Below, piece by piece: positions 1 through 42,825 of a stretch of DNA of 42,825 nt. Made by a program: the position numbers and the translations under genes. Below the pieces are notes generated by a model that had not been told where the DNA came from, searched no databases, and saw only the letters and a program-made list of their open reading frames with translations. Source of the DNA: a virus; the IMG/VR virus record IMGVR_UViG_3300025313_000042, positions 1 through 42,825 of that record, one strand, 5' to 3'. Positions within the stretch are counted from its first letter, which is position 1. Each line of letters opens with the position of its first letter.

Positions 1-134
1 CCTAACATAGGGTGGAGACGTAAGGTCAAGGAAGTTTGCATACAGACACTTACGAGCTGATCTAACCCTTGACTCGCCTATACCATCCCAGAAGCCATCA
101 GGCCAGACTCTCTCTAGCTTCTCACCGTCCTGGA
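1..134. repeat. Terminal repeat closing the circle
   Basis: Bases 1-126 are identical to 42692-42817. The next eight bases contain three differences (127, 130, 133 against 42818, 42821, 42824). This is the overlap of a circular or circularly permuted genome read past its own start, giving a unique length near 42,691 bp. The tail gene on the minus strand reads through the join without a break, which supports the closure. Confidence 0.9.
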
Positions 135-201
135 CCCAGCCAAACTCGGTACAGGGGTACTCATCTCCGTCTATGACTAGGCGGAAGGGTTCAGTGGCCA
201 T
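1..201 (-). CDS. Propeller-like tail protein, N-terminal part (continues at 42691)
   Basis: First 67 codons of the tail gene whose body lies at 41054-42691. From the ATG at 201 the protein begins MATEPFRLVIDGDEYP and stays open to base 1, then continues in frame at 42691. With this start the whole protein has about 612 residues. An in-frame ATG at 294 would add 31 residues. Neither ATG has a convincing ribosome binding site. The 201 start is preferred because the segment above it has a different base composition and because a 58-codon frame, coupled to the upstream gene, ends exactly over this ATG. Role as for the entry at 41054. Confidence 0.7.
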   Translation of the reverse strand, partial: MATEPFRLVIDGDEYPCTEFGWVQDGEKLERVWPDGFWDGIGESRVRSARKCLYANFLDLTSPPYVR

Positions 202-367
202 AATGTGCTGTTCGTACAATGGTCGTGACGGGGGTTGTAATTGTGCGGGTGTACCCAACCACGGGTTTGGGATTACATGGGCCGTGCGGGCCATTGTGGG
301 GGCGGAGATTTGATCCCAGCGTAATTCCGACGGTCCCGAATTGGTGGCATTGGTGGTATGTGGCCAT
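191..367 (-). CDS. Possible 58-residue linker gene, unknown
   Basis: Its ATG overlaps the stop of the 510-residue adaptor gene as TAATG, the coupling style used throughout this operon, and its TGA overlaps the ATG at 201. The product is rich in His, Cys, Pro and Thr, with no recognisable domain. The competing reading is an N-terminal extension of the tail protein from the ATG at 294 in another frame; the two cannot be separated by eye. The stretch is more GC-rich than its neighbours and may be a small insertion. Confidence 0.3.
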   Translation of the reverse strand: MATYHQCHQFGTVGITLGSNLRPHNGPHGPCNPKPVVGYTRTITTPVTTIVRTAHYGH

Positions 368-1899
368 TAATAAGCCTCGGCGTAACTAAGCTGCTCACGA
401 ACGGTTACCTCTCTGCCCCCATACCCTAGCATCTTAGCACGACTAGCTGCACGAATGGCCCAGTGCTTCCAGCTGTTATCCTGACGGTCTCTAAGTATGT
501 TAGAGACGGCCTTGAAGGCTGCATAGTACTTATCACAGACTGTAGTTGAGGAGTCTCCAACTAGCTCAGTAAAGGGACGCTGGACTAGGAAGCCTACGGG
601 GTAGGAACCACAGTTGGCAAACTCCACTCGCAGAGGATTAGCATCACGTTCTGACCTAGTAAATTCATAGTTAAGCTCTGCGTACTGTTGTCTGGATAGT
701 GATATATAACTGTCTGCCACGTCGCTGCTGTAGTGAGGTACATAAGCTACTATCTCCTTCAGTTGGTTTTCTCTAGTCCACCAGCTGGGGACGGCATAAG
801 CCCTGCGACGGTCGGACTGGACTACTACATGAGGACTAAGGATAATGGTACTGGTAGCCTCTGCACCCAACACTTGTATAGCAGCCTGTAGCATACCATC
901 TGGTACGGTTTCCCTAAAGAACACATCAGTGTAGACACGTTCATTAAGAGTAGTGACAGTCTTAAGATTGGCTGCAGTAGCAGTGACTCTACGTAGGATA
1001 ACCTTGCCTGAGCCGGCCGTAACTTTGACGTGGACTAGGACTATCATCTGCTCGTTCTCAGTTACATCAAAGTCCTCAGTCTCAATACCATCATCTGTAG
1101 CTCCAGCGGTAATGGTTAAGGCTCTCTCACCATAAAGTATATCAGCTGGAGTAGTAGTAAAGACCCTAGTACCAGCAGCTACTACATCCCAGTTAGTTAG
1201 ATCAGCACTAGACATATCGGAATCAGTTACCAAGGAAGGGTACCACAGGTGAGGGGCATCTGTACTAACTAAGACTGAATTAATACGCTCCACTACATAG
1301 TCAGGATGCAGTCCCTTGGGATACAGGAAGAAGCTACCAGCAGCATAGGGACCACCAGTAACTGCTGCTGGATCCGCTGCAAAGTTGGGGGAGACTGTAA
1401 GTATGCCGCCTGCCGCAAAGCCGCCATTGTCTACACCTGTTATGAATCCAAAAGGATCATAGCGGACTGTCTCTGCACCCGCCATAGCAGTAGCTGTTGT
1501 TCCCTGATAACCACGTATTACTGTTAACACAGTGGCACTAACTACAGCACGGACCAGCACCTTTTCCAGAGTTGTTCCAATCTCCAGAACATGCCCTACA
1601 GCAATATCAGTTGTACTAGAGACTGTAAGAGTAGTAGTAGTAGCACTATGAGCACCTGTAACAGTCACTGCGGGAGCATACGCTAGTGCTGTTGCATCTT
1701 CTGTTACCTTGATTAGCCTACCATCAAAGCGGTTAGCATTGATTGTGCCTCGATCAAGTAAAGGTGAGGTAATAGTTGTACCGTCTAGGGCTATAGTACC
1801 GTTAATAGGTACAGGTACCATAGCAGTCTCAGGGTCACGCTGACCCAGGATTCTTACTACTTCCTCTTCAATGTCAAGACGAGTACTTGTTGGAGGCAA
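367..1899 (-). CDS. Tail adaptor / head-tail connector-like structural protein (510 aa)
   Basis: Large structural protein between the small basic head-gene cluster and the propeller-like tail protein. The N-terminal part (about 1-150) is Thr/Val/Ala-rich beta sequence with repeats such as TVTGAHSATTTTLTV. The middle resembles a carbohydrate-binding beta sandwich, and the C-terminal third is helical (KYYAAFKAVSNILRDRQ). That helical end and the gene position suggest the role of a podoviral tail tubular A / adaptor protein. The start is TTG at 1899, directly after the TAG of the 26-codon gene, with GTGAGGAAG as ribosome binding site. Function is inferred from position; the family is not recognised. 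Confidence 0.6.
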   Translation of the reverse strand: MPPTSTRLDIEEEVVRILGQRDPETAMVPVPINGTIALDGTTITSPLLDRGTINANRFDGRLIKVTEDATALAYAPAVTVTGAHSATTTTLTVSSTTDIAVGHVLEIGTTLEKVLVRAVVSATVLTVIRGYQGTTATAMAGAETVRYDPFGFITGVDNGGFAAGGILTVSPNFAADPAAVTGGPYAAGSFFLYPKGLHPDYVVERINSVLVSTDAPHLWYPSLVTDSDMSSADLTNWDVVAAGTRVFTTTPADILYGERALTITAGATDDGIETEDFDVTENEQMIVLVHVKVTAGSGKVILRRVTATAANLKTVTTLNERVYTDVFFRETVPDGMLQAAIQVLGAEATSTIILSPHVVVQSDRRRAYAVPSWWTRENQLKEIVAYVPHYSSDVADSYISLSRQQYAELNYEFTRSERDANPLRVEFANCGSYPVGFLVQRPFTELVGDSSTTVCDKYYAAFKAVSNILRDRQDNSWKHWAIRAASRAKMLGYGGREVTVREQLSYAEAY

Positions 1900-1980
1900 C
1901 TACTTCCTCACTCTTCTTACCTTACAGTCACTAAATGAGTCACTCCAAAAGAAAGCTACTTCTCCATCTGCGTCAGACAT
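1900..1980 (-). CDS. 26-residue small protein, unknown
   Basis: Starts at an ATG that overlaps the stop of the 56-residue gene (ATGTCTGA) and ends with TAG directly against the TTG of the adaptor gene. The sequence is MSDADGEVAFFWSDSF followed by a basic tail. It is tightly packed in a coupled series, which is the main reason to call it a gene. The segment also carries the ribosome binding site of the next gene, so a translational-coupling leader is an alternative. Confidence 0.4.
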   Translation of the reverse strand: MSDADGEVAFFWSDSFSDCKVRRVRK

Positions 1981-2143
1981 TACTTTTTGCTTTCTTACCT
2001 GTAGGTGCCCAGCCATGTTCTAAAGCCTTAAGTAAATTCATCTGACGATGGGCCTTGGCTGGAGTTGTAGACTTTGCCTTGACTCCATGCGGTGATGTAA
2101 CTCTGACTCTACCTCTGCCTGCACTACTTGTCTTATAAGGCAT
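1973..2143 (-). CDS. Small basic head-region protein (56 aa)
   Basis: Strongly basic protein; the centre reads AKAHRQMNLLKALEHGWAPT and ends in GKKAKSN. Short Lys-rich proteins ending in HGWxPTGK are seen in other phage structural operons, but the role is not known. The ATG overlaps the TGA of the preceding 39-residue gene (TGATG) and its own stop overlaps the next ATG. The shape suggests a DNA- or virion-associated peptide. Confidence 0.6.
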   Translation of the reverse strand: MPYKTSSAGRGRVRVTSPHGVKAKSTTPAKAHRQMNLLKALEHGWAPTGKKAKSNV

Positions 2144-2262
2144 CAGCGTGGCCCTGGATAGCTACGGGGAGGCTTCACGGTTGGCTTCCTAACTGGCTTC
2201 TTAACGGGTGGCTTGGCTTTGTCAACTCTCGGAGTATAACCAACTCTCTTCCCATGTGCCAT
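2143..2262 (-). CDS. 39-residue Lys/Pro repeat protein
   Basis: Begins at an ATG that overlaps the TAA of the 158-residue gene (TAATG). After MAHGKRVGYTPRVDKAK it consists of near-repeats of K-P-x-V-K (KPPVKKPVRKPTVKPP), a disordered, highly basic tail like those of histone- or protamine-like peptides. It may bind DNA or an acidic virion protein. No family assignment. Confidence 0.55.
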   Translation of the reverse strand: MAHGKRVGYTPRVDKAKPPVKKPVRKPTVKPPRSYPGPR

Positions 2263-2738
2263 TATGCTAACCTTCCATCTTCTGTTATAGGCTCGTACCA
2301 GACATCAAATACAAGAACACCAGACGTAATGTCAGCAGTACCTACTGTAAGGATTAGATTGGCTGAAATAGCATGGTTAGCAGCAGCCGTAGTGGCACCA
2401 CCAGCTGCTGCCTTACCAAAAGACACACCACCTGCAACAGGTGTAGCACCAGCCCACCACTCATTAGAATCAATATCGAGGGCAGCCGCAATGACAGGGA
2501 TTATAAGAGCTGTGTTACCAACTGGTCCAAACGACAAAGTAGGAGCACCAGCACTTCCTAGGAGTGTGGTACAGAAGCAGGTTAGCTGCTCAATGAAGAC
2601 TCTGCCTGTAACGGTGAAAACTGTGACGGTGCCTACTGGCCCATGCGTCGCATCAAACTCTACTACTGACCTGATACGAGCCCGTAGATCACGACGGGCT
2701 ACATTGGGATTACGTATGACAGTATTAGTGACAGTCAT
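2262..2738 (-). CDS. Probable virion beta-rich protein (158 aa)
   Basis: Almost wholly beta and small-residue sequence (GTVTVFTVTGRVFIEQLTCF, then SANLILTVGTADITSG) without charged clusters, as in phage decoration, cement or minor structural proteins. It lies between a zinc-site protein and the small basic genes. ATGA overlap with the upstream gene indicates coupling. No catalytic motif is seen and the exact virion role is unknown. Confidence 0.6.
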   Translation of the reverse strand: MTVTNTVIRNPNVARRDLRARIRSVVEFDATHGPVGTVTVFTVTGRVFIEQLTCFCTTLLGSAGAPTLSFGPVGNTALIIPVIAAALDIDSNEWWAGATPVAGGVSFGKAAAGGATTAAANHAISANLILTVGTADITSGVLVFDVWYEPITEDGRLA

Positions 2739-3304
2739 TTTGTAGCTGCCTTCGGCGCATTACCAGCAGTCTGAGCTATGGCCAAGGTTGCTTCTAGCTG
2801 ACGCTCCGCACGAGCAATGGTCTCAGTCTCCTTTTGCTCCATAAGAAACTCCTGATACATTGCCCACTCTGACTTGTGACGGTGCAGACCATGCATACGC
2901 TTAGAATAGGCGTTAGCTAGATGGTCAGCATTACAGGTAGCGCCTCCTAGGCCAATCTGCTCTAGGATCACACGGTCAGGAGCCTTGGGGTGTAGGAAGC
3001 ACTTGACCTCACCTAGCTTGTACTCAGGCGCTTCATTCTTGAAGGCTGTAAACATAAAGCCACCTGTCTCAGGGATACGCTTGTTAAGGGTAGCCACCAT
3101 GAGATTACGAGGGATACGTAGAGGCTCACCATCTACCATAGAGTAGATAGTCACTTTCTGACGCTTAGGAGAAACCTCCTGGAACACAATCTCAGGCTGC
3201 TCTGCCGACCCTACCTCACCTTGTAGCTCACTTACTTGGCCCAGTAGATCCCTGGCCTGCTGGGCTCTCTGCGCTGGATTAAATGCTTCAGTTGGACTTG
3301 TCAT
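2735..3304 (-). CDS. Structural-operon protein with a CxH-type metal site (189 aa)
   Basis: The N-terminal 45 residues are Gln/Glu-rich and helical. The middle carries KCFLHPKAPDRVILEQIGLG, then C..DH, then HGLHRHKSEW, a Cys/His set that could bind one zinc. The C-terminal 40 residues are a charged helix (QKETETIARAERQLEATL). Ribosome binding site AAAGGAGCG lies before the ATG at 3304, and the gene overlaps the upstream one by 17 bp. Family and role unknown. Confidence 0.6.
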   Translation of the reverse strand: MTSPTEAFNPAQRAQQARDLLGQVSELQGEVGSAEQPEIVFQEVSPKRQKVTIYSMVDGEPLRIPRNLMVATLNKRIPETGGFMFTAFKNEAPEYKLGEVKCFLHPKAPDRVILEQIGLGGATCNADHLANAYSKRMHGLHRHKSEWAMYQEFLMEQKETETIARAERQLEATLAIAQTAGNAPKAATK

Positions 3305-3728
3305 TGTATCGCTCCTTTAACTGCCGCCTAGCAGTAGCTCTACTGAAGGCATTGCGCTGGACTTTCACCATCGGCCCCATTACTGACCTGTTAAGAACTG
3401 CTAAGGTCTCCTTCTCTAGAAGATCTAGATGGTCCTGGATTAAGGTGGACTCAGCTAGCATTTCCTTACTACGATTAGCCCAATACCTGTCGTGACGGTT
3501 CTTTTCTGCATAGTATTGAAGCTGGGCAACTGTATCATCTCCATAGCTAGGCATAACTATTGGGACTACATCAGGAAAGTCCTCCTCGGCACCTAAGTCA
3601 GTACGATACTGGGCTATAGCATCACCACGGATCACCCAGATCTTCTGTAACCAGCGGCCATGCTCTGGGCCTTCAAAGATACCGTAGGCTGGTTCATCTG
3701 GGTATATCTTATCTGTTACTATTTTCAT
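3288..3728 (-). CDS. Hypothetical structural-operon protein (146 aa)
   Basis: The start chosen is the ATG at 3728 (MKIVTDKIYPDEPAYG), inside the end of the 53-residue gene; an ATG at 3761 would add 11 residues but lies deeper in the upstream gene. The first half is beta-rich (EHGRWLQKIWVIRGD); the second half is a long charged helix (AESTLIQDHLDLLEKETLAV) with a basic end. No domain recognised. Confidence 0.6.
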   Translation of the reverse strand: MKIVTDKIYPDEPAYGIFEGPEHGRWLQKIWVIRGDAIAQYRTDLGAEEDFPDVVPIVMPSYGDDTVAQLQYYAEKNRHDRYWANRSKEMLAESTLIQDHLDLLEKETLAVLNRSVMGPMVKVQRNAFSRATARRQLKERYNDKSN

Positions 3729-3870
3729 AGCCCATTCTCTTCCTATGACGCTCCCTGGCATCTAACAGCTTTTGCTCGTTCTCAGCTACCCTGTCCCAGT
3801 GAGCCTTCTCCCGCTCCTCAAAGTCCTCGTCGGACTCGTCAGGATGCTGTGGTTCCCTTATCTCAAGCAC
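3709..3870 (-). CDS. Acidic coiled-coil peptide (53 aa)
   Basis: Starts at GTG 3870, overlapping the TGA of the methyltransferase gene, and overlaps the next gene by 20 bp. Composition is extremely charged: Glu/Asp-rich for the first 25 residues (QHPDESDEDFEEREKAHW), then Lys/Arg-rich, as in a short single helix. It fills a gap that would otherwise have no coding function. Possibly a chaperone or assembly peptide; unknown. Confidence 0.55.
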   Translation of the reverse strand: MLEIREPQHPDESDEDFEEREKAHWDRVAENEQKLLDARERHRKRMGYENSNR

Positions 3871-4561
3871 GTTGCCACTCCTGCGACATGGCCGCTAACA
3901 GCGCTACCCTATTGGGAGTTAGTACATGTGCATGCTTTCGTCTGGTTAGCTCCTTAGCCCAAGGGTCTACACTGTGATACCAAGCTGTAGCTGTAGGCCA
4001 CTGACTGTTAATTTTGTCGTAAGCCTTTAGGAATACTTCCTGCAACTCTGGGTCAGCAGTCTTGCCTGTCCAAATGTCAGCTATAACAGTATTGAAGGTA
4101 GTACCTGACCAGTCAAGATCAAAGAAGTCGCCTTGCCTTAGTTCAAAGCGACCATCCAGATTAAGCTGCTCCCAGACCATCTCAATTACTTCAGGCTGAC
4201 GCTCACAGACCACTACTGACTCTACGTTGGAGTTCTTGGCAAGCGGCCTCAGAACAAGTCCTAAGCCCAAGCCTAGGACTAGGACTCGCCCCGAGGCCAG
4301 CTTACCGTAGTTAGCCATAGCATACCAATATGGCGGCTGGTCAGTCATCCAGTCATGCCAGACACCATCATCATCTTGCTGCTGCAGGAAGGTTTCTTTA
4401 GCTGAGGCTACGCGAACGTAGTCCATACCACCCTGCTTGTACATAGGGTAGGCTACAGGCTTTGACTGGTAGCGATGGACAATCCTCCACCTACCAACTT
4501 GGACCTCCTTGAGGTCGGTAGGTGGTTCCCAGCGGACTGCCTTAGGCTTAACTTCCAGCAA
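3863..4561 (-). CDS. SAM-dependent methyltransferase-like protein (232 aa)
   Basis: Rossmann-fold methyltransferase related to the spermidine-synthase type: glycine-rich motif I GRVLVLGLGLGLVLRPLA near residues 91-108, acidic cofactor residue in VVVCERQPEV, and motif IV-like NTVIADIWTG near residue 157. The N-terminal 60 residues form a beta-rich lead-in. TTG start at 4561 after GGGAAAGG, overlapping the fibre-chaperone gene by 14 bp. It stands among virion genes rather than with the DNA modification enzyme, so its substrate could be a virion protein or a small molecule; the substrate cannot be read from sequence. Confidence 0.7.
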   Translation of the reverse strand: MLEVKPKAVRWEPPTDLKEVQVGRWRIVHRYQSKPVAYPMYKQGGMDYVRVASAKETFLQQQDDDGVWHDWMTDQPPYWYAMANYGKLASGRVLVLGLGLGLVLRPLAKNSNVESVVVCERQPEVIEMVWEQLNLDGRFELRQGDFFDLDWSGTTFNTVIADIWTGKTADPELQEVFLKAYDKINSQWPTATAWYHSVDPWAKELTRRKHAHVLTPNRVALLAAMSQEWQRA

Positions 4562-5132
4562 GCCTTTCCCTCAGTTCCTGATTCTCTCTGTGTAAAGCCT
4601 GAATAGCAGCTACACATAGACCAAAGGCTGAAACAGGACTAAAGATACGGCCCTTATGGTGCATAGCCTCTGGGAGTTCCTCGGCTAAGACGCCAACGTA
4701 CTCAGTATCATGGTCACCTGTGGTACTAATACGCTCCTCAGTTTCTTCAGGACGCTTATACTGGAACCTATGGACTGTAACTTCCAGTAACTTGGCTAGA
4801 GCATCCTCAGGGCTAAGTTGGCCTAGTAACTTCTTGGCAGCAGCATATGAGGCAGCAGCCTCCCAAGTAAGAACACCTGCGCCATCAGTCTGTAGCTGCT
4901 CACCAGCAGTGCCATCATCTGGAGGTACAGTATAAGGAATACCTCCCAAGGTAACAGCGGCACTTGTTACTACCAGTGCCCCTGTAACTGATAATGCACC
5001 AGGCAAGGATACAGCATTACCTGCTAATGTAGCTGCTAGAATCCCATCATCATAAAGCTCAGTCTGACCATTCACCTGATCGTCAAATACGCCACTGTAT
5101 CTGAGTCCATATGGAGTTGATCTGTTAGTCAC
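4548..5132 (-). CDS. Short tail spike/fibre protein with S74-type chaperone domain (194 aa)
   Basis: Residues 1-90 are Gly/Thr/Val beta sequence typical of a fibre stalk. Residues from about 95 on follow the layout of the peptidase S74 intramolecular chaperone: helix KKLLGQLSPEDALAKLL, then HRFQYK, then EYVGVLAEELPEAM, then a long C-terminal helix ending AIQALHRENQELRERL. The usual Ser-Asp-x-Arg-x-Lys start of the S74 protease is not visible, so self-cleavage may be lost while the trimerising role is kept. GTG start after AAAGGAATC. Confidence 0.7.
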   Translation of the reverse strand: MTNRSTPYGLRYSGVFDDQVNGQTELYDDGILAATLAGNAVSLPGALSVTGALVVTSAAVTLGGIPYTVPPDDGTAGEQLQTDGAGVLTWEAAASYAAAKKLLGQLSPEDALAKLLEVTVHRFQYKRPEETEERISTTGDHDTEYVGVLAEELPEAMHHKGRIFSPVSAFGLCVAAIQALHRENQELRERLAGS

Positions 5133-5153
5133 TACGATTCCTTTCTAAGTGGC

Positions 5154-5175
5154 TGAGGGGGCCGAAGCCCCCTCA
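5154..5175 (-). other. UUCG-capped RNA hairpin between late genes
   Basis: A perfect 9-bp stem (TGAGGGGGC with GCCCCCTCA) closed in minus-strand RNA by the extra-stable UUCG tetraloop. It lies in the 51-bp gap between the ConA-like gene and the fibre gene. No U-run follows on the minus strand, so it is more likely an RNA stability or processing element, or a partial attenuator, than a full terminator. Confidence 0.65.
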
Positions 5176-5183
5176 CTACTAAA

Positions 5184-5957
5184 CTAGAATCTCCAGTCTC
5201 TTCCACCCTCTGCGTAGAAGTAGTCCACTTCTAGAACACGAGCATTGGCCGAACGATTCTCAAGCATCAGAACAGCAAAGAACAAGTCTGTGGTTGTTAA
5301 GAGAGTACCTGTTGAGAACCTCTTAATCAGCCTCAACTTATTATGTATGCTATCTGAGCTGATATGGCCTGAGTCACCTAGCCAGCACTCAGCGGAGCCA
5401 TCCTCATTAAGGATAACTTCAGCCTCAAACCAACGGTCTGCGGTAAGTGTAGCATTGGCCCTGGTGCCATTAGCTGAATCACTGATGGCTGCCGAACCAT
5501 CACCCATAACCGCTCGGAAGTCATCAGTAGTGCCATCAACATCATAGTTGAAGCCTACCATACCACCTGGGTTATAGGTCATTGTAGCTGTGGCAAACTC
5601 CGCAGGCATCACAGGAGTGTCCAGGGCCATAGTCTCAGCAAACCCAACGAAGATAGCACAGTCTACGTTGGAGTACTTAAACCTTGACCGCATAACTACC
5701 TTACCATCACGGGGGGCAAATTTACCTGCAACTAGTGCTGCGTTATCGTTGTCACCCGTGTCTGAGGTGATAGCTAGAACTCCACAGGACTCATCTACAG
5801 TTGTGGCAAAGGTGCCTTCATTAACTGAGGTAAAGCCTATACCATCATCCAGGGGAGCTACAAGGTTAGCAGCGCCCCAAACAATACTGTCATAGAGACC
5901 AGTAAAGTCACTACCAACCCAGACCCTACCACTGCCTATTGTTAATCCAGTTGCCAT
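5184..5957 (-). CDS. Concanavalin/LamG-like virion protein (257 aa)
   Basis: Jelly-roll style sequence. Short N-terminal arm, then FAPRDGKVVMRSRFKYSNVD and AIFVGFAETMALD, and the typical ADRWFEAEVILNEDGSAECW strand pair of LamG/concanavalin-like lectin folds; it ends in ARVLEVDYFYAEGG. Such proteins are capsid decorations or glycan-binding parts. Strong site AAAGGGAAAACA before the ATG. Fold assignment is by pattern only. Confidence 0.65.
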   Translation of the reverse strand: MATGLTIGSGRVWVGSDFTGLYDSIVWGAANLVAPLDDGIGFTSVNEGTFATTVDESCGVLAITSDTGDNDNAALVAGKFAPRDGKVVMRSRFKYSNVDCAIFVGFAETMALDTPVMPAEFATATMTYNPGGMVGFNYDVDGTTDDFRAVMGDGSAAISDSANGTRANATLTADRWFEAEVILNEDGSAECWLGDSGHISSDSIHNKLRLIKRFSTGTLLTTTDLFFAVLMLENRSANARVLEVDYFYAEGGRDWRF

Positions 5958-6007
5958 TGTTTTCCCTTTCTAAAGGATTCCTTCTCACAGCTCCCGCCAT
6001 GAGAACT

Positions 6008-6235
6008 TTAGAGTTGCTTCTTTGTGGTCCTAGTAGAGCTAGTAGGAAAGTGCTTGCTAGGCGCTACCTTACTAAACTCCGCCGGCGCCACTGGTGGCTT
6101 GTCAGCTTTGGCTCGACTGACAAGCCTGGATAACGTTTGTCGGTCTTCACCTGATAGAGAGCTATGCCCGCCTGCAAGGAGAGCCTCAGCAGCACCCACA
6201 TCACCAGCGTCCACGACTTCCTTAACAGTAGCCAT
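6008..6235 (-). CDS. Small helical protein after capsid gene (75 aa)
   Basis: Begins 2 bp after the capsid stop. The N-terminal half is helical and hydrophobic (VKEVVDAGDVGAAEALLAGG, then TLSRLVSRAKA); the C-terminal half is Lys/Pro/Thr-rich and disordered. It may be a capsid-binding or completion peptide. No family recognised. Confidence 0.55.
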   Translation of the reverse strand: MATVKEVVDAGDVGAAEALLAGGHSSLSGEDRQTLSRLVSRAKADKPPVAPAEFSKVAPSKHFPTSSTRTTKKQL

Positions 6236-6237
6236 GA

Positions 6238-7113
6238 CTAACTAGTCGGAGCGGTTGCGTCACTCAGATGGGCAAAGGCCCAGTTGCCTGCACTGCGCTC
6301 ACCGAAGCCATACTCATCAGTCATGAACTGCTCGTCAGCACCACCACCATAGGCTGGGTCACGACGCATCTCAGACTTGATACCCATGCCTAAGACGCAG
6401 ACTACAGCTTCCTTTGAGTGCGTAGCTCCCCTAGCGTTTGGAGTGGCATCAACTACAATGTTGCCATCTTCGAATACATTGGAGTTAGCTATACTACCTC
6501 GGAAGCCCTTACGGAAGGTTTCCTCAGTCATACCTACTGGAACTGCGTAAGTACCCACACCTGCTAGAATCTCGTCCTGAATGTCTTTAATCTGGAAGCC
6601 ATGCAGGACGGAGAAGATAGGCGCTGAGCTTGGTTCAGTTACGTTAGAGCCAATTCGACTGACTGCAGCGGTAACATGGCCAAAGGACATAGGGTTACCA
6701 GAGCCTGGACTTGCACCTGTGCCAAAGGTAGAGAACAGGTCCAGATAGTCTTCATCCTTCTTACGGCCCATAGCGTTACCTGCTAGAGCCCCAAACTTAC
6801 TGGTAACTACTGAAGCAATGCGTCGATAGGTGCGGTCAGTAATCTTGATAAGAATCTGGCTCATAGTCGGCGTTATGCTAAACAGGGTGTCAGCAATACT
6901 CTGAGCGTTTTCGTTACGGGTTGTCTCAGTAATATCCTGACTCTGCAACTGGGCAAGGCTAATCTCATTCCAACTCAGGCCCTCACCCTTAGCCTGGTCT
7001 CGTATATCACAGGTTCTCCTGTAAGTCCCCTCATACTCGCGGACTAGTCTGGCGTCCGCTACTACATATGGCTGGGACTCGGTAAGAGAACCAGTGGTGG
7101 TCTCACCAGCGAT
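6238..7113 (-). CDS. Major capsid protein, apparent ATC start (291 aa)
   Basis: Follows the scaffold gene and has the compact alpha/beta composition of phage capsids, with DRTYRRIASVVTSKFGALAG, AMGRKKDEDYLDLF, FGHVTAAVSRI, VLHGFQIKDIQDEILAG and TEETFRKGFRGS in order. The frame is open from the scaffold stop and contains no ATG, GTG or TTG before a TTG at 6948, which would remove about 55 well-formed residues (including ADARLVREYEGTYRRT). The sensible N-terminus is AGETTTGSL, preceded by ATC at 7113-7111, six bases after AGAAAGG. Either ATC is used as a start or ATG has been changed at one base. See findings. Confidence 0.8.
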   Translation of the reverse strand: MAGETTTGSLTESQPYVVADARLVREYEGTYRRTCDIRDQAKGEGLSWNEISLAQLQSQDITETTRNENAQSIADTLFSITPTMSQILIKITDRTYRRIASVVTSKFGALAGNAMGRKKDEDYLDLFSTFGTGASPGSGNPMSFGHVTAAVSRIGSNVTEPSSAPIFSVLHGFQIKDIQDEILAGVGTYAVPVGMTEETFRKGFRGSIANSNVFEDGNIVVDATPNARGATHSKEAVVCVLGMGIKSEMRRDPAYGGGADEQFMTDEYGFGERSAGNWAFAHLSDATAPTS

Positions 7114-7131
7114 GTCACACCTTTCTTTCTA

Positions 7132-8082
7132 TTAGCCGCCTTGCTGGCGGGCTCTAATCTCCTGAATGATCTTGATGGGAGTCTTAGGATCAAGCAGTAA
7201 CGCCTTCTCCTCTTCCTCCGTGCGATGACCACTGCCAGCGGCCCCTGTAGGCTTGGCAGGTGGACTCTTACCATCTCGCTGCTGAGCCTTCTCTGTAAGA
7301 CCAGCAACTTTCTTTGCAGTACCTTCTAGACGGGCTTTCTCTGCAGCTATAGCATCCTGGATAATTTTAGCATCACGGAGCTTATCACGCTCAACTAGGT
7401 ACTTAGTGAGGGCATCAGCATAAGCACTGTTCACCTGATTACGATTCTCAGCTCTAGCCACACTTGCACGCAGTTTAAGGTTCAGCTCCCTGACTGTAGC
7501 GTTGAACTCATCACTGGCTTCCTCTGTCAGGTCACTAGTCCAGCGCTCATCACTTGTGACAAGATTGACTAGAGTGGCCTGTGCATCACGCTCTTGGTTA
7601 CCAAAGAACACTCTGGCCCAAGATTCGTTAGCATGAAGCAGCCTGAGTAAGTCCCTCTTGGACTTTTCATCATCCAGGTCAAGATCACCTAATGCCTCGG
7701 AGAAGGTCTGGACTACTTGGCTACTAATAGCACGATTACTAGCCAACTGTAGCTCATCTTGATAGGTGGCCTCAACTTCAGCTAGGGTTGCAGCATGGGC
7801 ACGGGTGAGATGACTCTTGGCGCGGTTATAGCCTTCGTTCTCCGCTGCCTTAAGGCGCTCAGCCACTTGCTCATGTGTTTCCCAGTTCTCTGGAAGGTCT
7901 ACCGGCAGCTCTGGGTCACTCTCAGGCTCTTCACCCTCTTCAGGGGGCACAGGAGCGGACTCCTTTACAGCGGTCGGTGCAAGCTTAGCCTGTTCCTCAG
8001 CTACTAGCTTGGTACGGACTTGCTCCAAGGACTCATCCTGTGTAGGAGCCTCAGATGCTAGAGACGATACTTCTGGTGACAT
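7132..8082 (-). CDS. Scaffolding protein (316 aa)
   Basis: Directly upstream of the capsid gene, with scaffold character: acidic Pro/Glu-rich N-terminus (PPEEGEEPESDPELPVDLPE), long charged helices through the centre (HEQVAERLKAAENEGYNRAK, EKARLEGTAKKVAGLTEKA) and a short basic/Gly C-terminal region that ends in a helix (KTPIKIIQEIRARQQ), the usual capsid-binding end. Strong ribosome site CAGGAGTAAACC before the ATG. No protease motif, so removal of the scaffold is probably not self-driven. Confidence 0.75.
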   Translation of the reverse strand: MSPEVSSLASEAPTQDESLEQVRTKLVAEEQAKLAPTAVKESAPVPPEEGEEPESDPELPVDLPENWETHEQVAERLKAAENEGYNRAKSHLTRAHAATLAEVEATYQDELQLASNRAISSQVVQTFSEALGDLDLDDEKSKRDLLRLLHANESWARVFFGNQERDAQATLVNLVTSDERWTSDLTEEASDEFNATVRELNLKLRASVARAENRNQVNSAYADALTKYLVERDKLRDAKIIQDAIAAEKARLEGTAKKVAGLTEKAQQRDGKSPPAKPTGAAGSGHRTEEEEKALLLDPKTPIKIIQEIRARQQGG

Positions 8083-8134
8083 GGTTTACTCCTGTGTACT
8101 AGTGTACCACAACTGTTTGTTATTGTCAATATCA

Positions 8135-9853
8135 CTATCCAAACCTCGCTGACCCAGCTCTAGTTTGTGTTCCAGTGGGGGTGAAGAACCTAGTTGACTC
8201 TTCAATCTCTCTCAGAGCTTGTTCAGGTGTACCTAGACCCGCAACTCCATATGCTGAGATAAGTACATTACGGGTACTGGGGTCTAGGAACCTCCAGATA
8301 CCAGCCAGCATTCTAGGGTCTGGTAAAGCAATACTACCTGCCTCAGGTGGCGTTATCAATGGAGTGGCTCTAGTAGGATAGCGCCTTACACTCTGCTCTA
8401 TTTGGGGTCTCTCACGTAGGAGACCTCCTGGAGGACCAAATAGTGAACCTTCACCTGGAGCAATATTCATTACATCACTTTGTTGGAATCCAAAACGGTT
8501 GAAGTCGGCCATACTACCAATACCCATTTGCCGCCCTTGAGCATCAACATAGCCAATCGCTCCTGTTTCAATATTCCGAATTAGGCGGGGGCGATAACCA
8601 AGATTAAAAGCAGTTCCTGGACCACCAATGAGACCACCACCAAAGCGCTGTGGACCCATGATAAAGGAGCCACCAGGTAAACGGCCAGCTGTAGGTACGT
8701 CTCCCTGGAAGCCCATAGAGCCGTAGATAGGAGCTAAGGCAGCTCTGATACTGCCTACATCAAAGGAGCCGCCCTGCTGGGCACCAGCTATCAGTGGTAT
8801 GATCTCTACACGACCAGGACGAGCCATGTCCATAACTACTACTTCTTCGTCACCGTCGAAGTTACGCTCACCTGTTAGGACAGCACGTTTGGTGCTGGGC
8901 TGGTCAGCACTGAACCCATAGTCACCACCAGAGTTCTCATCATCAGGAGCGTCACCAGCATACTTTGACCTAGCGCTGAAGGAGCCATCGGCTCCTCGGT
9001 GCATATCTATAGTGCCACCACGAGCAAAGCCAAGACTGGGTGCTACTGGTAGCTGTTGCTGACCCTGGAGGGCACCTATAGTTTGCTCTATCTGTGGTAT
9101 ATTCATGCTCTCATTGACTTGTGGTATAGGAGCATTAGCTATACCCTGTAGTTGAGTATTGAAGCCTTGGGCTGGAGTAGTGCCCCGCTGTACACCGCCT
9201 TGGGCAGCTACAGCTCCACGAATGGGGTCTACTCCTGTAAGATCGGCTATTAGCTGTCGAGCACGTTGCTGGACTTCAGCTGCAGTACGGGCTAAGGAAC
9301 CGGCTTCGCCTAGGCGGGTGCGCTTCATGGCGTTCTCTTCTTGGAGACGCTGTAATTCAGCTGCTGCTTCTCGCTCTAAGCGGTTCTGCTCTTGTTGCCA
9401 AGCTCTTTGGTCTGCTTCACGAGCAGCTTGGGCGGCATCGGCAGCAGCCTGCTCAGCGGCATAGTTACGGGCAGGCTCACCTGTCCCTAAGCCTGTACCA
9501 CCTAGAGCCACACCGGCAGCTTCCCGCTCGCCTTGGTCTAAGGTTCGCCCTCTAAGTATCAGTCCAGTTCCATCTACATCCACTATCTGGCCAGTAGCTG
9601 TAACGTAAAGCCCAGGTACAAAGGAACGCTGAGCATTACGGCCTACCTCTTTTAGGACTAGCTTAGTTATGTACTTCTTCTTAAACCCAGTTCCCTTTAA
9701 TATACTGGTTCTAGATAGAGTATACCACTTATCTCCAACCTTAACGGTTTGCCCAAACAAGGTGTTTGGGCTAGAGCCACCAGGTGCTGGCGTAGGAGTA
9801 GCTGTACCACCACTACCTGCAGCTTGAAGAATATGCTGCCATGTATGAGTCAT
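8135..9853 (-). CDS. Internal virion protein candidate (572 aa)
   Basis: Low-complexity Gly/Pro/Thr start (about 12-35), a short beta domain (VGDKWYTLSRTSI to about 100), a charged coiled coil near 130-205 (ADAAQAAREADQRAWQQEQN, LEREAAAELQRLQEENAM), then a long Gln/Gly-rich part and a C-terminal region with repeated Arg/Pro/Gly. It is coupled by ATGA to the 1300-residue gene, as is common for ejection proteins of podoviruses. No enzymatic motif seen. The function is inferred from size, order and composition. Confidence 0.55.
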   Translation of the reverse strand: MTHTWQHILQAAGSGGTATPTPAPGGSSPNTLFGQTVKVGDKWYTLSRTSILKGTGFKKKYITKLVLKEVGRNAQRSFVPGLYVTATGQIVDVDGTGLILRGRTLDQGEREAAGVALGGTGLGTGEPARNYAAEQAAADAAQAAREADQRAWQQEQNRLEREAAAELQRLQEENAMKRTRLGEAGSLARTAAEVQQRARQLIADLTGVDPIRGAVAAQGGVQRGTTPAQGFNTQLQGIANAPIPQVNESMNIPQIEQTIGALQGQQQLPVAPSLGFARGGTIDMHRGADGSFSARSKYAGDAPDDENSGGDYGFSADQPSTKRAVLTGERNFDGDEEVVVMDMARPGRVEIIPLIAGAQQGGSFDVGSIRAALAPIYGSMGFQGDVPTAGRLPGGSFIMGPQRFGGGLIGGPGTAFNLGYRPRLIRNIETGAIGYVDAQGRQMGIGSMADFNRFGFQQSDVMNIAPGEGSLFGPPGGLLRERPQIEQSVRRYPTRATPLITPPEAGSIALPDPRMLAGIWRFLDPSTRNVLISAYGVAGLGTPEQALREIEESTRFFTPTGTQTRAGSARFG

Positions 9854-12800
9854 TTCACTAGCTCCTTCTGCCGCATGTACTGCCGATAGAGATCAATATA
9901 GCTGGCCTTGTAAAGATCAGGGTAGCGGCCCTTTAATTCGCCTTCATTCTCAACAGCGTACCTCAGCCAATCCTCATTCAGCCATTCAGGATGAGAACGC
10001 GCTTTGTGAATAAAGATGGCTGCTGCTGTCTGCTTTGGATCAAGTCCCTTTTCACTACCATAAGCAGTAATCAGCATTTCCACTGTAACTTCATCCGGCT
10101 TTGGTCCCATTTGCTGCTCCTTAGCATCAATCCATTCTCGTACATTTAGCAGCGTTTCTTCGGCCTTACGCTCATCTTCAGAAGTAAGCGCTAAAGGCTG
10201 CCCAGCGCCAGGGAATGCCAACTTAGTTGTTTCAAGGTCTGTGCGATACTTAGGTATCTCAAATAGTTGGTTGGTCTTGTAGGTCTGTACTCCAATACCC
10301 ACAGCTCCAGCAGCGGACAATGGCAGTCCAACTAGACCTTGTATCTTTACCGCCTCGTATACGTCATTAGCAATAAAGGGTGCCCAGAGGTCTACTAATG
10401 TTTTTGTAGACAGTACCTTCTTACCTCCGAAGGCTTGAGTTATGCCTGCAGCGTCAGTAAATAGCCTAACTACAGGCGCTTCCTTGTTAGCAAAGAATTG
10501 TCCCAACTCACGCTTAACATCTGCAGCATCGTATCCGGTATCCTTAGCTCCAGTTTCTGTAACCGCAGCTGCTCCCATGTGAGCAATTAAGCGGGCCATT
10601 GGTAGGAAGCCACCCCAAGGGTCTAAACGAGTGTAGCCTACTTTGGCTTTGAGCCAATCTGAGCCTCGAGACAGGGGATTGACTTCTACAGTGGCAGTTC
10701 CAGCTAAGGCGCCGGCGCTGCCTATAAGACCTAGAAGGGCTAGATCGCCTGCAACTAAGCCTACCATGTTCTTAGCAGCTAGTTGGCGGGCTGAGGGCTT
10801 AAACAGGCTGCCAGGTTGGAGTAGTGGATCGAGCATTACCTGGAAGCGGGCCACTAAGGCACGGCTGCTAAAGAAAGCGTTGATACCAGGCAGTATTCGG
10901 CCTATCTCTACATCACCATAGAATCTAGCGTGGTTAATGGTCTTGGCCAAGGCTTTATACTGGTCAGGGTCACGTACGCCAGAATCCCACATAGCCTGGG
11001 CGCGCTGGGCATAGACCTCTACGCCTTGCTTGTTCAGGTCTACAGCTAGGTTACGCTCGGAGGCAGCAGTCCAAGGTGTAAACTTCTTAAAGGTACGGCT
11101 TACAGCGGACTTGTTAATACCAGTGAACCCTGGTACACGCTCACTTGGAGCTACATCTGGCCCCCACTCATAGATGTGGCCTCCTACATCGGTGAAGCCT
11201 AGACCTTGACGCTCAGTGCCTTCAGCTGTGACACTGAACCAAGGGTTGGCTTCCCATGCTTTCTGTGTGGATCTGGCCTGGGCCTCACTGAAGGTGGCCT
11301 TGAGTACAGGCTTCCAGTTTGAGAGCCACTGACGAGGATGAGTCCAGCCTAGTATCATAGCATTGCGGAAGCGGCTACCTATATCTAGGGAGGTGACTGA
11401 AGTTAGGGTAGTGCCTATTAGACCAGTTAGCTCATCATAGGCGCGACCTGGTAGGCTACCTTTAGGAATCACCTTCTTGGCTAGTTGTTCAGCCTCAAAT
11501 AGAGCTGCTTGCTCAGCGCCAATAGCTGTTGGTACAGCTTCACCTGGCGCACCCTGTGGCACATCAGCCATCTCTAGTTGGAGTTGCTTACCTGAGCCAA
11601 TAGGAGTCCCCTCAATGGGACCAGCAGGTTCAGGAGGTGGCTCACCAAGATGGGCAGCAGTAGGCTGCCCACCCTCAGTAAATACTGGAGGTATACCTTC
11701 AACCCCAGGCCCAGATGGCGGTGCGGCTTGACTTAATCTAAATAACTGCCCAGAACCAGTTGGAGTGCCAGTAACTGGATCAACTGGTTGTAGATTGAAC
11801 AACTGACCCTGACCACCAGTGGGTTCTTCAAACATACCTGGTACTTCAGGTGCAGGAGGTCGTGTAGGGGGCTGTCCTGCACCAAACCTAGGCGCTGTTG
11901 TTGGTGAAGGAGCCCTACCTGGAGATGGTGCTGTAGCTGGAGTTGGTGTCTCTCGGCCAGGGATGTTGAAGGCTCCTGCACCTGGAGCACCACCACCTAC
12001 CTCTGGGATACGGCTCAGTTGCTCAATCTCTTCCTTGCTGTAGCCAGCTTCTCTTAGAGTGCGGCGTAAGGCTGGACTTAGGTACTGACCACGCCGTCTC
12101 ATGTACTTGTCTAAGGGAGCTTCTAGGTTTACATCTGTGACACCTGGGAAGGTAGTAGGAGGGATGGCTTCTTCTATCTCAGGAACTTTACCTGGTATAC
12201 CTGTTTCCTCTATGCCACGGTACTCGGTGGGGTAGGTACCAGGGCCAAGTCCACTCTGTAGGTCCTCTAGCTGCTCCTGTATTAAGTCACGCCTACCCTC
12301 AAGTCTGGAAGTATCTCTACCTGCTTCCTCAGCAGCTTCAATCCTATCCTCCAAATCATCTATCTGCTCTTGTAATCTAGCAGCCTGAGGAGAAGTTACC
12401 ATTGGAGGTCGCTCAGCAGTCACCAAGGTCTTGTCAAATCCCTCCACTCTGCCGTCAGCGAACCTAACCCATACACCCTCATTAGTCATATCTTCTACCA
12501 CACCAGACTGACCGGCAAACTCGCCAACTATACTTCGACTTGGAGCTATTGTTACACGACTACCCTTGCCAATCGGTGGTCTAGTCCCACCTACCTCAGT
12601 AGCCAACCGCCTAATCCCTGTAACTGGCTTCTGTGGCTGGTCAGAGACTACATACCAGGTTTCATTAGGTCTAGGGACTTGTACTTGACTACGAGGGATA
12701 CGGAACTCATAGACTTCACCACCACGACGTAGGGCAAAGGCTTCAGCTATTTCTCTATTGGTAACTAGGCCAGTACCAGGCCGTAGGACTCCGCCTTCTA

Positions 12801-13752
12801 GGCCACCTACACCTGAACCGTGATACAGGGTAACTATCTCCTGGTCACGTAGAGTCCTGGCCGCTGATTCATTCAGGCCGCGTAAACCAGTTACCAGTTT
12901 CCTAGCCCTTGGCGAGTTCATAGCACCACGCCTAATAGCTCTCCCTGCCTTAACTAGGTCATCTACCTTGGTAAAGCCTAGAATTGGTATAGGAGACTCT
13001 AGAATAGCTGCTCCGGCTATTTGGGAGCCTATGCCAACTTCTTCCAGACGGCGACTGAGGGCTTCATGTTCGGTCTTACCACCCACTATAGCACGACCAG
13101 CTACTGGAATATCCCCTGGTAGGCGCTTAGCAGCTTGTAGTGGAGTACGCTCTGATACAAGGCCGGTGCGCTGGCCAGCTTCTCTCAAGGATAGTAGTGA
13201 AGTAGCTCTCCTTACAGACTCTGGTGCACCTAGAGCCTCGGCTACTTCGTGAGGGCCAAAGGAAGCTGCTTCGTAAGCCCTCCCTGTTATAAGGGACTCA
13301 GGGTCAAGTACTCTACGCTGTGCTTGTCCAAAGAGACCTGCACGAGGGAGATCACGACCACCACTGGTAAGAGACTTATATACTGCCAGCTTCTGATCTT
13401 CTGCCTCCTGAGACTGGGGCTGGAATACTGAGCTAAGTCCTCTTCCAATAGTGCGCCCAATGACGCCAGTCCTTACCTCTGGTTCAACTGGAGGTAACGC
13501 TAGTTGTCTGCGTCTAGCCTCAGCCTGAAGCTCAAGTGGACCACGCTGTCCTGTGGCCAGTACATCTATCTTCCGGCGACCAGTTGGTGGCGTAACTTGG
13601 GATCGAACTCGATCCAGTGCATCACTAGCATTGCTAAGGCCTGCACCAACGATACCACTAGCTATTCCAAGAGCTATCTTACGGTTCTTCTCAAACTGGA
13701 GCCGGTTACGGTTGGTACCCCAACTGTGGTAACGGCCTAAAGGTACTGCCAT
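9850..13752 (-). CDS. Giant internal virion / ejection protein with ART-like segment (1300 aa)
   Basis: Between portal-proximal small genes and the scaffold, where podoviruses place ejection proteins. Residues 25-45 and about 240-260 are hydrophobic. Residues 306-353 resemble an ADP-ribosyltransferase core: LYHGSG at 309-314, TNREIAEAFA at 331-340, then GGEVYEFRIP. Residues 395-445 form an SH3/KOW-like beta unit (GKGSRVTIAPSRSIV, GVWVRFADGRVEGFD). Residues 455-500 are coiled coil, followed by a long Pro-rich linker to about 770 and a helical C-terminal third with a clear hydrophobic stretch (MVGLVAGDLALLGLIGSAGA). This is likely a polyvalent protein carried in the head and injected with the DNA. 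The ART assignment is by motif pattern only; ATP- or NAD-binding cannot be proven here. Confidence 0.6.
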   Translation of the reverse strand: MAVPLGRYHSWGTNRNRLQFEKNRKIALGIASGIVGAGLSNASDALDRVRSQVTPPTGRRKIDVLATGQRGPLELQAEARRRQLALPPVEPEVRTGVIGRTIGRGLSSVFQPQSQEAEDQKLAVYKSLTSGGRDLPRAGLFGQAQRRVLDPESLITGRAYEAASFGPHEVAEALGAPESVRRATSLLSLREAGQRTGLVSERTPLQAAKRLPGDIPVAGRAIVGGKTEHEALSRRLEEVGIGSQIAGAAILESPIPILGFTKVDDLVKAGRAIRRGAMNSPRARKLVTGLRGLNESAARTLRDQEIVTLYHGSGVGGLEGGVLRPGTGLVTNREIAEAFALRRGGEVYEFRIPRSQVQVPRPNETWYVVSDQPQKPVTGIRRLATEVGGTRPPIGKGSRVTIAPSRSIVGEFAGQSGVVEDMTNEGVWVRFADGRVEGFDKTLVTAERPPMVTSPQAARLQEQIDDLEDRIEAAEEAGRDTSRLEGRRDLIQEQLEDLQSGLGPGTYPTEYRGIEETGIPGKVPEIEEAIPPTTFPGVTDVNLEAPLDKYMRRRGQYLSPALRRTLREAGYSKEEIEQLSRIPEVGGGAPGAGAFNIPGRETPTPATAPSPGRAPSPTTAPRFGAGQPPTRPPAPEVPGMFEEPTGGQGQLFNLQPVDPVTGTPTGSGQLFRLSQAAPPSGPGVEGIPPVFTEGGQPTAAHLGEPPPEPAGPIEGTPIGSGKQLQLEMADVPQGAPGEAVPTAIGAEQAALFEAEQLAKKVIPKGSLPGRAYDELTGLIGTTLTSVTSLDIGSRFRNAMILGWTHPRQWLSNWKPVLKATFSEAQARSTQKAWEANPWFSVTAEGTERQGLGFTDVGGHIYEWGPDVAPSERVPGFTGINKSAVSRTFKKFTPWTAASERNLAVDLNKQGVEVYAQRAQAMWDSGVRDPDQYKALAKTINHARFYGDVEIGRILPGINAFFSSRALVARFQVMLDPLLQPGSLFKPSARQLAAKNMVGLVAGDLALLGLIGSAGALAGTATVEVNPLSRGSDWLKAKVGYTRLDPWGGFLPMARLIAHMGAAAVTETGAKDTGYDAADVKRELGQFFANKEAPVVRLFTDAAGITQAFGGKKVLSTKTLVDLWAPFIANDVYEAVKIQGLVGLPLSAAGAVGIGVQTYKTNQLFEIPKYRTDLETTKLAFPGAGQPLALTSEDERKAEETLLNVREWIDAKEQQMGPKPDEVTVEMLITAYGSEKGLDPKQTAAAIFIHKARSHPEWLNEDWLRYAVENEGELKGRYPDLYKASYIDLYRQYMRQKELVK

Positions 13753-13753
13753 A

Positions 13754-14059
13754 CTAGTCCTTACTTGCCTTTCGCTGTTCCTTCAGTCCTTCTAGTACAA
13801 ATTGGACTAACCTCCTAGGAATAGGCTTATCTTCAGGTAGATTATACCTGTCACGAAGCCTTAAGAACTCTGATTCTCGCCTAGCAGGATTGACCATGAA
13901 GTCCTCAAAGTCAGCTAGGCGTTCCTGACGGGTAAGCTTGGTAGCATTAGGGTCAGCAGGGGACACTATATCTGACCTAACAGCCCTAGCTGAGTCCGTC
14001 ATCTGTGCCTTAGCGTCGCGGAAGGCTTCTACTAAGCTGTCAAATGGAGACTCAGGCAT
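13754..14059 (-). CDS. Small helical head-region protein (101 aa)
   Basis: Starts at ATG 14059, overlapping the stop of the 30-residue zinc peptide; the longer frame above it belongs to that peptide's region. The product is charged and helical (SPFDSLVEAFRDAKAQMTDS, RQERLADFEDFMVNPARR) and ends QFVLEGLKEQRKASK. No family recognised. The position next to the portal suggests a portal- or assembly-linked role. Confidence 0.6.
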   Translation of the reverse strand: MPESPFDSLVEAFRDAKAQMTDSARAVRSDIVSPADPNATKLTRQERLADFEDFMVNPARRESEFLRLRDRYNLPEDKPIPRRLVQFVLEGLKEQRKASKD

Positions 14060-14144
14060 TACTACACTCCATCCAGCACTCAAAACATAACCAACCATCG
14101 GAGCCTAACTTTACAGCAGGATAACCACATTGCACACAGAGCAT
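14052..14144 (-). CDS. 30-residue zinc-ribbon peptide
   Basis: Its ATG overlaps the TAA of the portal gene (TAATG) and its TGA overlaps the ATG at 14059. MLCVQCGYPAVKLG leads to WLCFECWMEC: two CxxC knuckles, enough for one zinc ribbon. The tight double overlap and the paired CxxC argue for a real gene below the usual size cut-off. Function unknown. Confidence 0.6.
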   Translation of the reverse strand: MLCVQCGYPAVKLGSDGWLCFECWMECSNA

Positions 14145-16066
14145 TAGTATGGTCCCACACCAGTATTAGGCATCTCTTGCTCAGGCTGGGGGCCTGTAGG
14201 ATTGGTACTGAAGGGAATTCCTGCCCTGGCAAACTTTCTAGCCTGACCATCCCCTGCTCCATTAGCACCCTGGCCAGTAGCTAACTGGCCAAACTGGGCT
14301 GCTATGTCTGCAGGTAGTTGTCCGCTGGCCACTAGCTGCTGTAATTGGGCTACATCCATACCCTCGTCCTCAGCTAGATCTATTTCGGACTCCTTAACCA
14401 GAAGACGCTTGTAGAAAGCCTTTGACTCCTCTGACATCAGCAGCTCCCAAGTTAGAGCCCTCTTGAACTCCTCCATAGGGCGCTGAATATCCATTACTTG
14501 TTCCATTACCCAGGCTGGGCTGATAGGGAGGCCGGCTTCCTTAGCCTGTTGCATAATAGAGACGCCTAATTGAATATCAGCCCGTCGGCTCACAGGCAAC
14601 TTCATCTTATACTCAGACTTAAGCACTACACGGAAGTCCCTCAACTCATCTGGCTCTAGGGTGATTTTAGGCCCCTTGCCTTTAGGAGTTAGGGAGACGG
14701 ATTCACCAAAGGCTACTATACTGCGACTAATCATATCTGCAGCGTTGAGGTCAGCTGCAGCTACAGCCTGAGATAGTCTACTCTGCTTCATCTTGGACTG
14801 CTCTATAATGGAGTTACGGGACCAAGCAGGTTCACCACTAGGGCCAGTCGCCCCCTCCAGAGCCTCTACAGCGCCGGAGTTCCGTTCGGCTCTAGCGAGG
14901 GCAAACTGGGCTATAGCTAAGGTCTTCTCACCATATCTGGGAGTGAATAGAGGCTCTATGTTCTCTTTCTCCATACCCTCACTGTTACCAGTACGGAGTT
15001 CCCAGAGGTCACCCTGGAACATATTAGTGGGGTCAGAGTTGCTGCCTTCACCAATTAAGTTGTCCTCTTGTAACCACATCTTAAATATAGGTAGGGAGTC
15101 AAACTTAGAAGCTGTGGCAGCCTCTGACAGGCGCCTGTTAGCAGCTTTGATAAGGGCGATACTGGCATCTGAGACTCCCATCCAGTATTTACCAGGCTCC
15201 TTCTTGTGTGAGGTGGCACCTGGAGTGATCTGGATGACTGGAACTCCCAGACCGTGCTCTATAGAGCGCACAATTCGTTCCATATCCTGAGGAAAGGAAC
15301 TGGACTCACCTTTGAGAATGCCATAGGTCAACCAAGCCTGGTTGCTGTAGATAATTAAGGTGAACTCGTCTCCAAGATCAGTACTCTGGTAGTCCACCAG
15401 TCCAGATAGTTCTTTAGGGCTGAACATACTGCATAGGTCGTAGCCGTTGACAGTCTGCCAACTGATTAGCTCTTCCTCCATACGACCAAAGCTAGGAGGG
15501 AAAGTGGACTCTGCAGGTAAGTCTACCCACATGACTGGTAGTGGGGCTTGGCCTATCCACTGACCATGACGCTGGGTCCACTCATCTAGAGACTCGTCCT
15601 CCTTTATATAGGGAAAGTCCCAGTAGTACATATGGCCTGGGACTATAATACGTGCAGCACGGCCTAGAAGGCACATACTAGCTCTTTCCCTGAGTATGGG
15701 AGAATCTAGAGGTGGATTGAGCTGGTCTATAGTCTCATTCAGGGCAACCTCTACACGCTCTGCAACTGCCTCACTACGGGAACCCTCACCTATGTACTGG
15801 ACACCGATCTCTGCAGGGTAAGGGAATAGGGAGGCAATAAGGTCTACTTCGCGGCGCAGCTCATTGGCTGTCATACGCTCAGGAGTGATACGCCTACGTC
15901 TGCCTTTGGCAGCTGTGTCTTCCTGTGGTACTAGGTCTTCATCCCAGTACATTTCGTTTCGTAGATCGTCTAGTTCCTTCTGTTTACCTCCCCAGTAACG
16001 CTGCACATGGGCAAGGAGTTCTCTGCAGTACCCTATAGTAGGCTCGGTTTTGGTGTCACTGGGCAT
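14144..16066 (-). CDS. Portal protein (640 aa)
   Basis: Second gene of the packaging pair; ATG overlaps the terminase stop as TAATG. It has the length and build of podoviral portal proteins: N-terminal helices (YCRELLAHVQRYWGGKQKEL), a stem/clip beta part (MYYWDFPYIKEDES, QWIGQAPLPVMWVDLP), a long helical wing with RRLSEAATASKFD and QFALARAERNSGAVEALEGA, and a Gly/Gln-rich C-terminus. It forms the dodecameric DNA channel at the capsid vertex. No single signature motif, but size, position and secondary-structure order agree. Confidence 0.8.
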   Translation of the reverse strand: MPSDTKTEPTIGYCRELLAHVQRYWGGKQKELDDLRNEMYWDEDLVPQEDTAAKGRRRRITPERMTANELRREVDLIASLFPYPAEIGVQYIGEGSRSEAVAERVEVALNETIDQLNPPLDSPILRERASMCLLGRAARIIVPGHMYYWDFPYIKEDESLDEWTQRHGQWIGQAPLPVMWVDLPAESTFPPSFGRMEEELISWQTVNGYDLCSMFSPKELSGLVDYQSTDLGDEFTLIIYSNQAWLTYGILKGESSSFPQDMERIVRSIEHGLGVPVIQITPGATSHKKEPGKYWMGVSDASIALIKAANRRLSEAATASKFDSLPIFKMWLQEDNLIGEGSNSDPTNMFQGDLWELRTGNSEGMEKENIEPLFTPRYGEKTLAIAQFALARAERNSGAVEALEGATGPSGEPAWSRNSIIEQSKMKQSRLSQAVAAADLNAADMISRSIVAFGESVSLTPKGKGPKITLEPDELRDFRVVLKSEYKMKLPVSRRADIQLGVSIMQQAKEAGLPISPAWVMEQVMDIQRPMEEFKRALTWELLMSEESKAFYKRLLVKESEIDLAEDEGMDVAQLQQLVASGQLPADIAAQFGQLATGQGANGAGDGQARKFARAGIPFSTNPTGPQPEQEMPNTGVGPY

Positions 16067-17511
16067 TAGTAACCTCCCCAGAGGCTTCTGACTCTACGTT
16101 GAGGTTGAGGCCGTGCAGATTCAGCTAGACAACAGGCCATTGCAAGTGCGTCCATCCTGTCGTCATGCCTACCATAGGGCACGAGGCACAGCTCTGTTTC
16201 AAGGCTAACACCATCGAGTAATGGTAATCCTTTTGGAAGAAATAGACGATTACTGGCGAATAAGGAATCGAGGTAATCTGCACGGCTCACCTTGTCTCTA
16301 TCTAGTGCTTTAATGCGCTGTCTCATAGTCTCTTTGGTACGGTACTGTATCTCTTCCAATGGGAGCTTGTACCTGCGTTTCATACCTTGGATAAGGCTGA
16401 GCTGGAAGCCTACTGTCTCAAGACCTACCTTACGCAGACCATTGACTCTTTTAGCCCGCTTTACTATCTCTAGCTCTAAGTCAGGGGTCTCTAGGCGGGC
16501 TGCAAACATATCCACTAAGTAAATTACACTAGGGTTGGGCTTGATATCTACACCAACGGTACAGATGGCAGCGTAGTCTGCACTGGTCTTGAGGGAGGCT
16601 GCAGGGTCTACAGCCATATAGAAGGCTAGGGGCCGGTTGGGAATGGTGGAGGCATCCCAGTAGCTAATGTGTTCTCTCTTGATACGATTGCCTTCAGTGG
16701 CCTGAGTATTACACATATAGGTTAGAGCAAACAGCCTGTCGCCCTTCTTACGTCTTAAGGCCTCAAGTTTCTCCTGGGGGAATAGCTTAGCACTAATGGT
16801 AGGCCCCCAGGGGTAGTCACCAGCAATAGGCATCTCATAAATAGCGAAGCCCATGTCTGCAAAGGTGGGTACTAAGTCGTTCTCACCCCATCTGGTCATA
16901 ATACCTACTATACGACCGCCTTCGACGGCTCTGTCAATGATTACACCACGCAGCTTACTACGCTGCTGTTCCATAGTGGTGTCACTGGTAACGTCTTCCT
17001 GGTTAGTGGGATCATCTATGACTACAATATCGAAGTGGGAGCCCTGATAGGGGCCATTGAGGCCACAGCCTAGAATTGTAGGATCAGGATTGTGGCTGTC
17101 ACGTAGCACAAATAAGGTAGTCTTAGTCCACTGGCCATCAGGGTCTCTCTGGATACCAAACGCTGCCCTGTAAACAGGGTTACTCTCAATGGTACGCTGC
17201 ATAGCCATAACGTTACGCTCGGCCTGTTCACCAGCCTTCTGAAGCCATAGAATGCGGATATTGGGGTTCTGGCCTATTTTCTTTTCACACCACATACGCA
17301 CGGTCGTACTCTTATAAGTGTCAGGAGGGCAAATTATAACCAGTTCGTTGCCAGTCTCAAGAGCCTCTTCCCAAGCTTCCTGATGTTGCTCTATCTCCAA
17401 GTTATGGACTGCTTTGGCATAAGCTCTTAGATCCCCATAACGGGCTGCTACTACCTTGGTGTCAAACTCACTTACATCGGCTGGGTGGGACTGAACGGAG
17501 GTAAGGCTCAT
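16066..17511 (-). CDS. terL: Large terminase subunit, TerL (481 aa)
   Basis: Packaging ATPase-nuclease. ATPase: a Walker A-like loop ICPPDTYKSTTV that keeps Lys-Ser but lacks the usual glycines, Walker B IVVIDDPTNQ with the catalytic acid, and GGRIVGIMTRWGENDL as coupling motif. Nuclease: acid in FYMAVDPAASLKTSADYAA, then GLETVGFQLSLIQ, then PYGRHDDRMDALAMA. The start chosen is ATG 17511 (MSLTSVQSHP) preceded by GGGTGGG; the frame is open to a TTG at 17625, which would overlap the upstream gene. Coupled to the portal gene. Confidence 0.9.
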   Translation of the reverse strand: MSLTSVQSHPADVSEFDTKVVAARYGDLRAYAKAVHNLEIEQHQEAWEEALETGNELVIICPPDTYKSTTVRMWCEKKIGQNPNIRILWLQKAGEQAERNVMAMQRTIESNPVYRAAFGIQRDPDGQWTKTTLFVLRDSHNPDPTILGCGLNGPYQGSHFDIVVIDDPTNQEDVTSDTTMEQQRSKLRGVIIDRAVEGGRIVGIMTRWGENDLVPTFADMGFAIYEMPIAGDYPWGPTISAKLFPQEKLEALRRKKGDRLFALTYMCNTQATEGNRIKREHISYWDASTIPNRPLAFYMAVDPAASLKTSADYAAICTVGVDIKPNPSVIYLVDMFAARLETPDLELEIVKRAKRVNGLRKVGLETVGFQLSLIQGMKRRYKLPLEEIQYRTKETMRQRIKALDRDKVSRADYLDSLFASNRLFLPKGLPLLDGVSLETELCLVPYGRHDDRMDALAMACCLAESARPQPQRRVRSLWGGY

Positions 17512-17587
17512 CCCACCCAGCCTGTAGTCCGGGCAGCACCAGTAACCGCCCCAGGCACTGGCGCTGCCCAAGAAGGAAGAATGGCTG

Positions 17588-17785
17588 TCAATCGTAACCT
17601 TGGCGGCCCTTCCAGGGGTCGCCAAACTTCTTTAGGCTATTACGGAACTGACGCTCTTCGGCACAGTTCTTACATATACCCTTACTGAACTCCCCATCGG
17701 GGGATTCTATGACCCAGTGGTGGTTACAGGGACTAGACTCTATTACTAGCTGTTCACCCTTTGGACCTACTAGAAGTGCAGGCAT
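17588..17785 (-). CDS. Zinc-site protein of packaging region (65 aa)
   Basis: The central pattern is SSPCNHHWVIESPDGEFSKG then ICKNCAEERQFRNS: Cys and His followed by CxxC, a possible one-zinc fold. Proteins with CNHHWxIExPDG...G.CxxCG occur next to terminases in other phages. Starts with TAATG coupling to the preceding zinc ribbon gene. Possibly binds DNA near the packaging site; unproven. Confidence 0.65.
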   Translation of the reverse strand: MPALLVGPKGEQLVIESSPCNHHWVIESPDGEFSKGICKNCAEERQFRNSLKKFGDPWKGRQGYD

Positions 17786-17965
17786 TAGTTGGCCCTAAGC
17801 AGGTAGCAGCTGGGGCACTGCAGTAGAAAGGTAATAGTAGGTCTTAGGGCAAGCCAAGAGTAGCCACAGGCTAGACATAGAGCAGTACTCTGTATCAACT
17901 GGTACTTCTTGTCGAAGATACCAATATCCTCTAGCTCTCTAATCCTTAGCACTTTGTCTTCCATT
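17785..17965 (-). CDS. Zinc-ribbon protein (59 aa)
   Basis: Start set at the ATG at 17965 (MEDKVLRIRELEDIGIFD), overlapping the end of the small terminase gene by about 27 bp. The C-terminal half holds two knuckles, ALCLACGYSWLAL and LLQCPSCYLLRA, as in zinc ribbons of transcription or replication proteins. It sits between the two terminase genes. Role unknown. Confidence 0.6.
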
Positions 17966-18514
17966 AGTAATGACTTCGCCCTCAATTAGTTCCTGCTCTG
18001 GTAGGTACTTGGAGTTAGCATTGAAACGCTCTAGCAAGTCTCTAGAGGCAGCTCTCTTAGCTTCCTCAGTGTCTATCTGCCTTTGATCTATGCTGACCGT
18101 GATGTTAACTCCACTTCTGGTTTGCTCTGGCCCCATGACTCCCTTAAGGGTTCCCAGATTACCAAAGGTGTAAACCCTGGTACGAATTTCCTTGAAGTAG
18201 TCGTAGTCCCTCCGACTAACGGCTTCAGGATTATTTAGCAGCTCCGGTTCGACTCTGTTGAAAAACGAAAAGTCGTAGTTGAGTAACTTGCCAAACAAGT
18301 CCAGGAACCTAACACGGGCAGCCCTTTCCCACTGGGCTAGCTCCTCTTCGGTAATCTTACCCAGTTCCTTCAGCTGGACTTCGTGCTCGGCTACTACAGG
18401 GTGGTACTCGTAGTCCATATTACACTTCCGCAAATAGGGTACCACGAACTGTATGCGGTTGTCAAGCCCTTGGGATAAGACCGGTAAGGGTGTACTAGCA
18501 TCGGTCGCAGCCAC
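17939..18514 (-). CDS. Small terminase subunit candidate (191 aa)
   Basis: First gene of the late unit and two genes ahead of TerL. Mixed helical protein (EEELAQWERAARVRFLDLFG, KEIRTRVYTFGNLGTLKG) with an acidic C-terminus; no clear helix-turn-helix. GTG start at 18514, just below an array of 16-bp iterons, the usual place for a small terminase beside its recognition site. The start is uncertain: no good ribosome binding site precedes it, and a downstream ATG at about residue 33 is possible. Confidence 0.55.
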   Translation of the reverse strand: MAATDASTPLPVLSQGLDNRIQFVVPYLRKCNMDYEYHPVVAEHEVQLKELGKITEEELAQWERAARVRFLDLFGKLLNYDFSFFNRVEPELLNNPEAVSRRDYDYFKEIRTRVYTFGNLGTLKGVMGPEQTRSGVNITVSIDQRQIDTEEAKRAASRDLLERFNANSKYLPEQELIEGEVITNGRQSAKD

Positions 18515-18520
18515 TAGCTT

Positions 18521-18724
18521 GCAGTAAGTGTTTCTGGACTACAGCGTACCATGGTGCAGGCCCGCCAGACCGTACCAAGGGTGTAAGGCGCAGTAAGGGT
18601 TTTGGAGGACGGGCTACCCAGCAGGCTATTGCGCTGCAGTAAGTGTTTCTGTGGCAGTAGTAAGTGGTGCAGTGGCGGTAGTAAGTAGTAAGTGTTTCTG
18701 TGAGTGGTGCAGTAAGGGTTTCTG
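18521..18724. repeat. Iteron array, five copies of a 16-bp repeat
   Basis: Consensus GCAGTAAGKGTTTCTG. Copies start at 18521, 18590 (one variant end), 18636, 18685 (first base changed) and 18709, all in the same direction, spaced about 69, 46, 49 and 24 bp apart. Further partial GTAAGTGGTG and GCAGTAG units lie between. The array touches the start of the small terminase gene. It is either the packaging recognition site (pac/cos) or replication-origin iterons. Confidence 0.7.
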
Positions 18725-18885
18725 AGTGAAAAATTTGGTGGAGTCTAATTCCACAGGGGGTAGAGAAAAGTCAAATGGGGGTCTGACCTTATGTCTACCC
18801 GTTATGTGCTGTTGTTATGGGTAGCTGTTACGTAGAGTATAGGTATACATAACACAGGACGGTGTGCTGCCAGTGTGATTACGCT

Positions 18886-18913
18886 CGTACCAATTGTGTA
18901 TACAATTCGTACG
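18886..18913. promoter_or_regulatory. 28-bp palindrome, operator-like
   Basis: Arms CGTAC-NN-ATTGT and ACAAT-NN-GTACG around a GTAT centre; ten paired positions on each side. Symmetry and size suit a dimeric regulator. No nearby promoter could be fixed, so the target is open; a replication role is also possible. Confidence 0.55.
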
Positions 18914-18915
18914 AT

Positions 18916-18928
18916 GCCCGTCACGGGC
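18916..18928. other. Short hairpin with the TGCCCGTCA motif
   Basis: GCCCG-TCA-CGGGC. The same TGCCCGTCA word returns inverted in the loop of the terminator at 19081-19110 and directly in the leader of the 19133-19777 gene (about 19803-19811). Three copies within 900 bp suggest a protein binding word. Confidence 0.45.
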
Positions 18929-19080
18929 CATGTAAATCACCGACCGCACCCAACTACCCGTTTGATATTAGAGGGGGCGCTACGGCGATCGTGGTGGCGC
19001 ACGTTTGATATACGCTCGCAGCCGTCACCCATAAATCCCGTGATGCGACCACAACCACGACTACACTTGACATAAAGAGT

Positions 19081-19110
19081 AACCCCCTCGTGACGGGCAT
19101 TGAGGGGGTT
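19081..19110. terminator. Rho-independent terminator
   Basis: Stem AACCCCCTC / GAGGGGGTT with a 12-base loop. It begins 22 bp below the stop of the minus-strand gene at 19133, so it most likely ends that transcript. The better U-tract (TTTATT) is on the plus strand, so it may work both ways and insulate the control region from the gene. Confidence 0.75.
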
Positions 19111-19132
19111 TATTGCTTAGGCGCGTATACGG

Positions 19133-19777
19133 TTATGCAGTGGCGACTTCCGTAAACGCAAACCCGTTAGCGTTGAGCCAGCGCGTTGTGCTATCCGTGT
19201 TCGCAGGCGAGCCTGGTGCCTTACCGTCCACACGTGTCCGTAGTGTGTTGTACGCTGCGTTACGAGACCGGAATTCCTCGCCTGTGGAATCAATCCGGAT
19301 GGCACCGTGTCCCCTGGAGCCGTTCCCATTGGTGGCAGCCTTGCGTGTCCGTCCTGCGGACGGAGGCTTCACAACACCCTCCCCCGCAAACTTCAAAACG
19401 GTTTCGTCGCCACCAGTAAACGTGATCGTTTCCACACCAGCAGCAACTAGCTCATTGTGAAGGACGGCTAGCACGTCATTGAACGCTCTGGTGATGTTGA
19501 CCCGCAGGGCTTCTTGCGTGTTCCATCGCTCGCGCACAGCCTCAAATTCGAGCTTGCCCTGGGCGACAACTAGGGCCGACTCGCACCTAGACACAGCCGC
19601 CTCGTCGAATTTGACCTGCTCAAAAAGCTCTGCCAAATCCTCGAAGGCCACATTGCCCACGGCTGCCTCTGCCGCCTTGCGTGACTTTGCCGCAACCTTC
19701 ATTGCAGCCTCACATGCCTTTTGGGCCTCCGCAATCTCCGTTTGGATTGCTTCGGCTGTTGGAATCTCTTGCACCAT
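19133..19777 (-). CDS. Coiled-coil protein with basic linker and small C-terminal domain (214 aa)
   Basis: Residues 1-105 are a long helix pair (AEAIQTEIAEAQKACEAAMK, VAAKSRKAAEAAV); residues 120-135 a short beta unit (TITFTGGDETVLKF); then a basic Gly/Ser linker (SAGRTRKAATNGNGSRGHG) and a C-terminal unit IRIDSTGEEFRSRNAAYN to TTRWLNANGFAF. Similar tails on other phage proteins look like small DNA-binding modules, but I cannot name the family. It has its own promoter and terminator and a LexA-type box beside the -35, so it is a regulated single gene, perhaps a regulator. Base use is more GC-rich than the late operon. Confidence 0.65.
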   Translation of the reverse strand: MVQEIPTAEAIQTEIAEAQKACEAAMKVAAKSRKAAEAAVGNVAFEDLAELFEQVKFDEAAVSRCESALVVAQGKLEFEAVRERWNTQEALRVNITRAFNDVLAVLHNELVAAGVETITFTGGDETVLKFAGEGVVKPPSAGRTRKAATNGNGSRGHGAIRIDSTGEEFRSRNAAYNTLRTRVDGKAPGSPANTDSTTRWLNANGFAFTEVATA

Positions 19778-19818
19778 TCCTATCCTTCCTTTCTATTATT
19801 GGTGCCCGTCATGCTCAC

Positions 19819-19848
19819 AATATATGCTACCTCTGCAACCAGAGTCAA
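19819..19848 (-). promoter_or_regulatory. Promoter of the 19133-19777 gene
   Basis: On the minus strand: TTGACT (19848-19843), 18-bp spacer, TATATT (19824-19819). The gene's ATG lies 42 bp further on with AAAGGAAGGA as ribosome site. The LexA-type box 19850-19863 abuts the -35. Confidence 0.7.
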
Positions 19849-19849
19849 G

Positions 19850-19863
19850 CGAACAACTGTTCT
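19850..19863. promoter_or_regulatory. LexA-type box 1
   Basis: CGAACAACTGTTCT: CGAAC-N4-GTTC, one base from the full symmetric site. Touches the -35 of the leftward promoter. Matches the SOS box form known for Gram-positive and actinobacterial LexA; a phage repressor with the same specificity is the alternative. Confidence 0.55.
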
Positions 19864-19975
19864 ATTCATACCCTTACCTTACACCCAAAACAGGAATGGC
19901 TAAGCTGTACACTCCAATGAGTTATTATATGTAACTGCTAATGGGTGTATACCGTATGACAGCCCGGTGCCAATG

Positions 19976-19989
19976 CGAACAACAGTTCG
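19976..19989. promoter_or_regulatory. LexA-type box 2, perfect
   Basis: CGAACAACAGTTCG, exact CGAAC-N4-GTTCG, with one further pair outside (G...C). It lies 24 bp upstream of the -35 of the early rightward promoter. With box 1 it brackets the divergent control region. Confidence 0.65.
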
Positions 19990-20009
19990 CGTGGTGAATT
20001 GACATAATA

Positions 20010-20029
20010 GGGGTTGACGTATCAACCCC
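20010..20029. promoter_or_regulatory. Operator palindrome over the early -35 box
   Basis: GGGGTTGA-CGTA-TCAACCCC, a perfect 8+8 inverted repeat. Its left arm contains the start of the TTGACG -35 box, so a bound dimer would block RNA polymerase. No second copy was noticed. Confidence 0.65.
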
Positions 20030-20042
20030 CCTATGGTATGCT
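20014..20042 (+). promoter_or_regulatory. Early rightward promoter
   Basis: TTGACG (20014-20019), 17-bp spacer, TATGCT (20037-20042). It drives the plus-strand early operon after a leader of about 135 bases. Overlaps the operator palindrome and follows LexA-type box 2. Confidence 0.75.
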
Positions 20043-20048
20043 TTCATT

Positions 20049-20119
20049 GGTTGTTGGGAATCGAAAACGACGCAGTGTGGTTGACACGCGACCCTGACAA
20101 TTGCGAGTGATTCCCCAAC
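20049..20119 (+). ncRNA. Structured 5' leader hairpin
   Basis: GGTTGTTGGGAATC (20049-20062) pairs with GATTCCCCAACC (20108-20119), with a 2-base bulge and a loop of about 45 bases. It begins near the expected transcription start, so the early mRNA would carry it at its 5' end. Possibly a protective or regulatory leader; no known riboswitch pattern was seen. Confidence 0.45.
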
Positions 20120-20133
20120 CACTGTACATTACC

Positions 20134-20151
20134 AATATGTATCCTGTAGGG
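20134..20151. repeat. 18-bp inverted repeat, left copy
   Basis: Exact reverse complement of 20454-20471. The pair brackets the 82-residue gene. The inner word CCTGTAGGG also appears in the hairpin at 20438-20460. Confidence 0.75.
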
Positions 20152-20184
20152 TGTGGCTAGCTCCCATATCCGGAAGGACATATC

Positions 20185-20433
20185 ATGCAGGACGCCCACG
20201 TTAAAGGCGGAGCCGAATTCGATGACGAGGCTGTGACGGCACTCGTTGATGTCTGCCATGAGTTTGGAAGCCTCATACGCGACCCAAGCTTTATGGCAAA
20301 CGACAGCGAGGAGAGCATCCGACGGTTCATGAAGTCAGCGGCAACAAAGATCGCACTACGGGCGGCCGAGTATCTCTCGCATCATGAATGGGATTACTCG
20401 GATGCTCTGTACGAGCTCAGGGCTCCACTATAA
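20185..20433 (+). CDS. First early protein, unknown (82 aa)
   Basis: ATG after GGAAGGA. Acidic, helical protein (EFDDEAVTALVDVCHEFGSL, KSAATKIALRAAEYLSHHEW). It is the first gene after the early promoter and lies alone between two 18-bp inverted repeats, so it may be an early host-interaction or regulatory protein, or cargo of a small element. No domain recognised. Confidence 0.65.
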   Translation: MQDAHVKGGAEFDDEAVTALVDVCHEFGSLIRDPSFMANDSEESIRRFMKSAATKIALRAAEYLSHHEWDYSDALYELRAPL

Positions 20434-20437
20434 TAGG

Positions 20438-20460
20438 TGTAGGGATTAACAGTCCCTACA
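20438..20460. promoter_or_regulatory. Hairpin/operator after first early gene
   Basis: TGTAGGGA-TTAACAG-TCCCTACA, a perfect 8-bp stem with a 7-base loop. A TATAAT sits just upstream (20429-20434) but without a fair -35. No U-run follows, so this is more likely an operator or RNA processing hairpin than a terminator. The right arm overlaps the right copy of the 18-bp inverted repeat. Confidence 0.5.
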
Positions 20461-20471
20461 GGATACATATT
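20454..20471. repeat. 18-bp inverted repeat, right copy
   Basis: CCCTACAGGATACATATT, exact reverse complement of 20134-20151; the whole bracketed unit spans 338 bp. Ends 13 bp before the next start codon. Confidence 0.75.
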
Positions 20472-20484
20472 CAGAAGGAGTAAC

Positions 20485-20730
20485 GTGAGTACCAAGATCA
20501 AAAGCCGTGGGGGACGCAGGGGAGCAGTGACTGCAACTGAGGGCGCATATGTGGACTGGATAGAACAGTTGGATGAAGCATTGGATGCGTTAGGATTGTC
20601 CAGGGCAGAGGCATTACGAGAAGCTGGGTGCAACCCAGGGCTTATTTCAAGGATGTCTAATCAAGACATGCCATATGGGGGGATTGAAAAGCTTGTATGG
20701 TGGTTAGAGTCAAAGCTAGAAGGGAGGTGA
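20485..20730 (+). CDS. Helix-turn-helix (XRE-like) regulator candidate (81 aa)
   Basis: GTG start after AGAAGGAG. Basic N-terminus, then LDEALDALGLSRAEALREAG followed by CNPGLISRMSNQDMPYG and a closing helix EKLVWWLESKL. This is the helix-turn-helix order of small Cro/CI-type proteins. Being second in the early operon, it could act on the operator palindromes upstream. The recognition helix is atypical, so the call is moderate. Confidence 0.6.
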   Translation: MSTKIKSRGGRRGAVTATEGAYVDWIEQLDEALDALGLSRAEALREAGCNPGLISRMSNQDMPYGGIEKLVWWLESKLEGR

Positions 20731-20736
20731 TACCAA

Positions 20737-20865
20737 GTGCTCCAGACTGAGAAACGGTTACAGCGGCACATACGGCTCGTGCAAGGGCGACTCATCATCG
20801 CTACGCATGGGTACGTGAGCCTAAGTCAAGCGGTACAGTTCATATTGGCGCTGAGAAGCACCTAG
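20737..20865 (+). CDS. 42-residue small protein
   Basis: GTG at 20737 after AGGGAGGTGA, 6 bp past the stop of the HTH gene. MLQTEKRLQRHIRLVQGRL then a hydrophobic end (SQAVQFILALRST). A basic helix followed by an amphipathic one. Unknown. Confidence 0.5.
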   Translation: MLQTEKRLQRHIRLVQGRLIIATHGYVSLSQAVQFILALRST

Positions 20866-20877
20866 AAAGGCAGTAAC

Positions 20878-21075
20878 ATGGAACCGAACAGAAGCGGACG
20901 CTTTACACTCAAAGTCATTCAGATACAAGTGACTGCACCAACAGACTGGAGTGACGTGGGCGCAGGGGACGCACTGGAGGATATTGATGCCATCCAGGCT
21001 CGCGCTGTCCAGGCGCTCACAGACGAGGTGGCTAGGGTAAGTAGTCACCTAGAGGTCGAGGACATAACAGTCTAG
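20878..21075 (+). CDS. Early hypothetical protein (65 aa)
   Basis: ATG after GAAAGGCAGTA. A beta strand (GRFTLKVIQIQVTAP), an acidic loop and a helix (IQARAVQALTDEVARVSSHL) ending in a strand; a beta-alpha-beta shape. Small phage proteins of this form are common; role unknown. Confidence 0.6.
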   Translation: MEPNRSGRFTLKVIQIQVTAPTDWSDVGAGDALEDIDAIQARAVQALTDEVARVSSHLEVEDITV

Positions 21076-21114
21076 GATATTTAGCGACAAGGACATTAGT
21101 GAGAGAGGAGTACC

Positions 21115-21288
21115 ATGGACAAGCTAACAATCGAGTTAATACTGGAGCGCGCTACGAAGAACACTTACCGCTACCAGGAGGTAGAGGACAAAGGCGGTAT
21201 GCCTGCTGTCGTAGGCGCACTGTACCTGCAGAAGTGGGCTGTGGGCGGTGAAGCGCCAGAGAAGATAACAGTGGAGGTAACAGCATGA
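21115..21288 (+). CDS. Early hypothetical protein (57 aa)
   Basis: ATG after GAGAGGAG. MDKLTIELILERATKNTYRY then GMPAVVGALYLQKWAVG and a final strand KITVEV. This beta-alpha-beta form, with a YLQKWA-like helix, recurs in phage and plasmid operons. Its TGA overlaps the next ATG (ATGA). Function unknown. Confidence 0.6.
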   Translation: MDKLTIELILERATKNTYRYQEVEDKGGMPAVVGALYLQKWAVGGEAPEKITVEVTA

Positions 21289-21548
21289 CTAATGTAAGTC
21301 ATACTAGAAGTGCTGCGTACGGCTCAGCTCTGGTCACACGGTGGGAAAGCTACTTTGCTAGAAGGTTGCTCGATGGCGGACCTTATCTTGATTGCGATAT
21401 AGCAGCTAATATACTAGGCGAATGGCTCAAGCGTAAGGGTATACCATTTGAGTTTGTTTATGGGCGCTCGGATGAGGGAAGCTCTCACGTTTGGGTAGAA
21501 GTGAAGGGAGTCTGTTATGACCCTACAGAACAGGGCTGTGTTAGGTGA
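21285..21548 (+). CDS. Mini transglutaminase-like protein (87 aa)
   Basis: The core has the ordered triad of transglutaminase-like folds: Cys37 at the start of a helix (YLDCDIAANILGEWLKRKG), then IPFEFVYG, His68 in GSSHVWVEVKG, and Asp79 in CYDPTEQG. The HVWVE-V-G-YDPT segment is characteristic of transglutaminase-like/peptidase folds. The whole protein is only the core without extra domains. It could cleave or crosslink a host protein. Motif-based; not tested by search. Confidence 0.6.
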   Translation: MTNVSHTRSAAYGSALVTRWESYFARRLLDGGPYLDCDIAANILGEWLKRKGIPFEFVYGRSDEGSSHVWVEVKGVCYDPTEQGCVR

Positions 21549-21808
21549 TTGTGATGACTGTAACTAAAGACCAGTCACTAACGGCTAGAGAGTTCCATAC
21601 TAATCGCTGCGCTAGGCACTTAGGGCCAAGAGGAGGGATTACCGTAGAGCGTACTGTGTACAGACGTAACGGTATGACTAAGACCTGGGTAACCAGGCCT
21701 GACGAGTTCCGCGTACCTGTTAAGCGTGGTATGTACGAGTACGGTTACATAGATCAAGGCAACGCTGATATGTTTCACGTAAGGGAGGAGTGTCCAATTG
21801 CTGAGTGA
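21545..21808 (+). CDS. Early hypothetical protein (87 aa)
   Basis: GTG at 21545 overlapping the previous TGA, or ATG at 21554. Basic centre (TVYRRNGMTKTWVTRPDEFR) resembling a small beta domain, then VPVKRGMYEYGYI and an acidic end. Typical small phage protein; function unknown. Confidence 0.55.
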   Translation: MIVMTVTKDQSLTAREFHTNRCARHLGPRGGITVERTVYRRNGMTKTWVTRPDEFRVPVKRGMYEYGYIDQGNADMFHVREECPIAE

Positions 21809-22004
21809 CTACGACAGGAAGAACATAGGCGCTATCATAGCTGATGGTGAGCCTGGCCCTGACATGGAGCCAGTCAGGACTACCTGGTTCAATGCAAGGT
21901 TACTCAGACTGATACACCATGCTGATGCAAAGAACCTGGCTAGGCTGAGGCTGGCGTTCCCTGATGTAGTGCAGGCTTATCAAGAATGGAAGAGAGGAGA
22001 CTAG
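21798..22004 (+). CDS. Conserved small phage protein (68 aa)
   Basis: TTG start at 21798 after GGGAGGAG, overlapping the previous gene. Pattern YDRKNIGAIIADG, WFNARLLRLIHHADAKN, LARLRLAFPDVVQAYQEWK. The order YDRxNI...WF.A.LLRLI..AD..N..RLR.FP..V.A...W recurs in actinobacteriophage and actinobacterial hypothetical proteins, a weak host hint. Function unknown. Confidence 0.65.
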   Translation: MLSDYDRKNIGAIIADGEPGPDMEPVRTTWFNARLLRLIHHADAKNLARLRLAFPDVVQAYQEWKRGD

Positions 22005-22081
22005 TGCCGGCGTTTGTAGACAGACTGTACGTAGCGATGATCTGGTTTGCACTTGGCGTGTTAGTCGCTAGGTTAGTGTGA
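22004..22081 (+). CDS. 25-residue membrane peptide
   Basis: GTG overlapping the TAG of the previous gene, after GAGAGGAG; its TGA overlaps the next ATG. MPAFVDRLYVAMIWFALGVLV ends ARLV: one transmembrane helix with a charged N-terminal face. A small early membrane peptide could inhibit a host membrane process or anchor a complex. Unknown. Confidence 0.5.
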   Translation: MPAFVDRLYVAMIWFALGVLVARLV

Positions 22082-22275
22082 TGGCCTGCGGAGCTAAGTG
22101 TAAAGGCACGTGTGATGTGTGCCATGAAGCTAAGCCTACGTATGAAGGTAGAGCCTTAGTACATGACTCACCAGTATGTGTAGGTAGTAGAGACTGTAGA
22201 TGCTTTCAAAGGCTAAGAGACATGTGTAGTGAGTGTGTAGAGAGATACGCTATAGGGCAGGTGACGAGACTATGA
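22081..22275 (+). CDS. Cys-rich zinc protein (64 aa)
   Basis: MACGAKCKGTCDVCHEAKP at the N-terminus and SRDCRCFQRLRDMCSECVER in the middle: eight or more Cys in two groups, enough for two zinc sites. ATG overlaps the previous stop. Function unknown. Confidence 0.6.
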   Translation: MACGAKCKGTCDVCHEAKPTYEGRALVHDSPVCVGSRDCRCFQRLRDMCSECVERYAIGQVTRL

Positions 22276-22279
22276 ACCT
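22256..22279. repeat. 24-bp direct repeat, copy 1
   Basis: Identical to 22454-22477; spacing 198 bp, a multiple of three. Carries GACGAGACTATGAACCT, including the ATG of the 73-residue gene. Confidence 0.8.
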
Positions 22280-22493
22280 ACCTGAGGATGTACCTTGTGC
22301 TTGCGTTGCGGACTTACTGGCAGCACTGGAGGAAATCCTAAGCATGGCACAGCACCGGACTGATTGCCCTGCTGCTACCAGTGCCCGAGTCTGCCAGTGT
22401 GACGCAGGGACGCGGATAACCAGTAGGGCACGTGCTGCGATTCGGAGTGCTAAGGCAGGTGACGAGACTATGAACCTGAAAGGAGGAAGATGA
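22272..22493 (+). CDS. Cassette protein bracketed by direct repeats (73 aa)
   Basis: ATG inside the first 24-bp repeat. PEDVPCACVADLLAALEEIL then HRTDCPAATSARVCQCDAG and a basic helix; the second repeat adds GDETMNLKGGR at its C-terminus in frame. Base composition between repeats is more GC-rich than around. Its L.ALE...DC...C layout resembles the C-terminus of the 183-residue protein at 29273. Stop overlaps the next ATG. Confidence 0.5.
   Translation: MNLPEDVPCACVADLLAALEEILSMAQHRTDCPAATSARVCQCDAGTRITSRARAAIRSAKAGDETMNLKGGR
22454..22477. repeat. 24-bp direct repeat, copy 2
   Basis: Second exact copy of the 24-bp word, near the 3' end of the same gene and 13 bp before the next ATG. Confidence 0.8.
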
Positions 22494-22840
22494 ACATACA
22501 AGAAGAATTCTTCTATGAGCATGCTGGTTACTGTTGCGCTCTGGATGAGACAGAGGAAGACGGACGGACCAGGTCAGCCAGGGCGCTTGCCTATGCTGAA
22601 AGTGAAGCTGCCCGTAAGGGCTGGATTGTCTCCTGGTCCTACGACGAGGAGCCTTGTACAGGGTGTGAGTGCGGGTCAAGCGAATGCCCTTGCTTCACTG
22701 GCGAAGAGCACGAGACGTACAATGCCGTGCTCACTGACGGTGAAGGCCACGTACTGGACTCTCTTTACTCAATCTGTATGCCATCGAAGGAATACCGCCG
22801 AGTCGTGAACGCTGAGCTCGCGCTCGAAGCGCTCCCATAG
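22490..22840 (+). CDS. Conserved early protein with a Cys cluster (116 aa)
   Basis: AAAGGAGG ribosome site. RALAYAESEAARKGWIVSWS, then the acidic Cys loop EEPCTGCECGSSECPCF, then YNAVLTDGEGHVLDSLYSIC and KEYRRVVNAELALEAL. The form AEA...W.V.W..D...C...AVL.D..G.VLxSL...Y.RVVxAEL is shared by phage hypothetical proteins. The extra Cys loop may bind metal. Function unknown. Confidence 0.6.
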   Translation: MNIQEEFFYEHAGYCCALDETEEDGRTRSARALAYAESEAARKGWIVSWSYDEEPCTGCECGSSECPCFTGEEHETYNAVLTDGEGHVLDSLYSICMPSKEYRRVVNAELALEALP

Positions 22841-22847
22841 GGGATAC

Positions 22848-23330
22848 ATGAGTGAGTTAGAGTTTTTAGTACTAGGAGACTTCCCTGCAAGCATACACAG
22901 GCAGGACGGCTTAGGACATCTGTGTGGGTACCTAGGTGTCCCTAAGCCACATCCTTGGTACGGCTTAGACTACGACCAGATAGATGCAGACGTACATGGA
23001 GGACTAACCTACTTCGGACATGAAACTGTTAGCTATAGGAGCAGCGAAAGTAGAAGAGAGTTCCTATATTCTAGGAGTCTTAATGGCTGGTCTGAAGAAG
23101 ATTATAAAGCGTATGCGGCCCTACCAAGGTGGGATTCCCAGGGGACAGAGCCTTTTCCACATGACACAGGTTTAGATATATGGTGGGTAGGCTTCGACTG
23201 TGCGCACTCTAGCGACCTAGTCCCTGGGCTCTGGCTCCATATCGGTACTGGAGGAGTTTACAGGGACTTGGATTATGTAAGGGCTGAGCTAGAGAAACTG
23301 GCGTCACAGGCAGCTGCAGCCTATGGCTAA
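22848..23330 (+). CDS. Conserved phage protein, VHGG/GFDCAH type (160 aa)
   Basis: DGLGHLCGYLGVPKPHPWYG, VHGGLTYFGHE, DIWWVGFDCAHSSDLVPG and GGVYRDLDYVRAELEKLA in order. These segments mark a widespread phage hypothetical family whose function is not known to me. It retains its full blocks here. Overlaps the next gene by 8 bp. Confidence 0.75.
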   Translation: MSELEFLVLGDFPASIHRQDGLGHLCGYLGVPKPHPWYGLDYDQIDADVHGGLTYFGHETVSYRSSESRREFLYSRSLNGWSEEDYKAYAALPRWDSQGTEPFPHDTGLDIWWVGFDCAHSSDLVPGLWLHIGTGGVYRDLDYVRAELEKLASQAAAAYG

Positions 23331-23589
23331 GTCTCGTGAGCAGACTAGACTAAACTTGCTTAGGCGTGAGGGAAGCCCTATGCCACTGCCTAAGACTAAG
23401 CGTAGGTTCCCAGAGCGTAACATCAGGACCAGTGATGGTAAGACAGCAGCTATGTTACTGGTAGAGTCTGAACTAGGACAGCCTCTAGAAAGGATACTAA
23501 CATCAGCCAGCAGAGGAAAAGTAGCCAAAAGGTTAGGGCTGGACAAGTCAACAGTAAGCAAGTGGCGGAAACGCCTTGGTCTGGTCTAG
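23323..23589 (+). CDS. Helix-turn-helix protein (88 aa)
   Basis: Basic N-terminal 35 residues, then AAMLLVESELGQPLERIL and a clear HTH at the C-terminus: SRGKVAKRLGLDKSTVSKWR followed by KRLGL. Domain order resembles small regulators and transposase-type HTH units. Probably binds DNA near the leaderless promoter that follows, or regulates the replication genes. Confidence 0.7.
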   Translation: MAKSREQTRLNLLRREGSPMPLPKTKRRFPERNIRTSDGKTAAMLLVESELGQPLERILTSASRGKVAKRLGLDKSTVSKWRKRLGLV

Positions 23590-23687
23590 TATACACTACG
23601 GACAGAGACCAGCCTTATACTCTTTGGCACAGGGGCTTCGTAATAGGATTCTTTAAGGACAAGAGTCGGGCTGAAGCTAAAGCATAA
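23562..23687 (+). CDS. Possible 41-residue protein
   Basis: GTG at 23562 inside the end of the HTH gene. Reads MAETPWSGLVYTTDRDQP then TLWHRGFVIGFFKDKSRAEA, the form of short phage proteins with a strand pair and helix. The start has only a weak ribosome site. Without it the 186-bp gap before the next gene would be non-coding. Confidence 0.35.
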   Translation: MAETPWSGLVYTTDRDQPYTLWHRGFVIGFFKDKSRAEAKA

Positions 23688-23739
23688 AAGTACTTACATA
23701 GTAATGCGTGAATTGTGAATCATGTGTTATGGTTCAGGG

Positions 23740-23769
23740 TTGACACGACATGATGTATTATGTTATAAT
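23740..23769 (+). promoter_or_regulatory. Near-consensus promoter with leaderless start
   Basis: TTGACA (23740-23745), 18-bp spacer, TATAAT (23764-23769), then six bases and the ATG at 23776. Transcription would start on or next to the ATG, so the mRNA would have no ribosome binding site. It drives the zinc ribbon and the replication operon. Confidence 0.85.
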
Positions 23770-23775
23770 GTGTAC

Positions 23776-23916
23776 ATGGAGATTAAGAAAGTAGATGTCC
23801 CTACCTGTACGTGTCTACAATGTGGACATACCTGGGTACCACGGAAGGAGTATATCTTTAAATGCCCTCGTTGTCAGAGTTTTAAGTGGAACATATCTGA
23901 CAATGAGGAACAGTAG
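23776..23916 (+). CDS. Zinc-ribbon protein, leaderless (46 aa)
   Basis: MEIKKVDVPTCTCLQCGHTW then KEYIFKCPRCQSFKW: two CxxC knuckles about 17 residues apart, a classic zinc ribbon. The start at 23776 is set by the promoter; an upstream in-frame start lies within or before the -35 and can be excluded. First gene of the replication operon, abutting the ATPase gene. Confidence 0.7.
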   Translation: MEIKKVDVPTCTCLQCGHTWVPRKEYIFKCPRCQSFKWNISDNEEQ

Positions 23917-24738
23917 TTGAGGCAGCCACGTAATGCACAACAGATTGCAGATAACCCTTATAACTTGCCAGAGCCAATTATTGAGGACATTCTAAATGAA
24001 GGTGAGTTGGCCATACTGTCTGCGCCCTACGACTCCTTTAAGTCCTACTTTAGTTTAGAGATGGCTTACTCAATACTTACTGGAGAACCTTTCTTAAATA
24101 GATTTGAGGTTAAGAACCTAGGGCCAGTCTACTTCTTTGAGTTAGAAATACATAGAGGAGTGTTTGACGGACGGATTAACAACCTGAAGATGACAAGAGA
24201 GCAAAGAGAGAACTTTTGGGTGGATTATGATCAGTTTAGATTTGATGGCAGGTACCCAGGAACACTGGAGCAGATTATAGGAATACAGAAGCCAAAACTG
24301 ATAATCTTTGATCCTCTAGCTAGTTTCTGGATTTCAGGTATGAGAGAGAACGATAGTGCTATGGTAGCTACAGCACTCAGGCCCCTACTAGAGCTAAGAA
24401 CTACAGGAACTTCCTTTCTTATAGTGCATGGAGACACCAAGTCTGAAGGTGAGGGTGGGCCTGTAAGAGCTAGAGGCTCCTCAGAACTGTTATACAGACC
24501 AGACCAAAGGCTCTTCCTTGATAGGTTAGGTTCGTCAGGAGATATGATTGACAGTGCTAGAGTAACTATGCGGCCCAGGAATGGAAAGAGTCTAAGAGCC
24601 TTCTACGTTACTCTGACAGAGGAAAAGAGGCTACTTTATGACGATGACGAAACGCTGCCAAAAATCTATATGCAGAAAGTACAGACGAGCAACAATTCAG
24701 TTAGTACTGAAGCTCCACGGATCAGGTTACAACGATAG
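23917..24738 (+). CDS. RepA/DnaB-like RecA-fold ATPase (273 aa)
   Basis: P-loop NTPase of the AAA_25/RepA kind. Variant Walker A ELAILSAPYDSFKSYFSLEM with Lys42-Ser43, Walker B PKLIIFDPLASF, a sensor-like SFLIVHGDTKSEG and the RARGSSELLYRPDQ block typical of these hexameric helicases and loaders. TTG start directly after the TAG of the zinc ribbon. It is likely the phage replicative helicase or its loader. The C-terminal tail overlaps the next gene by about 100 bp in another frame. Confidence 0.75.
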   Translation: MRQPRNAQQIADNPYNLPEPIIEDILNEGELAILSAPYDSFKSYFSLEMAYSILTGEPFLNRFEVKNLGPVYFFELEIHRGVFDGRINNLKMTREQRENFWVDYDQFRFDGRYPGTLEQIIGIQKPKLIIFDPLASFWISGMRENDSAMVATALRPLLELRTTGTSFLIVHGDTKSEGEGGPVRARGSSELLYRPDQRLFLDRLGSSGDMIDSARVTMRPRNGKSLRAFYVTLTEEKRLLYDDDETLPKIYMQKVQTSNNSVSTEAPRIRLQR

Positions 24739-24820
24739 GGAATTAGCAGAGCTAACAGGTTTGAGCCACGTAACTATCAAAAACATAAGAGATGGAGGAG
24801 AGCTACAGTTGTTCTTATAG
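24638..24820 (+). CDS. Overlapping HTH protein (60 aa or less)
   Basis: Frame-shifted over the 3' end of the ATPase gene and extending beyond it. The C-terminal part HGSGYNDRELAELTGLSHVT followed by IKNIRDGGEL is a clear HTH. Start uncertain (ATG 24638 or 24644, both inside the ATPase gene). The part beyond 24738 is coding only in this frame, which supports a real gene. Regulator or excisionase-like role. Confidence 0.6.
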   Translation: MTMTKRCQKSICRKYRRATIQLVLKLHGSGYNDRELAELTGLSHVTIKNIRDGGELQLFL

Positions 24821-24835
24821 AGGAAGGTAAAGAGT

Positions 24836-25048
24836 TTGTTAGACAGTAGATATAGTTGCGTTGTCTGTGGAAGGTATATAGAACATAATGAACGCAGACT
24901 AGTTGTCAGAGACTATCAACTACATGGTCAGAATCAAATTGGTAGAGTGTGCAGTAATTGCTTTACCTGGGACAAGACAGACCAACTGATAGTGACAAAA
25001 GGCATAAAGACAAATCCAGCAGAGAAGGGAAGGAAAGTACTGTATTAG
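24836..25048 (+). CDS. Zinc-finger protein (70 aa)
   Basis: TTG start at 24836. SRYSCVVCGRYIEHNERRLV and IGRVCSNCFTWDK give two CxxC knuckles about 33 residues apart, with a basic C-terminus (GRKVLY). Sits in the replication operon. Function unknown. Confidence 0.6.
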   Translation: MLDSRYSCVVCGRYIEHNERRLVVRDYQLHGQNQIGRVCSNCFTWDKTDQLIVTKGIKTNPAEKGRKVLY

Positions 25049-25062
25049 TTGTTTTGTTTGTT

Positions 25063-25090
25063 TTGTTAATTATCAACCAAGTCATATACT
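25063..25090 (+). promoter_or_regulatory. Possible promoter in AT-rich gap
   Basis: TTGTTA (25063-25068), 16-bp spacer, TATACT (25085-25090) in the only strongly AT-rich gap of the operon (25049-25143). The next gene's GTG lies 53 bp below with CCGGAGGT. Confidence 0.35.
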
Positions 25091-25143
25091 AAATTTAACA
25101 TAATTAGTAAGACAGATTAACATTTAACTGCCGGAGGTACACA

Positions 25144-25467
25144 GTGGGTATAAAGCTACAGTTTGGTGAATCCCTGAGTATAGTAGACCGGATAGTCTAT
25201 CCAAGACTTTACTGTGATGTTTGTAATAAGGAAATTGATAACCCAGACTTTAATGTGGAGATTAAGGACGGAGATAACGAACAGTTTTACTACACTCATA
25301 AGGAATGTAGTTATAAACTGCCTGGTCTTATAGATACAGAAGACTATTTTGTCAACTGGCAACCTGGAGATAACTTCTTTCTAGCTTTAATGGGAAATCT
25401 TGGTATCATAGACAAGAAAGGGTGTGTTACTAGCTCAATAGAAAGGAAGGACTTAGTTATACCCTAA
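25144..25467 (+). CDS. Hypothetical protein with CxxC...HxxC site (107 aa)
   Basis: GTG after CCGGAGGTACACA. PRLYCDVCNKEIDN and YYTHKECSYKLPG could form one zinc site; the rest is acidic beta/alpha sequence. No family recognised. In the replication and recombination operon. Confidence 0.6.
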   Translation: MGIKLQFGESLSIVDRIVYPRLYCDVCNKEIDNPDFNVEIKDGDNEQFYYTHKECSYKLPGLIDTEDYFVNWQPGDNFFLALMGNLGIIDKKGCVTSSIERKDLVIP

Positions 25468-25498
25468 CGGTGATTCTGTCCATAAGGAGGTATAAAGA

Positions 25499-25729
25499 AT
25501 GGCACGGTATAGTAAACAGTCATATGAAGAGATAGCTGAAATACTTAGAGAGTCAGACTTAGATGACGAGGAGGTGAAACGTATAGCACTGGAGTTCATA
25601 GACCTATTCGAGAAGGACAGTAAACTGTTTGATGCAGATAGGTTTCTTAGGGCCTGTCTAGAACTAGAGGAGGGAGAGGACTGTCCACGCTGCAATGGTG
25701 ACCCTGACGGAGTTTGTATACACCAGTAA
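25499..25729 (+). CDS. Acidic helical protein with Cys end (76 aa)
   Basis: AAGGAGG site. Long acidic helices (YEEIAEILRESDLDDEEVKR, ALEFIDLFEKDSKLFDA) and a C-terminal CPRCNGDPDGVCIH hook with three Cys and one His. Immediately upstream of the putative ssDNA-binding gene. Unknown; partner-binding is likely from its charge. Confidence 0.55.
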   Translation: MARYSKQSYEEIAEILRESDLDDEEVKRIALEFIDLFEKDSKLFDADRFLRACLELEEGEDCPRCNGDPDGVCIHQ

Positions 25730-25742
25730 GTAAGGAGGAATA

Positions 25743-26423
25743 ATGGAACAGGAAATAGTTATTACTACGGATGCACCATCAGGTGTAAGCCCACTGAAGA
25801 GATTCAAGGGCAGACTGGCTGAATGGACACGTAGGAGTAACCAATACAGTAATGATGACGGCAGCACCAGGAACAGTCTGGTTGTAGACTTTAAGTTCAG
25901 CGACCTCGAAGTACTGGAGGCTGATGAGCCCTATCCTTGGCCTGTTACTACAGTTAGCATTAACTACAGTGATAGGTCAGATACTCGATGGGAAGCAATG
26001 GCTAAGTCTCTAAGGGGACTCATGCCCAGCGTGCCTGGGACTGAGCGGTTAAACAAGTTAGTAGGTCAGACTCAAGAGTGGGCTATACTGCCAGCTACAT
26101 TAAGGCTGCCGTTGACTGAGGATGATGGGGTAACTCCTAAGGTAGATGGTAATGGTAAACCACTGTGGGGAGCTGTTCCTAGCAAGGCATGGCAGGTAGT
26201 AGCTGTGGATGGGATAGGCGCACCTGAAGACCTGACTCCTTATCTAGTAGAGCTGGCTAATGGTAAGACCGAGCAGGGCTTTAATCAGGCAGCTATGACT
26301 GATCCCAAGGTGATAGCTAGACCTGATGTAGTCACAGCCTTTACTGAAAGGAAGGTACTGGATACGCTGCTTATGGCTGGGCTACTGACAAGGGATGCTG
26401 AAGGGCTTCTACACAAGGTTTGA
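25743..26423 (+). CDS. Possible ssDNA-binding protein (226 aa)
   Basis: AAGGAGGAATA site. N-terminal strand-rich part (FKGRLAEWTRRSNQYSNDDG, SLVVDFKFSDLEVLE), middle AMAKSLRGLMPSVPG, then ILPATLRLPLTEDDG and a helical C-terminus ending KVLDTLLMAGLLTRDAEG. No motif names it. The position directly before a RecB-like nuclease and a Sak4-type protein, whose known partner is SSB, makes an OB-fold protein the best guess. Confidence 0.4.
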   Translation: MEQEIVITTDAPSGVSPLKRFKGRLAEWTRRSNQYSNDDGSTRNSLVVDFKFSDLEVLEADEPYPWPVTTVSINYSDRSDTRWEAMAKSLRGLMPSVPGTERLNKLVGQTQEWAILPATLRLPLTEDDGVTPKVDGNGKPLWGAVPSKAWQVVAVDGIGAPEDLTPYLVELANGKTEQGFNQAAMTDPKVIARPDVVTAFTERKVLDTLLMAGLLTRDAEGLLHKV

Positions 26424-26454
26424 CGAGACAGAGAAGGGAGGCTAGGTAGAGGCA

Positions 26455-27123
26455 ATGGAGTGGACCGAAGACAGTTCGACGGCGCAGCGTATAATAGCCG
26501 ATATGGCTACTGAGTTAGACGCTAAGGGGCCGAAGCCTTTGCCACATCTAACTGAATTGATATACTGCTTAACTAAGTCTTTCTATCAGAGGTTCGCTCC
26601 ACTGTCTGCTACCACTCAGGAGTCGCTGATCTTCACTATGGGAGTTGGACTGGAGCAAGTGCTACTAAGACCTCATAAACAGCACCAATCTGGTGAACTA
26701 GATGGAATACACTATGAGGCTGACTTCTTGGACTACCGAGATGACGTAGGGGAGTTAAAGTCAACCAGACTCTCATCTAAGAAAGGGCCAGAAGACTTTC
26801 CTGAAGCTTGGAAACAACAGCTGTTAGGATATATGAAGCCATTAGGTAAGACAGAGGCTACATTAGCTGTTTTCCATGCACTGGGGAACTATAGGCCTCC
26901 CTTCCCAGATCTCAAAGTTTGGCATGGAGTGGCTACACAAGAAGAGATTGATAGCAACTGGCAATGGCTACAGGATAGAAAGGCTGTGTACTTGTCTCAT
27001 GTTAAAGAGTTAATAGTTCCTAAACAGTTTAAGTACAATCGGGACTGGGAATGCCAGCATTGTACGTATAAGCTAATTTGTGATGCAAGACAGGCAGCAG
27101 AGAGTGCCACGCCTCAGTCGTAA
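26455..27123 (+). CDS. Cas4/RecB-like PD-(D/E)XK exonuclease with Fe-S cysteines (222 aa)
   Basis: Nuclease core: YEADFLD with Asp90, then GELKSTR with Glu100-x-Lys102, then a QxxxY-like helix AWKQQLLGYMKPLG. Cys38 in ELIYCLTKSFY and the C-terminal set Cys200, Cys203, Cys209 (DWECQHCTYKLIC) match the four-Cys iron-sulfur arrangement of Cas4 and AddB nucleases. It likely resects DNA ends for the annealing protein at 27697. No CRISPR genes are near, so it is a recombination nuclease. Confidence 0.8.
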   Translation: MEWTEDSSTAQRIIADMATELDAKGPKPLPHLTELIYCLTKSFYQRFAPLSATTQESLIFTMGVGLEQVLLRPHKQHQSGELDGIHYEADFLDYRDDVGELKSTRLSSKKGPEDFPEAWKQQLLGYMKPLGKTEATLAVFHALGNYRPPFPDLKVWHGVATQEEIDSNWQWLQDRKAVYLSHVKELIVPKQFKYNRDWECQHCTYKLICDARQAAESATPQS

Positions 27124-27280
27124 AAAGTCCTGTGTTGGAAAGCACAAGCATACGACTCAGGCCCAAGCTGAGTTAGTAGCTGAGATTATTTCACGGGAAT
27201 CAGTTACCGCATTTAACGCTTACTACTGCCAGTTTTGTAAGTTGTGGCACATTGGCCACATACCTAGAAGGAGTACCTAA
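27104..27280 (+). CDS. Small zinc-site protein, YxCxxCxxWH type (58 aa)
   Basis: Basic start (MPRLSRKKSCVGKHKHTT), helix, and NAYYCQFCKLWHIGH at the C-terminus. The C..H..C..C..WH layout is common in short phage proteins. Start GTG 27104 chosen; an upstream GTG/ATG at 27080-27083 would add 7-8 residues within the nuclease gene. Confidence 0.55.
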   Translation: MPRLSRKKSCVGKHKHTTQAQAELVAEIISRESVTAFNAYYCQFCKLWHIGHIPRRST

Positions 27281-27489
27281 TGGCTACGCCAAGTAAGAAG
27301 CATCCAGTTATAGAGCGGATGCTGGAACGTTACAGTGGAAGGACTACTGCTATCACTAATGATCGCTGCTTAGATTCACCTGTGGGCTGTGGCAAGCCTG
27401 CAATGGAGTTCAGAGATCAGCTGGGTGAGAAGGAGTATAGGGTTAGTGGCTGGTGTCAGAGCTGTCAGGACAAGGTGTTCCATGCCTGA
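27280..27489 (+). CDS. Conserved zinc-site phage protein (69 aa)
   Basis: AAGGAG site; ATG overlaps the previous stop (TAATG). NDRCLDSPVGCGKPAMEFRD, then KEYRVSGWCQSCQDKVF: two Cys pairs. This C..P.GCG..FRD.L..KEY.xSGxCQxCQD pattern is frequent in actinobacteriophage hypothetical proteins. Function unknown. Confidence 0.65.
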   Translation: MATPSKKHPVIERMLERYSGRTTAITNDRCLDSPVGCGKPAMEFRDQLGEKEYRVSGWCQSCQDKVFHA

Positions 27490-27700
27490 AGATCAGCAGT
27501 GTCCTGCTTGTGGTACCTGTGACATAAGTGTAGTAGGTCTAGAGGACGGTAGACTAAGGGTTAGATGCGATACCTGCTTACATGACTACCTAGTAGAAAC
27601 AGGACCGGATCTAAAGCCTTGTGATGAGGACTGCGGTGCCTGGGTTCAGGAAGGTATTAAAGTCTGTGGTAACTGTGCTAGGATGGGAGCACCATTATGA
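27482..27700 (+). CDS. Double zinc-ribbon protein (72 aa)
   Basis: ATG 27482 overlaps the previous gene by 8 bp. Knuckles: QQCPACGTCD, RLRVRCDTCLHDYLV, LKPCDEDCGAW and GIKVCGNCARMG, so eight Cys for two zinc ions. Stop overlaps the Sak4 start (ATGA). May act with the recombination proteins or transcription. Confidence 0.6.
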   Translation: MPEDQQCPACGTCDISVVGLEDGRLRVRCDTCLHDYLVETGPDLKPCDEDCGAWVQEGIKVCGNCARMGAPL

Positions 27701-28527
27701 TTGTGTCTTTGGAAGGCCAAGAAGCAGTAGGCAAGACTACTCTGGCTTACTCAGCACCACTACCGATTGTTGGTTTTAATTTCGACATGGGTATAGAACG
27801 TGCCTTATATGGAACCAAGTACGAGGAACTGTTTGAAGGACTGAGCATAGAAGTAGTGCCTTATAGTTCAGAGGCAGAGCCCAGCTACAGTACAGCAGAT
27901 ATACTTATCTATGAGCTGCCTCAGCCAATACAATTGGATTCAATTCGTATTCAGGGCTGCAGGAATCTGTGGTCTTACTTTATCATTAGACTGGCAAAGG
28001 CATTCACAGATCCTAAAGTGAGGACTATAGTAGTGGACACCATGACTAATGCTAGGAGGATTAAGGCTGATAGCTTTCTAGAGGCACTGCAGGACAAAGC
28101 ATACAAGCCTAATGGTGATAGGATACCGGAGGTACAGCTAAGGGAGAGACTTCAGCAAATAGAATACGGGCTGCCGAACGACGCTATACGAGACATCTAC
28201 ACTACAGGTGCAGGTACTAGGAAGAATCTGATAGGAGTCCATCACCTTACTGACGAGTACGCTCAGAGTCTTAACGCTAGAGGAGAGCAACAGAGTACCC
28301 CAACAGGCAACAAGATACTGGAGGGACTTAATAACACTTACAGGTTCGTAGATATTGCGCTGAGGATGGAGAAGGATAAAACAGGGAATCTTAGGGGTAG
28401 GTGGCAAAAGTGTGGTTATGACCTGAGTAAGGAGGGAACCTACTTGGAGAACCCAACCTGGGAGATGATTGTGAATCTGCTGGAGATGAGCTGCGGAGAC
28501 CGACTGGGACTGGAGCATAGGAGATGA
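27697..28527 (+). CDS. Sak4-like RecA-fold recombination protein (276 aa)
   Basis: Opens directly with the P-loop: MIVSLEGQEAVGKTTLAYSA (Gly7 to Thr14), then VGFNFDMGIERAL where ATP-binding folds of this type carry an aspartate, Walker B FTDPKVRTIVVDTMTNAR, and GVHHLTDEYAQSLN as a sensor-like strand. This is the AAA_24/Sak4 layout, a RecA-like core used for single-strand annealing in phage recombination. It follows the Cas4-like nuclease, giving an exonuclease-annealase pair. Confidence 0.75.
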   Translation: MIVSLEGQEAVGKTTLAYSAPLPIVGFNFDMGIERALYGTKYEELFEGLSIEVVPYSSEAEPSYSTADILIYELPQPIQLDSIRIQGCRNLWSYFIIRLAKAFTDPKVRTIVVDTMTNARRIKADSFLEALQDKAYKPNGDRIPEVQLRERLQQIEYGLPNDAIRDIYTTGAGTRKNLIGVHHLTDEYAQSLNARGEQQSTPTGNKILEGLNNTYRFVDIALRMEKDKTGNLRGRWQKCGYDLSKEGTYLENPTWEMIVNLLEMSCGDRLGLEHRR

Positions 28528-28572
28528 GAGCAATGGAGTCCGTAGCGTGGGCTGAGAAGGCAGAGGCAAACC

Positions 28573-28809
28573 ATGTGTAGGCAGTCTTCACAGTGGCGGC
28601 CTGCGCTTTACATCCGATTTGAAGGGCCGATGTTTAGTAAGCGTTGGCGTCCAGGATTGTTAGGGCTGTGGCTGTACCATGACAGCTATAACAGGATAGT
28701 GATTCAACTGCGATTCTTCGGCATAGGATTTGATGCCGGTTGGCGCAAGGCTGGCGGCTGCTGTCGAATAGAGCCGCCCTGTCCTGTACCGGAGCCTGCT
28801 AATGACTGA
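28573..28809 (+). CDS. Early hypothetical protein (78 aa)
   Basis: RPALYIRFEGPMFSKRWRPG, LLGLWLYHDSYNRIVIQLRF and FGIGFDAGWRKAGG: aromatic strand-rich protein with a Cys-Cys and Pro-rich end. The first gene of a GC-rich cassette of foreign composition (28570-30030). Followed by very short overlapping frames (28802-28867). Unknown. Confidence 0.5.
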   Translation: MCRQSSQWRPALYIRFEGPMFSKRWRPGLLGLWLYHDSYNRIVIQLRFFGIGFDAGWRKAGGCCRIEPPCPVPEPAND

Positions 28810-28857
28810 GGCACAGCACTGGCAGGCTATCGAGGAGCAGGTAAGGTACTGGAGGGA

Positions 28858-29289
28858 ATGGAATTGAGCGAGGAAGCTGAACTTAAGGCAATGGCAGACG
28901 AAGACGAGTTGCGGCTATGGGCCAAACCGCTTAGCGCTGACGGAGGAAAAGGCATGAGCGGACTACGCGATGAGGGTGCACCCTACGGGCGGGGTAAACG
29001 CACGCAGGCTTACGAGGAGTGGAGACAGAATACTCCTTGGGCGCATGGCGCGTCCTGGTTCGCGGGTTATGAAGCAGCGGTACGAATAGCGGAGGCCGAG
29101 CGAGCCAAAAAACAAGAGGCGCAGCTAGCGGCACTGGATGCCTATGGGGCACTTCTGGGGACAGCTAAGGCGGCGCTGATGGCGTGGGCCAGCGCTGAGC
29201 ACAAGCATTACCTGACGGATATGCCCAACAGCACCCACTGTGATGCTTGCGTAGCGCTGATGGATTACTGCTATGGGCGAAATGACTGA
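28858..29289 (+). CDS. GASWFAGYEA paralogue 1 (143 aa)
   Basis: Start ATG 28858 or the TTG at 28864, which has better spacing from GGAGGG. Acidic helical N-terminus; a HGASWFAGYEAAVRIAEAER block near 72-92; helix to about 125; and a C-terminal STHCDACVALMDYC metal-like hook. The same central block recurs in the next gene. GC-rich, few CTAG words, unlike its surroundings. Unknown. Confidence 0.55.
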   Translation: MELSEEAELKAMADEDELRLWAKPLSADGGKGMSGLRDEGAPYGRGKRTQAYEEWRQNTPWAHGASWFAGYEAAVRIAEAERAKKQEAQLAALDAYGALLGTAKAALMAWASAEHKHYLTDMPNSTHCDACVALMDYCYGRND

Positions 29290-29824
29290 CGAGCCGCAGG
29301 GCGCATCGTGGTTTGCGGGATACGAAGCAGCCGTACAGGTAGCGGAGGCTCTACTTGCTGAGGACAATGAGGCAGAAACGAAGCTTGCCGACGCGGTAGC
29401 GTGGGGCGCAGCACTGGCGCAATTCCTACGTGCGCTAACGGTAAGTTACGCCTCCGTGAGAGTAGGTTCAGGTGATGAAATTGATGGCTTGCTCGCTGAC
29501 CCGCCCGCAGCTATCCGCGAGGTACAGGAGCGGCTGATGCAGACGGAAGAGCACCGTACTAACGAGCGGCAGCCAAGCGGTCATCGCTATTGCTGTGCCC
29601 TTGAACTATGGGGTCGTGAGTGCCCAGACGAGGGGCCGCCTACCTGTACTTGCGACTTCGAGAGAGCCCAGCTTGCCGAGGCGAAAGCGCAGAAGGATGC
29701 GTTGGTGACAGCACTGGAACCCTTTGCAGGAGGAGGAGGACACGCCTATGGCTACGACGATTGCAGACATTGCACTGCTTATCAGGTGCTGGCCCGTGTT
29801 CGCTCAGGGGAGGGCAAGCAATGA
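29273..29824 (+). CDS. GASWFAGYEA paralogue 2 (183 aa)
   Basis: MGEMTDEPQGASWFAGYEA starts directly with the block shared with the previous protein, then a helix AVQVAEALLAEDNEAE, a segment DPPAAIREVQERLMQTEEH, GHRYCCALELWGRECPDEG and CTCDFERAQLAEAKAQ, and an end ALVTALEPFAGGGG then DDCRHCTAYQVLARV. Several Cys pairs suggest metal binding. A tandem duplicate with divergence; role unknown. Confidence 0.55.
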   Translation: MGEMTDEPQGASWFAGYEAAVQVAEALLAEDNEAETKLADAVAWGAALAQFLRALTVSYASVRVGSGDEIDGLLADPPAAIREVQERLMQTEEHRTNERQPSGHRYCCALELWGRECPDEGPPTCTCDFERAQLAEAKAQKDALVTALEPFAGGGGHAYGYDDCRHCTAYQVLARVRSGEGKQ

Positions 29825-30033
29825 GCCGCCACACGCATGACAAACGCGAGGACAACGGGACGAGGGCCAAGCTCGCGCTGTACGAGGAGATGCGCCTAAA
29901 GCTGAGCGAGCGTGGGTGCGAGTGGGCCGTACCCTGCTACCATGAACCGGACAACAACAAGTGCGAGACCTGTGACTTGGTGGCTCGCGCTGATGCGATT
30001 GAAGAGCTCAAACAAACTGAGAGTCAGGACTGA
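29821..30033 (+). CDS. Small Cys-pair protein (70 aa)
   Basis: ATGA overlap with the previous gene. Basic start (MSRHTHDKREDNGTRAK), helix ALYEEMRLKLSERGCEWAVP, then CYHEPDNNKCETCDLVARAD and an acidic helix. C...CxxC is a possible zinc site. Last gene of the GC-rich cassette. Unknown. Confidence 0.55.
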   Translation: MSRHTHDKREDNGTRAKLALYEEMRLKLSERGCEWAVPCYHEPDNNKCETCDLVARADAIEELKQTESQD

Positions 30034-30050
30034 GGCCCGTACTCCTGTTA

Positions 30051-30530
30051 GTGATCGCTACAGTAGTAACACTAGCAGGACTACAGGTAGGAGTAAACAA
30101 TGAACAACCAAGTGGCACTAACCACAGGACTGTCCATAGGTACATTAGTGGGAGTACTAGTATCGGGACTGCCACCTTGGGTGTTCCTGTCCATAGTGGG
30201 AGCGGCATCCCTAATAGCACTATGGCGCCTGAACCAGTTACCACCAACGCACCAGTCCTCACACCAACGGAAGACTTCATCTGCAGCTATGCATGGGAAT
30301 GTAGGGTGGCGCTGTATATCGCAAGGTGTGAAGCTGGACCTGACTACACAGCAGGAGACAACGCCACCAGTGGAGCTAGAGGAACCTTCCAGATCCACCC
30401 CATACACAAAGGACTAGTAAAGGAGTTAGGTTATACGTGGGAGCAGATGTTAGAACTGGAGCCAAATGTAGCAGTAGCTTTCCAGTTGTACTTGAGTCCT
30501 AGAGGCTGGAGTCATTGGGACTGTTACTAG
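30051..30530 (+). CDS. Lysozyme/transglycosylase-like protein (up to 159 aa)
   Basis: The C-terminal 95 residues carry the lysozyme-like pattern: RVALYIARCEAGPDYTAGDN with a candidate catalytic Glu, TSGARGTFQIHPIHKG, LGYTWEQMLELEPNVAVAFQ and SPRGWSHWDCY. The N-terminus (from GTG 30051) is hydrophobic (IATVVTLAGLQVGV) with a Ser/Thr linker, like a signal anchor. A start at ATG 30222 is the alternative. It overlaps the membrane-protein frame at 30100-30417. A peptidoglycan hydrolase in the early strand is unexpected. Confidence 0.6.
   Translation: MIATVVTLAGLQVGVNNEQPSGTNHRTVHRYISGSTSIGTATLGVPVHSGSGIPNSTMAPEPVTTNAPVLTPTEDFICSYAWECRVALYIARCEAGPDYTAGDNATSGARGTFQIHPIHKGLVKELGYTWEQMLELEPNVAVAFQLYLSPRGWSHWDCY
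30100..30417 (+). CDS. Membrane protein, holin-like candidate (105 aa)
   Basis: ATG after AGGTAGGAG, the best ribosome site here. ALTTGLSIGTLVGVLVSG then PPWVFLSIVGAASLIALWRL form two hydrophobic segments; the tail after about residue 50 is disordered and reads the other frame of the lysozyme-like gene. A small membrane protein paired with a muralytic domain suggests a lysis or peptidoglycan-entry pair. Dual coding makes the exact end uncertain. Confidence 0.5.
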   Translation: MNNQVALTTGLSIGTLVGVLVSGLPPWVFLSIVGAASLIALWRLNQLPPTHQSSHQRKTSSAAMHGNVGWRCISQGVKLDLTTQQETTPPVELEEPSRSTPYTKD

Positions 30531-30546
30531 AAAAGAGAGGTGTATC

Positions 30547-30726
30547 ATTTCATGCAGTTGGTTAACCACTGAGCAAGTAAAAGAGTACCTACAGCTAAAG
30601 GACAGGGTTAGTGTCTATAACTTAACTAAACAGGGCTTTCTAAAGGCTCACCCTCTGGGGACTAGTCGTAAGAGGTATTGTCTGGAGGAGATACAGAGGG
30701 CCATGGGAGTAGAGAAAGATGACTGA
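30547..30726 (+). CDS. Excisionase/MerR-like HTH protein, apparent ATT start (59 aa)
   Basis: SWLTTEQVKEYLQLKDRVSV then NLTKQGFLKAHPLGTSRKRY and CLEEIQRAMG: the helix-turn-wing of excisionase and MerR-like proteins. The frame has no ATG, GTG or TTG after the upstream stop. ATT at 30547 lies six bases after GAGAGG and would give MSCSWLTTEQV. ATC at 30544 is closer than usual. Overlaps the next gene by 8 bp. Confidence 0.6.
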   Translation: MSCSWLTTEQVKEYLQLKDRVSVYNLTKQGFLKAHPLGTSRKRYCLEEIQRAMGVEKDD

Positions 30727-30880
30727 GTTTAACTTTATAATAGAGAAACACGCAGATGATGAGTGGGAGGTTTACCTATCTCATCAGTGTGACGCCTGGA
30801 ATACAGCAGGTGACGGCTGGAATGGAGTCCCTTATAAGGAAGCTGTAAATAGGCTTCACCTTTTTATACAAGAGGCTTAG
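30719..30880 (+). CDS. Small hypothetical protein (53 aa)
   Basis: ATG at 30719 overlaps the HTH stop. TEFNFIIEKHADDEWEVYLS then WNTAGDGWNGVPYKEAVNRL and a helix: the beta-beta-alpha form of short phage proteins that carry a beta hairpin and one helix. Unknown. Confidence 0.55.
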   Translation: MTEFNFIIEKHADDEWEVYLSHQCDAWNTAGDGWNGVPYKEAVNRLHLFIQEA

Positions 30881-30928
30881 GTGGCACTGGAGAATCTTAC
30901 GAACCGTACACCACAGGAATAGGACACT

Positions 30929-31645
30929 ATGACGTTGTACTGTGACACTCATGAGCCTGTAGCTGCCTTTACCAGTATACAACAGGCAGTACCTGCAGCA
31001 CTAACCAATCTTAATGACCAACGCTGGGCAGACTACATGTGGAAGGACTACAGTGGCAAAGCCGTACATATTGAAAGGAAGCAGTGGGGTGAACTTACTA
31101 ACGGTGTGGAGAAGATTGAGTACCAACTAAGGGAGGAACAGGCTGCACATAAGGACGCTAGGTTAGGATTGATAGTGGAGGGTATAGCTACGCCTAGTGT
31201 ATTGGGTACGCAGCTCTGGGCACCTAGTAAGGCTACTAAGAAGTCAGTGTGGTATGCTACTAGAGAGCAAAGTACTAGGTACAGTCTGCTAATGGCTTGG
31301 CTGTACCAAGTAGAGAAGTTTATAGAGGTACATTATACAGCTACGCTAGAGGGGACATGTCAGGCACTGGTGGCCTTTTATAAGTCAGACCAAAAGGAAG
31401 AACACAGTACCTTTCATAGGCACCTACACAACTTCAACTGGCACCCTAATCCTCAAGTAGAGATGTTAATGAGTATAGGTCATGGCATAGGAATTGGTGC
31501 CACTAAGGCAGAGGCACTTATAACACAGTACGGAACTGTGTGGAACCTGCTGAATAAGACTCCAGTAGAGCTGGCCAAGACTGGTGGTATAGGAGTTCAT
31601 CTAGCTACCAGGCTATTGAGAAAAGTAGGCAGAAGTGATATATAA
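30929..31645 (+). CDS. ERCC4/XPF-type nuclease with HhH domain (238 aa)
   Basis: ERCC4 core: Asp6 in MTLYCDTHEP and Glu49-Arg50-Lys51 in AVHIERKQWGEL, followed by ARLGLIVEGIA. The C-terminal 60 residues form a helix-hairpin-helix pair: LMSIGHGIGIGATKAEALI and AKTGGIGVHLATRLLRK. Phage enzymes of this type cut branched DNA or replication flaps. Placed between regulators and the DNA methyltransferase. The second motif is ERK-xx-GEL rather than ERK-xxxDL, a mild variant. Confidence 0.8.
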   Translation: MTLYCDTHEPVAAFTSIQQAVPAALTNLNDQRWADYMWKDYSGKAVHIERKQWGELTNGVEKIEYQLREEQAAHKDARLGLIVEGIATPSVLGTQLWAPSKATKKSVWYATREQSTRYSLLMAWLYQVEKFIEVHYTATLEGTCQALVAFYKSDQKEEHSTFHRHLHNFNWHPNPQVEMLMSIGHGIGIGATKAEALITQYGTVWNLLNKTPVELAKTGGIGVHLATRLLRKVGRSDI

Positions 31646-31693
31646 ATGCCTGACCTAAGTCTGCTACTACACTATAGTATAGAAAGGATAAGA

Positions 31694-32560
31694 ATGACTA
31701 CAGAAACAAGACAGTTCGCTCCCGACTACAACCAGGATGAGAAGGGTTGGTGGCTCTTTCCTAGAGACATAGAGCTAAGAAAGGAACTGTACCCACAGGA
31801 GGTCTTCGAGCACCCAGCTAAGGCTAATTTGTTCCTGGTTAGAGAAATGGCTAAGTACCTGACAAAGCCTGGAGACTCAGTACTTGATCCCTTTGCTGGA
31901 GTAGGTAGCCAAATGATTTCAGCACTAGACGGTAGGAAGGTAGTGCTTATAGAGTTAGAACCATACTTCATAGATCTACTGAAGGGGACTGTGGATACCT
32001 GGAGGGAGACTAAGGAAATAGCTGATGTGTATATCTACCAGGGGGACTGCAGACAGGTACTGGAGAAGCTTCCCTTCTTGGTAGATGCAGTTATATTCAG
32101 TCCTCCATACTCTACTACAATGGCCTCCTCCGGTATAAGGCTAGAGAGTGAAGTGGATAAGAGAATGGATAAAGGCTGGTCCTCTGAGCGCGCTAATACT
32201 ACTAGTGGCTATGCAACTGGACAGTACACAAGGTCTGCACTTAACATGAGTAGACTCAACCCATTCTTCTATAGCCAAGCTATGGACTTGTTCTTTAAGA
32301 GATTAGCTGCCAGAGTGGCTCTTGGTGGTAGAGTCTGTGTAATTAGTAAAGACCGGATTGAAGGCCCTAGAAGGATTATGCTATCAGAGCCAGTTATACT
32401 TAGAGCCCAGCGTCATGGGCTGAAGTTGGAGGAGTGGCTGAAGTGGAAGCCTCCTAGTACTATAGCTAAGGCCAGTGCTACCTTAGCACTGAAGACGCAT
32501 GGGAAGATAGTAAACGTGGTTGAGGACGAAGACCTGCTGATATTTGTGAAGGATAAGTAG
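31694..32560 (+). CDS. Amino-group DNA methyltransferase (288 aa)
   Basis: Motif X-I: EHPAKANLFLVREMAKYLTK then GDSVLDPFAGVGSQM; cofactor acid in KVVLIELEPYFIDLL; motif IV AVIFSPPYSTTM. SPPY occurs in N4-cytosine and some N6-adenine enzymes. The target recognition part is likely 165-230. ATG 31694 (after AAAGGATAAGA) is preferred over ATG 31646, which has no ribosome site. No restriction nuclease lies next to it; it probably protects phage DNA. See the finding on CTAG abundance. Confidence 0.8.
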   Translation: MTTETRQFAPDYNQDEKGWWLFPRDIELRKELYPQEVFEHPAKANLFLVREMAKYLTKPGDSVLDPFAGVGSQMISALDGRKVVLIELEPYFIDLLKGTVDTWRETKEIADVYIYQGDCRQVLEKLPFLVDAVIFSPPYSTTMASSGIRLESEVDKRMDKGWSSERANTTSGYATGQYTRSALNMSRLNPFFYSQAMDLFFKRLAARVALGGRVCVISKDRIEGPRRIMLSEPVILRAQRHGLKLEEWLKWKPPSTIAKASATLALKTHGKIVNVVEDEDLLIFVKDK

Positions 32561-32633
32561 TTAGTTACCATCCGTTGTAATGCCCCATACAATGGGAATC
32601 AATCCCCACATGGTACCCAACGTCACCAACCAT

Positions 32634-32663
32634 TTGACAAACCGTTGTACGGTGCGTTACAAT
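32634..32663 (+). promoter_or_regulatory. Second leaderless promoter
   Basis: TTGACA (32634-32639), 18-bp spacer, TACAAT (32658-32663), six bases, ATG at 32670. The same geometry as the promoter at 23740. Upstream, related words CCGTTGTAATG (about 32571) and CGTTACAATGG (about 32656) form an interrupted inverted pair. Confidence 0.8.
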
Positions 32664-32669
32664 GGCGGT

Positions 32670-33116
32670 ATGGACACATTACCTGATGATCCCAAACCCC
32701 AAATCAAACGCCGCACCATTGTTTGCCCCAACTGCAGCCAATCCTTTAGTACACGTAAAAGCTATCAACGATTTTGCAGTCAGTCCTGTCAGGCTGCTTA
32801 CTGGAAGGAGAAGAACTCATTTGACTCTATAGGTAGAGAAAGTGGATTGCCAACAGCGACAGTAGGTACTATTGGAGAATTGGCTGTAGCCCTCGACTTG
32901 CTACGGCGTGGCTATCACGTTTTCAGAGCTTTGAGTCCCAGTTGTCCCGCTGATTTAGTGGCCTACAGAGATGGCGACCCTCTTAAGATAGAAGTTCGTA
33001 CGGGGTACCTTCGTAATGGTAAGCTATATGCCGTCCGAAAGCTCAATGGCAACATCGACCATCTAGCTATCTCCACTACTGCAGGTCTCTTCTATGAACC
33101 AGAGTTAGGTACATGA
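32670..33116 (+). CDS. Zinc ribbon plus PD-(D/E)XK nuclease-like protein, leaderless (148 aa)
   Basis: Residues 15-47: RRTIVCPNCSQSFSTRKSYQ then RFCSQSCQAAYW, a Cys4 knuckle set. Residues 60-148: VGTIGELAVALDLLRRGYHV, PSCPADLVAY with the Asp, and LKIEVRTG where the Lys of E-x-K is Arg. The order follows small endonucleases that act on junctions or introns. The start is fixed by the promoter; the longer upstream frame lies in promoter DNA. Activity may be altered by the Lys-to-Arg change. Confidence 0.65.
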   Translation: MDTLPDDPKPQIKRRTIVCPNCSQSFSTRKSYQRFCSQSCQAAYWKEKNSFDSIGRESGLPTATVGTIGELAVALDLLRRGYHVFRALSPSCPADLVAYRDGDPLKIEVRTGYLRNGKLYAVRKLNGNIDHLAISTTAGLFYEPELGT

Positions 33117-33277
33117 TCCCCCTACTAGAAGCCCTGGACCACATAGAGATAGGAGTAAGCAACTGTTGGGGCTGTGATGACTACACGCAGAGAGTACTAA
33201 AGATAGGAAAGACTTACTTGTGTGCTACCTGCCTCAGGGAGTTAGCCAAGGAGCTGGACAGAATAGATGGAAGATAG
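33113..33277 (+). CDS. Zinc-ribbon protein upstream of polymerase (54 aa)
   Basis: ATGA overlap with the nuclease gene and an 11-bp overlap with the polymerase gene. SNCWGCDDYTQRVLKIG and YLCATCLRELAKELDR are two CxxC knuckles 18 residues apart. Probably translated together with the polymerase. Confidence 0.6.
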   Translation: MIPLLEALDHIEIGVSNCWGCDDYTQRVLKIGKTYLCATCLRELAKELDRIDGR

Positions 33278-35081
33278 TGGCCTTGCCTACTGGGGAGACA
33301 AGGACTTCACTGAAGACCAGCTGATAGACTACCTACTGGATAATCAGTGGAGTACTGTTTCCTGTGACGTGGAGACTATAGGACTTAAGGACAGGACTTT
33401 AATAGGCATAGGTATTGGGTTAAGTGAGACTGAGGCTGTATACTTTAGAGTATTACCAGAGCCTACCCAGCATTTAACTCTGGCCTTACAGATACTACTG
33501 CAGGCTAGTACAGTAGTCTTCCACAATGGCATCTTTGATCTAACTGTAATTATGAAGTGGTGTATAGAGTCAGGTACAGATTGGCCTGTAGCTGGGCCTT
33601 GGGTAGCTCCTACTGTACCATTGGTTGAAGGTAGATATGAGGTGCCGCCCGCTGTTGCAGCTGTGGCTGACAGAGTACAGGACACTAGCCTCATGGCCCA
33701 GGTGCAAGGGCTGCCACAGAATAGCCTGCAGGGCTGTACACATAGGTACTGTTGTACAGAGCTAGATGCCATTAGTGATATACTTCCTAAAAGGCAAAGT
33801 ATGCTAGACCTGTTCTGGGGGGATACAGCTAGGAAGTGCTTAAGGGACTGTATTGGGACACTTAGGCTATGGTATACAATGCAGGGGCCTGACTGGAGTA
33901 AGGGTAAGGAGCTGTACTGGAGGCACAAGGATAACTGGACGCTACTAGACCTGACCGAGAGTAATGAACATTATGTATCTCTGGGTATGCAGGACTGCTA
34001 TGAGACTGACCGTCAGTTAATACTGTTACTACTCCGTATGACTGCTAGAGGTAAGGCTCTAAGGCAGGGTAGAGTCGAAGCCTGGTATCAGAAGTTAAGC
34101 CACGATAGACTAGCTTATGCAGACATATGTAGTAAGGAGTTCTTTAATCCCAGTAGCCCTCAACAAGTAGGTCTTACATTGGCAGTCAGGGGTAACTTCC
34201 TACCGTTTACTAAGTCTAAGAAACAACTTAAGACTGATGATGAGGTACTTAGTGAGTTAACAGATCCACTGGCAGCAGTGGTGTTAGAGTATCGTAGGCT
34301 GACTAAGTTGTTAGGGACTTACTTCAGACCGTACCGAGGTGAGATCAGAGGCTACACACATTTTAGGCAGGACTTAAGCACCAGCCGCCTTAGTAGCTCT
34401 GACAGAAACGAGCAGAACATACCAGAGTTTGCTAGAGACATCTTTGCACCAGACAATGGAGTCTGGACTTGGATGGACTTTAACCAGTTGGAGACTAGAA
34501 TACTAGCAGCAATAAGTCAAGACCCTGTGATGTTAGCAGCTTACGCTAGAGGCGATGACGCACATTGGGTGACACAGCAGGCACTATGGCCTGGAACCAG
34601 TCGTGATGATAAAGGGCACAGACTACTTGCTAAGACTCTTAATCACGCGATGGCCTACAGGGCACAAGACTTTACTCTATCTAAACATACTAAGATACCT
34701 ATTAGTACCTGCAGGAACTACAGATTAAAATGGCAGGAGACCTACCCTGATGTTGAACGGTGGCAGCTGCAGGTAGTGGAAGGAGGCTGGGAACATGGCT
34801 GGGTAGAGAACATGCTTGGTAGGAGATGTAGGCTACCTACGCTGGACACAGCTGTACCTGACCATATAGAGAAGTGTGCTATTAACTACGGCATCCAAAG
34901 CAGTGCAGCAGATATAGTAAAGCGGGCTATGTTACATCCTGATGTACTTAGGCTAGACCAAGCATTACAGGTACATGATGAGATACTAGTAGATGGGCCT
35001 GCAGAGTTTCCTAAAGCGCTGGAAACAGTAGGCCCACTACTTACTCCGTTCGAAGTTAAGAGCGGGGCCTTTTGGTCCTAA
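33267..35081 (+). CDS. Family A DNA polymerase with 3'-5' exonuclease (604 aa)
   Basis: Exonuclease: VSCDVETIGLKDRTLIGIGI with Asp-x-Glu, then TVVFHNGIFDLTVIM, then a degenerate third motif LGMQDCYETDRQ. Polymerase: motif A TWMDFNQLETRILAAIS (Asp and Glu kept), motif B RLLAKTLNHAMAYRAQDF (Lys and Tyr kept, His at the place of Phe762 of E. coli Pol I), motif C LQVHDEILVDG. No 5'-3' nuclease domain, as usual in phages. It replicates the phage genome. Last gene of the early unit; its end overlaps a minus-strand gene. Confidence 0.9.
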   Translation: MEDSGLAYWGDKDFTEDQLIDYLLDNQWSTVSCDVETIGLKDRTLIGIGIGLSETEAVYFRVLPEPTQHLTLALQILLQASTVVFHNGIFDLTVIMKWCIESGTDWPVAGPWVAPTVPLVEGRYEVPPAVAAVADRVQDTSLMAQVQGLPQNSLQGCTHRYCCTELDAISDILPKRQSMLDLFWGDTARKCLRDCIGTLRLWYTMQGPDWSKGKELYWRHKDNWTLLDLTESNEHYVSLGMQDCYETDRQLILLLLRMTARGKALRQGRVEAWYQKLSHDRLAYADICSKEFFNPSSPQQVGLTLAVRGNFLPFTKSKKQLKTDDEVLSELTDPLAAVVLEYRRLTKLLGTYFRPYRGEIRGYTHFRQDLSTSRLSSSDRNEQNIPEFARDIFAPDNGVWTWMDFNQLETRILAAISQDPVMLAAYARGDDAHWVTQQALWPGTSRDDKGHRLLAKTLNHAMAYRAQDFTLSKHTKIPISTCRNYRLKWQETYPDVERWQLQVVEGGWEHGWVENMLGRRCRLPTLDTAVPDHIEKCAINYGIQSSAADIVKRAMLHPDVLRLDQALQVHDEILVDGPAEFPKALETVGPLLTPFEVKSGAFWS

Positions 35082-35277
35082 TGTACTTATCTCTAAGTTT
35101 ACCTTGAGATACGTCTTTTAGGTCAAGCCTATTAGGGTGTCTACTATCCAGGGCTACTAGCTCACCTGACAGTTGCATGTACCTACGAGCGCATAGGATA
35201 CAGATCCAGACATTTGCCTCCAGTAAGTCCTTAAGCAGAGATCCACCGCACTTAGGTCTAGAACAACTGTAGACCAA
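35056..35277 (-). CDS. Zinc-ribbon protein, end of late unit (73 aa)
   Basis: TTG start at 35277 after AAAGGGAG. MVYSCSRPKCGGSLLKD and VWICILCARRYMQLSG give two Cys pairs; the C-terminus is basic (LRDKYIRTKRPRS). Its 3' end overlaps the polymerase gene by 26 bp on the other strand. Possibly a transcription-related finger beside the sigma-like gene. Confidence 0.6.
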   Translation of the reverse strand: MVYSCSRPKCGGSLLKDLLEANVWICILCARRYMQLSGELVALDSRHPNRLDLKDVSQGKLRDKYIRTKRPRS

Positions 35278-35278
35278 T

Positions 35279-35563
35279 TCACACTCCCTTTAGCCTCTGT
35301 TGGAGCCAATACTGGGCGATGTCTGTTCTGGTACCTGACTTAATTCGTGCTGGTATCTCTCGCTGTGTTCGTTCTTTCCTTAGAAAGTCTGCCCTTGCAC
35401 TGAAAGCCATTATTCTAGCTCCACGCACAGTCCTGGGATGGTAGCGTAGGAACTTTACCCAGGCCTCCTGTACTACATCGTCAAAGAAGTTACGTGTCTT
35501 GTAACCTGCAGTATTCGCTACTCGCATTAGAGCAATCCAGTAGAGGAATTGATAAGGGCTCAC
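35279..35563 (-). CDS. Sigma-70 region 2-like protein (94 aa)
   Basis: FLYWIALMRVANTAGY then NFFDDVVQEAWVKFLRYHPR and AFSARADFLRKERTQRE: the core-binding helix (D.VQEA...FL) and -10 recognition helix (AR..FLRKER) of ECF-like sigma region 2. Region 4 is absent. GTG start overlaps the previous TGA. It may redirect host RNA polymerase as a truncated sigma or anti-sigma-like factor late in infection. Confidence 0.6.
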   Translation of the reverse strand: MSPYQFLYWIALMRVANTAGYKTRNFFDDVVQEAWVKFLRYHPRTVRGARIMAFSARADFLRKERTQREIPARIKSGTRTDIAQYWLQQRLKGV

Positions 35564-35796
35564 GGACTTACTGTAGGTGTCACTGTCGGCCCTACCGCTG
35601 GCAGCAAGGGCAGGTCACACGCGACGGCGAACTCAACACCGGAGAGTTTCGTCGCCTCACTTGCACCTGATACCTGCACCGAGAGAAAATACTTCTTGGC
35701 TGCCCGTTCGCAGCCGTCACCCTTGTCCAACCACATGCCCACGAATACCCCCAAGAGAAGCGCACAGCCTAAGAGTGGGACGGCCCAGCCGTTCAC
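35560..35796 (-). CDS. Small membrane or lipoprotein, spanin-like candidate (78 aa)
   Basis: GTG start. MNGWAVPLLGCALLLGVFVG has a hydrophobic segment containing LLGC, which could be a lipobox, followed by a soluble part (KYFLSVQVSGASEATKLSG) and a Pro/Thr/Val tail. It sits right after the endopeptidase gene, where spanins or lysis helpers lie. GC-rich stretch, few CTAG. Confidence 0.45.
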   Translation of the reverse strand: MNGWAVPLLGCALLLGVFVGMWLDKGDGCERAAKKYFLSVQVSGASEATKLSGVEFAVACDLPLLPAVGPTVTPTVSP

Positions 35797-35808
35797 TAAG
35801 GATTCCCG

Positions 35809-36168
35809 TCAGTCTACCTTAACATCAAGCTTTGCTGCCACAGCAAGCGCGATCTTGTCGAGTACCGCCTCGTTCGTAATGGCAGCCGTGACCGCCTGCA
35901 AGAGGGCGAGCCCCTGCACATCAACCTGGGCTGGTGGTATCTTCGCCACTTCCGCAGCGACAATCTGACTAACCAGTTGCCGGAATAGCCCGTTCTGCCA
36001 ATGTGCAGGGTCATGATCAAAGATCGCTGTCCCCAAGTTATGTGCGTTGTAGAGGATCGCGTCCTTTACATTTGTTGCGCCACCAGGACTGTCCCACTTT
36101 GTGCCAAACCAGCGAGCGAGTGCGCCAGCTTCTGCAAGGTCTGCTTCTTGTTGCGCTGTTAGTGCCAT
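35809..36168 (-). CDS. Possible separate product of the endopeptidase C-terminus (119 aa)
   Basis: In-frame internal ATG at 36168, five bases after GGAGAGG. It would give a free C-terminal domain (DSPGGATNVKDAILYNAHNL to the end). Internal starts giving free binding domains are known for some endolysins. Alternatively a remnant of a former gene boundary after fusion. Confidence 0.45.
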   Translation of the reverse strand: MALTAQQEADLAEAGALARWFGTKWDSPGGATNVKDAILYNAHNLGTAIFDHDPAHWQNGLFRQLVSQIVAAEVAKIPPAQVDVQGLALLQAVTAAITNEAVLDKIALAVAAKLDVKVD

Positions 36169-36621
36169 GTCTTCCTCTCCTTGCCCTAAGTACAACTCTG
36201 GGTCATGAGCCCACCAGCCTACTTTGTAGAAAGCCTCTGGTGATAGCTTATTACGGTTCCATAAGTCAAAGTGTAGATGCGGCCCTGTTACAGTACCTGT
36301 GGAATTAGCGTAGCCTAACAGGTCTCCCTGCTTAACAGGATTGGGCTGGCCTACTGGCAGTATCTGGTCTTTAAAGTGACGGTAACCTGAGCGCCAGTTG
36401 TCAGCGTGCTCCACATAAACATGCCAGCCTGAGTAGTAGTCTTTGATAGGTGAGGCGTAGGCTGTGCCGTCAGCTATGGCAATTACTGGTGAACCAAAGG
36501 TTGGCACGTCTGTTCTAATTAGGTCTATGGCAGCGTGCTGCCCACCAACGTACAGGCTGTCTTTGAAGAAGAAGTTCCTGGTGACAACTACAGTACCAGG
36601 CATAGGCCAAGTGAAGTACAT
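35809..36621 (-). CDS. M23 peptidoglycan endopeptidase fused to a C-terminal domain (270 aa)
   Basis: Zinc peptidase of the M23/LytM type: first ligands His29 and Asp33 in GGQHAAIDL, then GWHVYVEHADNWRSGYRHF and the GPHLHFDLW His-x-His. Residues 1-150 are the enzyme. From Met152 (ALTAQQEADLAEAGALARWF) the C-terminal 119 residues are a different acidic/Ala-rich domain, probably for virion or wall binding. Ahead of Met152 the mRNA has GGAGAGGAAGAC, a strong internal ribosome site, and base usage changes there. It cleaves cell-wall peptide crosslinks at lysis or entry. Confidence 0.8.
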   Translation of the reverse strand: MYFTWPMPGTVVVTRNFFFKDSLYVGGQHAAIDLIRTDVPTFGSPVIAIADGTAYASPIKDYYSGWHVYVEHADNWRSGYRHFKDQILPVGQPNPVKQGDLLGYANSTGTVTGPHLHFDLWNRNKLSPEAFYKVGWWAHDPELYLGQGEEDMALTAQQEADLAEAGALARWFGTKWDSPGGATNVKDAILYNAHNLGTAIFDHDPAHWQNGLFRQLVSQIVAAEVAKIPPAQVDVQGLALLQAVTAAITNEAVLDKIALAVAAKLDVKVD

Positions 36622-36818
36622 TAATCAGTCAGGTCAGTAGGGAAGTTATTAATGTACTGCTGCAACTTAGCTACAGCCTGAGTTGCACCATTAAGAGCTC
36701 CAATGAAAGGACGGCCATGCTTTATCTCTGGCAGGTCTAACTGTGCCTGACGTATGAACCTTTCAGCATCAATGAGTAGTCTCTGCAAGACTAATTCCTC
36801 TGTCGGATCAAGTGCCAT
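36621..36818 (-). CDS. Small helical protein (65 aa)
   Basis: MALDPTEELVLQRLLIDAER, FIRQAQLDLPEIKHG, then GALNGATQAVAKLQQYINNF: two amphipathic helices, no membrane segment. TAATG overlap with the endopeptidase gene. Lysis-region helper of unknown role. Confidence 0.55.
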   Translation of the reverse strand: MALDPTEELVLQRLLIDAERFIRQAQLDLPEIKHGRPFIGALNGATQAVAKLQQYINNFPTDLTD

Positions 36819-36826
36819 AATACTCC

Positions 36827-37063
36827 TTAGCTATTACCCCAGGTTAATACTGCAAGTACCACCATAGTGAGTACGCCTGAGCCTACTACGAAAGCCATTG
36901 CTGACACTGCACCTTGAGCGAAAGCCATACGACGCTCAAAGACATCCATTTTCTCAATAGCGCCCCTCATGAGATTTCTCATCTCAGTAACATCATCTTT
37001 AAGGGGAGCAAGGACTGCCTCGAACTCACGTCTGGTAATCCCATTATCCTGAACGGGAGTCAT
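36827..37063 (-). CDS. XhlA-like membrane protein (78 aa)
   Basis: N-terminal charged helix (EFEAVLAPLKDDVTEMRNLM, IEKMDVFERRM) and one C-terminal transmembrane helix VSAMAFVVGSGVLTMVVLAV. This coiled coil plus single tail anchor is the build of XhlA/hemolysin-type lysis partners. Overlaps the upstream holin candidate by 20 bp. Confidence 0.6.
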   Translation of the reverse strand: MTPVQDNGITRREFEAVLAPLKDDVTEMRNLMRGAIEKMDVFERRMAFAQGAVSAMAFVVGSGVLTMVVLAVLTWGNS

Positions 37064-37265
37064 CGTGGTGGTCTAGGAAGCCTTCTAGCTGGCGCAGTAA
37101 GTAAGCGGCTATAGGTACCCAGGCAAACTCTTCATAACTAGGATCGGTCAGGGCTGCCTGTACTCCTGCTATAGCTGCTAAGGCTGCTGCTAGCCCTAAG
37201 CCTCGTAGCAGAGCTACAATACGGGCGTCTGAGTCTACACCTAGTAGCTTCCTGATAAAGTTCAT
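37044..37265 (-). CDS. Holin candidate (73 aa)
   Basis: RIVALLRGLGLAAALAAIAG with a second weaker hydrophobic stretch FAWVPIAAYLLRQLEGFL and a charged tail (DHHDDSRSG). Two-segment small membrane protein, located just ahead of an XhlA-like gene and the endopeptidase, so a pore former is likely. Confidence 0.55.
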   Translation of the reverse strand: MNFIRKLLGVDSDARIVALLRGLGLAAALAAIAGVQAALTDPSYEEFAWVPIAAYLLRQLEGFLDHHDDSRSG

Positions 37266-37594
37266 AGTGCCTCCTCTATACTAGTTATCTTAGCTTCCCT
37301 TTTGGCTACTCTATGCTTAGCTGCTCTAGTCGGCTGGAGTCCCTTCAGTAATCCATCAGAACTCCTCAGGCGCTCCTCTATATCAGTCTGTATGGAGTCT
37401 AGTCTGGCAATCTCTCTCTCCAGACCTCCAGCTACACCCTCCCGCACATTAGGCTCCATAGTGGGAACCTCTACCTGCAGGCTGATTATATTGTTAGCAA
37501 TCATGCGCCTCACATTGGTAAGCTGCTGCTGTAAGGCTTCCCTGACGGTGTTGGGCTCTAGTGCCTCAGTGATTTCTTCCAGTGTACGGGTCAT
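37262..37594 (-). CDS. Coiled-coil protein (110 aa)
   Basis: Nearly all helix: MTRTLEEITEALEPNTVREA, LTNVRRMIANNIISLQVEV, LEREIARLDSIQTDIEERL and a basic tail KREAKITSIEEAL. ATGA overlap with the holin gene. Probably a fibre- or lysis-linked assembly protein. Unknown. Confidence 0.55.
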   Translation of the reverse strand: MTRTLEEITEALEPNTVREALQQQLTNVRRMIANNIISLQVEVPTMEPNVREGVAGGLEREIARLDSIQTDIEERLRSSDGLLKGLQPTRAAKHRVAKREAKITSIEEAL

Positions 37595-37603
37595 GGTGTC
37601 CTC

Positions 37604-37858
37604 CTAGACTGTCCCTAGTAGTCGCTGGCGCTCGGCTTCGATGGCAGTCTGCACCGCTGCGGCTTCAGTCTCCTGGCGTTGAGCAGTAATGGTTATTGCA
37701 TTGGCTACCAACTCCTCTTGGATAGCCTGCTCCTTGAGTATCTGGATAATCCAATCGCGTACCGTCAAGCTCGTGCCATAACTTGAGTTGTAACGGGCGA
37801 CGACAGCTTGCAGCTTCGTAACAGCAGCATTGGAGACGGTAATGGAAAAGGTAGGCAT
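37604..37858 (-). CDS. Small protein after tail fibre (84 aa)
   Basis: MPTFSITVSNAAVTKLQAVV, SLTVRDWIIQILKEQAIQEE, then a long Gln/Ala/Glu helix. The first half is like a short ribbon-helix unit, the rest is coiled coil. Genes of this size after a fibre often encode fibre chaperones, but no family is recognised. Confidence 0.5.
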   Translation of the reverse strand: MPTFSITVSNAAVTKLQAVVARYNSSYGTSLTVRDWIIQILKEQAIQEELVANAITITAQRQETEAAAVQTAIEAERQRLLGTV

Positions 37859-37859
37859 C

Positions 37860-40800
37860 TTAAATCACTGTCACGATAGGGGTCACTTGCACCCAATCCC
37901 CAACCGTTGCGCTATAAATGAGCTTAATGCTGTCACGAGGAGTTAGTGTCACCGTCGTAGTCATAAGCCGCAGGTTAGAGCCAGCCAGAGTACCCTGATC
38001 TTGTAAGACTATATTGTCTGCTGAGTCCACATTCATAATCGTTACCTCCTGCCCATCCTGCCCATCTGCAATCGTGGGCGTTGATGTTAGTGTGAGTGAT
38101 GCTCCAGTTGAGTTGTCCAGCATTTTGAAGGTAGAGGCTACTGTAATTGTATTGCCAGCAGCTGCAAGGGTCTGAGTTGCCGCTGGTGTAAAAACGGTGG
38201 TGCCTGCGTTACGGAAGCCAATGTTGGCAGTCGTTGCCGCACTCTGAGCAGCAATGTCAACCCCAATAGCCGTCGCAATTCGTGCTGTGCCCAGGTTATC
38301 TACCTTGAGGCCTGCCAATGATGTAACCGTCAGGGCTATACCAGCAGCCGATGGGGCAAGGGCTCGAAAGTAGGTCGCTGTACCCCAAGTAGTCGTACCA
38401 GCGTTATGTGACAACTTGGCTGCAACAAGATCAATGTTGGTGAATGTACCGTTATTCAGAACCATTGGGAAGTCAAAGCCACGCAGGTTTGTCATGGTTG
38501 TGGCCTGAATGTTGAACGTACCCTCAACGTTCAGGAAGCGAAAGGTAGTAGTGTTTCCGTAGACATTAAACAGGGCAGCGCTGCCACCGATGGACAATAG
38601 GTTCCGCGTTGTAGTACCTGGGTACTCGGCACCTGTTCCCGCAAAGATTATAGTCCCACTCGAAACTACGTGATCAATAGTGCCATCAGCACGTAGGAGT
38701 AGACGCCGGTTTGTATCTGCCCCTGGGCCACCTACCCCTACATTTAGAATTGGTGCACTAGCTACCATCGTGGAGGGGGCGACTTGGTTTGCAGTCGCGC
38801 TGGTCGAAGCAGCGCTCCGACTTATTCGTAACCATTTAAGTAGACCGGAGCCACTGACCCCTCCACCAACTTCACTGTCTAGATTTCCCGTAAGCCAAGC
38901 AGCACCTGGGTCAGTCCATGTGATAGCTCCGTCAACGTTCATGCCGCTCGTGCCGTCTGACAAGCCTGATACGGCAGTCCAACCAGTTACAGCGTTCCCA
39001 GTTAGAGCGGAGGAATACTCAACTGTAAGCGTTTGACCTGCCCCCGCTCCAGTAGCTAATTCAAAGGACATTCTGTTGAAGGTGGCAGTGGCCCCTATAT
39101 AAATATAGTCATCAATAACGTCTAGAGCCATCGTCGTGGGGTTCCCGCCAGGACTACTTATAGCTGCTGTGGTTAAGACGTAACTAGACCCACCGACACT
39201 TGTCCAGGCCTCAAAGCCCGCTACAAATCCAGGGTGAATGTACACCAGTCCTGCTGTATTGCCGATGCCTGTATATTGGCCTGCTGGATACGAGATTTGA
39301 AGCAGGTGTCCAGTGTTAGTTATTCCGCTACCACTAAGCATAGCAAGCACACCAGTGGTCGTGAGCGACGCACCGTTAACTAGCAGGCCAGTACCTGTCG
39401 TAGCAGTCGTGTCAAACTGTAGATTGCCATCTACCTTAACGTGCGGTGCAACAGTACCCAATGTAAGCCTAGTGGCTCCCCCTGAGTCCTGGATAGTATT
39501 ATTTGCTGCCACTGCCATGCGTAACGGGCTGGCGAGGATTACTGGGTCAGACACATCAACTGAGTTGCCCCGGAGTGTAAGATTCTGGTTGTCTAGAGTA
39601 GAACCAATTAGTGTCTGACCCCCAGAGCGGCCTGAGAGTAACGCGTAGAGCATCAGATTAACTTCAGTCTCATTGCCTCCAGCGTCATCTGCTATCAGCG
39701 TTACCCCTGCGTCAGTGTCAATGAAGTTCAGGCCAGTGCGGGCAGTCTGATCAGTGCCGTTCTCACGGATCGTGTGCCCACCGGCTGATACGACCCATGA
39801 GAGCGTACCGTTACCAGCCGCATCAGTCAGGGCGCTACCAGCGGCGCCGAAGGCAGTTGGAAGGGTGTAGGCAAGGTCTGCTATCTGGTTACCAGTGACA
39901 AAGGTGGTCTGGTGCGAGTTGTCTGAGTCGCGCATCTGCAGCTGGAGAGCCGAAGCGATACGGAAGTGACCTGCTTCCAGTTGCAGGCCCACCCCTGCTG
40001 CTGGCGAGGAGTCTGCTCCTATTAGCGTCGGTGCTGCGAATCTGTTTACACCTGTAGTACCTCTTTGCCTAATGTTGTAGGTACTGGTGCCTCCTGCGGT
40101 CTGGGAAAGTATATCTAGAGCAGTGACTGTGGTAAAGTTAACGTGGCCTATGTCCTCAACCTCAATACCTTTGGCGTCAGCAGAGGCTGCACCTACTGAG
40201 TAAGATGCATCCCTAGCAATCTCAAGACCAATTAACTCTGTACTGAAGATAGCTGAACCAACAGGGTCCAGGACTACTTGTACTCCGACAGCTGAGGCAA
40301 ACGTGCCAGCATTCAACTGCTGGAAGAAACGAAAGCCTGCTACATTTGTGCCTGTGCGACCTGTATTGTTATACTCACCGTGAGCAACGTAGGTACGTAC
40401 AGTTAGACTATTTGCACCTATAGTTATTGGATCAGGAGAGATTACTACAGAGTTATAACTGGCTGTAATAGTTTGGAAGGGAGAGGACGAGATTAGGGAA
40501 GTTCTGGAGGTATGGCCAATCCTAACCATGTCATCTGTAGCATCACCCTGCAGGAATAGCCCACCAGTGGTTGTAGTACCTATAAGGGTTTGGCCACCTG
40601 CACGGCCTGCTAACTTAGCGTACAGCATCATGTTAACGTTAGCTTCACCTGCAGGAGCACTGGTTACTAGTGTACCGTCTGACTCAGTAAAGTCCAGTGT
40701 GGTAACGGCGGCGTCTACAGTTAGATCATCTTCCTGAACAATAAACGTTGCTGCACCACCACCAGTTATAGTAATAGTGTGCTTTCGCCCAGATCGAGCT

Positions 40801-41054
40801 GAGGAGACTCCAGCACCTACAAAGTCTATCTGGTAGCCATAGCCCTGGGATACACCTTCATCGAATAACTCTACTGATTCCATATGATGATGGCCATCTA
40901 CAGACTTACGGATGGTGGCTGCACCGGCCTTGCCCCGGAGCTTTTCTAATTCAGTGAGACGATTGGTAAGAGGAGTTAGCTTAGAGCCCATTAGCCGCTC
41001 TAGAGTCTGCTCTACCTGACGGTCTATCTCAGTCTTGTCTACAGTAGTAACCAT
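37860..41054 (-). CDS. Large tail fibre / spike protein (1064 aa)
   Basis: Residues 5-45 are a coiled coil (EIDRQVEQTLERLMGSKLTP) for trimerisation or virion anchoring. The rest is Gly/Thr/Val/Ala-rich beta sequence without Cys. Two related units are visible: about 92-178 and 423-500, with MMLYAKLAGRAGGQTLIG at 142-159 and LMLYALLSGRSGGQTLIG at 467-484. The C-terminal end (DSIKLIYSATVGDWVQVTP) is typical for fibre ends. TAATG coupling to the propeller-like gene. The 3' two thirds have fewer CTAG words than the 5' third, as if recombined. Host receptor binding is the likely job. Confidence 0.75.
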   Translation of the reverse strand: MVTTVDKTEIDRQVEQTLERLMGSKLTPLTNRLTELEKLRGKAGAATIRKSVDGHHHMESVELFDEGVSQGYGYQIDFVGAGVSSARSGRKHTITITGGGAATFIVQEDDLTVDAAVTTLDFTESDGTLVTSAPAGEANVNMMLYAKLAGRAGGQTLIGTTTTGGLFLQGDATDDMVRIGHTSRTSLISSSPFQTITASYNSVVISPDPITIGANSLTVRTYVAHGEYNNTGRTGTNVAGFRFFQQLNAGTFASAVGVQVVLDPVGSAIFSTELIGLEIARDASYSVGAASADAKGIEVEDIGHVNFTTVTALDILSQTAGGTSTYNIRQRGTTGVNRFAAPTLIGADSSPAAGVGLQLEAGHFRIASALQLQMRDSDNSHQTTFVTGNQIADLAYTLPTAFGAAGSALTDAAGNGTLSWVVSAGGHTIRENGTDQTARTGLNFIDTDAGVTLIADDAGGNETEVNLMLYALLSGRSGGQTLIGSTLDNQNLTLRGNSVDVSDPVILASPLRMAVAANNTIQDSGGATRLTLGTVAPHVKVDGNLQFDTTATTGTGLLVNGASLTTTGVLAMLSGSGITNTGHLLQISYPAGQYTGIGNTAGLVYIHPGFVAGFEAWTSVGGSSYVLTTAAISSPGGNPTTMALDVIDDYIYIGATATFNRMSFELATGAGAGQTLTVEYSSALTGNAVTGWTAVSGLSDGTSGMNVDGAITWTDPGAAWLTGNLDSEVGGGVSGSGLLKWLRISRSAASTSATANQVAPSTMVASAPILNVGVGGPGADTNRRLLLRADGTIDHVVSSGTIIFAGTGAEYPGTTTRNLLSIGGSAALFNVYGNTTTFRFLNVEGTFNIQATTMTNLRGFDFPMVLNNGTFTNIDLVAAKLSHNAGTTTWGTATYFRALAPSAAGIALTVTSLAGLKVDNLGTARIATAIGVDIAAQSAATTANIGFRNAGTTVFTPAATQTLAAAGNTITVASTFKMLDNSTGASLTLTSTPTIADGQDGQEVTIMNVDSADNIVLQDQGTLAGSNLRLMTTTVTLTPRDSIKLIYSATVGDWVQVTPIVTVI

Positions 41055-42825
41055 TATGCTACACTTGCAGGTATGTCAAAGAACTCCAACAGTACATCTA
41101 CCTCGTAGCCTATTCCAGCAGCTCCTTCAGCTCCTATTACTTTCTCTCTTACTGACAGTATATAGCCGTTACGAGTGGCATCTAACTCAGGCTGCTTAAT
41201 GGCTACCCTCTGAGCGTTCTTTAAGGCTCGTAGCTCTTGGAGTAGACCCTGGATACCTAAAGCATACCCACGTACTGACTCAGGTGTTAGAATAATCTTA
41301 GCTCTATAGATATCAGCAGTCCTAACCTCTACGCCAAAGGCTCTCCAGCGGGGGTCACTTGTAGTAGAGAACACAGAGATATTAACTCCGAAGCGCGCCT
41401 CACGGAATATGTCATTAGAACCTAAAATAGTATTTCCAAAAGCTGCTGTACTAGGGACACGCTCTACTAAACCGTTAGTAGTAATGTTCAGTCCTACCTG
41501 CTGTTCAACAGCACCATCTAGTGACGCCTGTAGTTGAAGAGTATCACCAGCCAATCCCTCAGTGACTATCCAAAAACGTCTAATCTGTTTTAGGCGATCT
41601 GGTCTACCAAAGTCATCAGTACCCAATCTAAGAGCAGGTATTATATTCGTACCTGACGGTCCCCTGTCGTCATCTATGGTATCACGTATAGAACCATCTG
41701 CCTCTAGATTAAAGCGTACAATATCTGATGTTGCAGCACTTGCAGACGTAATGACTACCCAAAGTGCAGGACCATTATCTACTATACACCTGGCCGTATA
41801 TGGTGGATCTGCAGCATTATCGGCCTGATAGATAGGTCCATACCACTTAACTAGACCATCTTCTTCTATAAAGCCCTGAAACACCTGACGGCCATGGGTT
41901 GCATATAACCATCTACCATAAGCTGTTACTGACCTCCATGAGGCTTTATCAATCCCACCTCCTGTAATAGAAGGCACTATGTAGTCAAAATATTGAGAAT
42001 CAGACTCAAAACCCATTGGGAGCATAGCGTCACCAAAGATACGCCAGATACCGGAGGCTGTTACCCAATAGGCATAGGGGCCATGGCCGTGAGAGTTAGA
42101 GCCGTCAATAGTTGAGGACTGTAGGTTTACGGTTATAAATCGCTGTAATGGAAGGGAGTCACCACTAGGAGCAAAGCGTCGTGGGCCATCAGGCTTGATA
42201 ACTAAGAGTTCGCCTTGGGACTCCAGTAGGTCTGAGATACCAAATGAAGTATCGCCACACTCAAAGTCACCACCAAAGGTTACAGCATCTGAAGACAAAT
42301 CAATAAGATTAGTTGAGAAGGCTCTAGCTAACTTGGAAGTGCCCTGATCCTGTACTATGGAAAAATGCCTGGCCTTAATAGAGCCTGCAATGGCGGTAAA
42401 GCTGTCTGTGCCTGCGCCATTGCCTATAGTCAGGCTAGCTGCGTCTACTGTCTCACCACGCGCTATACGCCATGTACCTTCAAAGAGAGCTGGTCTACCA
42501 TATACAACAGTTGCGGTTGTTACGGTTTCTATCACAGCTCCAGAATCTCGATTGATCTTAATACGAGTATCGCCTACAAAGAAATAGATAACGTTTGTAC
42601 CATTGGGCTGCTGGCCCTGGAGAAAGAACAGTGGCCTATTCACTACATCTATAGCAGCTAGACCACCTAGTGTTACACTGGTAGGAACTAACCTAACATA
42701 GGGTGGAGACGTAAGGTCAAGGAAGTTTGCATACAGACACTTACGAGCTGATCTAACCCTTGACTCGCCTATACCATCCCAGAAGCCATCAGGCCAGACT
42801 CTCTCTAGCTTCTCACCATCTTGTA
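41054..42825 (-). CDS. Propeller-like tail protein, main part (continues at 1-201)
   Basis: Open to the window end and, in the circular genome, on through 1-201 (about 612 residues in all). Repeating strand motifs with aromatic and Gly ends (YAYWVTASGIWRIFGD, WRSVTAYGRWLYATHGRQVF, GLVKWYGPIYQADNA, ALWVVITSASAATSD) suggest a beta-propeller, like the tail nozzle or stopper of podoviruses. It lies between the tail adaptor and the fibre. The C-terminal part (DIYRAKIILTPESVRG to the end) is helix/strand. Function inferred from order and pattern. Confidence 0.65.
   Translation of the reverse strand, partial: QDGEKLERVWPDGFWDGIGESRVRSARKCLYANFLDLTSPPYVRLVPTSVTLGGLAAIDVVNRPLFFLQGQQPNGTNVIYFFVGDTRIKINRDSGAVIETVTTATVVYGRPALFEGTWRIARGETVDAASLTIGNGAGTDSFTAIAGSIKARHFSIVQDQGTSKLARAFSTNLIDLSSDAVTFGGDFECGDTSFGISDLLESQGELLVIKPDGPRRFAPSGDSLPLQRFITVNLQSSTIDGSNSHGHGPYAYWVTASGIWRIFGDAMLPMGFESDSQYFDYIVPSITGGGIDKASWRSVTAYGRWLYATHGRQVFQGFIEEDGLVKWYGPIYQADNAADPPYTARCIVDNGPALWVVITSASAATSDIVRFNLEADGSIRDTIDDDRGPSGTNIIPALRLGTDDFGRPDRLKQIRRFWIVTEGLAGDTLQLQASLDGAVEQQVGLNITTNGLVERVPSTAAFGNTILGSNDIFREARFGVNISVFSTTSDPRWRAFGVEVRTADIYRAKIILTPESVRGYALGIQGLLQELRALKNAQRVAIKQPELDATRNGYILSVREKVIGAEGAAGIGYEVDVLLEFFDIPASVA
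42692..42825. repeat. Terminal repeat, right copy
   Basis: Copy of bases 1-134. The three mismatches near the end all fall on third codon positions of the tail gene and keep the amino acid, so they look like strain variation and not read errors. Confidence 0.9.

Follow-up and report, generated by a model that had tools for sequence, protein, structure and literature searches.

A major capsid gene in an uncultivated phage that probably begins at an AUC codon

Where does the ribosome begin a major capsid gene that offers it no standard start codon? The question is raised by the virus record IMGVR_UViG_3300025313_000042, whose entire stretch of 42,825 nucleotides, called the window below, was analysed here. 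Its major capsid gene lies on the minus strand at positions 6238-7113, with 291 codons from an ATC at 7113 to the stop TAG at 6240-6238. It follows a scaffold-like gene (7132-8082, minus strand), an open reading frame with an ATG, a Shine-Dalgarno (SD) energy of −6.9 and a C-terminus that resembles the gene preceding the capsid gene in relatives. The minus strand from 7140 to 7100 reads GGCGGC TAA TAG AAAGAAAGG TGTGAC ATC GCT GGT GAG ACC: the scaffold stop TAA (7134-7132) is followed by an in-frame TAG (7131-7129), after which the capsid frame (KERCDIAGETTTGSL) is open from 7128 to 6238. The original prediction held that this frame has no ATG, GTG or TTG from the scaffold stop to codon 56, and our reading of the frame bears this out; the first such codon is TTG 6948, codon 56 counting from ATC. 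A standard start is thus confirmed to be absent for the conserved capsid N-terminus. To call ATC no accepted start codon at all, as the same prediction did, goes too far: NCBI table 11 counts ATC and ATT among its possible starts and infC uses them, rare as they are.

The identity of the protein is suggested by homology, predicted structure and gene order. In a tblastn search, the window capsid matched the major capsid protein of Pelagibacter phage HTVC112P with 25.9% identity over 93% of its length (E 1e-10), and residue 1 of the query aligned with the annotated start of the HTVC112P protein. The order scaffold-capsid is common to the window, HTVC112P and relatives. An AF2 model of the capsid protein, for which 15 sequences were aligned, reached a pLDDT of 72.7; Foldseek found 372 matches to it below 1e-3, among HK97-fold capsids and encapsulins, the best being 8vb0_B (E 1.4e-10). 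Both the modelled fold and the scaffold-first gene order point to an HK97-fold major capsid protein. Beyond the scaffold-like gene, the large structural genes at 8135-16066 (572, 1300 and 640 aa) had no Pfam or PHROG match and are only weakly alike in relatives; as virion proteins, their products are poorly described.

The codons ahead of TTG 6948 behave as a gene. Codon-bias scoring places the beginning of coding in the capsid frame at 7116, and the first 55 capsid codons are conserved in all relatives, whose own starts fall at the ATC end. The closest relative found, with 79% identity, came from a scan of bacterial genome contigs: L049, in a metagenome-assembled genome (MAG, G012) labelled Gemmatimonadetes bacterium nzgw227. 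Between the window and L049, pS is 0.79 and pN 0.20 over the alignable part of codons 2-55, against 0.84 and 0.17 over the rest of the gene; the two ends of the L049 capsid gene read in different frames, and the two parts were compared separately. The L049 capsid gene carries two ten-N runs (L049:3082-3091 and 3814-3823), which are scaffold joins. In five further relatives, pN is well below pS across codons 2-55. Judged by these substitution patterns, codons 2-55 are true coding sequence under purifying selection. The alignment of related capsids, by which the original prediction was to be checked, contains no homologue that begins at the downstream TTG 6948.

The candidate start for this N-terminus is the near-cognate ATC at 7113-7111 (minus strand), separated from the scaffold TAA by 18 nt. 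The coordinates of the original prediction all proved correct, including the placing of this ATC six bases after the end of AGAAAGG. It is the sole in-frame ATN or CTG codon from the scaffold stop to about capsid codon 37, and the sole near-cognate codon near the N-terminus with a suitably spaced SD. The SD-like GAAAGGTG (7118-7125, minus strand) stands 4 nt 5' of ATC, with a duplex energy of −3.9 kcal/mol. This sequence, GAAAGGUG, is present but weak: it is the weakest of those compared, against −4.6 to −11.1 kcal/mol in relatives at their proper starts.

The relatives suggest what stood at this codon before. Capsid relatives from IMG/VR, with 28-68% identity, align through the N-terminal region and start at its beginning. 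In L049, the sequence CTAGGAGTAAGCA ATG TCG GGA GAA ACG ACA ACT GGC corresponds to ATC GCT GGT GAG ACC in the window, so that the L049 ATG (MSGETTTGSLTDSL) lies exactly over the window ATC. Relatives with 56-62% identity have one extra codon (M-x-x-G-E-T) and their ATG is one codon further upstream; more distant ones have an ATG or GTG start no more than two codons from the window ATC position. The proposed change from ATG to ATC is therefore exact at that codon with respect to L049, and displaced by one codon with respect to the 56-62% relatives. The simplest history would be that the window and L049 lost one codon in common, and that the window lineage later exchanged G for C. Of 298 genomes in the phylum assigned to the L049 MAG, 3 contain capsid relatives, though the contigs may have been misbinned; the two newly found relatives start with ATG.

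Similar starts recur in related contigs. When about 290 strongly coding genes of the window and seven related contigs were screened, two stood out as lacking a standard start: the window capsid gene and one gene of contig G002 (IMGVR_UViG_3300005253_001103, which also supplied the 68% capsid relative); the six other contigs had none. With G009 and G011 (IMGVR_UViG_3300037247_000872) added, convincing cases stand in the window, G002 and G011, and none in seven related contigs; ATA and CTG starts were not seen among the convincing cases. G002 and G011 are relatives of the window in part only, their capsids being 68% and 24% identical to that of the window, respectively.

The flagged G002 gene, of about 629 codons, is named portal-position gene after its place beside the terminase gene. 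It begins AGGAGGGCGTTTCTC ATT CCT GAG; its G011 counterpart, with 84% protein identity, has CTT ATC CCT GAG at the same aligned codon. DNA identity in this pair is 7/15 just before ATT/ATC versus 13/15 just after. Both genes have 26 upstream codons devoid of a standard start, and the first one downstream is at codon 30. Scans for further relatives, with single proteins and with alignments, returned the same two contigs alone; no Pfam or PHROG model and no named phage matched this gene, and the terminase had distant named-phage matches only.

A second gene of the structural region, 505 codons long, begins AAGAAGGGGACTAAGAA ATC GCA GAC AAC in G011, where an in-frame TAA lies one codon upstream, and AAGAAGGAGAGCAAGCC ATC GTA GAC GAC in G002. 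Here ATC faces ATC at the same aligned codon, with AAGGAG in one and AAGGGG in the other, a stop lying 1 or 9 codons ahead in the frame, and no standard start downstream until codon 41 or 50. The N-terminus of this ATC gene had no named-phage match. In G011, a third gene of the structural region (L056:9779-11029, 417 codons) reads CGGAGGTAAGCC ATC GCC ACT; the ATG further down at codon 13 lacks a useful SD, the search turned up no homologue whose N-terminus aligns, and it is the SD at the ATC that points to the ATC as a start. A further G011 candidate, L057:2128-2547, was dropped, as a GTG at codon 40 with a strong SD is the better start. That a shared property is likelier than one error, as first proposed, gains support from these two contigs, which conserve ATT/ATC starts in two genes besides the capsid gene.

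The capsid gene of G002 takes a course of its own. It has GGC where others have ATG (L011:2381-2501, also L030, minus strand, near 7069), and its apparent start is a GTG after AGGAGG, about 27 codons further upstream. G002 and G011 share the scaffold (73%) and the portal-position gene (82-84%), while the capsids of G011 and the window are only 24% alike; recombination at the scaffold-capsid junction may for this reason have produced the extension of the G002 capsid.

A second window gene had been credited with the same problem as the capsid gene, which holds in part. It lies at 30547-30726 on the plus strand, and its 59 residues include a real HTH_17 domain (Pfam E 1.4e-6, residues 5-50). A standard start is indeed absent: there is no ATG, GTG or TTG in frame at its beginning. 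The candidate start is ATT 30547-30549, preceded by the SD-like GAGAGGTG (30535-30542, plus strand; energy −7.1). This SD, GAGAGGUG, is placed 4 nt before the ATT, the same spacing as at the capsid ATC. However, an ATG at 30552 is one base out of frame, and a one-base frameshift could explain the case: the gene starts either at ATT 30547 or at ATG 30552 with a +1 indel after it. No relatives of this gene were found in viral contigs. Exactly two copies of AGGTGTNNCATH exist in the window, one at each of the capsid and 30547 starts. A shared AGGTGTNNCAT motif was rejected as an explanation, being exact only at the two window sites, no more frequent than chance when one mismatch is permitted, and absent before the G002 and G011 starts.

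We consider it probable, at roughly 70%, that the capsid protein begins at the near-cognate AUC, directed there by the SD and perhaps aided by translational coupling. In this mechanism, the 30S subunit would be placed at the AUC (7113-7111) by the SD sequence GAAAGG(UG), possibly with the help of a ribosome just off the scaffold stop 18 nt upstream. The fMet-tRNA would pair with A and U of the codon and be mismatched at the third base, and the N-terminal peptide would be AGETTTGSLTESQPYVVADAR. The window lineage would have changed its ATG to ATC, related contigs using AUC or AUU at conserved positions in other structural genes. We infer the initiation with fMet at AUC, the help from coupling and a host tolerance for such a start in a highly made protein. 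The near-cognate interpretation of the original prediction thus gains from the position of the ATC, from a second contig that carries it and from the G002 and G011 starts, and loses some ground with the second window gene, which may be a frameshift.

Initiation by fMet-tRNA at AUU, AUC and AUA is known, and IF3 discriminates against it (PMC4611024); re-initiation is itself sensitive to IF3 (PMC2268962). In M. smegmatis, in the presence of an SD, ATC is slightly active, making up 0.2% of the selected pool versus 9.8% for ATT (PMC4633059). So low an activity would fit badly with the most abundant virion protein. Nor does the capsid SD compensate for the poor start codon, weak as it is at −3.9 kcal/mol; enough capsid might be secured by a host that permits such starts or by strong transcription.

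Several other contributions were considered. At five of seven near-cognate sites, the stop of an open upstream frame lies within 18 nt, some of these frames perhaps not being genes. Coupling as the sole cause was rejected, as the portal-position genes have no upstream stop of this kind. No tRNA genes, initiator or other reading AUY, were found in the window, G002, G003, G004, G011 or L049, which disposes of a phage tRNA reading AUY in the contigs checked. Avoidance of CATG or of other 4-mers was discarded as the force behind the change from ATG to ATC or ATT: the observed/expected ratio of CATG is 0.71-0.81 in all four contigs, one of them without such starts. The mRNA structure around the ATC is unremarkable (z −1.2).

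The best of the competing explanations, to which we give a small but appreciable chance, accepts the ATC as true and takes it to be harmful: the assembled population would carry a capsid gene that is weakened or dead and survives briefly through co-infecting copies with a standard start. The codon is indeed one base from the ATG of the nearest relative, its SD is weak with no visible compensation, and AUC initiation is poor in the bacteria tested (PMC4633059). Against this, two contigs with differences elsewhere agree on ATC as their consensus, and the remainder of the capsid gene is intact. Moreover, such codons outlast long divergence, as the conserved ATT/ATC starts of G002 and G011 show.

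An error of sequencing or assembly at one base, with a true G at 7111, would restore the ATG seen in L049. We judge it very improbable. The IMG/VR contig 3300025322_000626 (L009), from another metagenome, covers positions 5507-17731 of the window at 99.85% identity, with 15 mismatches and a few gaps over 12 kb, nearly all at the far end. Its capsid gene has the same ATC, which makes a random assembly error unlikely, the samples of the two contigs being possibly related. The original prediction had allowed for a G at 7111; the only other contig, L009, also has C. The other conserved window genes showed no break in frame, and the codon class recurs in G002 and G011, so that four sites would need like errors. 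At 17520-17705, over the start of the terminase gene and a small upstream ORF, L009 differs at 18 positions, compared with one in the preceding 12 kb.

Equally far-fetched is another route to the same N-terminus. Translation could begin at GTG 7118-7116 and undergo a −1 shift, begin at GTG 7120-7118, meet UGA and undergo a +1 shift, or read through from the scaffold. These two GTG codons do stand just before the ATC, and scaffold and capsid share one frame in the window; yet this frame relation is not conserved in relatives, and readthrough would have to pass the tandem TAA and TAG. A frameshift would have to take place no more than two codons from the start, where there is neither a slippery heptamer nor a way for the initiator tRNA to re-pair. 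Nor is there such an arrangement at the HTH_17 gene or the G002 and G011 genes, all of which have ATY at SD spacing. Finally, a shorter capsid made only from TTG 6948, the first standard start, or from another internal start is scarcely credible, because coding bias extends to 7116 and in every relative the conservation of codons 2-55 comes close to that of the rest, the relatives starting at the ATC end, and the TTG has no useful SD (−2.7, spacing 12).

Initiation at AUC would have practical consequences. Gene finders restricted to ATG, GTG and TTG would drop the first 55 residues of the capsid protein, and by the same rules would cut at least 29 residues from the front of the portal-position proteins that two related phages encode. 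Conserved ATT/ATC pairs of the G002/G011 type are an experiment-free way of finding more such cases in metagenomic phages. If AUC supports synthesis at the level of a capsid protein, either the host treats AUY unlike E. coli and M. smegmatis do, or the phage compensates. More tentatively, and with the odds somewhat against it, there may be a group of uncultivated phages in which AUC and AUU are regular starts of essential, abundant virion proteins, from the capsid and portal-position genes to other structural ones; their host would initiate at AUY far better, or the IF3 sensitivity of these codons would serve the timing or balancing of late genes.

Among known systems, the HTVC112P scaffold-major capsid pair is the nearest in content, with a homologous capsid (26% identity) and the same gene order, but its capsid gene has a standard ATG start. 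The gene for IF3, infC, starts with AUU in E. coli and AUC in Streptomyces, and shares with the capsid gene an AUY start of the class discriminated by IF3 (PMC5472188, PMC4611024); it differs in encoding a host factor made at low level under autoregulation, whereas the window capsid is an abundant virion protein with no apparent feedback loop. The sigR gene of Streptomyces starts at GUC, also with C as its third base; missed by gene finders and repressed by IF3, this start was shown experimentally (PMC5472188), but in a bacterial regulatory gene and at GUC instead of AUC. The terS gene of Streptococcus thermophilus phage TP-J34 is a phage packaging gene annotated with an AUU start (AAGGAGGTggatgtATT), the sequence being confirmed by repeat sequencing (PMC3952083). 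It is a single gene for the small terminase with a strong SD, in contrast to the capsid gene described here, whose SD is weak and whose related contigs conserve AUC/AUU in other genes. Starts at AUC and AUU are thus known; what is new, with respect to the open-access literature, is their use for a major capsid gene and their conservation in structural genes of related phages.
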